Assembly: GCA_016788885.1 (NCBI GenBank)
Contig: JAEURX010000053.1
Span: 1-41,355, forward strand
Source: Nitrospira sp.
GTDB lineage: Bacteria; Nitrospirota; Nitrospiria; Nitrospirales; Nitrospiraceae
Reading direction: 5' to 3'
DNA length: 41,355 nucleotides
Shown: piece after piece, positions 1-41,355 of the stretch
How positions within the stretch are numbered: the stretch's first letter is position 1
Layout of the letters: every line of letters begins with the position of its first letter
Notes under the pieces: model-generated
What the model saw: only the letters and a program-made list of their open reading frames with translations
What the model was told of the DNA's origin: nothing
Database searches by the model: none
Program-made: the position numbers and the translations under genes

Positions 1-250
1 CCGTTCGCTTCGATTGCCGGTCGAGCGAGGCCAGAAGGATCGCAAGAGCCTGTTCATAGTCACCCGGCAAGTACCGTCGTAACGCATGTGCGATCTTCCA
101 GGCGCGCGGCATCAATGCTAGATCGTCATACCCCTCCAGCACCGACTGCACGAACGCCTTCTCATTGAATCGAGGAGATACGGCGGCAATCGTTCGCGCA
201 ATGGTGCGCGGCACATCCGCGCCGAAACTATTCTTGAGCGGTTCAGCCAT
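1..250 (-). CDS. DNA alkylation repair protein (AlkC/AlkD-like), partial
   Basis: The first 83 codons of a minus-strand gene that runs off the left edge. The start ATG is at 250-248 and the protein opens MAEPLKNSFGADVPRTIA, followed by a helical stretch with the pattern VLEGYDDLALMPRAW and ALRRYLPGDYEQAL. This opening is typical of HEAT-repeat DNA alkylation repair proteins, which remove or process alkylated purines. Only the N-terminal helices are present, so no catalytic residue can be checked. It starts 5 bases after the stop of the SUI1 gene and is probably co-transcribed with it. The assignment rests on recalled family resemblance of the N-terminus. Confidence 0.65.
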   Translation of the reverse strand, partial: MAEPLKNSFGADVPRTIARTIAAVSPRFNEKAFVQSVLEGYDDLALMPRAWKIAHALRRYLPGDYEQALAILLASLDRQSKRT

Positions 251-255
251 CGCCG

Positions 256-648
256 TCACCCACCGGCAAACACCGGCCGGAATCCGGCTTTGCTCAAGAT
301 ACGGGCGACGTCATCACGCCGGTCTCCTTGAATCTCAATGCGCCCTTCCTTTACCGTCCCGCCGACGCCGCAAGCCTTCTGCATTTCCTTGGCCAGTTGT
401 TCTTTTTCGGCTTGGCTGACACCGACGAATCCCGTGATCAGTGTGACCGTCTTGCCACCCCGATGCGCCGTCTGCCGGATGATATCCACCCGGCCGCGAT
501 GTGTGACCTGCTCACGCGCGGCCTCTTTGGGACGATCTATCGTGTCTCCCTGCGCAGCCTGCGGCAGGTCCATCTGTTTCAACACCGCAAACGGACTCTT
601 CCACACGACCGGCTCACCATCGATAGGAATACGCGTCTTCTGTTTCAT
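256..648 (-). CDS. yciH: SUI1/eIF1-family translation factor, YciH-like
   Basis: A 130-residue protein with a SUI1 domain in its C-terminal half (about residues 60-130). The block GGKTVTLITGFVG, followed by the helix AEKEQLAKEMQKACGVGGTV and the strand IEIQGDRRDDVARIL, is the eIF1/SUI1 signature. Bacterial YciH proteins are about 110-130 residues and are thought to affect initiation fidelity on the 30S subunit. The N-terminal half is a charged linker with a single WKSPF motif, as in other YciH proteins. It lies between YaeQ and the alkylation repair gene on the same strand, 5 bases before the latter. Confidence 0.85.
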   Translation of the reverse strand: MKQKTRIPIDGEPVVWKSPFAVLKQMDLPQAAQGDTIDRPKEAAREQVTHRGRVDIIRQTAHRGGKTVTLITGFVGVSQAEKEQLAKEMQKACGVGGTVKEGRIEIQGDRRDDVARILSKAGFRPVFAGG

Positions 649-701
649 CCCGTCACATCCTCGCCTCGGACCTGGCCCGAATCCGGATCACCCTGCCTCA
701 T

Positions 702-1256
702 TCACCGCGCCGTAATCGCCGCTTTCCAGGTCGCCAATTCGATCTGGGCCGCTTGTATCCCATCGCCGATCAACACCTGCCCGTCTTGGATCGTGCAGTG
801 CAACTCCATCTGACGCTGTGAGAGGCCGGCCAAAGCCCGGCTCCCTTCCGGCGAAAGGTTCATCACCGTGAGGTTGTTCAATCGCTCGAGGGCCGCCACA
901 TTCTCTTTCCACCACTGGCCCGCGGGGCGGCCGCCATAGGTATAGACGCACACCTGTTTGGCTCGACCACAGGCCTGGCGCAGCACCCGTTCATCCGGCA
1001 GCCCCACCTCGATCCACCATTCAATCAGCCCGGTCAAATCTTTCTGCCACAGGGCCGGTTCGTCTTCTGTGCCGATCCCGCGGCCGAACGACAAGGCTTC
1101 ATGCGCGTGCAACGCAAACGCCAACACGCGCGTCATCATCCGCTCGTCGGTTTCGGACGGATGACGGGCGAGCGTGAGCGTATGGTCTTCGTAATAATTG
1201 CGGTCGACGTCCGCAATATGGAGGACGGCTTTGAAAATCGTCGCGTTCGGGGCCAT
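702..1256 (-). CDS. yaeQ: YaeQ family protein
   Basis: A 184-residue protein starting at the ATG at 1256-1254 (MAPNATIFKAVLHIADVDR); an in-frame upstream extension to 1301 looks non-coding. The N-terminal strand-turn with YYEDHTLTLARHPSETDERMM, followed by FALHAHEALSFGRGIGTEDEPALW, is diagnostic of YaeQ, a small family with a PD-(D/E)XK nuclease-like fold. Its biochemical role is not settled; early reports linked it to haemolysin expression through RfaH suppression. Length matches the family (about 180). It sits 53 bases upstream of the SUI1 gene in the same direction. Confidence 0.88.
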   Translation of the reverse strand: MAPNATIFKAVLHIADVDRNYYEDHTLTLARHPSETDERMMTRVLAFALHAHEALSFGRGIGTEDEPALWQKDLTGLIEWWIEVGLPDERVLRQACGRAKQVCVYTYGGRPAGQWWKENVAALERLNNLTVMNLSPEGSRALAGLSQRQMELHCTIQDGQVLIGDGIQAAQIELATWKAAITAR

Positions 1257-1329
1257 GTCGGTGTGATGTCCTCGTATGAAGCGATCGGATTGAAGATGCA
1301 CGTAAGCGGTCGAAGCCGACGGCTCAGAA

Positions 1330-1560
1330 TCAGGGCAACTCCGCGATATACATGCCCTCCACCCGCTCCCGCGCCCAGGGCGTCTTGCGAAGAAACGTGA
1401 GGCTGGATTTGACGCTGGGATTATGCAGAAAGCACCGCACCGGCAAACGACGGCCGAGTTCAGCCCAGCCGTGGCGTTCGACCAGAGTGGTCACGATAGT
1501 CTCCAGCGTGATGCCATGCAAGGGATCGCGGGGATGGGCGATGGGAGGAACGTGGACCAT
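1330..1560 (-). CDS. VF530 family DNA-binding protein (DUF2132)
   Basis: A 76-residue protein that matches the VF530/DUF2132 family end to end: DPLHGITLETIVTTLVER, then GWAELGRRLPVRCF and the closing PSVKSSLTFLRKTPWARE with a short hydrophobic tail. The family has a small helical fold reported to bind double-stranded DNA. The start is the ATG at 1560-1558. It leads a run of minus-strand genes (yaeQ, SUI1, alkylation repair), 73 bases upstream of yaeQ, so a shared transcript is possible. Confidence 0.88.
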   Translation of the reverse strand: MVHVPPIAHPRDPLHGITLETIVTTLVERHGWAELGRRLPVRCFLHNPSVKSSLTFLRKTPWARERVEGMYIAELP

Positions 1561-2007
1561 GCGGGAGCATACCCCGCCGCCACCCCGAAAGTCATTTCAG
1601 CGAAGCGTGAGACTCAGTGCCCCCTCGAATCGGACCCGACTCAAGGCCTGTCTGCGTGTGGGCACACCACATATGCGGGAGCCGATAGGGAGAAACACCG
1701 AAGGAGGGCTGCAACCACCGCCCATACGCATCCCTTCCCGTCAAGACTGTTAGTCCATCGAGATCCGAAGCCACGCCCGCCCATGCGACCAACCGCCGGT
1801 CACGCTGTGATGCTAAACGGTGGCCACCAGGCTAGTTCCCCACCTAATTTTTGCTCCATCGCATTGTGACGGGCCGACGTCACGGGGATCACCGCTAGCC
1901 CACAAACCATGACGCAACAAAACCCTAGGGCTGCTATAGTACAGCTGCAGTTTCATCGCAAGGGTGGCGCAGTGAGGGCTTCCCTACTTAACCCAAGGAG
2001 GGCTGAC
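1561..2007. other. Intergenic region with no recognisable gene
   Basis: 447 bases between the divergent VF530 gene and the small exported protein at 2008. Reading frames here have no family resemblance and no ribosome-binding sites in sensible places. A TATAGT box at about 1936-1941 inside the segment GCTATAGTACAGCTG could be a -10 element for the plus-strand gene, but no convincing -35 is visible. No long repeat or RNA gene was recognised. Confidence 0.5.
1995..2001 (+). promoter_or_regulatory. Strong ribosome binding site fixing the start at 2008
   Basis: AAGGAGG lies 6 bases before the ATG at 2008. This decides against the longer reading frame that opens at 1909, and puts a signal peptide at the N-terminus of the mature reading. 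Confidence 0.8.
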
Positions 2008-2313
2008 ATGAAGACGTCGTTGCTTATTGCAGTTGCGGTCATCGTCGGACTGGGCACAAGCACGGTCCCCACGTTTGCGCCAGTAGTCTATGCCGACGGC
2101 CTCGTAGCCGAAGGCAAAGAGGCGATGAAGGGCACGGGCAAGTCGCTGACGGAAGCCACAGGCAAACTCAAAACCGATGCGACCCAAACGAAAGAAGACG
2201 CCAAGAAGCTGGACCTCGACAAGACCAAGCAGGGCGTCGGTCAGGTCAAGGGAGACGTCAAAGAGATCAAGGAGGGCGCCAAGGGAGCGTTGGCCAATCC
2301 GCTGGGCAAATAA
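2008..2313 (+). CDS. Small exported Lys/Glu/Thr-rich amphipathic protein
   Basis: A 101-residue protein. Residues 1-30 form a signal peptide (MKTSLLIAVAVIVGLG core, probable cleavage after VVYA). The mature part is almost wholly charged and helical, with repeated lysine/glycine blocks such as GKEAMKGTGKSL, KLKTDATQTKEDAKKL and GQVKGDVKEIKEGAKG. There is no cysteine and no aromatic residue in the mature part. The composition resembles LEA-like or apolipoprotein-like amphipathic helices; I do not recognise a defined family. A second protein of the same style is encoded at 35165-35443. Role unknown; a periplasmic stress or envelope role would be a guess. Confidence 0.7.
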   Translation: MKTSLLIAVAVIVGLGTSTVPTFAPVVYADGLVAEGKEAMKGTGKSLTEATGKLKTDATQTKEDAKKLDLDKTKQGVGQVKGDVKEIKEGAKGALANPLGK

Positions 2314-2366
2314 CGGTCTGCTCTCTACGCCCCAAGCATTCCTTTCGATCTCCGCGCTCCCATCTA

Positions 2367-2392
2367 CCCACCCAGGCTGCGCCCTGGGTGGG
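2367..2392. terminator. Terminator-like hairpin
   Basis: A perfect 10-bp stem, CCCACCCAGG (2367-2376) with CCTGGGTGGG (2383-2392), and a 6-base loop, 54 bases after the stop of the small exported protein. No T-run follows, so it is either a Rho-assisted or a weak terminator. It separates that gene from prfC. The rest of 2314-2637 shows nothing else. Confidence 0.6.
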
Positions 2393-2637
2393 CCCCAAAT
2401 TGCACGCACCTAACAAAGACTTTCCTACGCCGCGAGGTACGCGATGCAAGGAATCACGAGCATCACGATTGCGTGCGCCGGCAGTGTCTTCCGGGAACAC
2501 CAGGCTGCCCGTCCCCCCTCCCCCTCCTTGCCGACACCCCGCTCCGACTGATACAAGGAAGAGTTGCCATTAGGCCACGTCAGAAGGCCAGACCGCCCCT
2601 GCCCCGTTGGCCGCTCTCATTCACCAAGAGACCATCT

Positions 2638-4263
2638 ATGTCCCTGCCGGTTGAAAAGTCCGCATCCGACGAACTGCGACGAGAAATCTCGCGGCGGCGC
2701 ACGTTTGCCATCATTTCCCACCCCGACGCCGGAAAGACGACGTTGACCGAGAAATTGCTCCTCTACGCCGGAGCCGTACACCTGGCCGGAGCCGTGCAAG
2801 CCCGCTCCACCCAACGCCAGGCCAAATCAGACTGGATGGAACTGGAGCAGGCGCGCGGTATCTCGATTACGTCCACGATGTTGCAGTTCGACTATCAGGG
2901 CGCGAGGATCAATTTGCTCGATACGCCGGGGCACCAGGACTTCAGCGAAGACACCTATCGGACCCTCATGGCGGTAGATAGCGCCGTCATGGTGCTGGAC
3001 GGCGCCAAGGGTATCGAACCTCAAACGAAGAAGTTGTTTGCCGTGTGTCGCAAACGCGGGATTCCGATCCTGACCTTCATCAACAAAATGGACCAACCCG
3101 GACGCCACCCCTTCGATCTGCTCGATGAGATCGAGCGCACGTTGGGCATGACGGCAGTTCCGTTTAATTGGCCGATCGGGGAAGGGGCCGGCTTTCAGGG
3201 CGTCTACGATTTTCAACAACGTCAGGTGCTCTTCTTCCAGCGCACCACCCACAACCAGCGACGCGCCCCCATGACCGTGGAGGCCTTCCCCAATCCGAAA
3301 CTGGCGGAAACTCTCGGCGACGCCTACGAGCCGTTGCAGGAAGAAATCGGCTTACTGACAGGCGCAGGCACCTCGTTTGATCGAGACCGGTTTCTCGCCG
3401 GGGAGCTGACTCCGGTATTTTTCGGCAGCGCGTTGACGAACTTCGGCGTCGGGCCATTTCTGGATGCCTTTACCACGCTGGCGCCGCCCCCCGGGCCGCG
3501 CCACACGGCCCAGGGACAGATTCAACCGACCGACGATGCGTTCTCCGGCTTCGTGTTCAAGATCCAGGCAAACATGGACCCGCAACATCGTGACCGTATG
3601 GCGTTCCTCCGCATCTGTTCCGGCCGATTTGAAAAAGACATGATGGTGCACCACGCCCGACTGGGCCGCAAGATCCGGATGACGCGTCCCCACCGGCTCT
3701 TCGGCCGTGACCGTGAAACGATCGATGAAGCGTACCCCGGCGACGTGGTGGGTTTGGTTAATCCCGGCCTGTTCACCATCGGCGATACACTGACCTCCGA
3801 TCCAACGGTGACCTTCGATCCCATTCCGCACTTTCCGCCGGAATGTTTCGGCCTCCTGCGAACACAGGACATTTCCAAGCACAAACAGTTCCAAAAGGGA
3901 CTCAAGCAGCTGGAAGAAGAAGGGGTCATGCAGATTTTCTACTCGCCGGACCATGTACGTCGCGAACCGGTGCTGGCCGCGGTGGGTGAACTGCAGTTCG
4001 ACGTCGTCATGTCCCGCCTGGAGCACGAATACGGCGTCAAAACCACCGTCGAGCGCATGCCCCATACCATGGCCCGCTGGATCGTCGGTGATCCTGGGGC
4101 GATCTCCGCGGTCTATTGGCCCTCCGACACCGTTCGGCTGGTCGATCAACAAGGCCGCGGCGTCATGTTATTTACCACCGAACATCTGCTGGCCTATTGC
4201 ATCAAATCGAACCCCTCCATCAAGTTTCTGCTTCGTGAAGAGGTCACCGGCCTGGACAGCTGA
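2638..4263 (+). CDS. prfC: Peptide chain release factor 3 (RF3)
   Basis: A 541-residue translational GTPase that recycles RF1/RF2 from the ribosome after peptide release. G1 is SHPDAGKTTL (about residues 27-36), G2 lies around RGISITSTM (74-82), G3 is DTPGHQDF (96-103) and G4 is NKMD (150-153). The domain order G, II and III with the closing segment ending IKFLLREEVTGL matches RF3. I place the start at the ATG at 2638 (MSLPVEKSASDELRREI) because it gives the usual RF3 N-terminus; the frame stays open upstream to 2473, but that extension is proline/arginine-rich and unlike RF3. It appears monocistronic. Confidence 0.96.
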   Translation: MSLPVEKSASDELRREISRRRTFAIISHPDAGKTTLTEKLLLYAGAVHLAGAVQARSTQRQAKSDWMELEQARGISITSTMLQFDYQGARINLLDTPGHQDFSEDTYRTLMAVDSAVMVLDGAKGIEPQTKKLFAVCRKRGIPILTFINKMDQPGRHPFDLLDEIERTLGMTAVPFNWPIGEGAGFQGVYDFQQRQVLFFQRTTHNQRRAPMTVEAFPNPKLAETLGDAYEPLQEEIGLLTGAGTSFDRDRFLAGELTPVFFGSALTNFGVGPFLDAFTTLAPPPGPRHTAQGQIQPTDDAFSGFVFKIQANMDPQHRDRMAFLRICSGRFEKDMMVHHARLGRKIRMTRPHRLFGRDRETIDEAYPGDVVGLVNPGLFTIGDTLTSDPTVTFDPIPHFPPECFGLLRTQDISKHKQFQKGLKQLEEEGVMQIFYSPDHVRREPVLAAVGELQFDVVMSRLEHEYGVKTTVERMPHTMARWIVGDPGAISAVYWPSDTVRLVDQQGRGVMLFTTEHLLAYCIKSNPSIKFLLREEVTGLDS

Positions 4264-4647
4264 CAATCACACCCCATCGGCACTCCCACTTCGCCCAAGA
4301 CAGCAGCACCACCGCACCCACAGATCAATGGCCGGTCGCCCACCACACGTCGAGGCGCCCCCGGTCAGACCACGACCAATCCTAGAACTGCTGCTCACGT
4401 ATCCGGTGTCTCGTGCGTGAGACGTGACACCCGCGCATCGATGAGCCTCACTTCATCAAGATGGCCGACAAGGCCATTCGTCTCGGCTCCCACCGCAGGG
4501 CCGTCGGCAATCCGGGCCGATCTCTTATTGACAACAGCGTGAGTGTCCAGTATCACTGGACACTCACACTGAATTGCTTGACAGACAGCTAGCCGGCCCA
4601 TTCACGAATCCGGACATCACCAGGCGCACACCTCATCAGGTGACACC
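4264..4647. other. Intergenic region carrying a long palindrome
   Basis: 384 bases between prfC and the SGNH-like gene with no plausible gene. It contains the long palindrome described separately at 4535-4571 and a small hairpin CACCT-CATC-AGGTG at 4629-4642, whose right arm is the likely ribosome-binding sequence of the next gene. Confidence 0.5.
4535..4571. repeat. Long near-perfect palindrome (hairpin)
   Basis: GTGAGTGTCCAG (4539-4550) and CTGGACACTCAC (4556-4567) form a perfect 12-bp inverted repeat around a TATCA loop. One mismatch further out the pairing continues with CAG/CTG, so the arms reach 16 bp. It lies 272 bases after prfC and about 77 bases before the SGNH gene. No T-run follows on either strand. 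It could be a factor-dependent terminator or a dimer-binding operator. Confidence 0.7.
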
Positions 4648-6009
4648 ATGAAACGCCGTGTAATCATCAGACCTGCCGATCGCAAGGGAGCCATCGTCTC
4701 CTCGACACGTATCGTGTTTCTTGCGGGATTTGGACTGCTGTTCCTCACGGGAGTCACCAGCGTCCGGCACCTCCTCGACAACGCGCTCTCGGCCTATCTG
4801 CTGGGTTGGGCATTGTATGGGATGTTCGCGCGGGGGCCGCTTCAGGAAACAGGTCTCCGCTTCCTCCTCACAACAGGCACGCTCATCTTTTGCTGGATAC
4901 TCGCGGAAGGCGCCACCCTCTTCCGCCTCATTGATTATCGAGCCCTGTTCGGATCATACGAATCCGGCACGGCCCTGAGCCTGACGGGACGACGCTTTGA
5001 CAGTGAACTGTTGTGGCGGCACGATCCCCATTACCAATTCGAAGCGCCATACCAGGGGAACATCGGACGAGCACTCTGCATGCCTCCCGATCCGTCCCGA
5101 ACGGTAGTCATCCGCTATGATCGCAATGGATTCCGCAATGCCCAAGACCTTGAAACGGCTGAGGTCGTGGTCATCGGAGACTCGTACGTTGAGGGTTACT
5201 TGATGTCCGACGAGCATTTGCTCACGACTCACCTGAGCAAGTTGCAAGGCATGTCCGTGGCCAACCTGGGACATTCAGGATATGGGCCTCAACAGGAACT
5301 GGCCGTCCTGCGGCGATTCGGCCTCCCACTCAAACCCAAAACCGTCGTCTGGGCATTCTTCGAGGGTAATGATTTTTCGGATGCGGAGAAATACTGGACA
5401 CCCGGCAGCACGACGCCGAGGCTCGGCATCGCCCCGTGGCAGGACTTCTGGCAGGATTTCTGGTTCCGCTCATTGACCAGAAACGTCTCGGCCCTCCTCC
5501 TCCGCTCGAAACAACCCTGCACACCGGATCAGTCCTTGACGGAGTTCAGGGCCGAATTCCTCGACGCTGCGCGCAGAACCACCACGGTATTTTTCGCGTC
5601 CACCGAAGTCGGTCCGATCTCGCCCCGCGCGCTCCATAAGGCCGTCGCGCCGATGATCCAAGCCGCGCAACTGTGCCATGAGCAGGGCATCCGCTTCCTT
5701 GTGGCATTTGTGCCGGAAAAATTCCGCGTCTACCATGATCTCCACAACGTCTCTTTGGCGGCAACCGCAGTTCGCCAATGGCACGTCAGCGATCTTCCCA
5801 CTCACTTGCAACGGCTGTTGGAGGAAGCGGATCCGCACATTGAGTATGTCGACCTGACGCCCGCGTTGAAAGCCGCATCACGCGCCGGCATTCCAACCTA
5901 CCTTGCAGACGACACCCATTGGACAGCTGAGGGGAACCGTGTGGCGGCTGACACCATCCACCGCGCCTTGCAGAAGGCCTCTCAAACAAGAATTTCACCG
6001 GACACCTGA
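4648..6009 (+). CDS. Membrane-anchored SGNH-hydrolase-like protein
   Basis: A 453-residue protein with two hydrophobic N-terminal segments (about residues 21-37 and 46-90) and a soluble C-terminal domain. That domain has the SGNH layout: VVVIGDSYVEG with the putative catalytic Ser at about 179, NLGHSGYGPQQE near 206, FEGND near 239, and DDTHW with the Asp/His pair at about 421 and 424, followed by TAEGN. This architecture is seen in acyltransferases or esterases that modify surface polysaccharides (AlgJ/AlgX- or OatA-type SGNH domains); the actual substrate cannot be told. It is alone between prfC and a short gene. A weak RBS (AGGTG) overlaps a small hairpin just before the start. Confidence 0.75.
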   Translation: MKRRVIIRPADRKGAIVSSTRIVFLAGFGLLFLTGVTSVRHLLDNALSAYLLGWALYGMFARGPLQETGLRFLLTTGTLIFCWILAEGATLFRLIDYRALFGSYESGTALSLTGRRFDSELLWRHDPHYQFEAPYQGNIGRALCMPPDPSRTVVIRYDRNGFRNAQDLETAEVVVIGDSYVEGYLMSDEHLLTTHLSKLQGMSVANLGHSGYGPQQELAVLRRFGLPLKPKTVVWAFFEGNDFSDAEKYWTPGSTTPRLGIAPWQDFWQDFWFRSLTRNVSALLLRSKQPCTPDQSLTEFRAEFLDAARRTTTVFFASTEVGPISPRALHKAVAPMIQAAQLCHEQGIRFLVAFVPEKFRVYHDLHNVSLAATAVRQWHVSDLPTHLQRLLEEADPHIEYVDLTPALKAASRAGIPTYLADDTHWTAEGNRVAADTIHRALQKASQTRISPDT

Positions 6010-6330
6010 ACACCTGGAGAGGTCACTCACCGCACGGCACCACGACCACCCACAAATGTGGTATAACGAGTCAACGGACCAGAGGCGCCACGAGCCGCTT
6101 CTGGGGAAATGACCGCGAGCACGATCACACCTCTTGCTGCCCTTAGCGCCTCAGGCTAACTCGGCCTGGGTGCCTTGCCCGCTCACAGAGTGAACAGAGA
6201 GTCGTTCCCTCGCCCGCCGTCCAGATGAACGGCGCGGATCGGACGGCAGCGCACCGACGCCATCGGCGAGCGGTTCGTCAGACAGACACGATACCCAATG
6301 AGGCCGCTACAGGTTTCGAGGAGAAGGACC
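6010..6330. other. Intergenic region
   Basis: 321 bases without a supported gene. A perfect inverted repeat CCACAAATGTGG at 6050-6061 is directly followed by TATAAC, which would suit a -10 element with an overlapping dimer-binding site. Nothing else stands out. Confidence 0.4.
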
Positions 6331-6501
6331 ATGCCCAAGGCACGAACTGCAAAAAATTGTTACTGTTGCGAAGCAGACGATCGAATCAAGATGACCTATA
6401 TGGTCTGCGCCTTGTGCCATCGACCATTCTGCAGCGCCCATGGCGTGCCTGATCTGGAGCAATGCACGAAATGCCTGGAGGCCAGCGAAGAGACGGAGTA
6501 G
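6331..6501 (+). CDS. Small Cys-rich putative zinc-binding protein
   Basis: A 56-residue protein starting MPKARTAKNCYCCEADD at 6331, with a GGAGAAGG ribosome-binding site in front. It has the pattern C-x-CC, then C-x2-C, C-x3-H and C-x2-C, ending in a short acidic tail. The spacing suggests one or two small zinc sites of treble-clef or B-box/AN1-like type. I do not recognise the family. It converges with the AAA-like gene at 6521, with only 19 bases between the stops. Confidence 0.6.
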   Translation: MPKARTAKNCYCCEADDRIKMTYMVCALCHRPFCSAHGVPDLEQCTKCLEASEETE

Positions 6502-6520
6502 ATCGAGGCTGACCCGCTGC

Positions 6521-7075
6521 TCAACGCGTCGTCTTGGGCCGCCTCGGCTTGCGGGCCTTAATGCCAACCATCACCGACACCCGTGCCTGCTTCGACAAGG
6601 CTTGATCAATGCGGCTCTTTCCATTGGTCGTCAGAATAACGAGCCCCTGATGGTCCTCGATGCGCTGGAGCAGGTGGGCTGCTCCGGCATCCGCATACTG
6701 ACTCGCACTTCCTCGGCGCGTACCAAATAAGGCATCCGCCCCGTCGAAAAACAGGATCGAGCCGCTGCGCTCTGCGTCGTCGAAGACCCGATTGATATTC
6801 TTCTCCGATTCCCCTTCCCGCCGACTCACCACGGACGAGAGATCTACCTTTGACAGATCCAGCTTCAGCTCTTCCGCCACCAATTCCGCCGCTTTGTTCC
6901 GACGGAGCGGCGTCGATCCTGACAGAACCACGACGGCCACTCCCGGCCGTTTCGAGCGGGTAGACCGGCTGCGCCGCGCAGGAGCGGCTTTCTTCCTCGC
7001 CGACGAATTCGCGGTCTGCGTGGGGCCCTTTTTCGAAGACTTTCGCACCGTTGGCTTCACTCTGGTATCCACCAT
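6521..7075 (-). CDS. AAA-like protein lacking a P-loop (paralogue A)
   Basis: A 184-residue protein starting MVDTRVKPTV at 7075. Residues 1-45 are a Lys/Arg/Ser-rich tail. Residues 46-160 align in register with the core of FtsH/spastin-type AAA ATPases: VDLSSVV, an ESEKNINRVFDDAE segment, the Walker B-like ILFFDGADALFG (107-118), and a sensor-1-like LVILTTNGKSRID. Where GPPGTGKT should be, the sequence reads SGSTPLRRNK (52-61), so the P-loop lysine is lost. The Walker B glutamate is also replaced by Gly. The arginine-finger motif and the lid domain are absent and the protein ends in a basic tail. It is therefore probably not an ATPase. It lies 81 bases downstream of an SF2 helicase gene on the same strand. 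A close paralogue is at 18360-18926. Confidence 0.75.
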   Translation of the reverse strand: MVDTRVKPTVRKSSKKGPTQTANSSARKKAAPARRSRSTRSKRPGVAVVVLSGSTPLRRNKAAELVAEELKLDLSKVDLSSVVSRREGESEKNINRVFDDAERSGSILFFDGADALFGTRRGSASQYADAGAAHLLQRIEDHQGLVILTTNGKSRIDQALSKQARVSVMVGIKARKPRRPKTTR

Positions 7076-7156
7076 GGTTTCCTTTCTGTTCCATTCTTCA
7101 GCGAGAACATCGCCCACCCGCGAGGGGGCCGCTTCGCATCCATACCTCAACCGGAC

Positions 7157-8719
7157 TTACCGCTTTTTGTCGAACCCGGAATCGCGCCATTTTTCGAGCA
7201 GGGCAATGCGCCGCTCCAACTGTGGAATCGTGGCCTGATCGACTCGTCCCCCGGTCCGTTTGATGAGCTCCGCATTGAGCTGTCGGTGATCCACCCCGCA
7301 CTTTCGAGCCACGGCACCGACGAGCAGCCGATGTTTATCCCGCAAGCTGTTCTTCTGGTCGTGTAGCGCCACCGCCGGTTCCGATTGCGCCTTGCCCTCA
7401 CCGGGCGGCTCTCCCTCCTCAGCCCCGATCAAGGCATCGAGCCGGGCCACGCCGTTGAGCGGAATATATTCTTTCAATGAGGTCGCGGCAGTCCCGAAGA
7501 GCGTCCGCTGCACGGACGGCATGATGTCTTCGAGCACATGATCGCGCTCAACCTTGATGCGCTTCGCATAGTGGACCAGCGTGGCATCTTTGGGCAGATA
7601 GAGCCAGGCCCGCTGAGGTTTCGGGACCTTCTCCTGCATCCGCACAAAACGCCCGACGACCTGGCGAAAGTACATCTCGGTCAAGACATTGGTGGCGTAG
7701 ACGCCGACGCGCAAACGCGGAATATCGACCCCTTCACTCACCATGTTCACGGCCACCAGCCATTGCTGCGTTTTGTGATGGGCAAACGTTTCGATCGTTT
7801 TCGAGGCAGAGGGATCGTCGGAGACGGCGACCAGCGCGCGCTGGCCCGTGAGCCGATACACCAGCTCGGCCACCTGCCGCGCATGGTCCTGATTCATGGT
7901 CACGATCAGGCCGCCCGCATCCGCCTGCTCCTGCTTCCGCAGACGCTGCAATTCGGCATGGGCATCGCTCAACACCGGCCCCAGCCAGGTCTCCTGGAGC
8001 AAGGCGGTCTTGAGGCGCTCCCGCTGGCGCTCGAACGTCAACCCGTCCTCGAATGTGGCCCGATGTTCCCGTCCGTCGGACAACCAGGTCAATTCCCCTT
8101 CGTAACTCGGGAAAAGAATCGGCCGACATACCCCGTCACGGATGGAGTGGGAATAGCCATAGGTGAAGTCGGCCTGACTCTCACCCTGTTCGTAGCGCAC
8201 ATACGGAATGGGATTGTTATCGGACCGAAAGGGCGTGCCGGACAAGGCGAGGCGAAAGACGGCCTCCGCGAATGATTCCCGCAGGGCCTTGCCCCAATCC
8301 TTCCCGTCTCCGGCATGGTGTAACTCGTCCAGGATGACCAGAGTCTTGCGACTGCGGCAGGCGCGGCGAAAGACCTCCGGCGCCAAACAGACCTGTTGAT
8401 AGGTCACCACTGCGCCGTGATAGTCCCGTGCTTCGAACGCCTGGTCGTTCGACAAGGCCGGATCGAGTTGAATGCCGACCTGTCCGGCGGCTGAGGCCCA
8501 CTGCGTCCGCAGGTGGTTCGTCGGGCACACCACCACGACACGACCGGCGGCACGGGCGGCCAGATAATGATGGGCAATCCGAAGCGCAAAGCGGGTTTTC
8601 CCCGCCGCCGGTGTGGCGGTCACGAGATAGTCTTCGCGCGGGTTCGCCAACACATCGGCCACGGCCCGAGTCTGCCAATCACGAAGTACTGCGTTCCAGG
8701 GGGCGAGGGTCACCGCCAT
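7157..8719 (-). CDS. SF2 DEAD/DEAH-type helicase
   Basis: A 520-residue superfamily 2 helicase or translocase. Motif I is ATPAAGKT (about residues 35-42), motif Ia includes VVVCPTNHLRTQW (62-74), motif II is DELHH (131-135), motif III is SGTPFR (160-165), and the second RecA domain carries VNMVSEGVDIPRL and motif VI QVVGRFVR. The domain order is typical of RadD- or type III restriction-like SF2 proteins acting on nucleic acid. The C-terminal 90 residues form a charged helical extension. The ATG at 8719 is my start; an in-frame extension to 8809 exists, and AGGAG lies about 20 bases before this ATG, so the exact start is uncertain. The P-loop-less AAA-like gene follows on the same strand. Confidence 0.88.
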   Translation of the reverse strand: MAVTLAPWNAVLRDWQTRAVADVLANPREDYLVTATPAAGKTRFALRIAHHYLAARAAGRVVVVCPTNHLRTQWASAAGQVGIQLDPALSNDQAFEARDYHGAVVTYQQVCLAPEVFRRACRSRKTLVILDELHHAGDGKDWGKALRESFAEAVFRLALSGTPFRSDNNPIPYVRYEQGESQADFTYGYSHSIRDGVCRPILFPSYEGELTWLSDGREHRATFEDGLTFERQRERLKTALLQETWLGPVLSDAHAELQRLRKQEQADAGGLIVTMNQDHARQVAELVYRLTGQRALVAVSDDPSASKTIETFAHHKTQQWLVAVNMVSEGVDIPRLRVGVYATNVLTEMYFRQVVGRFVRMQEKVPKPQRAWLYLPKDATLVHYAKRIKVERDHVLEDIMPSVQRTLFGTAATSLKEYIPLNGVARLDALIGAEEGEPPGEGKAQSEPAVALHDQKNSLRDKHRLLVGAVARKCGVDHRQLNAELIKRTGGRVDQATIPQLERRIALLEKWRDSGFDKKR

Positions 8720-9218
8720 CTCAATACCGGGCTCGTCCGTCTCCTTGCGTGACGCAAGTCGTTGCGTCGTTCCAGTTCCGTCCCGCCTCCCATTCCAACC
8801 CCTGCGCACGTCGTTGAGTTCTCATCAACAGCGGTCCGCAACCGGGGGGTTCCACGGGGACGATCAACCTATCATGACGATGAAGATGAGGTGTGGCGCA
8901 CACGCTACCGACAGAGCCTCACGGTGAGGAGGCAGCCGGCACCGGCATGGGAGAGACACATCATATCTGTGCGGAATGGTAGCGCAAAACCTGCCGGGCA
9001 ACAAGGGCCAAGACCGATCTGACCGAGGGGAGACTACCATCTCCACCCAGCCGGCAGAGAGCATGAGCCTCGGCGGATTCGAAGAGCTGAACCCCGACTC
9101 GCGGCACGCGAGCCTTCGTGCGCAACTCTTGCCGAAGGGTACGCCAACGGATTCAGTGCCTTCGTCACACGCCGACGCCGAACCCTCTTGCTGCAACCCG
9201 TCGATGCCTCTGCCCGTC
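8720..9218. other. Intergenic region with a TTGCG repeat cluster
   Basis: 499 bases between the end of the DEAD-box gene and the start of the SF2 helicase. No gene is supported on either strand. The TTGCG cluster at 8745-8768, listed separately, lies 26-49 bases upstream of the helicase start. Confidence 0.5.
8745..8768. promoter_or_regulatory. Triple TTGCG/CGCAA inverted repeats, operator candidate
   Basis: TTGCGTGACGCAA (8745-8757) is an inverted repeat with a 3-base spacer. GACGCAA (8751-8757) also pairs perfectly with TTGCGTC (8762-8768) across GTCG. The three alternating arms lie just upstream of the SF2 helicase start, where a repressor or activator would bind. Functional assignment is inference. 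Confidence 0.4.
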
Positions 9219-10955
9219 TCAGTCCCTGAAGACTCTGACCGGCACTTTCTGTCCCTTGATCCGCGCCCGCCCCAAGGCCTCGATGATTTGGCGGGCGGCT
9301 TCCTCCGGCACATCGACCAGGGAGAATCGCTCCTCCACTTCGATAGCCCCGATTAGGCGCGACGGCACCCCGGCTTCATTCGCGATCGCCCCGACAAGAT
9401 CACCGGGTCGGATTCCTGCCGCCCGCCCGGCCCCGACGTAGACCCGCACGGTGCCGGCAGCTCGTCCGCCTCGTCCTGGCCCGCCTCGCGGCGCGCGCCC
9501 GCGGTCTCCCGACTGGGGAGCCGATGATCCGTAGGAAGGGCGTGAGGCCCGGTACGGCTCGGGCGCTCTGACCGGCACTGCCGGAATTTCCTCGTCGGCT
9601 TGATCACCACCATGCGAACCGTACACCAGCTTGATCGCCGCTGCGGCAACATCCGCAGGATCAGCCGAGGCAGCCAGGGCATCGACGACGCGACGAAAAT
9701 CTTCGAGTCCGCCCGCCTCCAATGTTGCCTCAATCGACGCCTTGGTTCGTTCCAACCGTTTCGCCAGCAAATCCCCTAGCGACGGGACCGGCGCAAGCGT
9801 GATTCTCGCCTTGGTATGTTGCTCAACCGCACGCAACAACCGCTGCTCGCGCGGCTCGATGATCGTGATTGCCGTCCCTTCGCGACCGGCGCGGCCGGTC
9901 CGGCCGATCCGATGCACGTACACTTCCAGCGACGAAGGCAGATCGTAATTGATCACATGAGACACCGACGGAATATCCAATCCCCGCGCGGCCACATCGG
10001 TGGCAACGAGGAGTTCGGTTTGTCCGGAGCGAAATGCCTGCATGACGCGATCGCGCTGTACCTGGCTCATCCCGCCGTGAATCGCCTCAGCCCGATACCC
10101 GCGACCGTTCAACGCCGCCGTCACCTCATCGACCTCCAAACGGGTCCGGCAAAACACGAGGGTCGACTTGGGGGTGCCGATATCCAGCACGCGGGCCAGC
10201 GCCGCAACCTTATACGGGCGGGTCACCACATAGGCGGTCTGCTGTACACGCGGCGCGGCACCGGCTTTCACCGGCTCGCGGGCAATCGTGACGTCGATGG
10301 GATTCTTCAAGTGCCGGCGCGCGATAGACGCAATGCGCGGCGGCATCGTCGCCGAGAATAATGCGGTTTGCTTGGTCGCCGGGGTTTCCTCAAGAATGGC
10401 GTCGAGGTCGTCGGCGAAGCCCATGTCGAGCATTTCGTCGGCCTCATCCAACACCACCACCTGCAAGTCGGCCAACTTTAAGGTCTTGCGGCGAAGATGA
10501 TCCAACGCCCGACCCGGCGTCGCCACGATCACTTCCACCCCTCGCCTGAGCGCCTGGAGCTGGGGGCCCATCGCCTGACCGCCGTAGATCGCCAGGACAC
10601 CGATGCGCAACTCCTTGCCGTATCGCTGTACTGCCTCGCTGACCTGTACGGCCAGCTCCCGCGTAGGCACCAACACCAACGCCGTAGGACGTTGCCGCGG
10701 CCCATGGGCAATGCGCTGCAGGAGCGGCAAGGCAAACGCCGCCGTTTTGCCAGTACCGGTGGCGGCTTGCCCCAACAGATCTCGCCCCTCCAGCAACGGA
10801 GGAATGGCTTCACGTTGAATCGGGGTCGGCTCTTCGTAGCCCAGCGCCTCAAGGGTGGTTAACAGCGAGGCTTCTAATCCAAGCGCGGCAAAACCGGGTG
10901 AGAATCCCTTGGCGGCCGGTTCCGTCGGCGATGGCGTCGTGGTGGTGTGTTTCAT
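9219..10955 (-). CDS. deaD: DEAD-box RNA helicase, DeaD/CsdA type
   Basis: A 578-residue ATP-dependent RNA helicase. It has the Q motif (EEPTPIQREAIPPLL, 41-55), motif I AATGTGKT (64-71), PTREL (97-101), DEAD (170-173), SAT, and motif VI HRIGRTGR. The C-terminal 75 residues (VRVYVGAGRAAGIRPGDL to KVPVRVFRD) form the DbpA/CsdA-type RNA-binding domain, joined by a Gly/Arg-rich linker (GRAPRGGPGRGGRA). Such helicases unwind structured mRNA and act in ribosome assembly and cold adaptation. The start lies 29 bases after the pyrophosphatase stop on the same strand, so the two are likely co-transcribed. No clear Shine-Dalgarno precedes the ATG. Confidence 0.95.
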   Translation of the reverse strand: MKHTTTTPSPTEPAAKGFSPGFAALGLEASLLTTLEALGYEEPTPIQREAIPPLLEGRDLLGQAATGTGKTAAFALPLLQRIAHGPRQRPTALVLVPTRELAVQVSEAVQRYGKELRIGVLAIYGGQAMGPQLQALRRGVEVIVATPGRALDHLRRKTLKLADLQVVVLDEADEMLDMGFADDLDAILEETPATKQTALFSATMPPRIASIARRHLKNPIDVTIAREPVKAGAAPRVQQTAYVVTRPYKVAALARVLDIGTPKSTLVFCRTRLEVDEVTAALNGRGYRAEAIHGGMSQVQRDRVMQAFRSGQTELLVATDVAARGLDIPSVSHVINYDLPSSLEVYVHRIGRTGRAGREGTAITIIEPREQRLLRAVEQHTKARITLAPVPSLGDLLAKRLERTKASIEATLEAGGLEDFRRVVDALAASADPADVAAAAIKLVYGSHGGDQADEEIPAVPVRAPEPYRASRPSYGSSAPQSGDRGRAPRGGPGRGGRAAGTVRVYVGAGRAAGIRPGDLVGAIANEAGVPSRLIGAIEVEERFSLVDVPEEAARQIIEALGRARIKGQKVPVRVFRD

Positions 10956-10984
10956 GAGGAGGGGCTAAACCTTTCTTGGTCGTC

Positions 10985-11671
10985 CTAGCTATTCATGCTG
11001 GGGGGCCACATAAATTCCAACTCGGGGAACTTCTCTTTGTAGTCGTCGTGGCTGGCGTGGATGACGTTGATGGCTTCGTCGCGGCCATACATGCTCGTAA
11101 TCTCCACCTTGTTATGCTGAGTGGAGCCCGGCGCCTGCTTGTAGGTCAGGAAATAGTGCTGCAACCGGTCGAGCAGCGTCATGGGGCATTCTTTGAGATC
11201 AGTCAACGTACCATAGACGGCATCATCCCGCATCACCGCGATGATCTTGTCGTCCGCTTCCCCGCCGTCCGCCATGCTGAACCCCCCGATCGGCCGGGCC
11301 GTGAGCAGAATATCGCTGTGCGGGATCGCCTTCTCAGTGAGCACACAGATATCGAGAGGATCGCCGTCGCCGATCATGTCCGGCCGACCGGCGCGCGCAC
11401 CGAACAACTTCGCCACCCGCTCACCGCAATAGGTCTGAGGGATGAGCCCGTAATACACGGGGCAAAAATTCGAGAACCGCTGAGGACGGTCGACCTTGAG
11501 GAAGCCGGTGGCCTTATCCACCTCATACTTCACCGTATCACTGGGCACGATCTCGATATAGGCCGTCACCAAATCCGGGGACTGGTCCCCCATCGACACC
11601 CCGTGCCAGGGATGCGCTTTGAACATCAGGCTCATCAGTCGCCGTGCCGCATCGATTTCCTTCTTGCTCAT
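10985..11671 (-). CDS. ppa: Inorganic pyrophosphatase, family I
   Basis: A 228-residue soluble pyrophosphatase that hydrolyses PPi to phosphate and pulls biosynthetic reactions forward. It has the family I active-site residues in order: EIVPSDTVKYEVDKATG, FCPVYYGLIPQTY, and the metal-binding GDGDPLDICVLTE. It is longer than the E. coli enzyme (about 175), with extra N- and C-terminal segments, as in the larger bacterial subgroup. A good AGGAGGG ribosome-binding site lies 11 bases before the ATG at 11671. It heads an apparent operon with deaD. Confidence 0.94.
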   Translation of the reverse strand: MSKKEIDAARRLMSLMFKAHPWHGVSMGDQSPDLVTAYIEIVPSDTVKYEVDKATGFLKVDRPQRFSNFCPVYYGLIPQTYCGERVAKLFGARAGRPDMIGDGDPLDICVLTEKAIPHSDILLTARPIGGFSMADGGEADDKIIAVMRDDAVYGTLTDLKECPMTLLDRLQHYFLTYKQAPGSTQHNKVEITSMYGRDEAINVIHASHDDYKEKFPELEFMWPPSMNS

Positions 11672-12043
11672 CCTGCTTCAGTCCCTCCTGTGCATGCCTT
11701 CGGAATTGACGGTCTGACGATCGTACGATCCGGCAAGGTCTGGATTAATTCGATGACACACCCGCAATTGGGCAGGGGTATCCGGCTAGAGAAACAGACA
11801 GCTTATAACACATTGCAGCCGAATGAAACAGGAGGGCGGCAAAAGTCGGTTCAAGAAGCGAGAAGTCGAGGTGGGGCGCACCGCCCACTGGTCATTCATG
11901 ATCGGCTATTTGATTCGACCGTCCAGCCCCTGCGCAGGCCGTTCCACTGTTCCTCAAGAATGGTTTCCCGGCCGCCGATAAGGGGACCAGAGCGAGAACG
12001 CAGAGCGCAACACGCGTTCCGCGACCGTCCACGAGGTCCGTCC
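11672..12043. other. Divergent intergenic region with a 12-bp palindrome
   Basis: 372 bases between ppa (minus) and the CBS-domain gene (plus). A long open frame crosses this region and antisense ppa but has no family resemblance. A perfect 12-bp palindrome GATCGTACGATC sits at 11719-11730, about 48 bases before the ppa start, preceded by TTGACGG at 11706. It may hold the promoters of both genes. Confidence 0.45.
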
Positions 12044-12535
12044 ATGTCCCCCCCAGACACCGACACATCCCCTCAAAGGCCTCTCCCGGCAATCCTCGCC
12101 GACATCGCCGAGGAACCGACGATTCGTGCCATCATGTCGACACGAGCCGTCACCGTCGCCCTGGACGACTCCCTCGATCGAGCCCGAGAGCTCTTCAATG
12201 AACATCATTTCCATCACCTGCTGGTCGTACAGGGTCGGGAATTGCTCGGCATTATTTCAGATCGGGACCTGCTCAAGGCCGTAAGCCCACACATCGGGAC
12301 ATTGTCCGAAACCGATCGTGACCGGGCGACGCTTAATAAACGCGTCCACCAAATCATGAGCCGAAAACTGATCACGGCCACAGCCGACACGACCGTGGAA
12401 GCCGCAGCCCGACTGCTGCTTGAGCATCGCGTGTCCTGCCTCCCCGTCATCACAACGACAGGGCTTCTCGAAGGGATCATCACCTGGCGGGATCTCCTTC
12501 GCGAATATCTTCGGCACAAGCCCGCCGGCGGCTGA
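12044..12535 (+). CDS. CBS-domain pair protein
   Basis: A 163-residue protein consisting of two CBS domains (a Bateman module). The first covers about residues 25-80 (IMSTRAVTVALDDSLDRARE, then HHLLVVQGRELLGIISDRDLL); the second covers 95-155 (HQIMSRKLITATADTTVEAA, then VSCLPVITTTGLLEGIITWRDLL). Such modules bind adenine nucleotides and act as stand-alone sensors or regulators. The start at 12044 is chosen as the nearest ATG before the first domain; it lacks a strong ribosome-binding site, and the frame is open far upstream. Confidence 0.88.
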   Translation: MSPPDTDTSPQRPLPAILADIAEEPTIRAIMSTRAVTVALDDSLDRARELFNEHHFHHLLVVQGRELLGIISDRDLLKAVSPHIGTLSETDRDRATLNKRVHQIMSRKLITATADTTVEAAARLLLEHRVSCLPVITTTGLLEGIITWRDLLREYLRHKPAGG

Positions 12536-12695
12536 TCGCGAGAAGACTCCAGCCGTGGCTCACTACACTGCCCCCTACACGCCAAACAGGACATCCTCGT
12601 CCGGCGCCTTTCACGCACCCCTCACATGAGCGCAGTCGTGACGGCAGAACGTGTGCCGCAGCAGAATGGCAGACTCGGACAGATTCCTAGGCAGC

Positions 12696-12718
12696 CAGCA
12701 ACGGCTGAGCCGTCGCTG
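12696..12718. terminator. Hairpin between converging genes
   Basis: CAGC-A-ACGGC pairs with GCCGT-C-GCTG around a TGA loop (one internal mismatch). It lies between the convergent CBS gene and the outer-membrane protein gene and could terminate either transcript; there is no T-run. Confidence 0.4.
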
Positions 12719-12776
12719 ACCGCCCGGGTATGGCGTTTGTCCGTTCGAGGACTTACTGAACCGTGCGAGGTCGGGG

Positions 12777-13361
12777 CTAGAAGGTGTGGCGCACCCCGAA
12801 GAGGAGGCCCATCGTGGAACCGTCACCGTCGGCGGAGTTGCGCTTCCAGGCGGCTTCCATGTTCAGCATGAGGCCTTTCGGCGCGCCCTGAAACAGATTG
12901 GTCATGGGATAGTCGAGACCGGCGCCGAACCGCCAGGCAAACGAATCCGCCTGATCTTTGGTGTTGATGTTCACGCCGATACCGCTGGTGACATACGGAA
13001 TCAGCGAGCCGAAATGTCCCGGACGATATTCGAGATTCACCGGCAACAGGGTGATCGTATTGAGCGATCCGTTTCGGGGTGAATCAACGCTATGGTTTTC
13101 CCACTCGAGCATCATCCCGAAGCGGAACCATGTATTGATCCCGTACATGCCCTGAAAGTTGAGCGCCGGACCAGTCGTGGACAGCCCGGAACTCTGCGTC
13201 ACAAAACTCGGGCCCACCCGGAACCCGAACGTCATCTTGCCTTCGTCAGCCATACCCTCATGCACCCAATCGGCGGCCTGAGATCCGATAGGGATCGCAC
13301 TCAACACGATCGCCACTACCGATGCTCCTACCCACGTGCCCCATTCACGAAACCTGCGCAT
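12777..13361 (-). CDS. Outer-membrane beta-barrel protein
   Basis: A 194-residue exported protein. The ATG at 13361 is preceded by GGAGGAGTT and opens a signal peptide (MRRFREWGTWVGASVVAIVL, cleavage after SQA). The mature part alternates aromatic and glycine residues in short strands and ends in a C-terminal phenylalanine (LLFGVRHTF), the classic BAM recognition signature. It has the size of an 8-stranded barrel. No substrate is evident. It is followed at a distance by the converging CBS gene. Confidence 0.8.
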   Translation of the reverse strand: MRRFREWGTWVGASVVAIVLSAIPIGSQAADWVHEGMADEGKMTFGFRVGPSFVTQSSGLSTTGPALNFQGMYGINTWFRFGMMLEWENHSVDSPRNGSLNTITLLPVNLEYRPGHFGSLIPYVTSGIGVNINTKDQADSFAWRFGAGLDYPMTNLFQGAPKGLMLNMEAAWKRNSADGDGSTMGLLFGVRHTF

Positions 13362-13550
13362 AACTCCTCCTCTGGTGATGTTCAACTTTCGGAGTGCGCA
13401 CTGTAGTAAAGCGCCGATTCGCTTTTCAAGCACAAGTGCATGATCGGATCCCGGAAAAGCCACGGCCATGGCGCTGTCGCAGAATGAGCCACTGCGTGCC
13501 TTGCGCGTGCAGGGAGGAGGCGGCATGACGGCCGCCCCCTCCGGTATAGC

Positions 13551-14207
13551 TCAGAACTGAGCCGGGAACTGGGCTGCCAGCGCCTGCGTGAGGGCATCGG
13601 CCACCAGGTAGATGTGCTGCTTCATCCCCTTCCAGGTCTCTGCTTCCCGCGCATAGTCGGCCTCCTTCAATTGCTGAAACTGCGTGAGATGGTGGGCGGC
13701 ATGAGCCATCAACAACCCCATCACCGTGTCCTTCGGCAGATTGGGATTGGCTCCGCTGAGGAATGACGAGATCTCAGCCGCGTTCGCAGTGAGCGCCTTG
13801 ACCGCCGCGTCCTGCTGGCTCGTCGACCCTGCCACGGTCGCGTCCAGATGTTCCCGGATGCCTTCGTAGTGCCCGGCCAGCAGGCTGAAGAGTTTATCCG
13901 CAGCCGGCTTCCCGTAGAACGGCTCGATCGACCGGGCGATCTGCTCGGCGTTGGCCACCACTCCCGCTTCGGCTGCACTTCGCGCCGCGGCGTTCTGATC
14001 CATCGTCGCCACCGCCACGTTCCGAATCGACAGAATGTGGCCCAGCCAGAGATCGCGAAGCACGGCCTTCGTCTCCGCCACTTTGATGGGGTTGGCGGTC
14101 ATCTTCTGTTCCCCGGTTGCTGCCGGTGAGTCGGCGCTATGCGCACAGGCCATCGGGGACAGCATCATCAGCACAACCACAGAGCAGGCACGAATCACGT
14201 GACGCAT
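13551..14207 (-). CDS. Exported four-helix protein of unknown function
   Basis: A 218-residue protein starting MRHVIRACSVVV at 14207 after AAGGAGATGTCTT. A signal sequence ends near SPMACAHSA; the Cys could be lipidated, though the lipobox is poor. The mature part contains AVLRDLWLGHILSIRNVAVA, FYGKPAADKLFSLLAGHYEG, and LMAHAAHHLTQ, ending in a predicted helix. These blocks recur in a widespread uncharacterised family of small exported helical-bundle proteins with conserved His and Tyr residues. Function unknown. It lies alone on the minus strand. Confidence 0.65.
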   Translation of the reverse strand: MRHVIRACSVVVLMMLSPMACAHSADSPAATGEQKMTANPIKVAETKAVLRDLWLGHILSIRNVAVATMDQNAAARSAAEAGVVANAEQIARSIEPFYGKPAADKLFSLLAGHYEGIREHLDATVAGSTSQQDAAVKALTANAAEISSFLSGANPNLPKDTVMGLLMAHAAHHLTQFQQLKEADYAREAETWKGMKQHIYLVADALTQALAAQFPAQF

Positions 14208-14499
14208 AAGACATCTCCTTTTGATTAGACAGACACGCCCTTCCGTTGAGCACACAGCCGGACTCCGGCGTTGCCTTCCTTCGGCAACCATGAAGGGAGC
14301 CGCCGGCTTCGGCCAAGGCCGGCAGGTGCAACGATGGGCAAAGATACGCAACGGGAGCGAAGCTGTAAGTTAGCGCGGTAACAGTGGGGGAGGAGAACCG
14401 TGGGAGGGCGTCGCCAGACCAGTCAGGGCATGCGGTGAGAAGAGCCCTGGTTGAGGCCCGTTGTACAAGTTTGTAACCTGAGGTTGGTGCGGTTCGCCG

Positions 14500-15231
14500 T
14501 CAGAGATTGGATCGATGGAGCGTGGCCGAGGACTTTTCGGCAGAGCCCAGAAACTGATCGAGGCCTGCGCGACGAAGCAATAGCCCGTCTTTCCGCGCAT
14601 AGGTGATGAGCCCTTGCTCGCGCAACTGGTTCAGGAGGGTCGACACCACCTCGCGGCGGGCGCCGATCATCTGCGCCAGATCATCCTGGCGAAAATAATG
14701 GGTCAGACGAATCCATTCGCCGTCTGGTTCGCCGAATTCATCGGCCAGCCGACTCAACGTCCGCACCAGCCGTTCCATCGCGCTATTGAAGGAGAGGGTC
14801 TGGATCTGATCGTAGGCCGCGGACAACTGCTGCGCCACATTGGAGAGAAAGAGGAGAAATGCCGGACGATTGTTCTGCAAATGGGCGATAAACTCATCGA
14901 AACTCAGCTCCACGATCTCGCTCTCTTCCATCGCCACGGCCTGCTCCCGGCGTTCACCGGTGCAATGGCAGAGATCGCCGAACACCTCTCCGGCCTGGTG
15001 CAGACGCAAAATCAATTCACGCCCATCCTCGGTGAGGGATGTGAGTTTGACGAACCCCTGGCGGAGAAAGAAGACACTCTGCGCCGCATCGCCGAGGCCG
15101 TAGATCCGACTGCCCTTCGGCACCCGCTGGCCGGGCCGATTCATCAGTTGCTCGCAAAGTTTGCCGCGAAAACAACCGGAGAGCGCGAGGCAGTGGCTAT
15201 GGTCGACCATGTTCATCGCCGTATGGATCAT
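14500..15231 (-). CDS. Crp/Fnr-family transcriptional regulator with Cys cluster
   Basis: A 243-residue regulator. Residues 30-130 form the cyclic-nucleotide-binding-like beta roll (GSRIYGLGDAAQSVFFLRQG, GEVFGDL), and residues about 165-235 the winged helix-turn-helix (FRQDDLAQMIGARREVVSTL). It carries five cysteines in or near the sensor domain: C14, C20 and C26 in the N-terminal arm, and C88 and C90 in the loop. The arm plus one more cysteine recalls Fe-S-binding FNR, but the spacing (C-x5-C-x5-C) differs from E. coli FNR. It is divergent from a diheme cytochrome c gene. The start at 15231 is chosen because GAGGGG precedes it. Confidence 0.88.
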   Translation of the reverse strand: MIHTAMNMVDHSHCLALSGCFRGKLCEQLMNRPGQRVPKGSRIYGLGDAAQSVFFLRQGFVKLTSLTEDGRELILRLHQAGEVFGDLCHCTGERREQAVAMEESEIVELSFDEFIAHLQNNRPAFLLFLSNVAQQLSAAYDQIQTLSFNSAMERLVRTLSRLADEFGEPDGEWIRLTHYFRQDDLAQMIGARREVVSTLLNQLREQGLITYARKDGLLLRRAGLDQFLGSAEKSSATLHRSNL

Positions 15232-15246
15232 ATACCCCTCTGTGAG

Positions 15247-15261
15247 CCGGTATTCTACCGG
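15247..15261. promoter_or_regulatory. Palindrome upstream of the Crp/Fnr gene
   Basis: CCGGTA-TTC-TACCGG, a perfect 6-3-6 inverted repeat 15 bases upstream of the regulator's start. It could be an autoregulatory operator; the motif is unlike the FNR consensus TTGAT-N4-ATCAA. A weaker repeat, CACGA-N8-TCGTG, lies further into the divergent intergenic region. Confidence 0.4.
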
Positions 15262-15398
15262 GCATACAGCCGGAAGTGCCAGCCCCCACGACCAATTGCG
15301 GCCCACCGCCCATCGTCTGACACGAGCATGGCATCGTGCCTTCCCAATCGTCTATGATGAAACATCTGATCGAAGAGGCCCAGACCGGAAGCACAACC

Positions 15399-16214
15399 AT
15401 GCGGCCTTCCTCCCGCATATCCTCGCATCCCCTACAGACCCGTGGCGCGGCCGTTACCGCTGGTCTGTGGCTCGCGTCCGTCATTCTTGCCGGATCATGC
15501 CTCTGGGCAGGCGCTCCAGCCCAGCCTCAAACGGTCGACCGGCCGACAGCTGCGGAACAGGGCCGGATCATCTTTAACGGCACGGGCCTTTGTTCAACCT
15601 GTCATGGGATCGACGGCCGGAAACACCAGTTGCCCCCTCAGCTCAGCCCGCACACCCGGGAGAATATTGAGCGGCTCAGTCCGACCCCTCCGGACCTGAG
15701 ACAGCCGAAGGCCCTGACATTAACCACCGACACACAACGATTCGAGATCATTCGACACGGGCATCTTCGCACAGCGATGTATCCACTCTCACCGGAGACC
15801 CTCTCGGATGAGGACATCCTGGCACTCCTTTCCTATCTCGCCTCGCTGCGCGGCACCGCGCCCCCATCGATCACACCACCTGAGACTGACGCCTCCCTGC
15901 GAGGTGATGCAAAACGAGGGCGGCAGCTGTACCATGAGCTCGGCGGATGCGCCATTTGCCACGGCATTGACGGGCAGCTCACTCGACGGCCACCGATCTC
16001 GAAGGATCTCGCCCATCGGCTGGATACGCTGCCTGCCCCGCCCGCCAATCTCCGGGATCCGGCCAGCCTCACATCACAGAACGATGAAGACCGGTTTCTC
16101 TCCATCAAGCGCGGGCACCCCGGGACAGCCATGTATCCCAAAGCGCTGCTGCGCGACGAGGACATTCGAGACCTTGTCGCCTACCTCGCCACGCTTCGAG
16201 CATCGAGCCGCTAG
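15399..16214 (+). CDS. Exported diheme cytochrome c
   Basis: A 271-residue protein with two class I cytochrome c domains. The haem motifs are CSTCHG and CAICHG; each domain also has a Met ligand in TAMYP (about 75-80 residues after its CxxCH) and a closing DEDI-LL-YLASLR or LVAYLATLR helix. An N-terminal hydrophobic signal (GLWLASVILAGSCLW) directs export. It probably transfers electrons in the periplasm. The frame is open from 15336 with other possible starts; no clear RBS decides. It is divergent from a Crp/Fnr regulator, which may control it. Confidence 0.88.
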   Translation: MRPSSRISSHPLQTRGAAVTAGLWLASVILAGSCLWAGAPAQPQTVDRPTAAEQGRIIFNGTGLCSTCHGIDGRKHQLPPQLSPHTRENIERLSPTPPDLRQPKALTLTTDTQRFEIIRHGHLRTAMYPLSPETLSDEDILALLSYLASLRGTAPPSITPPETDASLRGDAKRGRQLYHELGGCAICHGIDGQLTRRPPISKDLAHRLDTLPAPPANLRDPASLTSQNDEDRFLSIKRGHPGTAMYPKALLRDEDIRDLVAYLATLRASSR

Positions 16215-16268
16215 GTTCACGCACTCTCGGCAACGGTGATGCAATTGCGCGGCGCCCTGTCGAGTCGC

Positions 16269-16739
16269 CTATCGCAAGGTCTGCATTCCAAGCCGATACA
16301 GGAGATATCCCACGATCGCCACATTTGCCGCCACGATCACCAGTCCGGTCACAGACACCTCGTGAGCCACTGCGTGCAGTTCACTTGGCAGCAGGACACT
16401 CATGGAAAAGACGGTCAGGTAGGCAGCCCACGACGCCTCGATCCACAGGCCGAACCCTTCGACGAATAGTAAGGTCGCATAGGTCAGACTGATCAGTCCC
16501 ATCATCAGAAGGCTGTGGGGTTGCAGCGCCTGCACGTGGAGCGTGGCCGCATGCAGCAGACGGGTGTGGAGACTCAAGTGCAGGGTGTCCAGCAACGGAG
16601 AGAGGGCCGTTTCGATCTCGGGATCCACCCATCGCAAAAACCCGGCTCCCGCGAGGAGGAGCAACACCCCCTTCAACAACTTGAAGGTCGCGATCGGCGT
16701 CAGGCTGCCCTGAGACGATGCCTGCATTAATGAGGGCAT
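16269..16739 (-). CDS. DUF2127-like integral membrane protein
   Basis: A 156-residue protein with four predicted membrane helices: FKLLKGVLLLLAGAGFL, the HSLLMMGLISLTYATLLF segment, the WAAYLTVFSMSVLLPSEL segment, and VTGLVIVAANVAIVGYLLY. The motif FEGFGLW-like (VEGFGLWIEASWA) between helices 2 and 3 and the layout match DUF2127. Function unknown. Start is taken at 16739; an upstream in-frame ATG at 16790 is possible. It is convergent with the cytochrome gene. Confidence 0.78.
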   Translation of the reverse strand: MPSLMQASSQGSLTPIATFKLLKGVLLLLAGAGFLRWVDPEIETALSPLLDTLHLSLHTRLLHAATLHVQALQPHSLLMMGLISLTYATLLFVEGFGLWIEASWAAYLTVFSMSVLLPSELHAVAHEVSVTGLVIVAANVAIVGYLLYRLGMQTLR

Positions 16740-16882
16740 ACGGTCGGGTCCTGGAGAAACGAGAATATTGGACCGAACGGAATCATGCAACGTTGTTGAT
16801 GAGACAATCCTTGCTCAACGAGCCTCCCTTCCCCTAGGCTACCGTTGATGACGTGCCGATCGCCCATGAAAGGGTCGCCCTG

Positions 16883-17242
16883 ATGAACGAACAACTCGCC
16901 CAACGTCTGGCTCACGACTGGATCACCGCCTGGAACCGACATGACGTGCATGCCATTCTCCGTCATTATGCCCAGGACGTCGAGTTTACCAGCCCATTTG
17001 TATCGACGCTATCCGCCGATGCGTCCGGAACCATCCGGGGGCACGAAGCCTTGCGAACCTATTTTCAAAAAGGGCTCAATGCCTACCCGGACCTACGCTT
17101 CGATCTCATCCGCGTCCTGACAGGAGTGGGTAGCCTGGTCCTCTTCTATCGCAGCGTACAGGGGCTGCTGGCCGCTGAAATGATGACGGTGAACGGCGAA
17201 GGACTGATCCACACCGTACGCGTGCACTATGTGAGGGAATAG
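16883..17242 (+). CDS. SnoaL-like/NTF2-fold protein
   Basis: A 119-residue protein with the NTF2-like fold: an N-terminal helix AQRLAHDWITAWNRHDVHAI, then LRHYAQDVEFTSPFV, the GHEALRTYFQKGLNAYPDLRF block, and closing strands. This is the SnoaL-like nuclear-transport-factor-2 family used by small cyclases, isomerases and unknown binding proteins. No catalytic assignment is possible. I prefer the ATG at 16883 (AAAGGG upstream) to a GTG at 16853. It converges with the gene at 17262. Confidence 0.8.
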   Translation: MNEQLAQRLAHDWITAWNRHDVHAILRHYAQDVEFTSPFVSTLSADASGTIRGHEALRTYFQKGLNAYPDLRFDLIRVLTGVGSLVLFYRSVQGLLAAEMMTVNGEGLIHTVRVHYVRE

Positions 17243-17261
17243 ACGACGCCCGTGGCCGGAC

Positions 17262-17609
17262 TCAGGGAAGAAGCGCGCCCGGGAGGTCGACGGTCAGGTG
17301 CGCGATGATGAGAGCGGCATCGCTGACCGGATCGCTGGTAAACGGCGCGTCATGACGGCGGGTCACCGCCGTGGTCAATCGTTCAGCCGCCTGTCTGACT
17401 TGATTCGGAAACGCCTGCTGCTGCTGAATCCGGCGCAGATGCGCCAGCGCATCGCCATGCCACAACGGGTCACCGACTGCAGACAACCACGCTCGATCGG
17501 CCGCCGCCACCGCCCGCCTCGCACAGACCCGCGCCTTGCCATCCTGCCCTTGCTCCCAGGCGAGCCTGGCCGCAGAGAGCTCCCGATCAATGTGTACAGA
17601 ATCGGACAT
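17262..17609 (-). CDS. Hypothetical helical protein
   Basis: A 115-residue protein starting MSDSVHIDRELSAARL. It is rich in Ala and Arg and likely all-helical (AARLAWEQGQDGKARVCARR, GDALAHLRRIQQQQAF). I do not recognise a family. The stop is 19 bases from that of the converging SnoaL-like gene. Codon use is like its neighbours, so it is probably real. Confidence 0.55.
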   Translation of the reverse strand: MSDSVHIDRELSAARLAWEQGQDGKARVCARRAVAAADRAWLSAVGDPLWHGDALAHLRRIQQQQAFPNQVRQAAERLTTAVTRRHDAPFTSDPVSDAALIIAHLTVDLPGALLP

Positions 17610-17815
17610 ACGCCCCACGCTACGGCTGTGAACGCAAGCCTGTCAACCAGGCGACCGGGTCCCATACCTCAAAACAGACGCGGAACAATTTCTCCCCTTT
17701 TCAGGGAAACCCCTATTCCGCGCAACCCGCCGATCAGTGCATAGTGACTGCGCTCGTTCGAGCCAACTCGAACCGGTCGTCCGCTGGGATACCGCCAACG
17801 ATAGTTGAACCGATC

Positions 17816-17986
17816 ATGACGACACACCGTATCCGCAAATCCAGCACCTATCGATTCCACGACTCGGTGCGTAATGACCGAAAGTTTATGCTCGCGGCTG
17901 TCGCTGCGGCGCTCGCCACCGCCCTCATTCTTCTAGCCCTGTTCTCCGGCCTGGGGCTGGATCTCTTCCACACCACCGTCAAGTAG
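17816..17986 (+). CDS. Small single-pass membrane protein
   Basis: A 56-residue protein starting MTTHRIRKSSTYRF. A basic N-terminal half is followed by one membrane helix (MLAAVAAALATALILLALFS) and a short tail. The layout predicts an N-in orientation. No family recognised; frame and base use support coding, but the ribosome-binding site is weak. Confidence 0.5.
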   Translation: MTTHRIRKSSTYRFHDSVRNDRKFMLAAVAAALATALILLALFSGLGLDLFHTTVK

Positions 17987-18081
17987 TCGCGTCTCGTCGC
18001 CCATTCGGTTATCATCGCGTCAGCCTCGGGGCTCCCCGTGTCACCGAGCGCAACACACGAAACCTCTCGCCTTCACGACGC

Positions 18082-18330
18082 ATGAACTGGATCGTGTATA
18101 TCTTGGAGTGTGCCGACGGCAGTCTCTACACCGGCATCACGAACAATTTGGAGCGGCGCATGCGGACGCATGCAAGCGGGAAGGGGGCAAAATACACGAA
18201 ACGCCGGGGGCCGTTTACGGTGCGGTATACCGAATCGCTGGACAGCAAGGGAGCGGCTTTACAGCGTGAGGCCGCGATCAAATCCCTGGATCGAACGGCA
18301 AAGATGGCGTTGCTGGCCGCTCGTCCCTAA
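18082..18330 (+). CDS. GIY-YIG nuclease-family protein (YhbQ/UPF0213-like)
   Basis: An 82-residue protein that is only a GIY-YIG domain: WIVYILECADGSLYTGITN, then LERRMRTHASGKGAKYTKRR and ALQREAAIKSL. The two conserved tyrosines, the Arg and the Glu of the family are present. Such single-domain proteins resemble structure-specific endonucleases, though the YhbQ group's role is unclear. It is convergent with the AAA-like gene at 18360. Confidence 0.9.
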   Translation: MNWIVYILECADGSLYTGITNNLERRMRTHASGKGAKYTKRRGPFTVRYTESLDSKGAALQREAAIKSLDRTAKMALLAARP

Positions 18331-18359
18331 TCAGACGAGCTCCACGAGCTGCACACTCC

Positions 18360-18926
18360 CTATTTCTTGCGCACGCTGTTCTTCTTGGGTTTCGCCGCTG
18401 GTATGGCCTTCGCCTTCGACGGGTTTTTCTTCGCAGCTCCGCCCAGAACGATCACCGGTTTCTCTTCCGAGAACGCTTCCTCGATACGGCTCTTGCCGTT
18501 CGTTGCGAGGATGACGAGCCCTTGATGCCGTTCGATGCTCTGCAACAAATACGACACGTCACTATTGGCAAATCGATCCTGCGTACCCTGAACTCGACGA
18601 CCGTTGCCGAACAAGGCGTCCGCCTCGTCGAAGAAGAGAATCGACCCGTGGCGGTTGGCCATATCAAACACGCGATTTACGTTCTTTTCCGTTTCACGAA
18701 CATGCTGGCTGACGACCGCGGCAAGATCCACGCTGGCCAGATGGAGTTGCAGTTCTTCGGCCAAGACCTCCGCCGCTTTCTGTCGACGAAGCGGCGTGGC
18801 TCCCGACAGCACGATCACCGCGCCGGACGGCTCGAGAGCTTGCTCGGCCTTCGCCCGACGCACCGGCGTCTTCTTCTTCACTTGGGGAGTGCGCGTCTTT
18901 CGCCGAATCACTGGTGCTGTTGCCAT
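18360..18926 (-). CDS. AAA-like protein lacking a P-loop (paralogue B)
   Basis: A 188-residue protein, paralogous to the one at 6521-7075. A basic tail (residues 1-30) leads into an AAA core: VDLAAVVSQHVRETEKNVNR, an intact Walker B ILFFDEADALFG (96-107), and sensor-1-like LVILATNGKSRIEEAF. The P-loop position reads SGATPLRRQK (41-50) instead of GPPGTGKT, so the nucleotide-binding lysine is missing. The protein stops soon after sensor 1, without arginine finger or lid, and ends in a second Lys/Ala-rich tail. Unlike paralogue A it keeps DEAD in Walker B. It may be a pseudo-ATPase that binds nucleic acid or a partner through its tails; this is inference. The zinc-ribbon gene follows upstream in the same direction. 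Confidence 0.78.
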   Translation of the reverse strand: MATAPVIRRKTRTPQVKKKTPVRRAKAEQALEPSGAVIVLSGATPLRRQKAAEVLAEELQLHLASVDLAAVVSQHVRETEKNVNRVFDMANRHGSILFFDEADALFGNGRRVQGTQDRFANSDVSYLLQSIERHQGLVILATNGKSRIEEAFSEEKPVIVLGGAAKKNPSKAKAIPAAKPKKNSVRKK

Positions 18927-19035
18927 ATCTCAGATCCCCTTCCGGTTCATACGTGACTGTCCCTCCGGCACAACTACGGCCTGCCGGAGAGACGGCTGAG
19001 TATAACCGGTTCTTACTGAGAATGTCTTTGCGCGG

Positions 19036-19395
19036 TCAGGTTTCCATCATCTCCAGGCGCGCATCAAACTCATGCCCACAGGCGGCGCAACGGATACAAT
19101 CGGACTCGACGGTGAGCTCCTTGGCCCTGACCCCCATACCGCCGCAATCCGGACAACGAGTCAGGTGCACCCGCCGATCGTCGACGGTCTCATATTGCAC
19201 GCCGTGCAGACAATAGATCGGTTGGCCGTCGAGCTGCCAGGGCTTCCCGGCGTTGTCATGCACCGGCAGTACGATGTAGTGCTGCTTCACATAGTCTGCC
19301 AACGCTCGATAGCTCGGGAATCCGCTGTGGATCAGTTTGCCGCTCACGGCGTGATAGAGCGCCTGCTGTTTTACCACTGCCTTGGTTGGACCCAT
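19036..19395 (-). CDS. Zinc-ribbon hypothetical protein
   Basis: A 119-residue protein starting at 19395 with GGAGGAGGT ahead of it. The first 70 residues contain a predicted helix (SGFPSYRALADYVKQHY). The C-terminal part has two Cys pairs, CPDCGG and CIRCAACGHEF, forming a likely zinc ribbon. No known family is recognised. It lies just upstream of AAA-like paralogue B on the same strand, with 109 bases between them. Confidence 0.65.
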   Translation of the reverse strand: MGPTKAVVKQQALYHAVSGKLIHSGFPSYRALADYVKQHYIVLPVHDNAGKPWQLDGQPIYCLHGVQYETVDDRRVHLTRCPDCGGMGVRAKELTVESDCIRCAACGHEFDARLEMMET

Positions 19396-19541
19396 GTGCC
19401 ACCTCCTCCGGCCTGGAAGACCCGCTGTTCGGACAAGACGAACCGGGCGCCCGGCGCCACAGGCAGCCTCGCCGGCGCACTCAGCTCATGCAGGACACCA
19501 CGCCTTCCGCCGAGGCCGTGCGAGGACTCGTCAGCCGCCAC

Positions 19542-19940
19542 TCAGCGAATGCGCGCCTCCCCGCTCGTCTGGAATGACCTCGCCTCAAGACCGCGCTGCG
19601 CTTCGAGCTCGGCAATGCAACTTTCCAAGACGCGACCCCGCTGCACAAGATGGTGATGGATGCTGTCGAAATCGGCATTTTCATGGGCTTCGTCGGTCAT
19701 ATTCACCAAGCCGCCGGCCTCCCCAAACTCGGCGTACGCATAGGCTTCGAGAAGCTCCGATCCGTCGCCGAGTTGCTCGGCAATCAGGGCCTCGGTTTCC
19801 TGATCGAACTCCTGCAGACTCCGCGTCGGACTCCCCTTGCCACGATAGGTGGCCAGTTCAGCCAACTGCGCCCGTACGCGCTCGATGCGATGATCCAGGG
19901 ACAGGGGAACGGGGGTGAGAGTGGCTCGTGTCGTAGACAT
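19542..19940 (-). CDS. Acidic helical hypothetical protein
   Basis: A 132-residue protein starting MSTTRATLTPVPLSLDHR at 19940, preceded by AGGAGGTGTT. It is predicted helical with two heptad-like stretches (IERVRAQLAELATYRG, RVLESCIAELEAQRGL) and an acidic middle (DEAHENADFDSIHHH). The style recalls the coiled-coil half of DksA/TraR proteins, but there is no zinc finger. Function unknown. Confidence 0.6.
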   Translation of the reverse strand: MSTTRATLTPVPLSLDHRIERVRAQLAELATYRGKGSPTRSLQEFDQETEALIAEQLGDGSELLEAYAYAEFGEAGGLVNMTDEAHENADFDSIHHHLVQRGRVLESCIAELEAQRGLEARSFQTSGEARIR

Positions 19941-20116
19941 AACACCTCCTCTCGATATGGTGGGATCTACGATCTTACCCCTCCAGACCAGTCGAGGCAA
20001 GCCGCGCGGCCAGGACCGCCTCGACTCACTTGACGTTGACACAACGTGAGTGCGAGGTTAGCCCCGACAGTGTCCGCGTCATTCGCGGAACCTTTTCCTC
20101 GATACGGAACATCACA

Positions 20117-21073
20117 ATGATCGGTTGCTGGTTGCTGCTCATCCTGCTTCTGCCATCCCTTCCCCCGGCATGGGCGTCACCCCCGACACAGGGCACGCCG
20201 ACCGCCTCGCCCAACCAGCTTTCTGGCCATGAGTTGCTTCGCATCGGCGAGATTCACGACCAACAGGAACACTTTCCCGAGACCTTGACCTATTATCAGC
20301 TGGCGCTGGCGAAATTCCGGGAGAAAAAACAACCTCAGGGCATCGCCACGGCTTTGATGAAAATCGCACGGGTACTGGAGCGTCAGGGCAAACTCCAGGA
20401 GGCCTACGCTTCGTTGCAGGAGGCCGTGCCGTTGTTCACCCAAACCTCCGATCGATCGGCCCATGCCGAAGCGCTGCTGGCCACGGGACGTGTGGCGGCG
20501 CAACTGGGGCAACGCGACGCCTCGCGGGATGCCCTCACCCAGGCGGCGGCGCTGTTCACCCGCGTGAGAAACGCCCGGGGATGGAACGACACGATGGTGC
20601 AATTGGGATTGTTACAGGTCGTGGACGGCGAAACCACAGCTGGGCTCTCGGCACTGCAACAGGCAGCGGAGGAGGCCCGCAACCGGCGGCATGCCGAGCA
20701 GCAATTCACGGCCACAGTCGCCCTCGGCGATGCCCATTGGCTCCTGGGCCACATGAGCGACGCGCGGACGCATTACCTCGAGGCCCTGGCCTTGGCCGAG
20801 GCAGAACATCACCTGCCGTTCGAAGGCATGCTCAAACTCCGGCTGGCCAGGCTCGACGAAGGCACGGGCACCCTCAACGATCGCCTCGCGCTGGCGAAAC
20901 GTGCCTTGGTGATTGCGCAATCCATCCACGATTCCGCCGGCGAAGCCGACGCCTGGTCGCTCCTTGCCGATCTGCACCGGCAGTTGGGGCAGCAGAACGA
21001 GGCGGAGCAAGCCGATGCGCATGCACTCGCCATCTATCGAAACCGGGAGCTGTTCGTCCACGGGGTGCGGTAG
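20117..21073 (+). CDS. Exported TPR-repeat protein
   Basis: A 318-residue protein. The ATG at 20117 opens a signal peptide (MIGCWLLLILLLPSLPPAWA). The mature part is made of about six tetratricopeptide-type helix pairs, for example HELLRIGEIHDQQEHFPETL, GIATALMKIARVLERQG, and AEALLATGRVAAQLGQ. TPR scaffolds mediate protein contacts; the partner is unknown. It is divergent from the coiled-coil gene at 19940 and convergent with the MFS transporter. Confidence 0.8.
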   Translation: MIGCWLLLILLLPSLPPAWASPPTQGTPTASPNQLSGHELLRIGEIHDQQEHFPETLTYYQLALAKFREKKQPQGIATALMKIARVLERQGKLQEAYASLQEAVPLFTQTSDRSAHAEALLATGRVAAQLGQRDASRDALTQAAALFTRVRNARGWNDTMVQLGLLQVVDGETTAGLSALQQAAEEARNRRHAEQQFTATVALGDAHWLLGHMSDARTHYLEALALAEAEHHLPFEGMLKLRLARLDEGTGTLNDRLALAKRALVIAQSIHDSAGEADAWSLLADLHRQLGQQNEAEQADAHALAIYRNRELFVHGVR

Positions 21074-21091
21074 ATCGGCCTTCCGCTCGGC

Positions 21092-22330
21092 TCAGGTGGG
21101 TCTGGTCGCACGCCACGCGGTGCCGGCCGCGACCACCAACAACAGCGTCGAAAGCAAATAGGGTGCACCAGGCAGATGCCAGTCGGCTTGCGGACCGATG
21201 AAGGCCGCAAACGTCTGCGTGAACAACGTCGGCCCGAGCAACCCGGCGATTCCGGTGAGGCTGGCGATGGCGCCCTGTAACTGCCCCTGCTCGGACGGTC
21301 CCACCCGGCGGGTCATAAACACTTGCGCCGAGGGAGCCGCGAGCCCCCAGAACGCCATCACGGGGATACCGAAGCAATAGAGGAGCGGCGTGGAGGCAAG
21401 CCCGTAAATCGAAAATCCGGTCGCTCCGGCCAACAGTCCCAAGAGCAACGTTCGGCGTTCTCCGAGACGCGCTGTGATGGGCCGCACCAACGTCCCCTGG
21501 ACGATCATGGCGCAGACACCGACTCCGGCCAGCGTGAATCCGACTGCCGACGGCCCCCACCCATACCGGTAGCCCAGATACAGCACGGCCACGCTGGGCA
21601 GCACGGCATGCGCCAGATTCATCAGAAAATTCGCCGTGGCCAGCCCAAAGAGTTCATGGTGGGAACGCAGGAGGATCAAGGCACCGACCGGATTGGCCCG
21701 TCGCCACTGAAAGGGAGCCCGTTTCTCGACCGGCAGCGATTCCGGCAACACGAAAAACCCATAGCAAGCATTGAGCAGACTGGTCGCTGCCGCGCCCCAA
21801 AACGGCCAACGTGGATCGACAGCGCCCAAGATACCGCCTACGGCCGGTCCCAAGACAAAACCGAGTCCGAATGAGGCCCCCATCAAGCCGAACGCCGAAG
21901 CCCGTTTGTCCGGAGGCGTCACATCGGCGATGTACGCACCCGCTGTACTGAAACTCGACGACGCGATACCGGAGATCACCCGCCCGGCAAACAACCACGA
22001 CACACTGGGCGCCAACGCCATAAGGATAAAATCGAGGCCCAATCCCACATTCGACAGCAGCACGACCGGGCGGCGACCAAATCGATCGGACAACGAACCT
22101 TGGATCGGCGAACAGACGAACTGCATCAGCGCCCACGCCGTTCCCATGAGGCCGTAAATTTCGGCCGCCATCGGCGTGTCGCCTCCTAAAAACTCCTCCA
22201 CCAACTTCGGCAGGACGGGAATGATGATCCCGAACGACAACATGTCGAGGACGACCGTGACGAGAATGAAGGCAATCGCCGCCTGTCGCGGCTGAGGTGA
22301 GGGCTGAGCCTGGATCATGACGTGCGCCAT
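21092..22330 (-). CDS. MFS transporter, TetA-like (DHA1)
   Basis: A roughly 412-residue major facilitator with 12 predicted helices. The loop 2-3 signature GSLSDRFGRRPVVLLS, and the motif TPPDKRASAFGLMGASFGLG in the first half match TetA/DHA1 drug:H+ antiporters. The substrate cannot be deduced. The start is uncertain (ATG at 22330 or 22318; neither has a good ribosome-binding site). It is divergent from the AEC transporter gene. Confidence 0.88.
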   Translation of the reverse strand: MAHVMIQAQPSPQPRQAAIAFILVTVVLDMLSFGIIIPVLPKLVEEFLGGDTPMAAEIYGLMGTAWALMQFVCSPIQGSLSDRFGRRPVVLLSNVGLGLDFILMALAPSVSWLFAGRVISGIASSSFSTAGAYIADVTPPDKRASAFGLMGASFGLGFVLGPAVGGILGAVDPRWPFWGAAATSLLNACYGFFVLPESLPVEKRAPFQWRRANPVGALILLRSHHELFGLATANFLMNLAHAVLPSVAVLYLGYRYGWGPSAVGFTLAGVGVCAMIVQGTLVRPITARLGERRTLLLGLLAGATGFSIYGLASTPLLYCFGIPVMAFWGLAAPSAQVFMTRRVGPSEQGQLQGAIASLTGIAGLLGPTLFTQTFAAFIGPQADWHLPGAPYLLSTLLLVVAAGTAWRATRPT

Positions 22331-22428
22331 CGTACCAGGCCGACCGCGCCGGCGCATACAGAAAGACGTGCGTTAACTTCGTCGGTTGCGCCTCCTCTTG
22401 CGACGGCTTTTCTGTTACCCTGCCGCCG

Positions 22429-23343
22429 ATGCCCGCCACGCTCCAAGCCTTCATCGCCATCTTTGTGCTCGGTGCGGTCCTCCGTTCCTTCGGGCTGCTG
22501 GGCAAACCCCATGCGGAACGGCTCGCCTCCCTGGTCTTTTCGATCAGCCTTCCGGCAACCATCGTCGTGTCCCTCGACCATGTTGCCTTCACGCCAAGCG
22601 CATGGAAACTGCCGGTCTCCGCCTGCCTGATCACACTTGCCATGCTGCTGTGCACATGGCCGTTGGCCCGCCTGCTCCACCTGCCTCGCGCAGCGCAAGG
22701 CGGATTCCTCCTGGGTACCGGTTGCATTAATTCAGTGTACTTTGCCTATCCGGTCGTGCTCGCCACGTTCGGTGAGAGCGGACTGGCGCACGCGATCCTG
22801 TTCGACCTTGGTCAAACCACTCTGACACTCACCGTCCTCTATGCCATCGCCGTCTGGCACGGGGCCAAGAGCGGGACCGCTCGATCGGCGTTCATGCGAT
22901 TTATTTCCTCGCCACCCCTGTGGGCACTGGGTGTCAGTCTCCTCTGTTCGCTGGCGGAGTGGCATCTTCCGTCTTGGCTGCGCGAGATTCTGACATCTGT
23001 GCACTTGACCACGACGCCACTGGCGAGCCTGGTCCTGGGCCTGTCGATCAGCTTGACCGCTCTCCGCCGCACCTGGCCCCTGGCGCTGCTCGGCGTGACG
23101 ATGCGGATGCTTGGCGGCTCGCTCTTAGGAGTGGGCGCGACCACGGTGTTACACCTCACGGACACGGAACGGGCGATCGTCATTCTGATCGCGTCGATGC
23201 CGTCGGCCGTCACCGCGGTGATCTTCGCCGCAGACACGGGGCTGGACGAAAATCTGGTCACCTCGATCGTCGCACTCTCCATTTGTTGCGGCGTCGCGCT
23301 GCTGCCCTGGCTGCCGAAGCTGGTGAGCCTGCTGCTGACCTGA
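22429..23343 (+). CDS. AEC-family (auxin efflux carrier-like) permease
   Basis: A 304-residue membrane protein with about ten helices. The two halves share the family's inverted repeat (for example FSISLPATIVVSLDHV and ASMPSAVTAVIFAADTGLDE). Bacterial AEC permeases export small organic acids or amino-acid-like compounds; the substrate here is unknown. The protein starts MPATLQAFIAIFVLG. It is divergent from the MFS gene, with 98 bases between the starts. Confidence 0.88.
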   Translation: MPATLQAFIAIFVLGAVLRSFGLLGKPHAERLASLVFSISLPATIVVSLDHVAFTPSAWKLPVSACLITLAMLLCTWPLARLLHLPRAAQGGFLLGTGCINSVYFAYPVVLATFGESGLAHAILFDLGQTTLTLTVLYAIAVWHGAKSGTARSAFMRFISSPPLWALGVSLLCSLAEWHLPSWLREILTSVHLTTTPLASLVLGLSISLTALRRTWPLALLGVTMRMLGGSLLGVGATTVLHLTDTERAIVILIASMPSAVTAVIFAADTGLDENLVTSIVALSICCGVALLPWLPKLVSLLLT

Positions 23344-23396
23344 CAGACCGGTGAATCCACTCTAGACGACCGCGCCACAACAGTGCCGATCACCTG

Positions 23397-23442
23397 CTCA
23401 CACCTCAGCTGTGGGAACAGCGTCACGCTCTGTGAGTTTTTT
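23397..23442 (+). terminator. Rho-independent terminator candidate
   Basis: CTCACA (23397-23402) pairs with TGTGAG (23431-23436), followed at once by six Ts (23437-23442). Inside the loop GCTGT-GGGA-ACAGC forms a second hairpin. It lies 54 bases after the AEC permease stop, the expected place for that gene's terminator. Confidence 0.6.
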
Positions 23443-23612
23443 GCGACGGCAAAAATTGCCGGGCGCGTGACGCTCAGCGGCCAAATTTCTCAAGAACAGG
23501 TAATCGTTGCGACTGGAGAGGCGTTTAGCAGGAAACCGTCCGTCGTAGCGGAACACTGAACGACGGTATGAGGCTTGCTACGTAGGGGAGGTATCACGCA
23601 GGAGAACTCATC

Positions 23613-23741
23613 ATGCACGACCCCGCGCTCTGGGCAAGTTGGTATGTCTGGCTGCTGGCCGTTCCCGTTCTGGTAATCGGGACGCTCATTCGCGACTGGT
23701 TTCACCGGCGCCATCCGGTCCGATTGCGGAAGCGATCTTAA
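23613..23741 (+). CDS. 42-residue single-pass membrane protein
   Basis: A short reading frame, MHDPALWASWYVWLLAVPVL, then VIGTLIRDWF and a basic tail. The ATG at 23613 has GGAGAA 7 bases upstream. One central membrane helix with an aromatic belt (WASWYVWLL) and a positively charged C-terminus (RDWFHRRHPVRLRKRS) predict an inner-membrane micropeptide. No family is recognised; the composition and the good RBS make it likely real. Confidence 0.55.
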   Translation: MHDPALWASWYVWLLAVPVLVIGTLIRDWFHRRHPVRLRKRS

Positions 23742-24248
23742 ATCAGCGGTCGCGCTCAATCCGGTTTCACTTCATGCACCGGAGCCAGACGCTCCGCGCA
23801 ACAGAGCACGTCTCTCCGCCACATCAGTCAGCCCCCATCCCGACAGAAAGCGACGTCCAACAAAGCCTGGTGGCATCGTCGTCATGCCACCATCGTATCG
23901 TTAGATTGATGCCCGTGCAGTCAATCTGATGATCGAATCCACGACGAATCAACGCCGGCCTGTGCTCGTGAGACAAACGCAGGCTACGTAATGGTATCGG
24001 ATGGGATACGACTCTGTATCGTATGCGATACCCGCGCCCCTGCCTCGCTCCGCATGACTCGTCGAGCTGATCCTCTTCAAGCAATTGTAGTTGCGCACGA
24101 TTCGCACCCAGACACGGCATGGCCCAAAGGTTGCCTTCCCCCTTTCTTAACAAGAGTGACTCGAAACGCAGGTCGCCTCACCAGGAGAATAGGCGACTGA
24201 GCCCGGCGCGTGACAAGGAATTCGAAAGACAATGCGCAGGAGGTCACA
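23742..24248. other. Intergenic region with nested GTATCG repeats
   Basis: 507 bases without a supported gene. At 23993-24032 the sequence has GGTATCG, GTATCG and CGATACC elements that can pair in more than one way (for example GTATCG-TATG-CGATAC at 24016-24031). This may be an operator or a small structured RNA; nothing else is recognised. Confidence 0.4.
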
Positions 24249-24650
24249 ATGAATCGCGTTTCTGATAGACCACACATCGCCGTCCTCATCCCGCAGCTGG
24301 TCGTTATCGTTTTCATGGTCCTCTCCGGCTGTATCCCTCCTCCACCTCATCAGTTCGTCCCGGGAGGTCCGCTTGGGGAAGCGGGACAAACCGTACAAGG
24401 CCCACGACAGGCAAGCGACGAGGAGGTGCGTGCCATGCTGGCAGAATCGTCGCGGCACCAATCGACGCCGCCCGAGCGGGTCGACTTGAACAGGCTTCTC
24501 ACACAGATTTCCCAAGCCACAAACTTCCGGCAGAAGCAGCGTTTGGTGGATCAGTATCACCATGCGGCGCTGCTTCTGCCGGAAGCCGAGCGGGATCAAG
24601 CCTTTCAACGGTTACGAGCGCTGGAGACTCCGGGCACAATGACCAAGTGA
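24249..24650 (+). CDS. Small putative lipoprotein
   Basis: A 133-residue protein whose ATG at 24249 is preceded by AGGAGGTCACA. The N-terminal hydrophobic stretch ends in the lipobox VLSGC (Cys at about 27). The mature part is proline-rich at first (IPPPPHQFVPGGP), then helical and polar with repeated Gln/Arg. No family recognised. It is 65 bases upstream of the secreted protein at 24716, on the same strand. Confidence 0.65.
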   Translation: MNRVSDRPHIAVLIPQLVVIVFMVLSGCIPPPPHQFVPGGPLGEAGQTVQGPRQASDEEVRAMLAESSRHQSTPPERVDLNRLLTQISQATNFRQKQRLVDQYHHAALLLPEAERDQAFQRLRALETPGTMTK

Positions 24651-24715
24651 CGCTACACATGCCACACGCTCATGAGATTCGGTTGTCTTGAATCCCATAG
24701 AGAAAGGACGTCGCC

Positions 24716-25435
24716 ATGAGGCCACTACACATCGTCGCGATGCTGACACTCAGCCTTGCCGTCATAATCGGCGGAACACTCCTCACAGCCGAGCCGGCCG
24801 AAGCGCACAACTGGCTCGGGGACTGCGTCGTCGATTTCGACAATACCTTTGCCCTGACCTATATCTATGGGCAGGCAAGAGGCAACTTCGGCTATCCCAC
24901 AGGCATCGACAATTCAGGCGAGTTGCAACCATGTAATGCCACCCACCAGGCCTGCTGGACCTATCGCCATCGCTGCTTCGGCAATTACATCAACGTCGAA
25001 GACATGACCTACGGGCATATCCACCTGACGTTTGATAGTCCGAGCCTGCTCACGCCTTGTTTCGTCGATCCGGGCGATGGTCCTGGCGCGGGATTTGGAC
25101 GAACGGTAGGCGACCACTGCGTAGCCGCCGATTGGATTCATGAACCCCGCACACTCGGCACGCATGGCAACGATCATTGGATCAAAATCTGGATGGAAGA
25201 CCGGGTGACGCACCAGCCGCGCGTCTTCGACATGCCGATCATCCGAGTGACCGGTACGGAACCGATTCAATTCTGGTTCAAGAAATCAAACGGCAGCTGG
25301 TGGTACTGGTCGAACCTCGGCCCTAATCCCTGGCTGGTCGGCGGTTGGGTACAGGACGTGGTCGAAGTGCGGATACGTGGGGCTCAGGCTGCGAAGGGGC
25401 CGTATTTTATCGGCGCCTTCTCAATTCTCGACTAG
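24716..25435 (+). CDS. Secreted Cys-containing protein of unknown function
   Basis: A 239-residue protein with a signal peptide (MRPLHIVAMLTLSLAVIIGG, cleavage after AEA) after an AAAGGA ribosome-binding site. The mature part has six cysteines (in GDC, QPC, QAC, HRC, TPC and GDHC), suited to three disulfides, and is rich in Trp, Gly and His (NHWIKIWMEDR-like and KKSNGSWWYWSNLGPNPW stretches). The repeated aromatic and polar strands suggest a beta-rich secreted domain. I recognise no family. Confidence 0.65.
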   Translation: MRPLHIVAMLTLSLAVIIGGTLLTAEPAEAHNWLGDCVVDFDNTFALTYIYGQARGNFGYPTGIDNSGELQPCNATHQACWTYRHRCFGNYINVEDMTYGHIHLTFDSPSLLTPCFVDPGDGPGAGFGRTVGDHCVAADWIHEPRTLGTHGNDHWIKIWMEDRVTHQPRVFDMPIIRVTGTEPIQFWFKKSNGSWWYWSNLGPNPWLVGGWVQDVVEVRIRGAQAAKGPYFIGAFSILD

Positions 25436-25446
25436 CGGCTACTGCT

Positions 25447-25552
25447 AACGCCTCCCAGCAGCGTTCTCGCTTCACGCAGAGGCTCACTGTCTCGCCGGCG
25501 TCCACAAACGCGGCGCTCATTGTGCTTCGCGCCGTGGACCTCGTTGAGGCGT
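25447..25552. repeat. Long interrupted inverted repeat
   Basis: Between two converging genes, TAACGCCTC near 25447 is matched by GAGGCGTTG near 25546. Inside this, GTCCA (25500-25504) with CGGCGC (25511-25516) pairs with GCGCCGTGGAC (25529-25539). The structure may be a bidirectional terminator; no T-run is visible. Confidence 0.4.
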
Positions 25553-25588
25553 TGCTGAACGGATTTTCTGGAGAGGGAGGCCTGACCG

Positions 25589-25879
25589 TCACTCAGGGAT
25601 CTGCACCTTGATGGAGATCGCCCTACGGTCATCGGTAATCTGCGCCACGATCTTGTCGCCGGTCTTTAATCGTCCGGCCACCACGCCCTCGATTTTGGTT
25701 TCAGGCGTGACCTTCAGGCGTTCTTCGTGACCGGAGAATTCCTTGACGATCAGTTCGCCCTCTTCCCAATACAGGACGTCGGCCTTGATCACCACCGTGG
25801 CGGTAGCCTGGGTGCTGTCAGCGGCTGATGCGGGAATGACTACGGAAAAGAACACATACAATGCGAGAAGAAGTGCCAT
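25589..25879 (-). CDS. Small exported beta-rich protein (DUF5666-like)
   Basis: A 96-residue protein. The ATG at 25879 (GGGAGGAT upstream) opens a signal peptide (MALLLALYVFFSVVIPASA). The mature 75 residues form one beta-barrel-like domain: VVIKADVLYWEEGELIVKE, then GHEERLKVTPETKIEG and KTGDKIVAQITDDRRA, resembling the DUF5666/OB-like secreted modules. Function unknown. It lies at the left edge of the AT-rich island on the same strand. Confidence 0.65.
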   Translation of the reverse strand: MALLLALYVFFSVVIPASAADSTQATATVVIKADVLYWEEGELIVKEFSGHEERLKVTPETKIEGVVAGRLKTGDKIVAQITDDRRAISIKVQIPE

Positions 25880-25955
25880 CACGGATCCTCCCGTTTTATT
25901 TCAGAGTACCTATCCCTGCGAGGCACTGTCAATTGGGGATGCTGGTAGCAATTAT

Positions 25956-27083
25956 CTATTTGGGTTTCAGAAGCAAAATAAGCTCATTTGCATTTTGGCG
26001 AGGTGCTCGTTTAATCCCTGTTTTTGAGAACCTATCGGTGCCGCCAAGAGTGCTGAATTTACTTTCAACTATTTTTTCATTTACTTTGAAACGTTCCTTT
26101 GCGATGACGCGAATAATCTCCCCAGACAGTCCATTCGAACAAATGTGATCCGGAAAAGTAAGAATCGCAACGGCGCCACTCAAAGCCACGGTTTCCAATA
26201 GACTTTTAAGAGCCTCCCGTGATTCGCTTACTCGACTGTATTTGGATGTGGGACGATCTGCAATAGAAGGATAGCGTCCTACCCCCGACACTTCTCCGCA
26301 ACCGCCTCGCGCTATTGTCTCAAGCACATGGTAAAAACGGCTATACTGGACTCCTGAATAGGGGGGATCAATAAAAACTAAATCACCCACTCTCAGACGA
26401 GTTGCAGCTTCGTTTGCATCCCCCACACTTGCTTGCCCCGGCATTTTTGCATGACGTATGGCGAGCGACCATAAACAACTACGGATCCGCTCAACAATGT
26501 CCTTAGCCCAAGCTTCTTGAAGAAACTTTTTAGCAGTTCTAGTCGGCCTGAAAGGCTGCGCAGTATGCCCTGGTGCGGCGACACACCACCCACTCGCCTC
26601 GATCAGGGCTGCAAGCGCAACGGTTCTATTTGGTTCAGTAGATGGCAGAGTCTGCCTAAAGGCATCAATCCAAATGGACTGTTGGGGACTGAAATAGTGC
26701 CCACCATAAGCTTTGGTCACTGGTAGGTCATTTTGAGCATCGCTCCAATCTCTGCATTCTCTCACCGTATGCCAGGTTATTTTATCTGGCCATTTCCAGG
26801 ATTTACCGTTGAAAATACTTTCTGCACGCTTCTGCCAGGGCCCCCATATCAAATTGCCTAGGACCGGTCTATTGCGATGAATGACCGCGCCCGTGAGCAC
26901 AGAGCTAAATTCCTGGATATCGAAGGCACAAACGGGGATTCTCTGCGTCTTAGCTACATGAGATGAGACCGCCCCGGATCCTGCAAAGAGATCTACGAAC
27001 CGCTTTGCATTTCTAGTATTCTTAGCCAAGATGGTGCCCAGTCCATTATTGAGCATCCACCGCTTTGAACCCATATATTTCAT
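25956..27083 (-). CDS. D12-class DNA adenine methyltransferase
   Basis: A 375-residue protein that should transfer a methyl group from S-adenosylmethionine to adenine N6. The start is the ATG at 27083 (MKYMGSKRWML). The order of motifs is that of D12 (alpha-group) enzymes: YMGSK at 3-7, motif I FVDLFAGSG (29-37), and motif IV DPPY (239-242), followed by SGVQYSRFYHVLE. The 200 residues between them, containing several Trp-rich blocks, should hold the target-recognition domain. Its ATG overlaps the stop of the upstream gene (ATGA), so the two are translationally coupled. Target sequence unknown. Base composition is AT-richer than the flanks. Confidence 0.88.
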   Translation of the reverse strand: MKYMGSKRWMLNNGLGTILAKNTRNAKRFVDLFAGSGAVSSHVAKTQRIPVCAFDIQEFSSVLTGAVIHRNRPVLGNLIWGPWQKRAESIFNGKSWKWPDKITWHTVRECRDWSDAQNDLPVTKAYGGHYFSPQQSIWIDAFRQTLPSTEPNRTVALAALIEASGWCVAAPGHTAQPFRPTRTAKKFLQEAWAKDIVERIRSCLWSLAIRHAKMPGQASVGDANEAATRLRVGDLVFIDPPYSGVQYSRFYHVLETIARGGCGEVSGVGRYPSIADRPTSKYSRVSESREALKSLLETVALSGAVAILTFPDHICSNGLSGEIIRVIAKERFKVNEKIVESKFSTLGGTDRFSKTGIKRAPRQNANELILLLKPK

Positions 27084-27949
27084 GATCGAGAGGAGATCGA
27101 GCCAATCCCACCTTGTTCGATCAGCTGAAAATTGGTGAAGCCAGCCGTCCATGCAGGATTGCGATGAACTTTCCAAAAACGATTAGAGTCTCCAAGAGCT
27201 TCATTGACAAAGTTTCGAAATCTCACGATTCTGTGGTAGGCCAGTATTTGTATCGCCTCTACGTCCGGAAACTTTCCCTTTTGCGGAGATGGAGGCGAAT
27301 CAAAATGCATACTCGAGATAAATGCAATTCTATCCTTGAGGATTGCTTCGCTCAGCGGAGAAAACTTGGGAATAAAAGAGGATAGATGATCGCAATAATT
27401 GGCCGCATCTCGATGTTTAATCTCTGAGATAACAGAATCAGACTCCTCAAGGTTATTCGTGAACAATGGATCCGCAGAAAAGCTTGGAACTTCCTTAATT
27501 AATTTCCAATAAAATTGATGCTCACGGTCGCCACCCTGCTTCGCCCGAAATGAACATTTGCCCCTCTTCCCATCAAACTCAAGACAGGCTATCTTTTTCA
27601 CTCTGAAGCTCTGAAAGTGGCCAAGCAAATGAGCAAACGCGCGCACGCAGTAATGACTCGCATAGTAGGCACCCACAGAAGACCAAATTGGACTAGCCTT
27701 GGTAAGGGACGCAGAAATGAGAAAACTATGAACGGCCCGCAGCCACATATCCACAGCAGCCGTTGCAAACAACTTAAAGTTTTCCGGCTCGAGATCCACT
27801 GGATCGCCACATCTTTTCCTAAACCATTTCTCAACAGACTTTGATAGACTGTCGGGAGGCGGAAACGACTTAGCTGCTGCTTGGGTTTTTAACGGTTCAA
27901 AAGTGTAACAAATATGCTCTCTGAGATTTGCATTAATATGAAAACTCAT
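27080..27949 (-). CDS. Unrecognised protein of the modification island
   Basis: A 289-residue protein starting MSFHINANLREHICYTF at 27949 (GGAG 10 bases upstream), overlapping the DGQHR gene by 17 bases and the methyltransferase by 4. I do not recognise a family. A helical stretch at 91-110 (SSVGAYYASHYCVRAFAHLL) resembles the core helix of HEPN-type domains, but the canonical R-x4-6-H is not evident. The middle (KKIACLEFDGKRGKCSFR) may be a beta hairpin. Its position between a DGQHR protein and a DNA methyltransferase suggests a part in the same system. Confidence 0.7.
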   Translation of the reverse strand: MSFHINANLREHICYTFEPLKTQAAAKSFPPPDSLSKSVEKWFRKRCGDPVDLEPENFKLFATAAVDMWLRAVHSFLISASLTKASPIWSSVGAYYASHYCVRAFAHLLGHFQSFRVKKIACLEFDGKRGKCSFRAKQGGDREHQFYWKLIKEVPSFSADPLFTNNLEESDSVISEIKHRDAANYCDHLSSFIPKFSPLSEAILKDRIAFISSMHFDSPPSPQKGKFPDVEAIQILAYHRIVRFRNFVNEALGDSNRFWKVHRNPAWTAGFTNFQLIEQGGIGSISSRS

Positions 27950-29300
27950 CTTGCACTTTACTCCGAAATTTCTCACGTCCAAACGCTGCCCGATCGGCTA
28001 ACGCCTCTGCCTTCAGTCTAGCAACACTCTCTGTAGAAGTTGCTGCCGCCCACAAAAGATCGCGAAATCTTGAAACGCCACCGCTACCAAGAAATCCCTT
28101 TTCTTTAAATTTAGGTTTGGGCAAGAACTTCTCCCGCTCCAGAAGTCCTCCACGCCTCATTAGGTCGTGCAGGAACCTAATAAGAGTCTCATGGCTCCTA
28201 TCTGAAATCAGTTGAAATTCGTTACGCTTCAACTTTGATATACAAACCGGAAGCAAGGTAAGAAATGAAACAAGGACTCGCCCCTGATATGCCACGTTGT
28301 CAGGGTCAAGCGATTCCCCTTCGCTCACTTCCTGTTTTCGTCCCGTCGCTTCTAGCCAGGCATCTAAGCACTGCGCCAAGAATTCTGTCTGTTGATCTAG
28401 ATTGTCAATACCGCATTCCCTCATGATTGGAATTACTTCTTCGATAGCAGAATTGAGAGTCGCAAGCGCTACTACATCCGGAACGCCATACTTGATCCCA
28501 GGTATCTGAATCATTCCCACGAGCGGGCCTGTTTCAAGCATTAGCCTTCTCCCGAGATCCTGCGCTCGCTCCTTATCGTCAAGAGGGGCGCGACTGCCTC
28601 TGGCAGTAGGAAAGAGATCGGCGACCAAGGATTTGTCAACCTTCTTCTGATTGAAATTAACATCAATAAAAATTTGAGCCTGGCGCCTCGGTGCTTCATT
28701 TGGCGGGTCAAGGTCAAGAAAAATTTCAGCTGGAATATCCCACACTGCTTTTCTGTTTTCTTCTTGAAGGATCCTCAGCGCAAGGAAAGCACCGTTAATT
28801 CTATGCTGACCGTCTATTACAGAAAAACTAAGCGCTTTGTCTTCCTCATCAAATGTTAACGTTGCGGCTTCCTGCTTGTCCTCGAGCGGCTTAACCAATG
28901 CACCATTTACATGCAGCAGAACGTTTGAAAAAGTAGGGTACTCACTATTCTGAAAGCCAACGACCCTTTGCACCTTCGGAGGCCATTCTCTTCCCGGCTC
29001 TAGTTTTTTAGGCTCGTAAATGTTTCGAAAATACTTATCAATGAGCTTCGGAGCATCAACAATCTCTTTCTGAAGCAAATAAGCAGCTATCTTTGCAACC
29101 CGCTTCCAATCCAGCGAACGCTGAATTGAACGAACCTTATCAGCATCATGTCTTGGGGTATGTGGCTTTCCCGGCCACCATTGCATTAGCTTCTCAACAT
29201 TTAATGCTGTAAGGCAGTGACGAGTCTCTTGTAAATCTGCAGGCGCAAAAGGATTCATTGGTACAATGACTGAAATTCTTTGAATAGAACGTTTGCTCAT
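27933..29300 (-). CDS. DGQHR-domain protein (DndB-like)
   Basis: A 455-residue protein. The central block FSVIDGQHRINGAF (159-172) is the DGQHR motif shared by DndB and related proteins of DNA phosphorothioation and 7-deazaguanine DNA-modification clusters, with IFIDVNFNQKKVDKSLVADL about 40 residues later, as in that family. The family fold is related to ParB/sulfiredoxin. The N-terminal 150 residues and the C-terminal helical region (GIDNLDQQTEFLAQCLDAWL) are less familiar. No dnd or dpd partner genes are present here; instead it leads a three-gene unit ending in an adenine methyltransferase. The start is the ATG at 29300 with GAGGG upstream. Confidence 0.82.
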   Translation of the reverse strand: MSKRSIQRISVIVPMNPFAPADLQETRHCLTALNVEKLMQWWPGKPHTPRHDADKVRSIQRSLDWKRVAKIAAYLLQKEIVDAPKLIDKYFRNIYEPKKLEPGREWPPKVQRVVGFQNSEYPTFSNVLLHVNGALVKPLEDKQEAATLTFDEEDKALSFSVIDGQHRINGAFLALRILQEENRKAVWDIPAEIFLDLDPPNEAPRRQAQIFIDVNFNQKKVDKSLVADLFPTARGSRAPLDDKERAQDLGRRLMLETGPLVGMIQIPGIKYGVPDVVALATLNSAIEEVIPIMRECGIDNLDQQTEFLAQCLDAWLEATGRKQEVSEGESLDPDNVAYQGRVLVSFLTLLPVCISKLKRNEFQLISDRSHETLIRFLHDLMRRGGLLEREKFLPKPKFKEKGFLGSGGVSRFRDLLWAAATSTESVARLKAEALADRAAFGREKFRSKVQDEFSY

Positions 29301-29508
29301 CGCATCAGCCCTCGACCGATAAAAATGCCTCGCTTGATGGGCACAGGCAATATCGGCGTGTCAATTACGTGAACAAGCAAAAGAAATCAACCAAACACTT
29401 AGTTGATCACCAATGGCATGTCATATTTTGCGCCGCTCTACAATTCGCTCACCTTAACCTAGAGCAGAGTTCGCAACCGCAGTAACGTGATATTTGTGCA
29501 TGATCGAA

Positions 29509-29760
29509 ATTGAAAACCGACTACCCTGCAATCCCTTACTCTACGCCAAGAGGAGGTTTAACTTCGTCCCAACTACGGAAGTCCAACGAGGACTTTCCCA
29601 AGCCGCGAGTCAAAATCTATTGCTCCTTCCACTTATCTCACTCTCCTCAAGGGATGGCGTGATTCCGTTCCCAACTGCGCGCGTCCAACGAGGCCCTTCC
29701 GAGGGCGCGCGCGAAATCTAATGCTCCATCCACTTTCTCGTACCCGCTCCAAGGAGTGAC
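29509..29760. repeat. Degenerate tandem repeat array, period about 101 bp
   Basis: Two clear units share TCCCAACT (29567 and 29669), GTCCAACGAGG (29581 and 29683), an AAATCTAnTGCTCCnTCCACTT box (29613 and 29714), and a closing CTCnAAGG. A third, more degenerate copy of the AAAA...CTCC and CCAAG boxes lies upstream from about 29509. Offsets are 101-102 bases. Unit 1 contains a hairpin AAGTCC-AACGA-GGACTT; unit 2 has GCGCGCG arms around the same GTCCAACGAGG. The rest of 29301-29782 has no gene. The array sits at the right edge of the AT-rich island. Confidence 0.65.
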
Positions 29761-29782
29761 CCGTCAGGCCACCACGCCCCGC

Positions 29783-30676
29783 CTAACACTTCGATCCGTC
29801 CATCCGGCAGGCTTCCGCCCGGTCGGTGAACCCTGAGTTGCGCAGGCTCTCATAGACGTGTTGCTGCCGTTCCATCTCACGATCATGGGCAGTGCTCTCC
29901 CGCCCGTCCGTCGCGTACCCGCCGCCGGAATTGCGGCGTGGCTGGCGCGCCGCCAGCACCTTGCGCACCTCGGTTTCATAGTAGCCACGCGTTTGCGGGT
30001 CAGGATCCTTCTGATAGCAGGTGGTGAGAAACTTCCGGCCTTCGGCGTCGTGGCCCAGCGCATAGTGGGCAAACCCGACGTTGCAGAAGGCGTTCGGCGT
30101 GGCAGGATCGAGCTTCAGAACCTTCTCTGAATCGTCCAGCGCGGCCTGGAACTGTTCATGGCGGCTATAGATCTCCGCGCGAGACTTATAGGCGCCGACA
30201 TGATTGGCATCGAGACGGATGGCAGCGGTGAAGTCCTCAGCGGCCTCACGGTCTTTGCCTTGATACTCCCGCACATAGGTCAAGCCTCGTCCATAGTAGG
30301 CCTCCGCTGTCGGGCGTAGGCGAATCGAGGTCGAGTAGTCGTCCAGCGCCTGCGGAACCTGGCCTAGCATCTTGCCGGCCTTTGCACGGAGCAGGTAGGC
30401 GTCGGCCTTGTTCGGTACGCGGCGGATCACTTCCGACGCGTCCTGCAGCGCGTGCGCATAGGACCCGAGAAAATAATGACAGCGGGCACGCGCGAGGTAG
30501 AGGCCGGTCTGGTTGCGCTTTCGCTCGAGAACATCGGTGAGCAGTTGGAGGGTTTGCTGATTGCCTTTGCCGTTGGCTTCGCAGTAGGCGTCGACGGATG
30601 GCTCTCCGCAAGCGGCTACCCAGAGCACAGAACAAAGCGCCACAAAACTTCCTACGCGCCGACCGGCTGGTCCCAT
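29783..30676 (-). CDS. TPR-repeat lipoprotein
   Basis: A 297-residue protein. The signal peptide ends in the lipobox VAAC (Cys at about 23). Five or more TPR-like helix pairs follow (GLYLARARCHYFLGSYAHAL, DAYLLRAKAGKMLGQVPQAL, AEAYYGRGLTYVREYQG). The last 60 residues are polar and end with a Cys. TPR lipoproteins act as scaffolds at the outer membrane; the partner is unknown. The stop is adjacent to the tandem-repeat array. Confidence 0.82.
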   Translation of the reverse strand: MGPAGRRVGSFVALCSVLWVAACGEPSVDAYCEANGKGNQQTLQLLTDVLERKRNQTGLYLARARCHYFLGSYAHALQDASEVIRRVPNKADAYLLRAKAGKMLGQVPQALDDYSTSIRLRPTAEAYYGRGLTYVREYQGKDREAAEDFTAAIRLDANHVGAYKSRAEIYSRHEQFQAALDDSEKVLKLDPATPNAFCNVGFAHYALGHDAEGRKFLTTCYQKDPDPQTRGYYETEVRKVLAARQPRRNSGGGYATDGRESTAHDREMERQQHVYESLRNSGFTDRAEACRMDGSKC

Positions 30677-30820
30677 GCCCGCCTCCTCGAGACGGGCGCA
30701 TTATCCGACCGTAGAACAAAATACGTCAAGGACGTCGTATGAAAGAGGGCTTTCCGTGGGGATCGGCTGGTTTCCAATTCCGGGTTGTGAGGCACCCCTC
30801 AAGCCCGGTGTACCCCTTCG

Positions 30821-31606
30821 CTAAAACCCGACGGAGAGCCCCATCGTACCCAGCAACACCGCCCGGTCTGAGGGCCCAAGGAATTCGGTACCGAGGCCGC
30901 CGTCCACGACGAGGCGCGAGGTCAGTTGATGCCGGATGCCAATTTCCACACCGGTGTGGTTCCGCTGTTCGCGCACATCCGACTGCCTGGTGTAGATGCT
31001 GGCGATGAGCGTATCGCGGAAGCTGTTCGGATACCCCAGCGGATAACTCACGGCCGCCACGGCGCGATAGGCACCGGGCCGTTCTTGCCCTTGCGGCGAA
31101 CCAAGCACCGTATAGCCCGCGTTGAGATGCATCCGGAGGCGCCCGAAGGAACGGGTCAGAATTCCGGTCAGCTGCGTATCCACCCCCTTTGAATTCACAC
31201 CGGTCGGCAGATCGACTTCCACGCGCACAGCCATGGCAGGCAGGGTCAATGTTTCCGTGTTGAAGTTATAGAGCAGGCCCAAGTGGAGATCACCCGACTT
31301 GTTGGCACCGACCAACGAATGCGGGTCTGTAAAGATGTCACCCTGAATTTCGATCTGTGTATTGGCGAAGGCGCCATAAATAATTTGCGGTTGAAACGTG
31401 ACACTGGTGCGGCCCTCACGCCGGTCGTTGAACCGCACTCCACCTTCCAGCCCGATCTCTCCTTTGGGAATAGCATACGCATCTTCCATTCCGATGGGGC
31501 GGTTGGGATCCAGATTGTCATGGTCCAAGGCCCACGAGGGCACCGGCGACCACAGCAAAAGAACCAGGGACAGCGCACCGGCGCTGTACAGACCCGCACG
31601 TTTCAA
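30821..31606 (-). CDS. Outer-membrane beta-barrel protein
   Basis: A 261-residue exported protein. The signal peptide is MKRAGLYSAGALSLVLLLW, cleaved after SWA. The mature part is a chain of amphipathic strands with aromatic ends (GEIGLEGGVRFNDRRE, LHLGLLYNFNTETL) and ends in LSVGF, with C-terminal Phe as in BAM substrates. It is a transporter-like or structural barrel of about 12 strands. Its ATG overlaps the stop of the lipoprotein gene by ATGA, so the two are translationally coupled. Confidence 0.8.
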   Translation of the reverse strand: MKRAGLYSAGALSLVLLLWSPVPSWALDHDNLDPNRPIGMEDAYAIPKGEIGLEGGVRFNDRREGRTSVTFQPQIIYGAFANTQIEIQGDIFTDPHSLVGANKSGDLHLGLLYNFNTETLTLPAMAVRVEVDLPTGVNSKGVDTQLTGILTRSFGRLRMHLNAGYTVLGSPQGQERPGAYRAVAAVSYPLGYPNSFRDTLIASIYTRQSDVREQRNHTGVEIGIRHQLTSRLVVDGGLGTEFLGPSDRAVLLGTMGLSVGF

Positions 31607-32553
31607 TGGTGATGCTCCTGTTCGGTCTTGATGATCATCGGGTTGGTCTCATCCGCACTGGCCAGGTAATAGCGATCGACCAGGCGATAGATTTCCTCCC
31701 GCTTGGCTTCCCACGTCGGCAGCAACGCGCTTGTCAGGATGTCACTGATGTTGTCGTGCAGCATATGCAGATTGTCGAAGATGTTCGCCACCTCCGGATA
31801 CCGCGCGGCAAAAGCCGGGCTGTACTCGGCCGTCAGCGGCATGAAGGTCCAGTGCACCGGCGGCTGATCGAGGTAGCCTCGATAATTTGCCAAGATCGGG
31901 CGCACCGCCTGTGTCTTGCCTGCCAAGTCCGTCGCGGCCTGTAGCGGATCGTATACAGCAATCTGCAAGTAGTGATACGACCAGATCGTGGCGTTGAACA
32001 ACGGAAAGCGGTGACGGAACGCCTTGGAATAGGGAAACTGATCCAAGCGGCGATGGTCCAGCCGCTTCGAGGTGATGGCATAGGCACTGCCCCGATAGTA
32101 AGCCAGCACCTCCCGGATGGCGCGGTCTTTGTCCGGTTCGTCCGACACGACGATGTCGTAGGTCGCCCGATGCAGGGCATGGGCTTCGTCGAAGGTGTTT
32201 TGCGCACGCCAGGCCAGTTTCATGTAGGTCGGCGCAATCGCCTCTTCGTTCGGATTCAACCGAGGCCTGGTCGCAATAAAGGCCAGCGTTTGCCGACGAG
32301 CGGTCTGCTCGATGGCCGGAACGTTCGTGCCGCCGGTCAGCAGAAGATTCTCGTACAGATTGGCATGCCCGAAATCGACGCCGTTGAATTCACTGTCGAG
32401 TTCGGCCAAATCCTCCCGCAGAGCAAAATTCCAGAACGCCCGATAGTAGAACCGCTTGTCGCGCGGTTCGAACTGGCTACACCCTGCCAGCGTGAAGACG
32501 ACCGCGGCCGTGGCCACGAACGCCAGCACTCGCCCATATATCCCAGTCGCCAT
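31603..32553 (-). CDS. Large exported lipoprotein of unknown function
   Basis: A 316-residue protein. The ATG at 32553 begins MATGIYGRVLAFVATAAVVF, with lipobox LAGC. The mature part is helical and rich in Tyr, Arg and His, with blocks RDKRFYYRAFWNFALREDLA, RAQNTFDEAHALHRATYDIV, and IWSYHYLQIAVYDPLQAATD, ending in a His-rich tail (EHHH). No family is recognised. It is coupled to the downstream barrel gene, so a two-protein outer-membrane assembly is likely. Confidence 0.68.
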   Translation of the reverse strand: MATGIYGRVLAFVATAAVVFTLAGCSQFEPRDKRFYYRAFWNFALREDLAELDSEFNGVDFGHANLYENLLLTGGTNVPAIEQTARRQTLAFIATRPRLNPNEEAIAPTYMKLAWRAQNTFDEAHALHRATYDIVVSDEPDKDRAIREVLAYYRGSAYAITSKRLDHRRLDQFPYSKAFRHRFPLFNATIWSYHYLQIAVYDPLQAATDLAGKTQAVRPILANYRGYLDQPPVHWTFMPLTAEYSPAFAARYPEVANIFDNLHMLHDNISDILTSALLPTWEAKREEIYRLVDRYYLASADETNPMIIKTEQEHHH

Positions 32554-32659
32554 GCTCAATCGGTCCTCACTCACCTTGATCCACATCCCCGCCCGCCTGC
32601 CCTCTCATCGGCAGCCAAGCATCTCGCAGCAACGGATCGACGCATGCAACCGAACCGTC

Positions 32660-32892
32660 TCAGTGGCAATGATGTCCGCGCACCAATGCGTGCCCACGCC
32701 CACGAGCGATCAGCAACAGGGTCACACTGCCCAGAACAGCGGGTCAGACAAGCCGGCCTCCATCGCGCCCGGCACGACCAACATGATCGCATGATCCACC
32801 AACTCCATGGTGCCCATGGACAGGATACCTGAAGCCATCGCCACCCCAATAGCAGTTCCCCACGCCGTCACCACTACAGACGGAGGCGGGAC
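32660..32892 (-). pseudogene. Remnant of a DUF4396-like membrane protein
   Basis: The minus strand reads MASGILSMGTMELVDHAIML, then VVPGAMEAGLSDPLFWAV, and stops (TGA at 32724-32722). Two bases out of frame it continues VTLLLIARGRGHALVRGHH and stops at 32660. In intact DUF4396-type proteins I recall, these two stretches are joined by about 15 residues of a last membrane helix (FWA...RWLIARGKGHA). The N-terminus is also missing, with an in-frame stop (TGA at 32895-32893). This is a broken fragment lying just downstream of a broken sigma-factor gene. Confidence 0.62.
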
Positions 32893-32974
32893 TCAATTAG
32901 TACAGTGGGGTCCCAAGCCAATACTTTTTTCGCACCGGCTAGGCTGCAAACCAGGAAATGGGGCCAACCGAGCG

Positions 32975-33406
32975 TCACGATCGCCCGTGCTCGGCCTTCT
33001 GCTCGCAGGTGCAGTGCACCCATCCATCCATGCTTGGTGCACTTGGTGCAAAGGCCTCAGGTCTGTTCCAAGCTCGTCTGTAACGCCTGCCGCGCCCGGT
33101 GTACGCGCACGGTGAGATTGTTCTGCGTGATCTGTAGCGCCTGCGCCACCTGCTCCGGAGATTGCCCCGCGAGATCAATCCGCCGCAAGAGATCGGCATA
33201 GGCAAGCCGTAACGCGGGAGGCAGCCGTTCGAGGCAGGCACAGATGGTCGGTTGCAGTTCGTCCGGAGCCGGGCTGCGATCTCCACCGACTGCAATCAAC
33301 TCCTTCTCGAACGCCTCCGTTTTTCTGGCCTCCGCCGCCCGCGCACGATGGCATGACGGAGGATCCGGGAGAATCGGGCCACAACGTGATCGGGCTGCTC
33401 AGTCAT
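32975..33406 (-). pseudogene. Decayed ECF sigma factor with Cys-rich tail
   Basis: Region 2-like VVARFSRILRHAIV (frame starting at ATG 33406) is broken by a small deletion near 33345; a second frame resumes RAAEARKTEAFEKELIAVGG, followed by region 4 (LPPALRLAYADLLRRIDL, VAQALQITQNNLTVRVHRAR, LEQT). A TGA at 33059-33057 stands where family members have Cys; after it the frame reads GLCTKCTKHG, and a further shift gives CTCEQ. The intact family ends in a C-x2-C-x2-HG-C-x2-C-x-C tail, so this is a sigma factor with at least two frameshifts and a premature stop. The N-terminal part is lost. Confidence 0.75.
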
Positions 33407-33692
33407 CGGGCATGATCGTCTCGATTCTGCCAAGGCGCCAACGCTCACACAGCGGCCTTGTGTGTTTGTCGTACTAGAATCTGGCCGGATGGTCCTGTCT
33501 GTCGATGACGTGAGGAGGTGAGACCGTTGTGGTTCCGCGATACGCGCTAGCAAAGAATACGTGCATTTCTGATTCACTCCACCACGAAATCTGTGTCGTC
33601 CTGCGACAGTCGCGGGAAAAGTCTTGATCTAGACCTTGGAGACATGTTTGACTGACATTCTTCGTCATCTTCTTGCTTGATGGAGGGTTTTC

Positions 33693-34196
33693 ATGCCGCG
33701 TGGAATTGGTCACACGCTTTGTGGTTTCATCCTGCTTCTTCTACCGATCTCCGCCCAAGCCGCCGATATTCCTGACAGCAGCCTCTCGTCCCTCAAGGTT
33801 CTCGTGGGAGAGTGGAAAGGCATCGACACCGACGGCAAGCCCCATAAAGTCGCCTATGCGCTCAGCTCCGGCGGAACCAGCCTCACCGAAACCCTCACCC
33901 CACCCGACAGTCCCCCGATGACTACCATGTACTACAGCGACGGGGACCAGCTGATGCTGACGCATTACTGCTCGCTGAACAACCAGCCGAGAATGCGCAC
34001 CAACGGCGTGAAGGAGGGGGAGAAGACCTTCACGTTCATGTTTGTCGACGCCACGAATCTCACCAACCCCACCGATGTGCACATGCACCAGCTCGTGATC
34101 GACTTGAAAGATCACGATCATTTCACGCAGACCTGGACCCTCAGCAAGGCAGGAAAAGACGTCCCGAAGGTCTTTTCCTTTGAGCGCATGAAATAA
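33693..34196 (+). CDS. Exported DUF1579-like protein
   Basis: A 167-residue protein with a signal peptide (MPRGIGHTLCGFILLLLPIS, cleavage after AQA) and TGGAGGG upstream. The mature domain is a lipocalin-like barrel: LKVLVGEWKGIDTDGKPH, TTMYYSDGDQLMLTHYCSLN, then NQPRMRTNGV and FVDATNLTNP. This layout recurs in secreted DUF1579-type proteins of unknown ligand. It lies 36 bases upstream of the methyltransferase gene on the same strand. Confidence 0.72.
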   Translation: MPRGIGHTLCGFILLLLPISAQAADIPDSSLSSLKVLVGEWKGIDTDGKPHKVAYALSSGGTSLTETLTPPDSPPMTTMYYSDGDQLMLTHYCSLNNQPRMRTNGVKEGEKTFTFMFVDATNLTNPTDVHMHQLVIDLKDHDHFTQTWTLSKAGKDVPKVFSFERMK

Positions 34197-34232
34197 CGAT
34201 CGCGGCAGCGCGTGCAAGAGAGAGGCCGACAC

Positions 34233-35090
34233 ATGCCAGGACAAACACCGGAAGCCGTCATCGAAGCGCAGCGCCAGGATTGGAACCGCGTCGCGCCGGG
34301 TTGGGATAAATGGGATCAATTTTTCAATCGCACCATGGCGTTCATCAACCACCGCCTGGTTGCAGATGCACGGGTGCGTCCTGGCCTTCGAGTGCTGGAC
34401 CTTGGATCGGGAACGGGGTACCCGGCGCTGCTCGCCGGCGAGGTGGTCGGGACGGAGGGCACGGTCGTCGGCATTGACTTGGCGGAATCCATGCTGGCCG
34501 TGGCGGCACGAAAGGCCAAGACGCTTGGCCTGCAGCACGTCAGCTTTCGTACGGGAGACGTCACCTCGTTGCCGTTCGAGACCGGATCGATCGATGCGGT
34601 GATCAGCCGATTTTGCCTGATGTTTCTGCCGGACATTCCCAAAGCCGCGAAGGAAATCGCCCGCGTGTTGAAACCTGGCGGGTATGTGGCGGCCGCCGTC
34701 TGGTCATCGCCGGACAACAACCCGTTCATTCGTATTCCCATGGACGTGATCAAATCCATCACGCCGCTGCCCCCGCCCGACCCGGAAGCACCAGGGATCT
34801 TTCGCCTGGCGAAACCCGGCGACCTGGCCGGCATGCTGAAGCAGGCAGGGCTCACCCCCTTGGACGATGAGGAATTTACCGCTGAGGTGGCGTATGAGTC
34901 GGCAGAAGAATTCTTTCGCGGCCTGATGGACATCGCCGCGCCGATACAAAATCTGTTCGCACAACTGACGCCCGCGCAGCAGGCGGAGGCGGAACGGGGC
35001 ATCATCAAGACGGTGAACACTTATCGTGCCGCACAGGGCGTGGCCTTACCTATCGCGGTGCGGATCGTCAGCGCGCGGAAACCCCGGTAG
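34233..35090 (+). CDS. Class I SAM-dependent methyltransferase (UbiE-like)
   Basis: A 285-residue methyltransferase. Motif I is VLDLGSGTGYPALLAG, motif II GTVVGIDLAESML, and motif IV-like SIDAVISRFCLMFLPD; motif post-I VLKPGGYVAAAVWSSPD follows. It belongs to the UbiE/Methyltransf_11 group; the acceptor substrate is not evident. The ATG at 34233 has AGAGAGG upstream and is preferred to the GTG at 34212. It follows the exported DUF1579-like gene. Confidence 0.88.
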   Translation: MPGQTPEAVIEAQRQDWNRVAPGWDKWDQFFNRTMAFINHRLVADARVRPGLRVLDLGSGTGYPALLAGEVVGTEGTVVGIDLAESMLAVAARKAKTLGLQHVSFRTGDVTSLPFETGSIDAVISRFCLMFLPDIPKAAKEIARVLKPGGYVAAAVWSSPDNNPFIRIPMDVIKSITPLPPPDPEAPGIFRLAKPGDLAGMLKQAGLTPLDDEEFTAEVAYESAEEFFRGLMDIAAPIQNLFAQLTPAQQAEAERGIIKTVNTYRAAQGVALPIAVRIVSARKPR

Positions 35091-35116
35091 GACAGCACGA
35101 ATGGTACCAGTCGGCA

Positions 35117-35144
35117 GCCCGCCGCCCGTGCAGGGCCGGCGGGC
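35117..35144. terminator. GC-rich terminator hairpin between converging genes
   Basis: GCCCGCCG-CCC-GTGCA-GGG-C-CGGCGGGC forms an 8-bp outer stem plus 3-bp inner stem with one bulged C. It lies 26 bases after the methyltransferase stop and 20 bases before the end of the converging small gene, and may end both transcripts. Confidence 0.6.
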
Positions 35145-35164
35145 ACGACGTCTCGCTCACTCGA

Positions 35165-35443
35165 TCACTCTTTGGCCTTTTCCTTCATTTCTTTGAATTT
35201 TCCCTTCGCGCGTTCTCCGGCCCCCTTCACCTTGCCTTTGGCGCGTTCGAGTTCCGCCTTCATCTCGTTGCCCTTCAACTCCTCCTGCATGGCCTTGGTT
35301 TCGCCCTTCATCTCCTCGATCTCGCCCTTTACTTCGCCCTTGGCCTTTTCCATCTTGGCCTTGGTCTCTCCGGCTTCGGCAGACAATCCCAGGCTAGCGA
35401 ACAGGCAGAACCCGACGACACATGCTGTCATGAACGTACGCAT
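35165..35443 (-). CDS. Small exported Lys/Glu-rich coiled-coil protein
   Basis: A 92-residue protein. The ATG at 35443 has GGAGGACC in front and opens a signal peptide (MRTFMTACVVGFCLFASLGL, cleavage after AEA). The remaining 67 residues are almost only K, E, G, M and A in short repeats (KMEKAKGEVKGEIEEMKGE, LERAKGKVKG, KEMKEKAKE), an uninterrupted amphipathic helix. It matches in style the protein at 2008-2313. Function unknown; LEA-like desiccation or envelope roles have been proposed for similar sequences, but nothing here tests that. Confidence 0.72.
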   Translation of the reverse strand: MRTFMTACVVGFCLFASLGLSAEAGETKAKMEKAKGEVKGEIEEMKGETKAMQEELKGNEMKAELERAKGKVKGAGERAKGKFKEMKEKAKE

Positions 35444-35660
35444 ACGGTCCTCCACATGAGGTGAGTTGCACATTCTCCCCTTGTAACGCGCTCGGCGCGA
35501 CGAGGACACTAGCAACCCCCCTAGTCGACGAATCCCGTGGGTGACGCCCCCAACCAAACCCATTGCAATTCCTCCTCTGCCGGTGCACAGTGCGGTGCCC
35601 TTGCGTACCGAATGACGGCCGCTCGCAGGCAGGCATCGCCAACCGCTTCCCCTGTGATCG

Positions 35661-36032
35661 ATGCGACAAGACAGCTTCAAAGACTTCGTGCTGGATCAAC
35701 TCGGTGAGCTGCCGGACCTCGTCGGCAAAGCCATGTTCGGCGGCCACGGCCTCTACCAGCGCGACCGCTTCTTCGGCATCATTCACAAGGGCCGACTCTA
35801 CTTTCGCACGAACGGCTTCACTCAGCCGCTCTATCTCTCACGAGGCATGCGGCCGTTCCGCCCCAACGCCAAACAAACCCTCACGCACTATTACGAAGTC
35901 CCGATCGACATTCTGGAGGACGCCGACCATCTCCTGGCTTGGGCCAATGCCGCAGTGACCCTCCCGACCTCGCAATTGTCACTCCCCTTCCCGGTTCCAC
36001 CGTTGAGCCACCACTCATCTGCGCAGACTTGA
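35661..36032 (+). CDS. TfoX N-terminal domain protein
   Basis: A 123-residue protein that consists of a TfoX/Sxy N-terminal domain: SFKDFVLDQLGELPDLVGKA, MFGGHGLYQRDRFFGIIHKG, RLYFRTNG, then LTHYYEVPIDILEDADHLLA. Full Sxy regulators add a helical C-terminal domain, which is absent. In gamma-proteobacteria Sxy acts with CRP in competence; stand-alone N-domains have no settled role. It is probably independent of the next gene, 74 bases on. Confidence 0.88.
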   Translation: MRQDSFKDFVLDQLGELPDLVGKAMFGGHGLYQRDRFFGIIHKGRLYFRTNGFTQPLYLSRGMRPFRPNAKQTLTHYYEVPIDILEDADHLLAWANAAVTLPTSQLSLPFPVPPLSHHSSAQT

Positions 36033-36106
36033 TTAGGAGTCGGATAGGAACCAGCTCCGCCATCTGCTCATTGCCTTGATCCCGTTGTTGCTGCAGACTA
36101 CCGGCA

Positions 36107-36478
36107 ATGTGGTATCGAATCGGCGTCGACCTGGTCCTGCTGCTGCACCTGGGCTTTGTCCTCTTCGTGATCGGTGGTGGGCTGCTGTTGGTGAAATGGC
36201 AAGGGATGGTGTGGATCCACCTGCCGGCAGTAGCCTGGGGTGCCCTGGTTGAATTCATGGGTTGGATCTGTCCGCTGACACCGCTTGAAAACCGTTTACG
36301 CGCCCTGGCGGGTGAATCGGCCGACGAAGCCGACTTCATCAGCCGCTACCTTCCAGCGCTACTCTATCCCGCGACACTGACCCGCGAGATTCAGTTCCTG
36401 CTGGGCATGGTCGTGCTGTTCGTGAACGTGGCCCTCTACTGGCTGGTGTTCTTCAGGCACCCGGGTAGGAAACCGTAG
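36107..36478 (+). CDS. DUF2784 membrane protein
   Basis: A 123-residue protein with three membrane helices (LVLLLHLGFVLFVIGGGLLL, WIHLPAVAWGALVEFMGWIC, FLLGMVVLFVNVALYWLVFF). The motif EFMGWICPLTPLENRLR between helices 2 and 3 is the DUF2784 signature. Function unknown. It converges with the anti-sigma gene, 12 bases between the stops. Confidence 0.88.
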   Translation: MWYRIGVDLVLLLHLGFVLFVIGGGLLLVKWQGMVWIHLPAVAWGALVEFMGWICPLTPLENRLRALAGESADEADFISRYLPALLYPATLTREIQFLLGMVVLFVNVALYWLVFFRHPGRKP

Positions 36479-36490
36479 CGATTCGATCGG

Positions 36491-37075
36491 TTACCTGATC
36501 GGTTCGTTCTTTGACGAGGTCATGACCAGGGCCAGGCAACCCTGTTCGCTTGAGGTAACGGGATGAACCGTGCCTGCCTCCGCACGATGGTAATCCCCGG
36601 CCTGCAGAAACTCACCGGCGCAGACACAGCTTCCCTCCAGCACATAGAACTCTTCCACCTGCGGGTGGCGATGCCCGATCAGTGTGCCACCGGGAGCCAA
36701 TTTCAACAACATGGTCGTACGCGCCGCCGCCGCATCGTGAAATAACACTTTCATCGACAGACCCGGTGCCAATTCCTGCCAAGCCACCCCCTTGCTGCGG
36801 ACGAAGGTGAAGCCTGTTGCCTCGGCGGCCTCCTGCGGTTCCTGCGCGATTCTTGCCATGAGCCGCGCTTTGAGAGAAGCCGGTGGTGCGATGGCCGGGC
36901 CGCTGAACGCCAGATCCTGCACCACGCCTTGAAACGCCGCCACGTCTTCCCGTGTCGAAGCGGAGGCGGTCTCCAACGAACGCGTGAACTCCCGCTGCGC
37001 GTCGTCGCCAAGGGCCTCTAGTGCATACAGTGCCGCCAGTTCGGCCAATTCCTGATCGCGGCGAGGATCGGTCAT
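36491..37075 (-). CDS. Anti-sigma factor with RskA-like N-domain and ChrR-like cupin
   Basis: A 194-residue protein. The N-terminal part (AELAALYALEALGDDAQREF) matches the anti-sigma domain of RskA-type factors, and lacks the H-x3-C-x2-C zinc site of ZAS anti-sigma factors such as ChrR. The C-terminal 90 residues are a cupin (LIGHRHPQVEEFYVLEGSCV, then GDYHRAEAGTVHP) of the ChrR cupin type, with three His and one Glu fit to hold a metal. It should hold the sigma factor inactive and release it on a chemical signal. Its ATG overlaps the sigma stop (ATGA). Confidence 0.85.
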   Translation of the reverse strand: MTDPRRDQELAELAALYALEALGDDAQREFTRSLETASASTREDVAAFQGVVQDLAFSGPAIAPPASLKARLMARIAQEPQEAAEATGFTFVRSKGVAWQELAPGLSMKVLFHDAAAARTTMLLKLAPGGTLIGHRHPQVEEFYVLEGSCVCAGEFLQAGDYHRAEAGTVHPVTSSEQGCLALVMTSSKNEPIR

Positions 37076-37677
37076 GACAACAACCCCTCCCCATGCGGTG
37101 CGAGGACTTCGCGTAATTTGATTAACCCCAGCCTCACTCGCGTCTTCACCGTCCCCAACGGCAACTTGAGCTGATCGGCAATTTCGCTCTGACTCAAGCC
37201 CCAATAGTACGCCAGCGCGATTGCCTGGCGTTGTTCGACGGAAAGGCTCGCCAGGGCCTCCTGCACGAAGCGTTGGCGTTCGAGCCCCGCACTATATTGC
37301 TCCGGCGTGTCCTCATGTCCGGGCAACTCGGCCGCTTGTTCGAGCGGCACGTGCCGGCCCCGCTCAAGATAGCTGCTCCGAAATCGGTCGATGGCCCGAT
37401 TCTTCGCGAGCGTCATGAGCCAACTCCCCGGCGTGCCCCGCACCGCGTTATAGGTCGAGATCCGGCGCCACACCTGTGTATAGACATCCAGGGTCGTCTC
37501 CTCGGCGGCCGCATGATCCCCGAGTATCTTCATCGCCAGGCCGAAGACCTTCGCGCTGCTGACATCATACAGCTCCGCCAGTGCGGACTGGTCTCCAACG
37601 GCAATACGGGCGAGGAGTCCCGCCCATTCCTGCTCGTGAATCGATGGTGCGTTGGCCACGGTCTGGGTGTCACACAT
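37072..37677 (-). CDS. ECF sigma factor (SigK-like)
   Basis: A 201-residue sigma-70 family protein. Region 2 runs ALAELYDVSSAKVFGLAMKI, with EETTLDVYTQVWRRISTYNA (2.2-2.3) and WLMTLAKNRAIDRFRSSYLE (2.4); region 4 is LSVEQRQAIALAYYWGLSQS, then EIADQLKLPLGTVKTRVRLG. The layout and the RskA-like partner point to the SigK group. It is co-translated with its anti-sigma gene. The ribosome-binding site is inside a hairpin just ahead of the ATG. A divergent lipoprotein haemoglobin gene lies 210 bases away and may belong to the regulon. Confidence 0.92.
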   Translation of the reverse strand: MCDTQTVANAPSIHEQEWAGLLARIAVGDQSALAELYDVSSAKVFGLAMKILGDHAAAEETTLDVYTQVWRRISTYNAVRGTPGSWLMTLAKNRAIDRFRSSYLERGRHVPLEQAAELPGHEDTPEQYSAGLERQRFVQEALASLSVEQRQAIALAYYWGLSQSEIADQLKLPLGTVKTRVRLGLIKLREVLAPHGEGLLS

Positions 37678-37709
37678 GGGTGTCCTCGTAAAGTGCTACG
37701 AGGGCACCC
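37678..37709 (-). promoter_or_regulatory. Hairpin occluding the sigma-factor ribosome binding site
   Basis: In the mRNA, GGGUGCCCUCGUA (37709-37697) pairs with UACGAGGACACCC (37690-37678) over a 6-base loop GCACUU, with one C-A mismatch. The right arm contains the Shine-Dalgarno GAGGA, 5 bases before the AUG at 37677, so the stem ends exactly at the start codon and would block translation when folded. Confidence 0.65.
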
Positions 37710-37887
37710 GTTCTCTCGGATGTCCGATCTGTGCCCGAATCAGGCGAAACTGTAGCACCGGGATCAGCGTGGCGCAACGGCACTTTTTCATGTGCCGTAG
37801 ATCCAATTACGTTCAGCCTTCGTAATCACACACAGAGAGGCCGACACGGCGGCCCGCCATACAGCATCTTAACCAGGAGGACACATC

Positions 37888-38364
37888 ATGTCTCACCGCA
37901 TTGCATCACTCGCCATGGTTCTCGGTCTTGCACTGACGGTCTCGGCGTGTAACACCATGGGCTCGTCGCCCGCCGGTACGACCGCTGCGGAAAGATCCCT
38001 GTACGACCGCTTGGGCGGCAAAACCGCCATCACCGCGGTAGTCGATGATTTTGTCGGACGCGTGGCAGGCGACACCCGCATCAACGGGAAGTTTGCCAAT
38101 GCCAATATTCCGCGGCTGAAATCCATGCTGGTCGATCAGATCTGTCAGGCCTCCGGCGGCCCCTGCACCTACACCGGCCGCGACATGAAGAGCACCCATG
38201 CGGGCATGGGCGTCAGCAGCAGCGACTTCGACGCGCTGGTCGGCGACCTGGTCGCCACACTGAACAAGTTCAAAGTGCCGGAGAAGGAGAAAAACGAGTT
38301 GCTGGGCGCGCTGGGGCCGATGAAGGGCGATATCGTCGAAAAGCCGATGGCCTCGATGCAGTAG
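37888..38364 (+). CDS. Group 1 truncated haemoglobin, exported as a lipoprotein
   Basis: A 158-residue protein. Residues 1-21 are a lipoprotein signal ending in VSAC. The rest is a truncated haemoglobin of group [41 protein letters not shown], then [20 protein letters not shown], with the proximal His at about 104. It should bind haem and diatomic ligands (O2, NO) at the membrane rather than in the cytoplasm. AGGAGGACACATC precedes the ATG. It is divergent from the ECF sigma gene. Confidence 0.92.
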
Positions 38365-38386
38365 CCGTTGCAGGTCCCGCGTAGAC

Positions 38387-38414
38387 GCAGGGGCGGCCGC
38401 TCGGCTGCCCCTGC
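38387..38414 (+). terminator. GC-rich terminator hairpin after the haemoglobin gene
   Basis: GCAGGGGC (38387-38394) pairs perfectly with GCCCCTGC (38407-38414); the inner GCCG/CGGC can extend the stem. It lies 23 bases after the haemoglobin stop. No T-run is present. Confidence 0.6.
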
Positions 38415-38549
38415 ACCAGGGGGATCACCGCGCCGCGTCCCATCTCAATGCGATCTCGTGGCCATACGCTCTCCCGCAATTCCTACAGATAGACACCCGC
38501 CACAGCGAGTAACCAACCTGATTGACCTCGGACGCGAATGGTTGATAGA

Positions 38550-38565
38550 TAGAGACATCTCTATA
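38550..38565. promoter_or_regulatory. Palindromic operator candidate of the ars operon
   Basis: ATAGAGA-CA-TCTCTAT, a perfect 7-2-7 inverted repeat, ends 25 bases before the arsM start. It overlaps a TATAGT -10-like box (38563-38568), with a weak TGGTTG -35-like box 17 bases upstream of it. An AT-rich inverted repeat between -35 and -10 is what an ArsR repressor would bind. Confidence 0.55.
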
Positions 38566-38590
38566 GTTGCTCGACACTCAGAGGAAACCC

Positions 38591-39778
38591 ATGGCCACCG
38601 ACGACATTGCCCAAAAAGTCAGCGAGCGTTATGCGCGCGCCGCCTCGACAGGCGAGCAGATGTGCTGCCCGACGGGATACAACTTCGACGATCTGCGCTC
38701 GTTCATTCCGGATGCTGTCCTGAACATTTCCTACGGTTGCGGCACACCAGCAGGACTGGACACGGTGCAGTCCGGTGAAACGGTGTTGGACATCGGATCT
38801 GGCGGCGGCATCGATTGCTTCGAAGCGGCGCGCCGCGTGGGGTCTGCCGGCCGGGTCATCGGCATCGATATGACCGACACCATGCTGGAAATTGCCCGCC
38901 GCCACGCCCCCGTCGTTGCCGCAAATCTCGGCTACCCCCGGCCGAACACCGAATTCCGCAAGGGCATGGCCGATGCCATGCCGGTTGAAGACGCCAGCGT
39001 GGACCTGATCATTTCCAACTGCGTGATCAATCTGGCCCCTGACAAACGCAAAGTCTTCCGCGAGATGTACCGTGTCTTAAAACCCGGTGGCCGCTTCACG
39101 ATCTCGGACATCGTCTCGGATCAAGTGGTGCCGCAATACCTGGTACACGATGCCGCCAAGTGGGGCGATTGCCTTTCTGGAGCGCTCCAAGTCCAGGACT
39201 ACATCGGCGGAATGGTGGATGCCGGCTTTCGCGCCGTGCACCAGATCAAGTCCGCCACCTGGCAATCGATTGACGGCGTGCATTTTCTCTCCGTGACCCT
39301 GACGGGGTACAAGCTGCCGGACGCGGCGGGGAAAGAGGCTCCGCTCTATGCCACCCTGTGCGGACCGTTCTCCGCCGTGACAGACGAACTGGGCCAACGA
39401 TATACACGCGGGGTCCCGCAACCAGTCGATGCGCAATGCGCGCAGCTTCTGCGGAGCGCGCCGTTGCGTTCACTCTTTCTCATCGGGCCGGCTCCAATCA
39501 CCCTCGATGCGGCCGATCCTCGCTGGTGCGCAATCCTACCCGAAGAGAAGCCCTGCGTCTGGCAGGGCGCTTACGCCATTCTCACGGGGCCGATCATCGG
39601 TGCCGAAGACGACGACCACCATCAGTATTACCGCGGCGTGCCGTTGGAAATTTGCTCAAAAACGCTTCACGTGCTGACGCAGAACGCCTATCACCCCCAC
39701 TTTACGATCTACCACCGAAGCTCGCGGGAGGTCGAGGGCGAGGCGGTCAGTTGTTCGCCTGAAGGGAATTGTTGCTGA
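38591..39778 (+). CDS. arsM: Arsenite S-adenosylmethionine methyltransferase
   Basis: A 395-residue enzyme that methylates As(III) using SAM. The start is the ATG at 38591 (GAGGAAACCC in front). The SAM site is VLDIGSGGGIDC (65-76). Three cysteines sit where ArsM binds arsenite: C50 in SYGCG, C144 in SNCVINLAPD, and C194 in WGDCLSGAL (94 and 50 residues apart, close to the 102 and 50 of the algal enzyme CmArsM). A CC pair (25-26) is at the N-terminus, and the protein ends in a Cys-rich tail (SPEGNCC). The C-terminal 150 residues form an extra domain not needed for catalysis in short ArsM forms. Its stop overlaps the arsR start by one base. Confidence 0.95.
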   Translation: MATDDIAQKVSERYARAASTGEQMCCPTGYNFDDLRSFIPDAVLNISYGCGTPAGLDTVQSGETVLDIGSGGGIDCFEAARRVGSAGRVIGIDMTDTMLEIARRHAPVVAANLGYPRPNTEFRKGMADAMPVEDASVDLIISNCVINLAPDKRKVFREMYRVLKPGGRFTISDIVSDQVVPQYLVHDAAKWGDCLSGALQVQDYIGGMVDAGFRAVHQIKSATWQSIDGVHFLSVTLTGYKLPDAAGKEAPLYATLCGPFSAVTDELGQRYTRGVPQPVDAQCAQLLRSAPLRSLFLIGPAPITLDAADPRWCAILPEEKPCVWQGAYAILTGPIIGAEDDDHHQYYRGVPLEICSKTLHVLTQNAYHPHFTIYHRSSREVEGEAVSCSPEGNCC

Positions 39779-40134
39779 TGCCACGCCATCCCATCGCCAA
39801 CCTCACGACCCCGCGTCAATGTGCCGCAGTCTTAAAGGCCATGGGCGATGAAACGCGTCTGCGCATCCTGGAATCATTGTTGTTGGGCGAAAAATGTGTG
39901 AGCGACCTCACGGACATCCTCCGTTGCTCGCAGCCACATGTCTCCCATCACCTCAGGATTCTTCGGGATGCCGGCTTGGTGGAGGGGCACCGACATGGCA
40001 AACAGGTCTGTTATCGAGTGGACCCGACCGTCCAACGCGCGCTGAAGAGTCGCGGCGAACAGGTGCTGGACTTTGGATGCTGCGAATTGCGATTCCCGAC
40101 CTCAACGTTGCTCACCGTGCAGCATAAGCAGTGA
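39778..40134 (+). CDS. arsR: ArsR-family As(III)-responsive repressor
   Basis: A 118-residue winged-helix repressor. Its helix-turn-helix covers about residues 40-65 (VSDLTDILRCSQPHVSHHLR), preceded by AMGDETRLRILESLLLG. The classical arsenite site (ELCVCDL) is replaced by GEKCVSDL with a single Cys at 40; a vicinal pair C101-C102 lies near the C-terminus, as in ArsR proteins of the Acidithiobacillus type, which bind As(III) with C-terminal cysteines. The ATG overlaps the arsM stop (tgATG), so the two are coupled. Confidence 0.92.
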   Translation: MPRHPIANLTTPRQCAAVLKAMGDETRLRILESLLLGEKCVSDLTDILRCSQPHVSHHLRILRDAGLVEGHRHGKQVCYRVDPTVQRALKSRGEQVLDFGCCELRFPTSTLLTVQHKQ

Positions 40135-40185
40135 GGCCAGAACGCCGGCCATGAGCGCGCCTTACACTACTTGCAAGAGTCCGCG

Positions 40186-41223
40186 ATGGCACTGACGCTT
40201 GTGGGCCAACACAAACCGCTTGCCTCCTCTGCCGAACAATTGAAAGTGCTCGCAGAGATCGGGACGTGCCTGCCATTTGATGAACAGCTCCGACAGAGTG
40301 GCCTCTCCCCGCTGCAGGCCACCGGCATCACAGTCTTCCAAGTCAATGTGGGCAAGCTCTGCAACCAAACCTGTCGCCACTGCCATGTGGACGCGGGGCC
40401 TGACCGCACCGAACGCATGACCAGAGAGACCGCCGAGCAATGCATCGCCGCCTTAGCACAGACTGACATTCCAACCGTCGACATCACCGGTGGAGCGCCT
40501 GAACTCAATCCCAATTTCCGCTGGCTGGTTGAGCAGGCTCGTGCGATGAACCGACATGTGATGGACCGATGCAACCTCTCGGTGCTCCTGTTGCCTTCCC
40601 AGGCAGACCTGGCCACCTTTCTCGCGGCGCACCGGGTGGAGGTCGTGGCCTCTCTTCCCTATTACCGTGCCGCCCAGACCGACGCGCAGCGAGGTGAGGG
40701 CATTTTCGACAAGTCCATGGAGGCGCTTCGCCTGCTGAACCAACTCGGCTACGGACGCGAGGGAAGCGGGTTGCTGTTGAATCTCGTGCACAACCCTGTC
40801 GGCGCGTTCCTCCCTCCCAAACAGGAGTCGATTGAGGCCCAATTCCGGAAAGAGCTGCGCACAAAACATGGTGTGGAATTCAATCGCCTCTATACGATCA
40901 CGAACATGCCGGTAAGCAGGTTTCTGGAATTCTTACTGGATAGCGGTAACTACCAGGGGTACATGGAGCGACTGACGAATGCCTACAACCCCGCTGCTGT
41001 CCACGGCGTGATGTGTCGTTATACCCTCTCGGTCGGCTGGGACGGCACACTCTACGATTGCGATTTCAACCAGATGCTGGAACTTCCGGTGCAACCGAAT
41101 GCCCCTGCGCATATCCGGGACTTTGATCCGACACGTCTCCATCACCGGAAGATCACCACCGGCAATCATTGTTACGGCTGCACGGCGGGAGCAGGGTCGT
41201 CGTGCGGCGGTGCAGTAACCTAA
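40186..41223 (+). CDS. arsS: Arsenosugar biosynthesis radical SAM protein
   Basis: A 345-residue radical SAM enzyme. The Fe-S motif is CNQTCRHC (C59, C63, C66); ITGGAPELNPNF follows, and the C-terminal part has CYGCTAGAGSSCGG with extra cysteines for a second cluster. Family members act after ArsM in making arsenosugars, adding a deoxyadenosyl group to methylated arsenic. It begins 51 bases after arsR and the start is the ATG at 40186 (a TTG 15 bases earlier also is possible). Confidence 0.93.
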   Translation: MALTLVGQHKPLASSAEQLKVLAEIGTCLPFDEQLRQSGLSPLQATGITVFQVNVGKLCNQTCRHCHVDAGPDRTERMTRETAEQCIAALAQTDIPTVDITGGAPELNPNFRWLVEQARAMNRHVMDRCNLSVLLLPSQADLATFLAAHRVEVVASLPYYRAAQTDAQRGEGIFDKSMEALRLLNQLGYGREGSGLLLNLVHNPVGAFLPPKQESIEAQFRKELRTKHGVEFNRLYTITNMPVSRFLEFLLDSGNYQGYMERLTNAYNPAAVHGVMCRYTLSVGWDGTLYDCDFNQMLELPVQPNAPAHIRDFDPTRLHHRKITTGNHCYGCTAGAGSSCGGAVT

Positions 41224-41227
41224 GCAG

Positions 41228-41355
41228 ATGCTGAAACCGCCGCCCAGCTTCGTGCTCAGTCCTGTGCCTGTCTCACCTCACTTGTCCAGCACACCTCGGC
41301 GGACTCACCTCGCTGCAGCCTCACTGGCTCAACTGGTTGACCATTCCGCACAAGA
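41228..41355 (+). CDS. Possible next gene of the ars operon, partial
   Basis: An open frame starting at the ATG 4 bases after the arsS stop and running to the window edge without a stop: MLKPPPSFVLSPVPVSPHLS, then a polar helix (HLAAASLAQLVDHSAQ). No family can be recognised from 42 residues. Position suggests a further arsenosugar gene; GC-rich frames stay open by chance, so this is weak. Confidence 0.4.
   Translation, partial: MLKPPPSFVLSPVPVSPHLSSTPRRTHLAAASLAQLVDHSAQ

Follow-up and report, generated by a model that had tools for sequence, protein, structure and literature searches.

A conserved pair of catalytically dead, lid-less AAA-fold proteins with a replaced P-loop in Nitrospira

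The stretch of DNA analyzed here, referred to as the window, comprises 41,355 nucleotides and belongs, as contig C53, to a Nitrospira sp. assembly with a total size of 3.9 Mb. It carries two related genes on its minus strand, to which all coordinates within the two genes refer. Copy B (18360-18926) encodes a P-loop-less and lid-less AAA-fold protein of 188 amino acids from an ATG start, with orthologues in most of the genus. A sequence-only reading of the window had proposed this open reading frame without giving its strand, and the gene proves to be real. Its paralogue, copy A (6521-7075), encodes 184 amino acids from an ATG, and the two proteins share 55% identity across 157 amino acids. In a profile search, both match the Pfam AAA family (PF00004, cut-off 21.2 bits), copy B with 55.5 bits (E=1e-14) and copy A with 61.3 bits (E=1.7e-16), values which exclude a chance resemblance. 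All the AAA motifs quoted for copy B in the earlier reading are present.

The former P-loop of copy B (residues 41-50, 18777-18806) reads SGATPLRRQK and that of copy A (6893-6922) SGSTPLRRNK, as opposed to GPSGTGKTMAAE in the aligned full-length relatives. Column by column, arginines stand in for both the second glycine and the lysine of the P-loop, and its threonine has given way to glutamine (copy B) or asparagine (copy A). The stretch that should follow the Walker A pattern GxxxxGK[ST] is GATPLRRQ in copy B and GSTPLRRN in copy A. The alignment thus bears out the proposal that GPPGTGKT had given way to SGATPLRRQK, and that a sibling carries the same substitution at the same place. Among the distinct domain sequences compared (23 of copy B, 24 of copy A and 14 from the sister genus g10), every one holds the motif TxxRRxK, with two single-residue exceptions, and none of these orthologues has an intact P-loop. 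In this pseudo-AAA family, T44 and R48 are conserved in 100% of the sequences, R47 and K50 in 98%, and L46 in 97%, in columns occupied by S, G, M, K and T, respectively, for T44, R47, K50, R48 and L46 in the full-length relatives. These comparisons show that the P-loop has turned into a new fixed sequence, T-x-L-R-R-x-K.

The remaining elements of the AAA machinery have fared differently from one another. Former pore loop 1 of copy B (residues 74-77, 18696-18707) reads QHVR where full-length relatives have KYIG, and the lysine and tyrosine at positions 74 and 75, present in 100% of these relatives, are unconserved in the pseudo-AAA family. The former arginine-finger pair, RR in 100% of the full-length relatives, is EE in copy B (residues 154-155, 18462-18467) and EE, PE, RQ or KQ throughout the family. 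The pore-loop and arginine pairs, the Walker-A threonine and other residues have been freed despite being fixed in full-length proteins. The C-terminal helical lid with sensor 2 is absent, since the open reading frame of copy B stops around 26 residues past the last core strand, in a tail that is modeled with low confidence and without helices. The sequence-only reading was thus right that both the arginine finger and the lid are gone. It had also taken the retention of Walker B as a sign of maintenance, an argument that holds for copy B, where ILFFDEADALF (residues 96-106, 18609-18641) keeps its DE pair in 23 of 23 distinct sequences, as it does in g10, and fails for copy A. There, the degenerate ILFFDGADALF (6725-6757) has lost the glutamate, and the 22 distinct A sequences hold DG (15), DD (1) or DE (6), so that the glutamate is gone in 16 of 22. 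All the catalytic and translocation features tested are lost, except for the Walker-B pair and sensor 1 in copy B. Because the pore-loop and arginine-finger residues and the Walker-B glutamate of the sibling are gone, it is the fold that is preserved, not the chemistry. As for the order of these events, the A copies of genomes G001 and G006 retain FFDEADALFGKRTSV and SKYVGE, and from this comparison the P-loop looks to have been lost first, and the pore loop and the Walker-B glutamate later.

Along with these losses, the pseudo-AAA family has newly fixed T44, L46, R47, R48, K50, H134, G144, K145, R147, S153 and V158. Column conservation places three of them in a GKSRI stretch right after the sensor-1 asparagine (asparagine and stretch together copy B residues 143-148, 18483-18500), where G144 (100%), K145 (90%) and R147 (92%) are variable in full-length relatives. 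Several of the newly fixed residues fall in loop segments known to border the nucleotide site of the AAA fold.

The structure of copy B was predicted with AlphaFold2 from an alignment of 55 rows. The model contains a complete five-strand core, with a mean pLDDT of 66 and values of 82-87 around the former P-loop (moderate confidence), while both tails are of low confidence. Aligned with VIA-align, it matches the D1 domain of p97 (Z 14.5, 124 residues, 3.2 Å), so the AAA core is predicted to be intact. With both copies scoring above the curated Pfam cut-off, this match supports membership of the AAA family by descent. Helix 1 of the model begins at residue 45, the proline of T-P-L-R-R. When an intact relative was modeled from these same rows, its equivalent helix began at the P-loop lysine K47 (G41-E-S-G-T-G-K47-T), which in register puts the onset three residues earlier in copy B. 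The former P-loop is thus predicted to have been absorbed into helix 1 as its first turn, which T-P would cap in the manner typical of helices, and T-x-L-R-R-x-K would lengthen this helix and shut the phosphate pocket.

The same segment could be read in another way, in which a nucleotide or other anion would still be bound at the old site through the two arginines and the lysine, and the protein would act as a ligand sensor. The glycine-rich loop is, however, predicted to be helical, the position of the Walker-A lysine is taken by an arginine, and most A copies no longer have the Walker-B glutamate. These observations make such a sensor unlikely, even though Arg-Arg-x-Lys is fixed at the former phosphate position, beside the kept sensor-1 asparagine and, in copy B, the Walker-B DE pair, and GKSRI has become fixed just past sensor 1.

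By sequence, the nearest family is that of the contractile-injection-system AAA ATPases with a winged-helix N-domain (Pvc15/Afp15-like), and not the spastin/FtsH type suggested earlier. The AAA core that each of the two genes encodes, catalytically dead and without a lid, is related to D2, the AAA domain of the full-length ATPases of this type. For Pvc15, the equivalent ATPase, D2 is described with its Walker motifs, with Lys528-Tyr529 as pore-loop pair and with Arg608-Arg609 as arginine fingers (PMC11495950). The cores are 45-51% identical, with Walker B, sensor 1 and the ETEKN stretch in register, whereas the winged helix, further N-terminal sequence, GxSGTGKT, the KY pore loop, the RR fingers and the lid are found only in the full-length proteins, and the pseudo-AAA protein bears basic tails in their place. 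Instead of a winged-helix N-domain and two AAA domains, copy B has one core in its 188 amino acids. The only other close match in the same genome is the AAA domain of a 645-amino-acid protein with an intact GESGTGKT (contig C10, locus L003/L200). The winged-helix domain PF22977 was found in this protein and is absent from the proteins of the window. The 645-amino-acid protein is encoded within a cluster (L200:3167-19605) whose open reading frames resemble, by inspection, tail sheath, tube, baseplate and DUF4157-type proteins, which identifies a contractile injection system cluster. Several DUF4157-like proteins adjoin the ATPase there.

Other comparisons are more distant. The best NCBIfam match, reached through the AAA core, is the anti-phage ATPase IteA (NF042959), although a score of 39.6 bits, where membership requires 510, and the lost active site place the pseudo-AAA proteins outside that family. 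P-loop-less AAA+ subunits are known from clamp loaders (delta and delta-prime) and from plastids (FtsHi), and these likewise keep the AAA fold without ATP hydrolysis. They nevertheless retain the lid and are stoichiometric members of AAA assemblies, unlike the lid-less, free-standing core described here. A search of the available literature for a described stand-alone P-loop-less AAA protein from Nitrospira or other bacteria found nothing relevant.

Catalytically dead subunits are common in AAA rings, and copies A and B could accordingly be dominant-negative or capping subunits that join and regulate the rings of the full-length injection-type ATPase. The identity of 45-51% between their cores and the full-length ATPases encoded in these same genomes and the location of the own full-length copy in an injection cluster would fit this role. 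It is rendered quite improbable by the loss of the ring-interface arginines and the lid, by the distance of both copies from the injection cluster, by the near-complete genomes G011, G013 and G014, which carry A and B and gave no full-length match, and by most sister-genus genomes, which likewise gave none. An obligatory partnership with the full-length ATPase was rejected on account of the several genomes with the pseudo-AAA pair that gave no such match.

Besides its own genome, 28 genomes of the same genus were searched. G004 (a single contig) lacks both copies, G001 and G006 carry only A, and the remaining ones hold B, A or both, usually 12-24 kb apart. Among these, G027 has the helicase described below and copy B with no match to A, and G009 has one split copy. 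The sister genus g10 holds a single copy with the same replaced motif, so that the motif, which the sequence-only reading proposed to look for elsewhere, extends across the genus and beyond it. The median dN/dS of the core (Nei-Gojobori, pairs with dS 0.05-1.5) is 0.074 for B and 0.076 for A, approximate figures given that dS medians lie near 1, close to saturation. Apart from the lost motifs, the core is thus shown to be under strong purifying selection. The missing catalytic motifs and the split copy of G009, which comes from a 1030-contig assembly, might suggest gene decay or a sequencing artefact, a reading that is left with virtually no weight by the same replacement in dozens of independent genomes, a core dN/dS of about 0.07 and intact frames. 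Independent assemblies likewise rule out a sequencing error concealing a GKT. The genus-wide replacement, the selection on the core and the predicted fold agree with the earlier view of a shortened pseudo-ATPase that is maintained rather than decaying, and we hold this to be almost certain.

Stand-alone lid-less AAA cores of about 165-265 amino acids are also encoded in other Nitrospirota families (L133-L140, L181-L187). Their P-loops are intact in L135, L140 and L185, partly eroded in others (GPSGSART, GPSGTGKM/K, DPSGKGQT, DPHGAGRT, DPSGTGEA), and unrecognisable in a third set ((A)GSSDDLKT, GPRQKEKLE, GSTKLQRRK). These mini-AAA proteins resemble the pseudo-AAA family in architecture and in the erosion of several P-loops, but have neither T-x-L-R-R-x-K nor a comparable pair of basic tails. 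On a tree of 111 columns, built with the P-loop columns left out and with many forks open, the state of the P-loop changes at least five times without truncated rows and seven times with them. A single clade of A, B and g10 is not rejected (p-AU 0.71), and the constrained tree outscored the free search. A mobile or phage origin was discarded, as the family alignment found no encoded relative in viral contigs; phage records gave weak AAA matches only, and plasmids ordinary ATP-binding proteins.

The genes neighboring the pseudo-AAA genes in the window include helicases, a GIY-YIG gene and a zinc-ribbon gene, among others. Directly upstream of copy A, with a gap of 81 nt, lies a ResIII/DEAD-type helicase gene (7157-8719, minus strand, 520 amino acids; PF04851, E=1e-15). 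In 24 of 24 loci examined, the helicase gene is adjacent to and co-directional with copy A, which comes after it, at a distance of mostly 52-84 nt in loci with a called ATG start. A search for terminator-like or promoter-like sites on the minus strand between the two genes found none. The helicase also occurs without copy A, in G004 of the same genus and in genera g2, g6, g8 and others, and copy A was therefore probably added later to an older gene. For the same reason, an obligatory pairing of copy A and the helicase was rejected, the latter being older and more widespread. On the plus strand, a small open reading frame with paired, zinc-finger-like CxxC motifs (6298-6501) is convergent with copy A and ends 20 nt from its end.

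Copy B has a different setting, from which the helicase link is missing. A small zinc-ribbon-like protein (19036-19395, minus strand; weak zinc-ribbon matches only) is encoded 109 nt upstream, an arrangement shared by many genomes. Downstream of copy B lies a convergent GIY-YIG gene. One promoter-like site was found near copy B (18999-19028, minus strand). An uncharacterised protein of about 115 amino acids, whose start is uncertain (17262-17618, minus strand), gave no match in a Pfam search and is encoded beside the pseudo-AAA gene in both genera, this one and g10 (for instance at L132:10608-10949). It is missing from G001, G004 and G006, all without B, and the B-bearing G021 and G027 also gave no match. 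In g10, an RNB-domain exoribonuclease of the RNase II type (for instance L131:10666-12123) is encoded downstream of the pseudo-AAA gene in 6 of 11 loci examined, immediately next to it in four of them and separated from it by one gene in the other two. No Rfam families or tRNAs were found in the window.

Elsewhere in the window, positions 25956-29300 have a low GC content (45-52%, against about 60%) and hold three minus-strand open reading frames which by inspection read like an adenine-specific DNA methylase, a DGQHR/DndB-type protein of about 455 amino acids and one unknown protein. The stretch has the look of an island for defence or modification that was acquired recently.

Both ends of the two proteins are strongly basic. 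In copy B, charge counts give net +8 for the N-terminal tail (residues 1-34, 18825-18926) and +10 for the C-terminal one (residues 163-188, 18363-18440), around a core of -3; both tails of copy A carry +9, around a core of +3. Of the 467 other called proteins, just 2 are as basic at both ends as copy B. In homologues, the N-terminal tail holds on average 11.9 K+R and 1.2 D+E in B, and 17.0 and 1.5 in A, and the C-terminal tail 10.1 and 0.3 in B, and 5.7 and 0.3 in A. The tail sequences vary (dN/dS 0.33-0.44 by Nei-Gojobori, approximate as dS is close to saturation), and the charge stays. As both tails are strongly basic in homologues and a helicase adjoins copy A, contact with nucleic acid is plausible; the tails could also bind polyphosphate, membranes or acidic proteins.

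The explanation we favor combines a catalytically dead docking core with basic tails, and makes copy A an accessory to the helicase; taken as a whole, its chances are about even. The core would serve as a rigid docking module, held on DNA or RNA by the two unfolded basic tails. Copy A would be an accessory factor or tether for the ResIII-type helicase, and a related function would fall to copy B at the locus where it is encoded. Neither ATP hydrolysis nor hexameric translocation would be expected. That the proteins work as a scaffold held on nucleic acid is, considered separately, an evenly balanced proposition. A more far-reaching account, which we regard as doubtful, is that an injection-system AAA motor supplied the core for an ATP-independent nucleic-acid scaffold with histone-like basic tails, which was duplicated and had its P-loop recoded as an interaction helix, with a similar stripping taking place separately in other Nitrospirota families.

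These proteins provide a natural series of P-loop loss, from intact mini-AAA proteins, through partly eroded ones, to a clade with a fixed new motif under selection for the fold. They indicate that an AAA core can be retained for reasons beyond ATP chemistry, even without the lid and the ring contacts, and they offer a testable role for a widely conserved, uncharacterised protein pair of nitrite-oxidising Nitrospira.

Follow-up and report, generated by a model that had tools for sequence, protein, structure and literature searches.

The question raised by this stretch of Nitrospira DNA is whether three AT-rich, overlapping genes make up an undescribed modification or defence module acquired by transfer, as an earlier note made from the letters had proposed, and which of the three proteins would act as the effector. 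The window was the whole 41,355-nucleotide stretch analysed. On its minus strand a DGQHR-domain gene is followed by a middle gene and then by a D12 methyltransferase gene, the cassette spanning 25956-29300 (Table 1). Overlaps of 17 bases (DGQHR/middle gene) and 4 bases (middle gene/methyltransferase) had been claimed, and both were confirmed from the ORF coordinates; the methyltransferase start ATG sits within an ATGA overlapping the middle gene. The three genes had a G+C content of 45-48%, compared with 56-63% in the flanks. Along the window, G+C was 45-50% from 25.5 to 29.5 kb and about 57-63% either side. GC3 of the cassette genes was 0.417, 0.431 and 0.434, compared with 0.69-0.78 in seven neighbours, and the lower G+C reported for the island was thus confirmed by both measures.

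Table 1. Coordinates of the cassette, the acquired segment and the flanking genes in the window.
Feature	Position	Strand	Description
DGQHR-domain gene	27933..29300	minus	455 aa, ATG start; predicted sensor/NTPase
Middle gene	27080..27949	minus	289 aa, ATG start; predicted effector
D12-class N6-adenine DNA methyltransferase	25956..27083	minus	375 aa; predicted self-marking enzyme
Acquired segment, approximate extent	25938..29567		between two conserved genus genes; blastn against sister loci
Conserved flanking gene, TPR repeat by inspection	29783..30676	minus	outside cassette
Conserved small flanking gene	25589..25882	minus	outside cassette

Gene families were assigned by profile searches. The DGQHR protein matched TIGR03187 (E 4.9e-24; 85.5 bits against a curated cut-off of 58.85) and DndB PF14072 (E 1.8e-10). 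The methyltransferase matched D12 PF02086 (E 1.4e-15; 58.1 bits against a cut-off of 22) and a PADLOC type II methyltransferase (E 5.8e-22). The initial naming of a DGQHR/DndB-like first gene and a D12 methyltransferase is borne out by the TIGR03187, PF14072 and PF02086 matches. The middle protein had no family match in Pfam, NCBIfam, PHROGs or PADLOC, and no known restriction endonuclease family was found in the three cassette genes.

The boundaries of the island were located by pairwise blastn against ten sister loci. Sister-genome homology ends at about 29567-29620 and restarts at about 25937; the foreign segment extends a little beyond the three genes. Near-full-length orthologues of the flanking TPR gene (75-86% identity) were present in 15 same-genus genomes, and in ten loci of the same genus the small flanking gene (78-88% identity) lay downstream of it. 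The same site in sister genomes was empty or held other cargo, including an XhoI-type restriction endonuclease with its methyltransferase and also a DUF4238 protein. Because of the composition of the cassette and the empty site in sister genomes, acquisition by transfer is considered correct. The reverse case, a methyltransferase that is a housekeeping gene of the lineage with matching composition, is ruled out by its low GC3 and the empty sister site.

The DGQHR protein was 53-67% identical to 18 relatives, which together with the window sequence are called type A. The middle gene follows every intact DGQHR relative that has sequence beyond DGQHR, and 15 type A loci from nine phyla show the full order DGQHR-middle-methyltransferase. 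A search for joint occurrence elsewhere, suggested at the outset, therefore returned the same three-gene order in many distant genomes. Pairwise identities of the DGQHR and middle proteins rose together (Spearman 0.74, 105 pairs). In the DGQHR tree the window sequence grouped with Patescibacteria, Verrucomicrobiota and one Planctomycetota (support 96/93), and the other Nitrospirota member was placed away from it. Since this tree conflicts with taxonomy, the unit moves laterally; judged from these sequence comparisons, the three genes are a conserved mobile unit. Its distribution is patchy. Two full-length matches were found among 295 Nitrospirota genomes, and in Acidobacteriota (347 genomes drawn) and Planctomycetota (343) the match was in each case in the centre genome only. 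An Acidobacteriota search with the methyltransferase profile is uninformative, because the copy of the centre genome is decayed. An apparent match in genome G053 (locus L004) was rejected as chance: its 51 residues lie in a reading frame interrupted by two stops. Plasmid and phage collections queried with the window's middle and DGQHR proteins returned nothing, as did one viral_contigs scan with the window's middle protein.

The same gene order occurs in a second lineage, type B, which was found on a Rhizobium plasmid, on a Zymomonas plasmid and in prophages. Two type B loci (L072 and L085) have a P2-like portal gene next door; in P2, the portal-adjacent site has been proven to be a hotspot of defence (PMC9122126, PMC9519451). 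Integrases lie alongside three others (L073, L074 and L088), and DarT and macro genes (DarTG) lie alongside the Zymomonas plasmid copy. E. coli genomes contained nothing closely related to a type B cassette. The DGQHR pentapeptide was present in 19/19 type A and 9/9 type B proteins. No homology between type A and type B middle proteins was found by profile comparison; both carry three short invariant motifs (YY; Hx3W; Rx4Y) in the same order, which 1 of 20,000 label shuffles attained. As the motifs were picked after inspection, the result is no more than suggestive.

The methyltransferase carries motif I DLFAGSGA, motif IV DPPY and the family signature PGHTAQPF, and neither DPPY nor PGHTAQ varies among 15 relatives. 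A D12 enzyme of another kind takes its place in one type A locus and seven type B loci, where the DGQHR and middle genes remain together; this is expected if marking is the task of the methyltransferase and responding that of the other two. A defence context had been raised as a point to check. Both the cargo that relatives carry at this site and the prophage and plasmid relatives support it, and the unit is probably an anti-phage defence cassette. An improbable reading is regulation or epigenetics only, in which the methyltransferase and the DGQHR protein would set a methylation pattern under DndB-like autoregulation, with the middle protein assisting and no restriction taking place. DndB reportedly regulates Dnd in an ATP-dependent manner (PMC4507180, PMC10853773), and the unit is without a classical nuclease; the patchy distribution, the prophage, plasmid and defence-hotspot locations and the exchange of the methyltransferase all speak against such a role.

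The DGQHR motif lies at residues 163-167 and is invariant. The nine best structural matches were all ParB-family domains (PadC, ParB-CDP, KorB, Noc; Z 4.5-5.7), obtained with a model of mediocre quality (pLDDT 72.6, pTM 0.57). Residues about 12-225 are accordingly described as a predicted ParB-like NTPase fold. ParB-fold proteins can also act as nickases or repressors.

The middle protein was modelled with a pLDDT of 84.7 and a pTM of 0.87. Ranks 1-9 in VIA-align were all HEPN proteins (Z 5.5-8.0), the best Z of 8.0 being a value that chance alone can give for helical bundles. VIA-align is the one source of this assignment: Foldseek E-values were above 1, Foldseek against the PDB and viral models gave no HEPN support, and no HEPN homology was found by sequence and profile searches. 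The HEPN_MAE_28990 model (PF18737) matched none of the 18 middle proteins at E up to 5, and nothing in the window's own genome. From the predicted model, the middle protein probably has a HEPN fold. Most HEPN domains are RNases. The resemblance lends support to the early guess that the effector lies in the middle protein.

The middle protein lacks an intact copy of the canonical HEPN motif, Rx4-6H. R180 is in helix 3 (176-185), the +5 position is a tyrosine (Y185) in 18/18 members, and the nearest conserved histidine is H188 at +8, after helix 3. A further histidine, H144, is invariant in 18/18 and lies in an insert between helix 2 (87-108) and helix 3. AbiV and AF0298 have an alternative conserved histidine between helices 2 and 3 together with an arginine in helix 3 (PMC3710099), and H144 is placed as that alternative histidine is. 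The invariant histidine and arginine suggest an active site, which is predicted to be non-canonical and to comprise H144, R180, Y185 and H188.

An alternative to RNA cleavage is a DNA restriction system. In it the DGQHR protein itself (ParB/Srx fold, like GmrS or Osa) would nick or cut unmethylated DNA under NTP control, and the HEPN-like protein would be a non-catalytic subunit for specificity or assembly. ParB/Srx members with nuclease and NTPase activities exist, the DGQQR of GmrS has been equated with DGQHR (PMC4619093), and the middle protein has a non-canonical HEPN motif. A DUF4357 (GIY-YIG-like) nuclease candidate, which could be a DNase, also adjoins four type A loci (PADLOC PDC-S14 in the two tested). 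This reading is nevertheless unlikely: the invariant histidine and arginine point to an active site in the middle protein, most loci have no GIY-YIG-like gene, and the HEPN protein of the analogous MAE_28990 operons has an intact catalytic motif (PMC3710099). Selfish addiction is quite improbable. Here a HEPN toxin would be held by methylation or by the DGQHR protein, loss of the cassette would kill the cell, and phage defence would be a by-product. HEPN proteins are common toxins (PMC3710099) and this compact, mobile unit is often carried by plasmids or prophages, but three large genes are more than a toxin-antitoxin pair would need. Addiction and defence are not separated by the present evidence, and restriction-modification systems show both.

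The best explanation as a whole is a mobile anti-phage cassette, similar to a restriction-modification system and with an RNase effector, and is given a probability of about 0.5. The D12 enzyme, judging from its family, would methylate adenine at a short site on host DNA. The DGQHR protein, as a ParB/DndB-like NTPase, would load on or survey DNA and respond to unmarked sites, as its fold and the gene order suggest. It would then release or activate the HEPN-fold protein, and from the fold and conserved residues of the latter, RNA would be cleaved and the infected cell stopped. This methylation-gated RNase mechanism is offered tentatively. More doubtful still is the full combination of a mark read by a ParB-type NTPase, an RNA-cutting HEPN protein with a non-canonical site as the weapon, two lineages and exchangeable methyltransferases. 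The plasmid-borne type B copy of Z. mobilis ZM4 has a Dam-like methyltransferase, and the motifs reported in a ZM4 methylome are limited to two of type I and GANTC (PMC8432527). That methyltransferase thus left no motif of its own there, which counts against the best explanation.

If the best explanation is true, a minimal three-gene system would show how a DNA methylation mark can govern an effector aimed at RNA rather than a nuclease aimed at DNA. The DGQHR/DndB-like branch would have a role outside phosphorothioation, and a protein family unrecognised by Pfam, PHROGs, NCBIfam and PADLOC would gain a likely fold. With two lineages and a methyltransferase that can be exchanged, it can be tested directly which protein reads the mark.

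Among known systems, Dnd and Dpd were considered and dropped, with partners lacking or scores marginal. The DGQHR protein shares the PF14072 and TIGR03187 matches with DndB, but TIGR04172 scored 51 bits against a cut-off of 450. The statement that the usual Dnd partners are absent holds: DndC was not found in the window's own genome, and DndD gave only a weak, sub-threshold match on another contig. DpdB is a ParB-like ATPase (PMC12839542), and weak PADLOC DpdB matches were obtained to both DGQHR types (E 0.002 and 0.001). These scores are marginal, DpdA/DpdC partners were not seen next to the cassette genes, and the predicted cassette mark is N6-methyladenine.

GmrSD and BrxU have a ParB/Srx fold related to the one predicted for the DGQHR protein and a DGQQR motif (PMC4619093), and BrxU was among the DGQHR structural matches (Z 2.7). 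The cassette differs in having a methyltransferase, which type IV systems lack, and no HNH domain; GmrSD_N reached E 0.1 only, below the cut-off, and HNH gave no match. AbiV/AF0298-like HEPN proteins resemble the middle protein in predicted fold and in the alternative conserved histidine between helices 2 and 3, the motif histidine being lost (PMC3710099). They differ in that no sequence similarity was found; the middle protein has a beta insert, is about 290 aa and is encoded with methyltransferase and DGQHR genes.

No published description of a DGQHR-middle-D12 cassette was found in the literature searched. The proposal of an undescribed module therefore stands for a cassette of these families but not for the operon type, since HEPN-ParB-methylase operons were already noted in 2013 (PMC3710099). 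The MAE_28990 operons encode a HEPN protein, a ParB nuclease and a DNA methylase (Anantharaman et al. 2013, PMC3710099) and are the closest precedent, built from different families. As predicted for the cassette, a ParB-fold gene is directly followed by a HEPN gene, a DNA methylase is added, and the three roles are the same. One locus in a genome of the same family (L098) confirms this operon type, with a C5-methylase, GmrSD_N/DUF262, HEPN_MAE_28990 and Vsr in a row. For the ParB gene, the MAE_28990 operons have DUF262/GmrSD_N and the cassette has the DGQHR/DndB branch. Their HEPN protein belongs to PF18737 and retains Rx4-6H, against an unrecognised HEPN-like family in the cassette, and the methylase is of the C5-cytosine kind in L098 but a D12 adenine enzyme in the cassette.

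The three genes of the cassette are open reading frames with ATG starts, which overlap successively by 17 and 4 bases as the earlier note had placed them. The AT-rich character noted there was also confirmed: G+C content was 45-50% in the cassette stretch and near 60% in the flanks, and third-position G+C was 0.42-0.43 in the cassette genes versus 0.69-0.78 in seven neighbours. The genome assembly comprised 3.9 Mb in 75 contigs. The DGQHR protein matched TIGR03187 at 85.5 bits (cut-off 58.85) and DndB (PF14072) at 40.9 bits (cut-off 29.1), and the methyltransferase matched D12 (PF02086) and PADLOC type II methyltransferases. The middle protein returned no match in Pfam, NCBIfam, PADLOC or PHROGs. 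Only the methyltransferase was clearly recognised by PADLOC.

Coordinates of the cassette genes, flanking genes and cassette-associated DUF4357 genes
Feature	Sequence	Coordinates	Strand	Remark
DGQHR protein gene	window	27933-29300	minus	ORF, ATG start
Middle gene	window	27080-27949	minus	ORF, ATG start
D12 methyltransferase gene	window	25956-27083	minus	ORF, ATG start
TPR-like flanking gene	window	29783-30676		neighbour of small gene in sister loci
Small flanking gene	window	25589-25882		neighbour of TPR-like gene in sister loci
DUF4357 GIY-YIG-like gene	locus L005	9131-9979		beside cassette
DUF4357 GIY-YIG-like gene	locus L008	13399-14271		beside cassette
DUF4357 GIY-YIG-like gene	locus L009	13318-14133		beside cassette
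DUF4357 GIY-YIG-like gene	locus L010	5284-6156		beside cassette

The TPR-like and small flanking genes were adjacent in ten loci of the same genus, with gaps of 0.2 to 4.2 kb. Window homology to these loci ends near 29567-29620 and returns near 25937. Other cargo was present at this site in three sister genomes (loci L061, L062 and L064): an XhoI-type endonuclease with an Eco57I-like methyltransferase (genome G224), a DUF4238 protein (G129), and an unknown gene, an AAA ATPase and a small unknown gene (G094; L062 2600-5453). The G094 cargo is considered another candidate defence unit because a Pfam or weak PADLOC match was obtained for the ATPase only. A DUF4238 protein shielded E. coli from T7 experimentally (PMC9122126). 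The intergenic region that holds the cassette (25938-29567), bounded by two genes conserved in the genus, is therefore a small defence hotspot. A G+C-rich repeat of approximately 40 bases (CCTCGTTGGAC...AGTTGGGA) was seen in at least two copies at window 29580-29740; it recurs at six further positions in the genome, and most of the sister loci at the cassette site also carry it.

Full-length middle protein was found in 2 of 295 Nitrospirota genomes, the window's own and one of the same class (G183; 46% identity), in which the three genes stand in identical order. With the DGQHR pair as queries, 84,980 species genomes were scanned, which yielded 19 loci (56-69% identity). Leaving out two loci cut by contig ends (L006 and L020), the DGQHR gene was directly followed in every locus by the middle gene, which in L013 is a decayed fragment. 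Next came the window-type methyltransferase in 14 loci which, together with the window, gave 15 complete cassettes of this lineage (type A) in nine phyla: Nitrospirota, Patescibacteria, Verrucomicrobiota, Ignavibacteriota, Acidobacteriota, Thermodesulfobacteriota, Elusimicrobiota, Planctomycetota and Armatimonadota. An IMG/VR contig (L024) stops just past the middle gene, a convergent Dam-like D12 enzyme replaces the methyltransferase in L016, and two other D12 enzymes lie approximately 1.9 and 8 kb downstream in L017. Pairwise identity averaged 63% among DGQHR proteins, 46% among middle proteins and 51% among methyltransferases. DGQHR and middle-protein identities were correlated (Spearman 0.74 over 105 non-independent pairs).

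A DUF4357/GIY-YIG-like gene adjoins four type A cassettes, on the downstream side in three of them and upstream in the fourth, and some systems may therefore add a DNase. The two tested (L005 and L009) matched the PADLOC candidate family PDC-S14 with E values of 4e-82 and 3e-90. In the Patescibacterium locus L005 (8597-16917) the cassette, judged by eye, apparently lies between the ribosomal protein S10 and L3 genes, an odd location for mobile cargo.

In the DGQHR tree the window grouped with Patescibacteria, Verrucomicrobiota, one Planctomycete and the viral contig (96/93), and the other Nitrospirota copy with Syntrophales and Elusimicrobia (97/96). This separation bears out the acquisition by transfer that had been proposed. 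When 347 Acidobacteriota and 343 Planctomycetota genomes were drawn, the genome on which each draw was centred was the sole match. The cassette is mobile.

The methyltransferase search led to a second lineage (type B) with the same gene order, in which the DGQHR protein is longer (approximately 505-520 aa) and the middle protein is another one (approximately 420 aa). By hhalign, the two lineages have related DGQHR profiles (probability 95.9, E 5e-9). Type B was found on IMG/VR contigs, on a Rhizobium tumorigenes plasmid, where it adjoins transposition genes (L067), and on the Zymomonas mobilis ZM4 plasmid pZZM405 (L081 7484-14775), where DarT and macro-domain (DarTG-like) genes lie downstream of it. 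The cassette borders on P2-like portal and terminase genes in L072 and L085 and on an integrase in L073, L074 and L088; the P2-like region adjoining the portal gene has been established as a hotspot for defence (PMC9122126, PMC9519451). A Dam-like FLKW[AP]GGK methyltransferase replaces the window kind in seven type B loci, two of them convergent. The methyltransferase is exchanged while the DGQHR and middle genes remain paired. In a published ZM4 methylome, two type I motifs and GANTC are the only ones listed (PMC8432527), and the plasmid's Dam-like enzyme therefore has no separate motif there; it may be silent, missing from the strain used for the methylome, or masked. On the Rhizobium plasmid the cassette is followed by a gene for a 503-aa protein of unrecognised family (L067 13228-14739). 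In another type B copy (L090 6626-12371) the DGQHR gene is broken and an apparent IS66-type transposon lies between it and the middle gene.

An AlphaFold2 model of the middle protein, built from an 18-member family, reached pLDDT 84.7 and pTM 0.87. Its VIA-align ranks 1 to 9 were all HEPN proteins (Z: 4nqf 8.0, 1ufb 7.8, sacsin HEPN 7.7, 1wol 7.1, Csm6 6.6, AbiV 5.5), followed by a Roquin domain at Z 5.1. A HEPN fold is predicted from the agreement of these nine matches, single Z values being insufficient for helical folds. The 18-member family gave neither HEPN nor any other consistent match in Pfam. The Rx4-6H motif is altered: R180 occupies its expected place in helix 3, all members have Tyr at position +5, a conserved His follows at +8, and all members share H144, which lies in the insert that separates helices 2 and 3. 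Anantharaman et al. reported the same arrangement in AbiV and AF0298-like HEPN proteins, in which the insert His may stand in for the lost His (PMC3710099). Profile comparison of type A and type B middle proteins detected no similarity; they share the invariant-residue order YY, Hx3W, Rx4Y, which arose in 1 of 20,000 shuffles with motifs picked after looking. The DGQHR model was weaker (pLDDT 72.6, pTM 0.57). Nine ParB-family structures were the best matches to its N-terminal half (Z 4.5-5.7), in agreement with the literature, which assigns DGQHR and DUF262 domains to the ParB/Srx fold (PMC4619093).

Comparison establishes the gene set of the cassette, its order, its mobility and its location. 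On the likeliest reading, the cassette is a restriction-modification-like defence, the steps of which we infer as follows. The methyltransferase would mark self DNA, the DGQHR protein would act as an NTPase detecting unmarked DNA, and the HEPN protein would be the effector, probably acting on RNA. NTP binding and hydrolysis are features of ParB-fold proteins, some of which nick DNA. In the main rival reading, the nuclease would be the DGQHR protein, with the HEPN-like protein as its non-catalytic partner. Restriction-modification-like defence is preferred, and the candidate module of the earlier note is real and mobile, and very probably a defence cassette. Methylation-gated RNA cleavage, if shown, would raise its interest.

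Among known systems, Dnd was excluded by missing partner genes and GmrSD by a missing HNH domain. No description of the cassette was found in the open-access papers that were searched. To that extent the module is undescribed, as had been suggested, but a HEPN-ParB-methylase theme was listed in 2013, when the MAE_28990 HEPN family was reported to share an operon with genes for a ParB nuclease and a DNA methylase (PMC3710099). A MAE_28990-type operon, with consecutive C5-methylase, GmrSD_N, HEPN_MAE_28990 and Vsr nuclease genes, was found in a genome of the same family as the window's (L098 4324-7673). These operons are the nearest precedent. The window cassette appears to have the same three roles filled by three different families, and would therefore act like a MAE_28990 system rather than belong to it; what is new is a variant of the theme built from different families.
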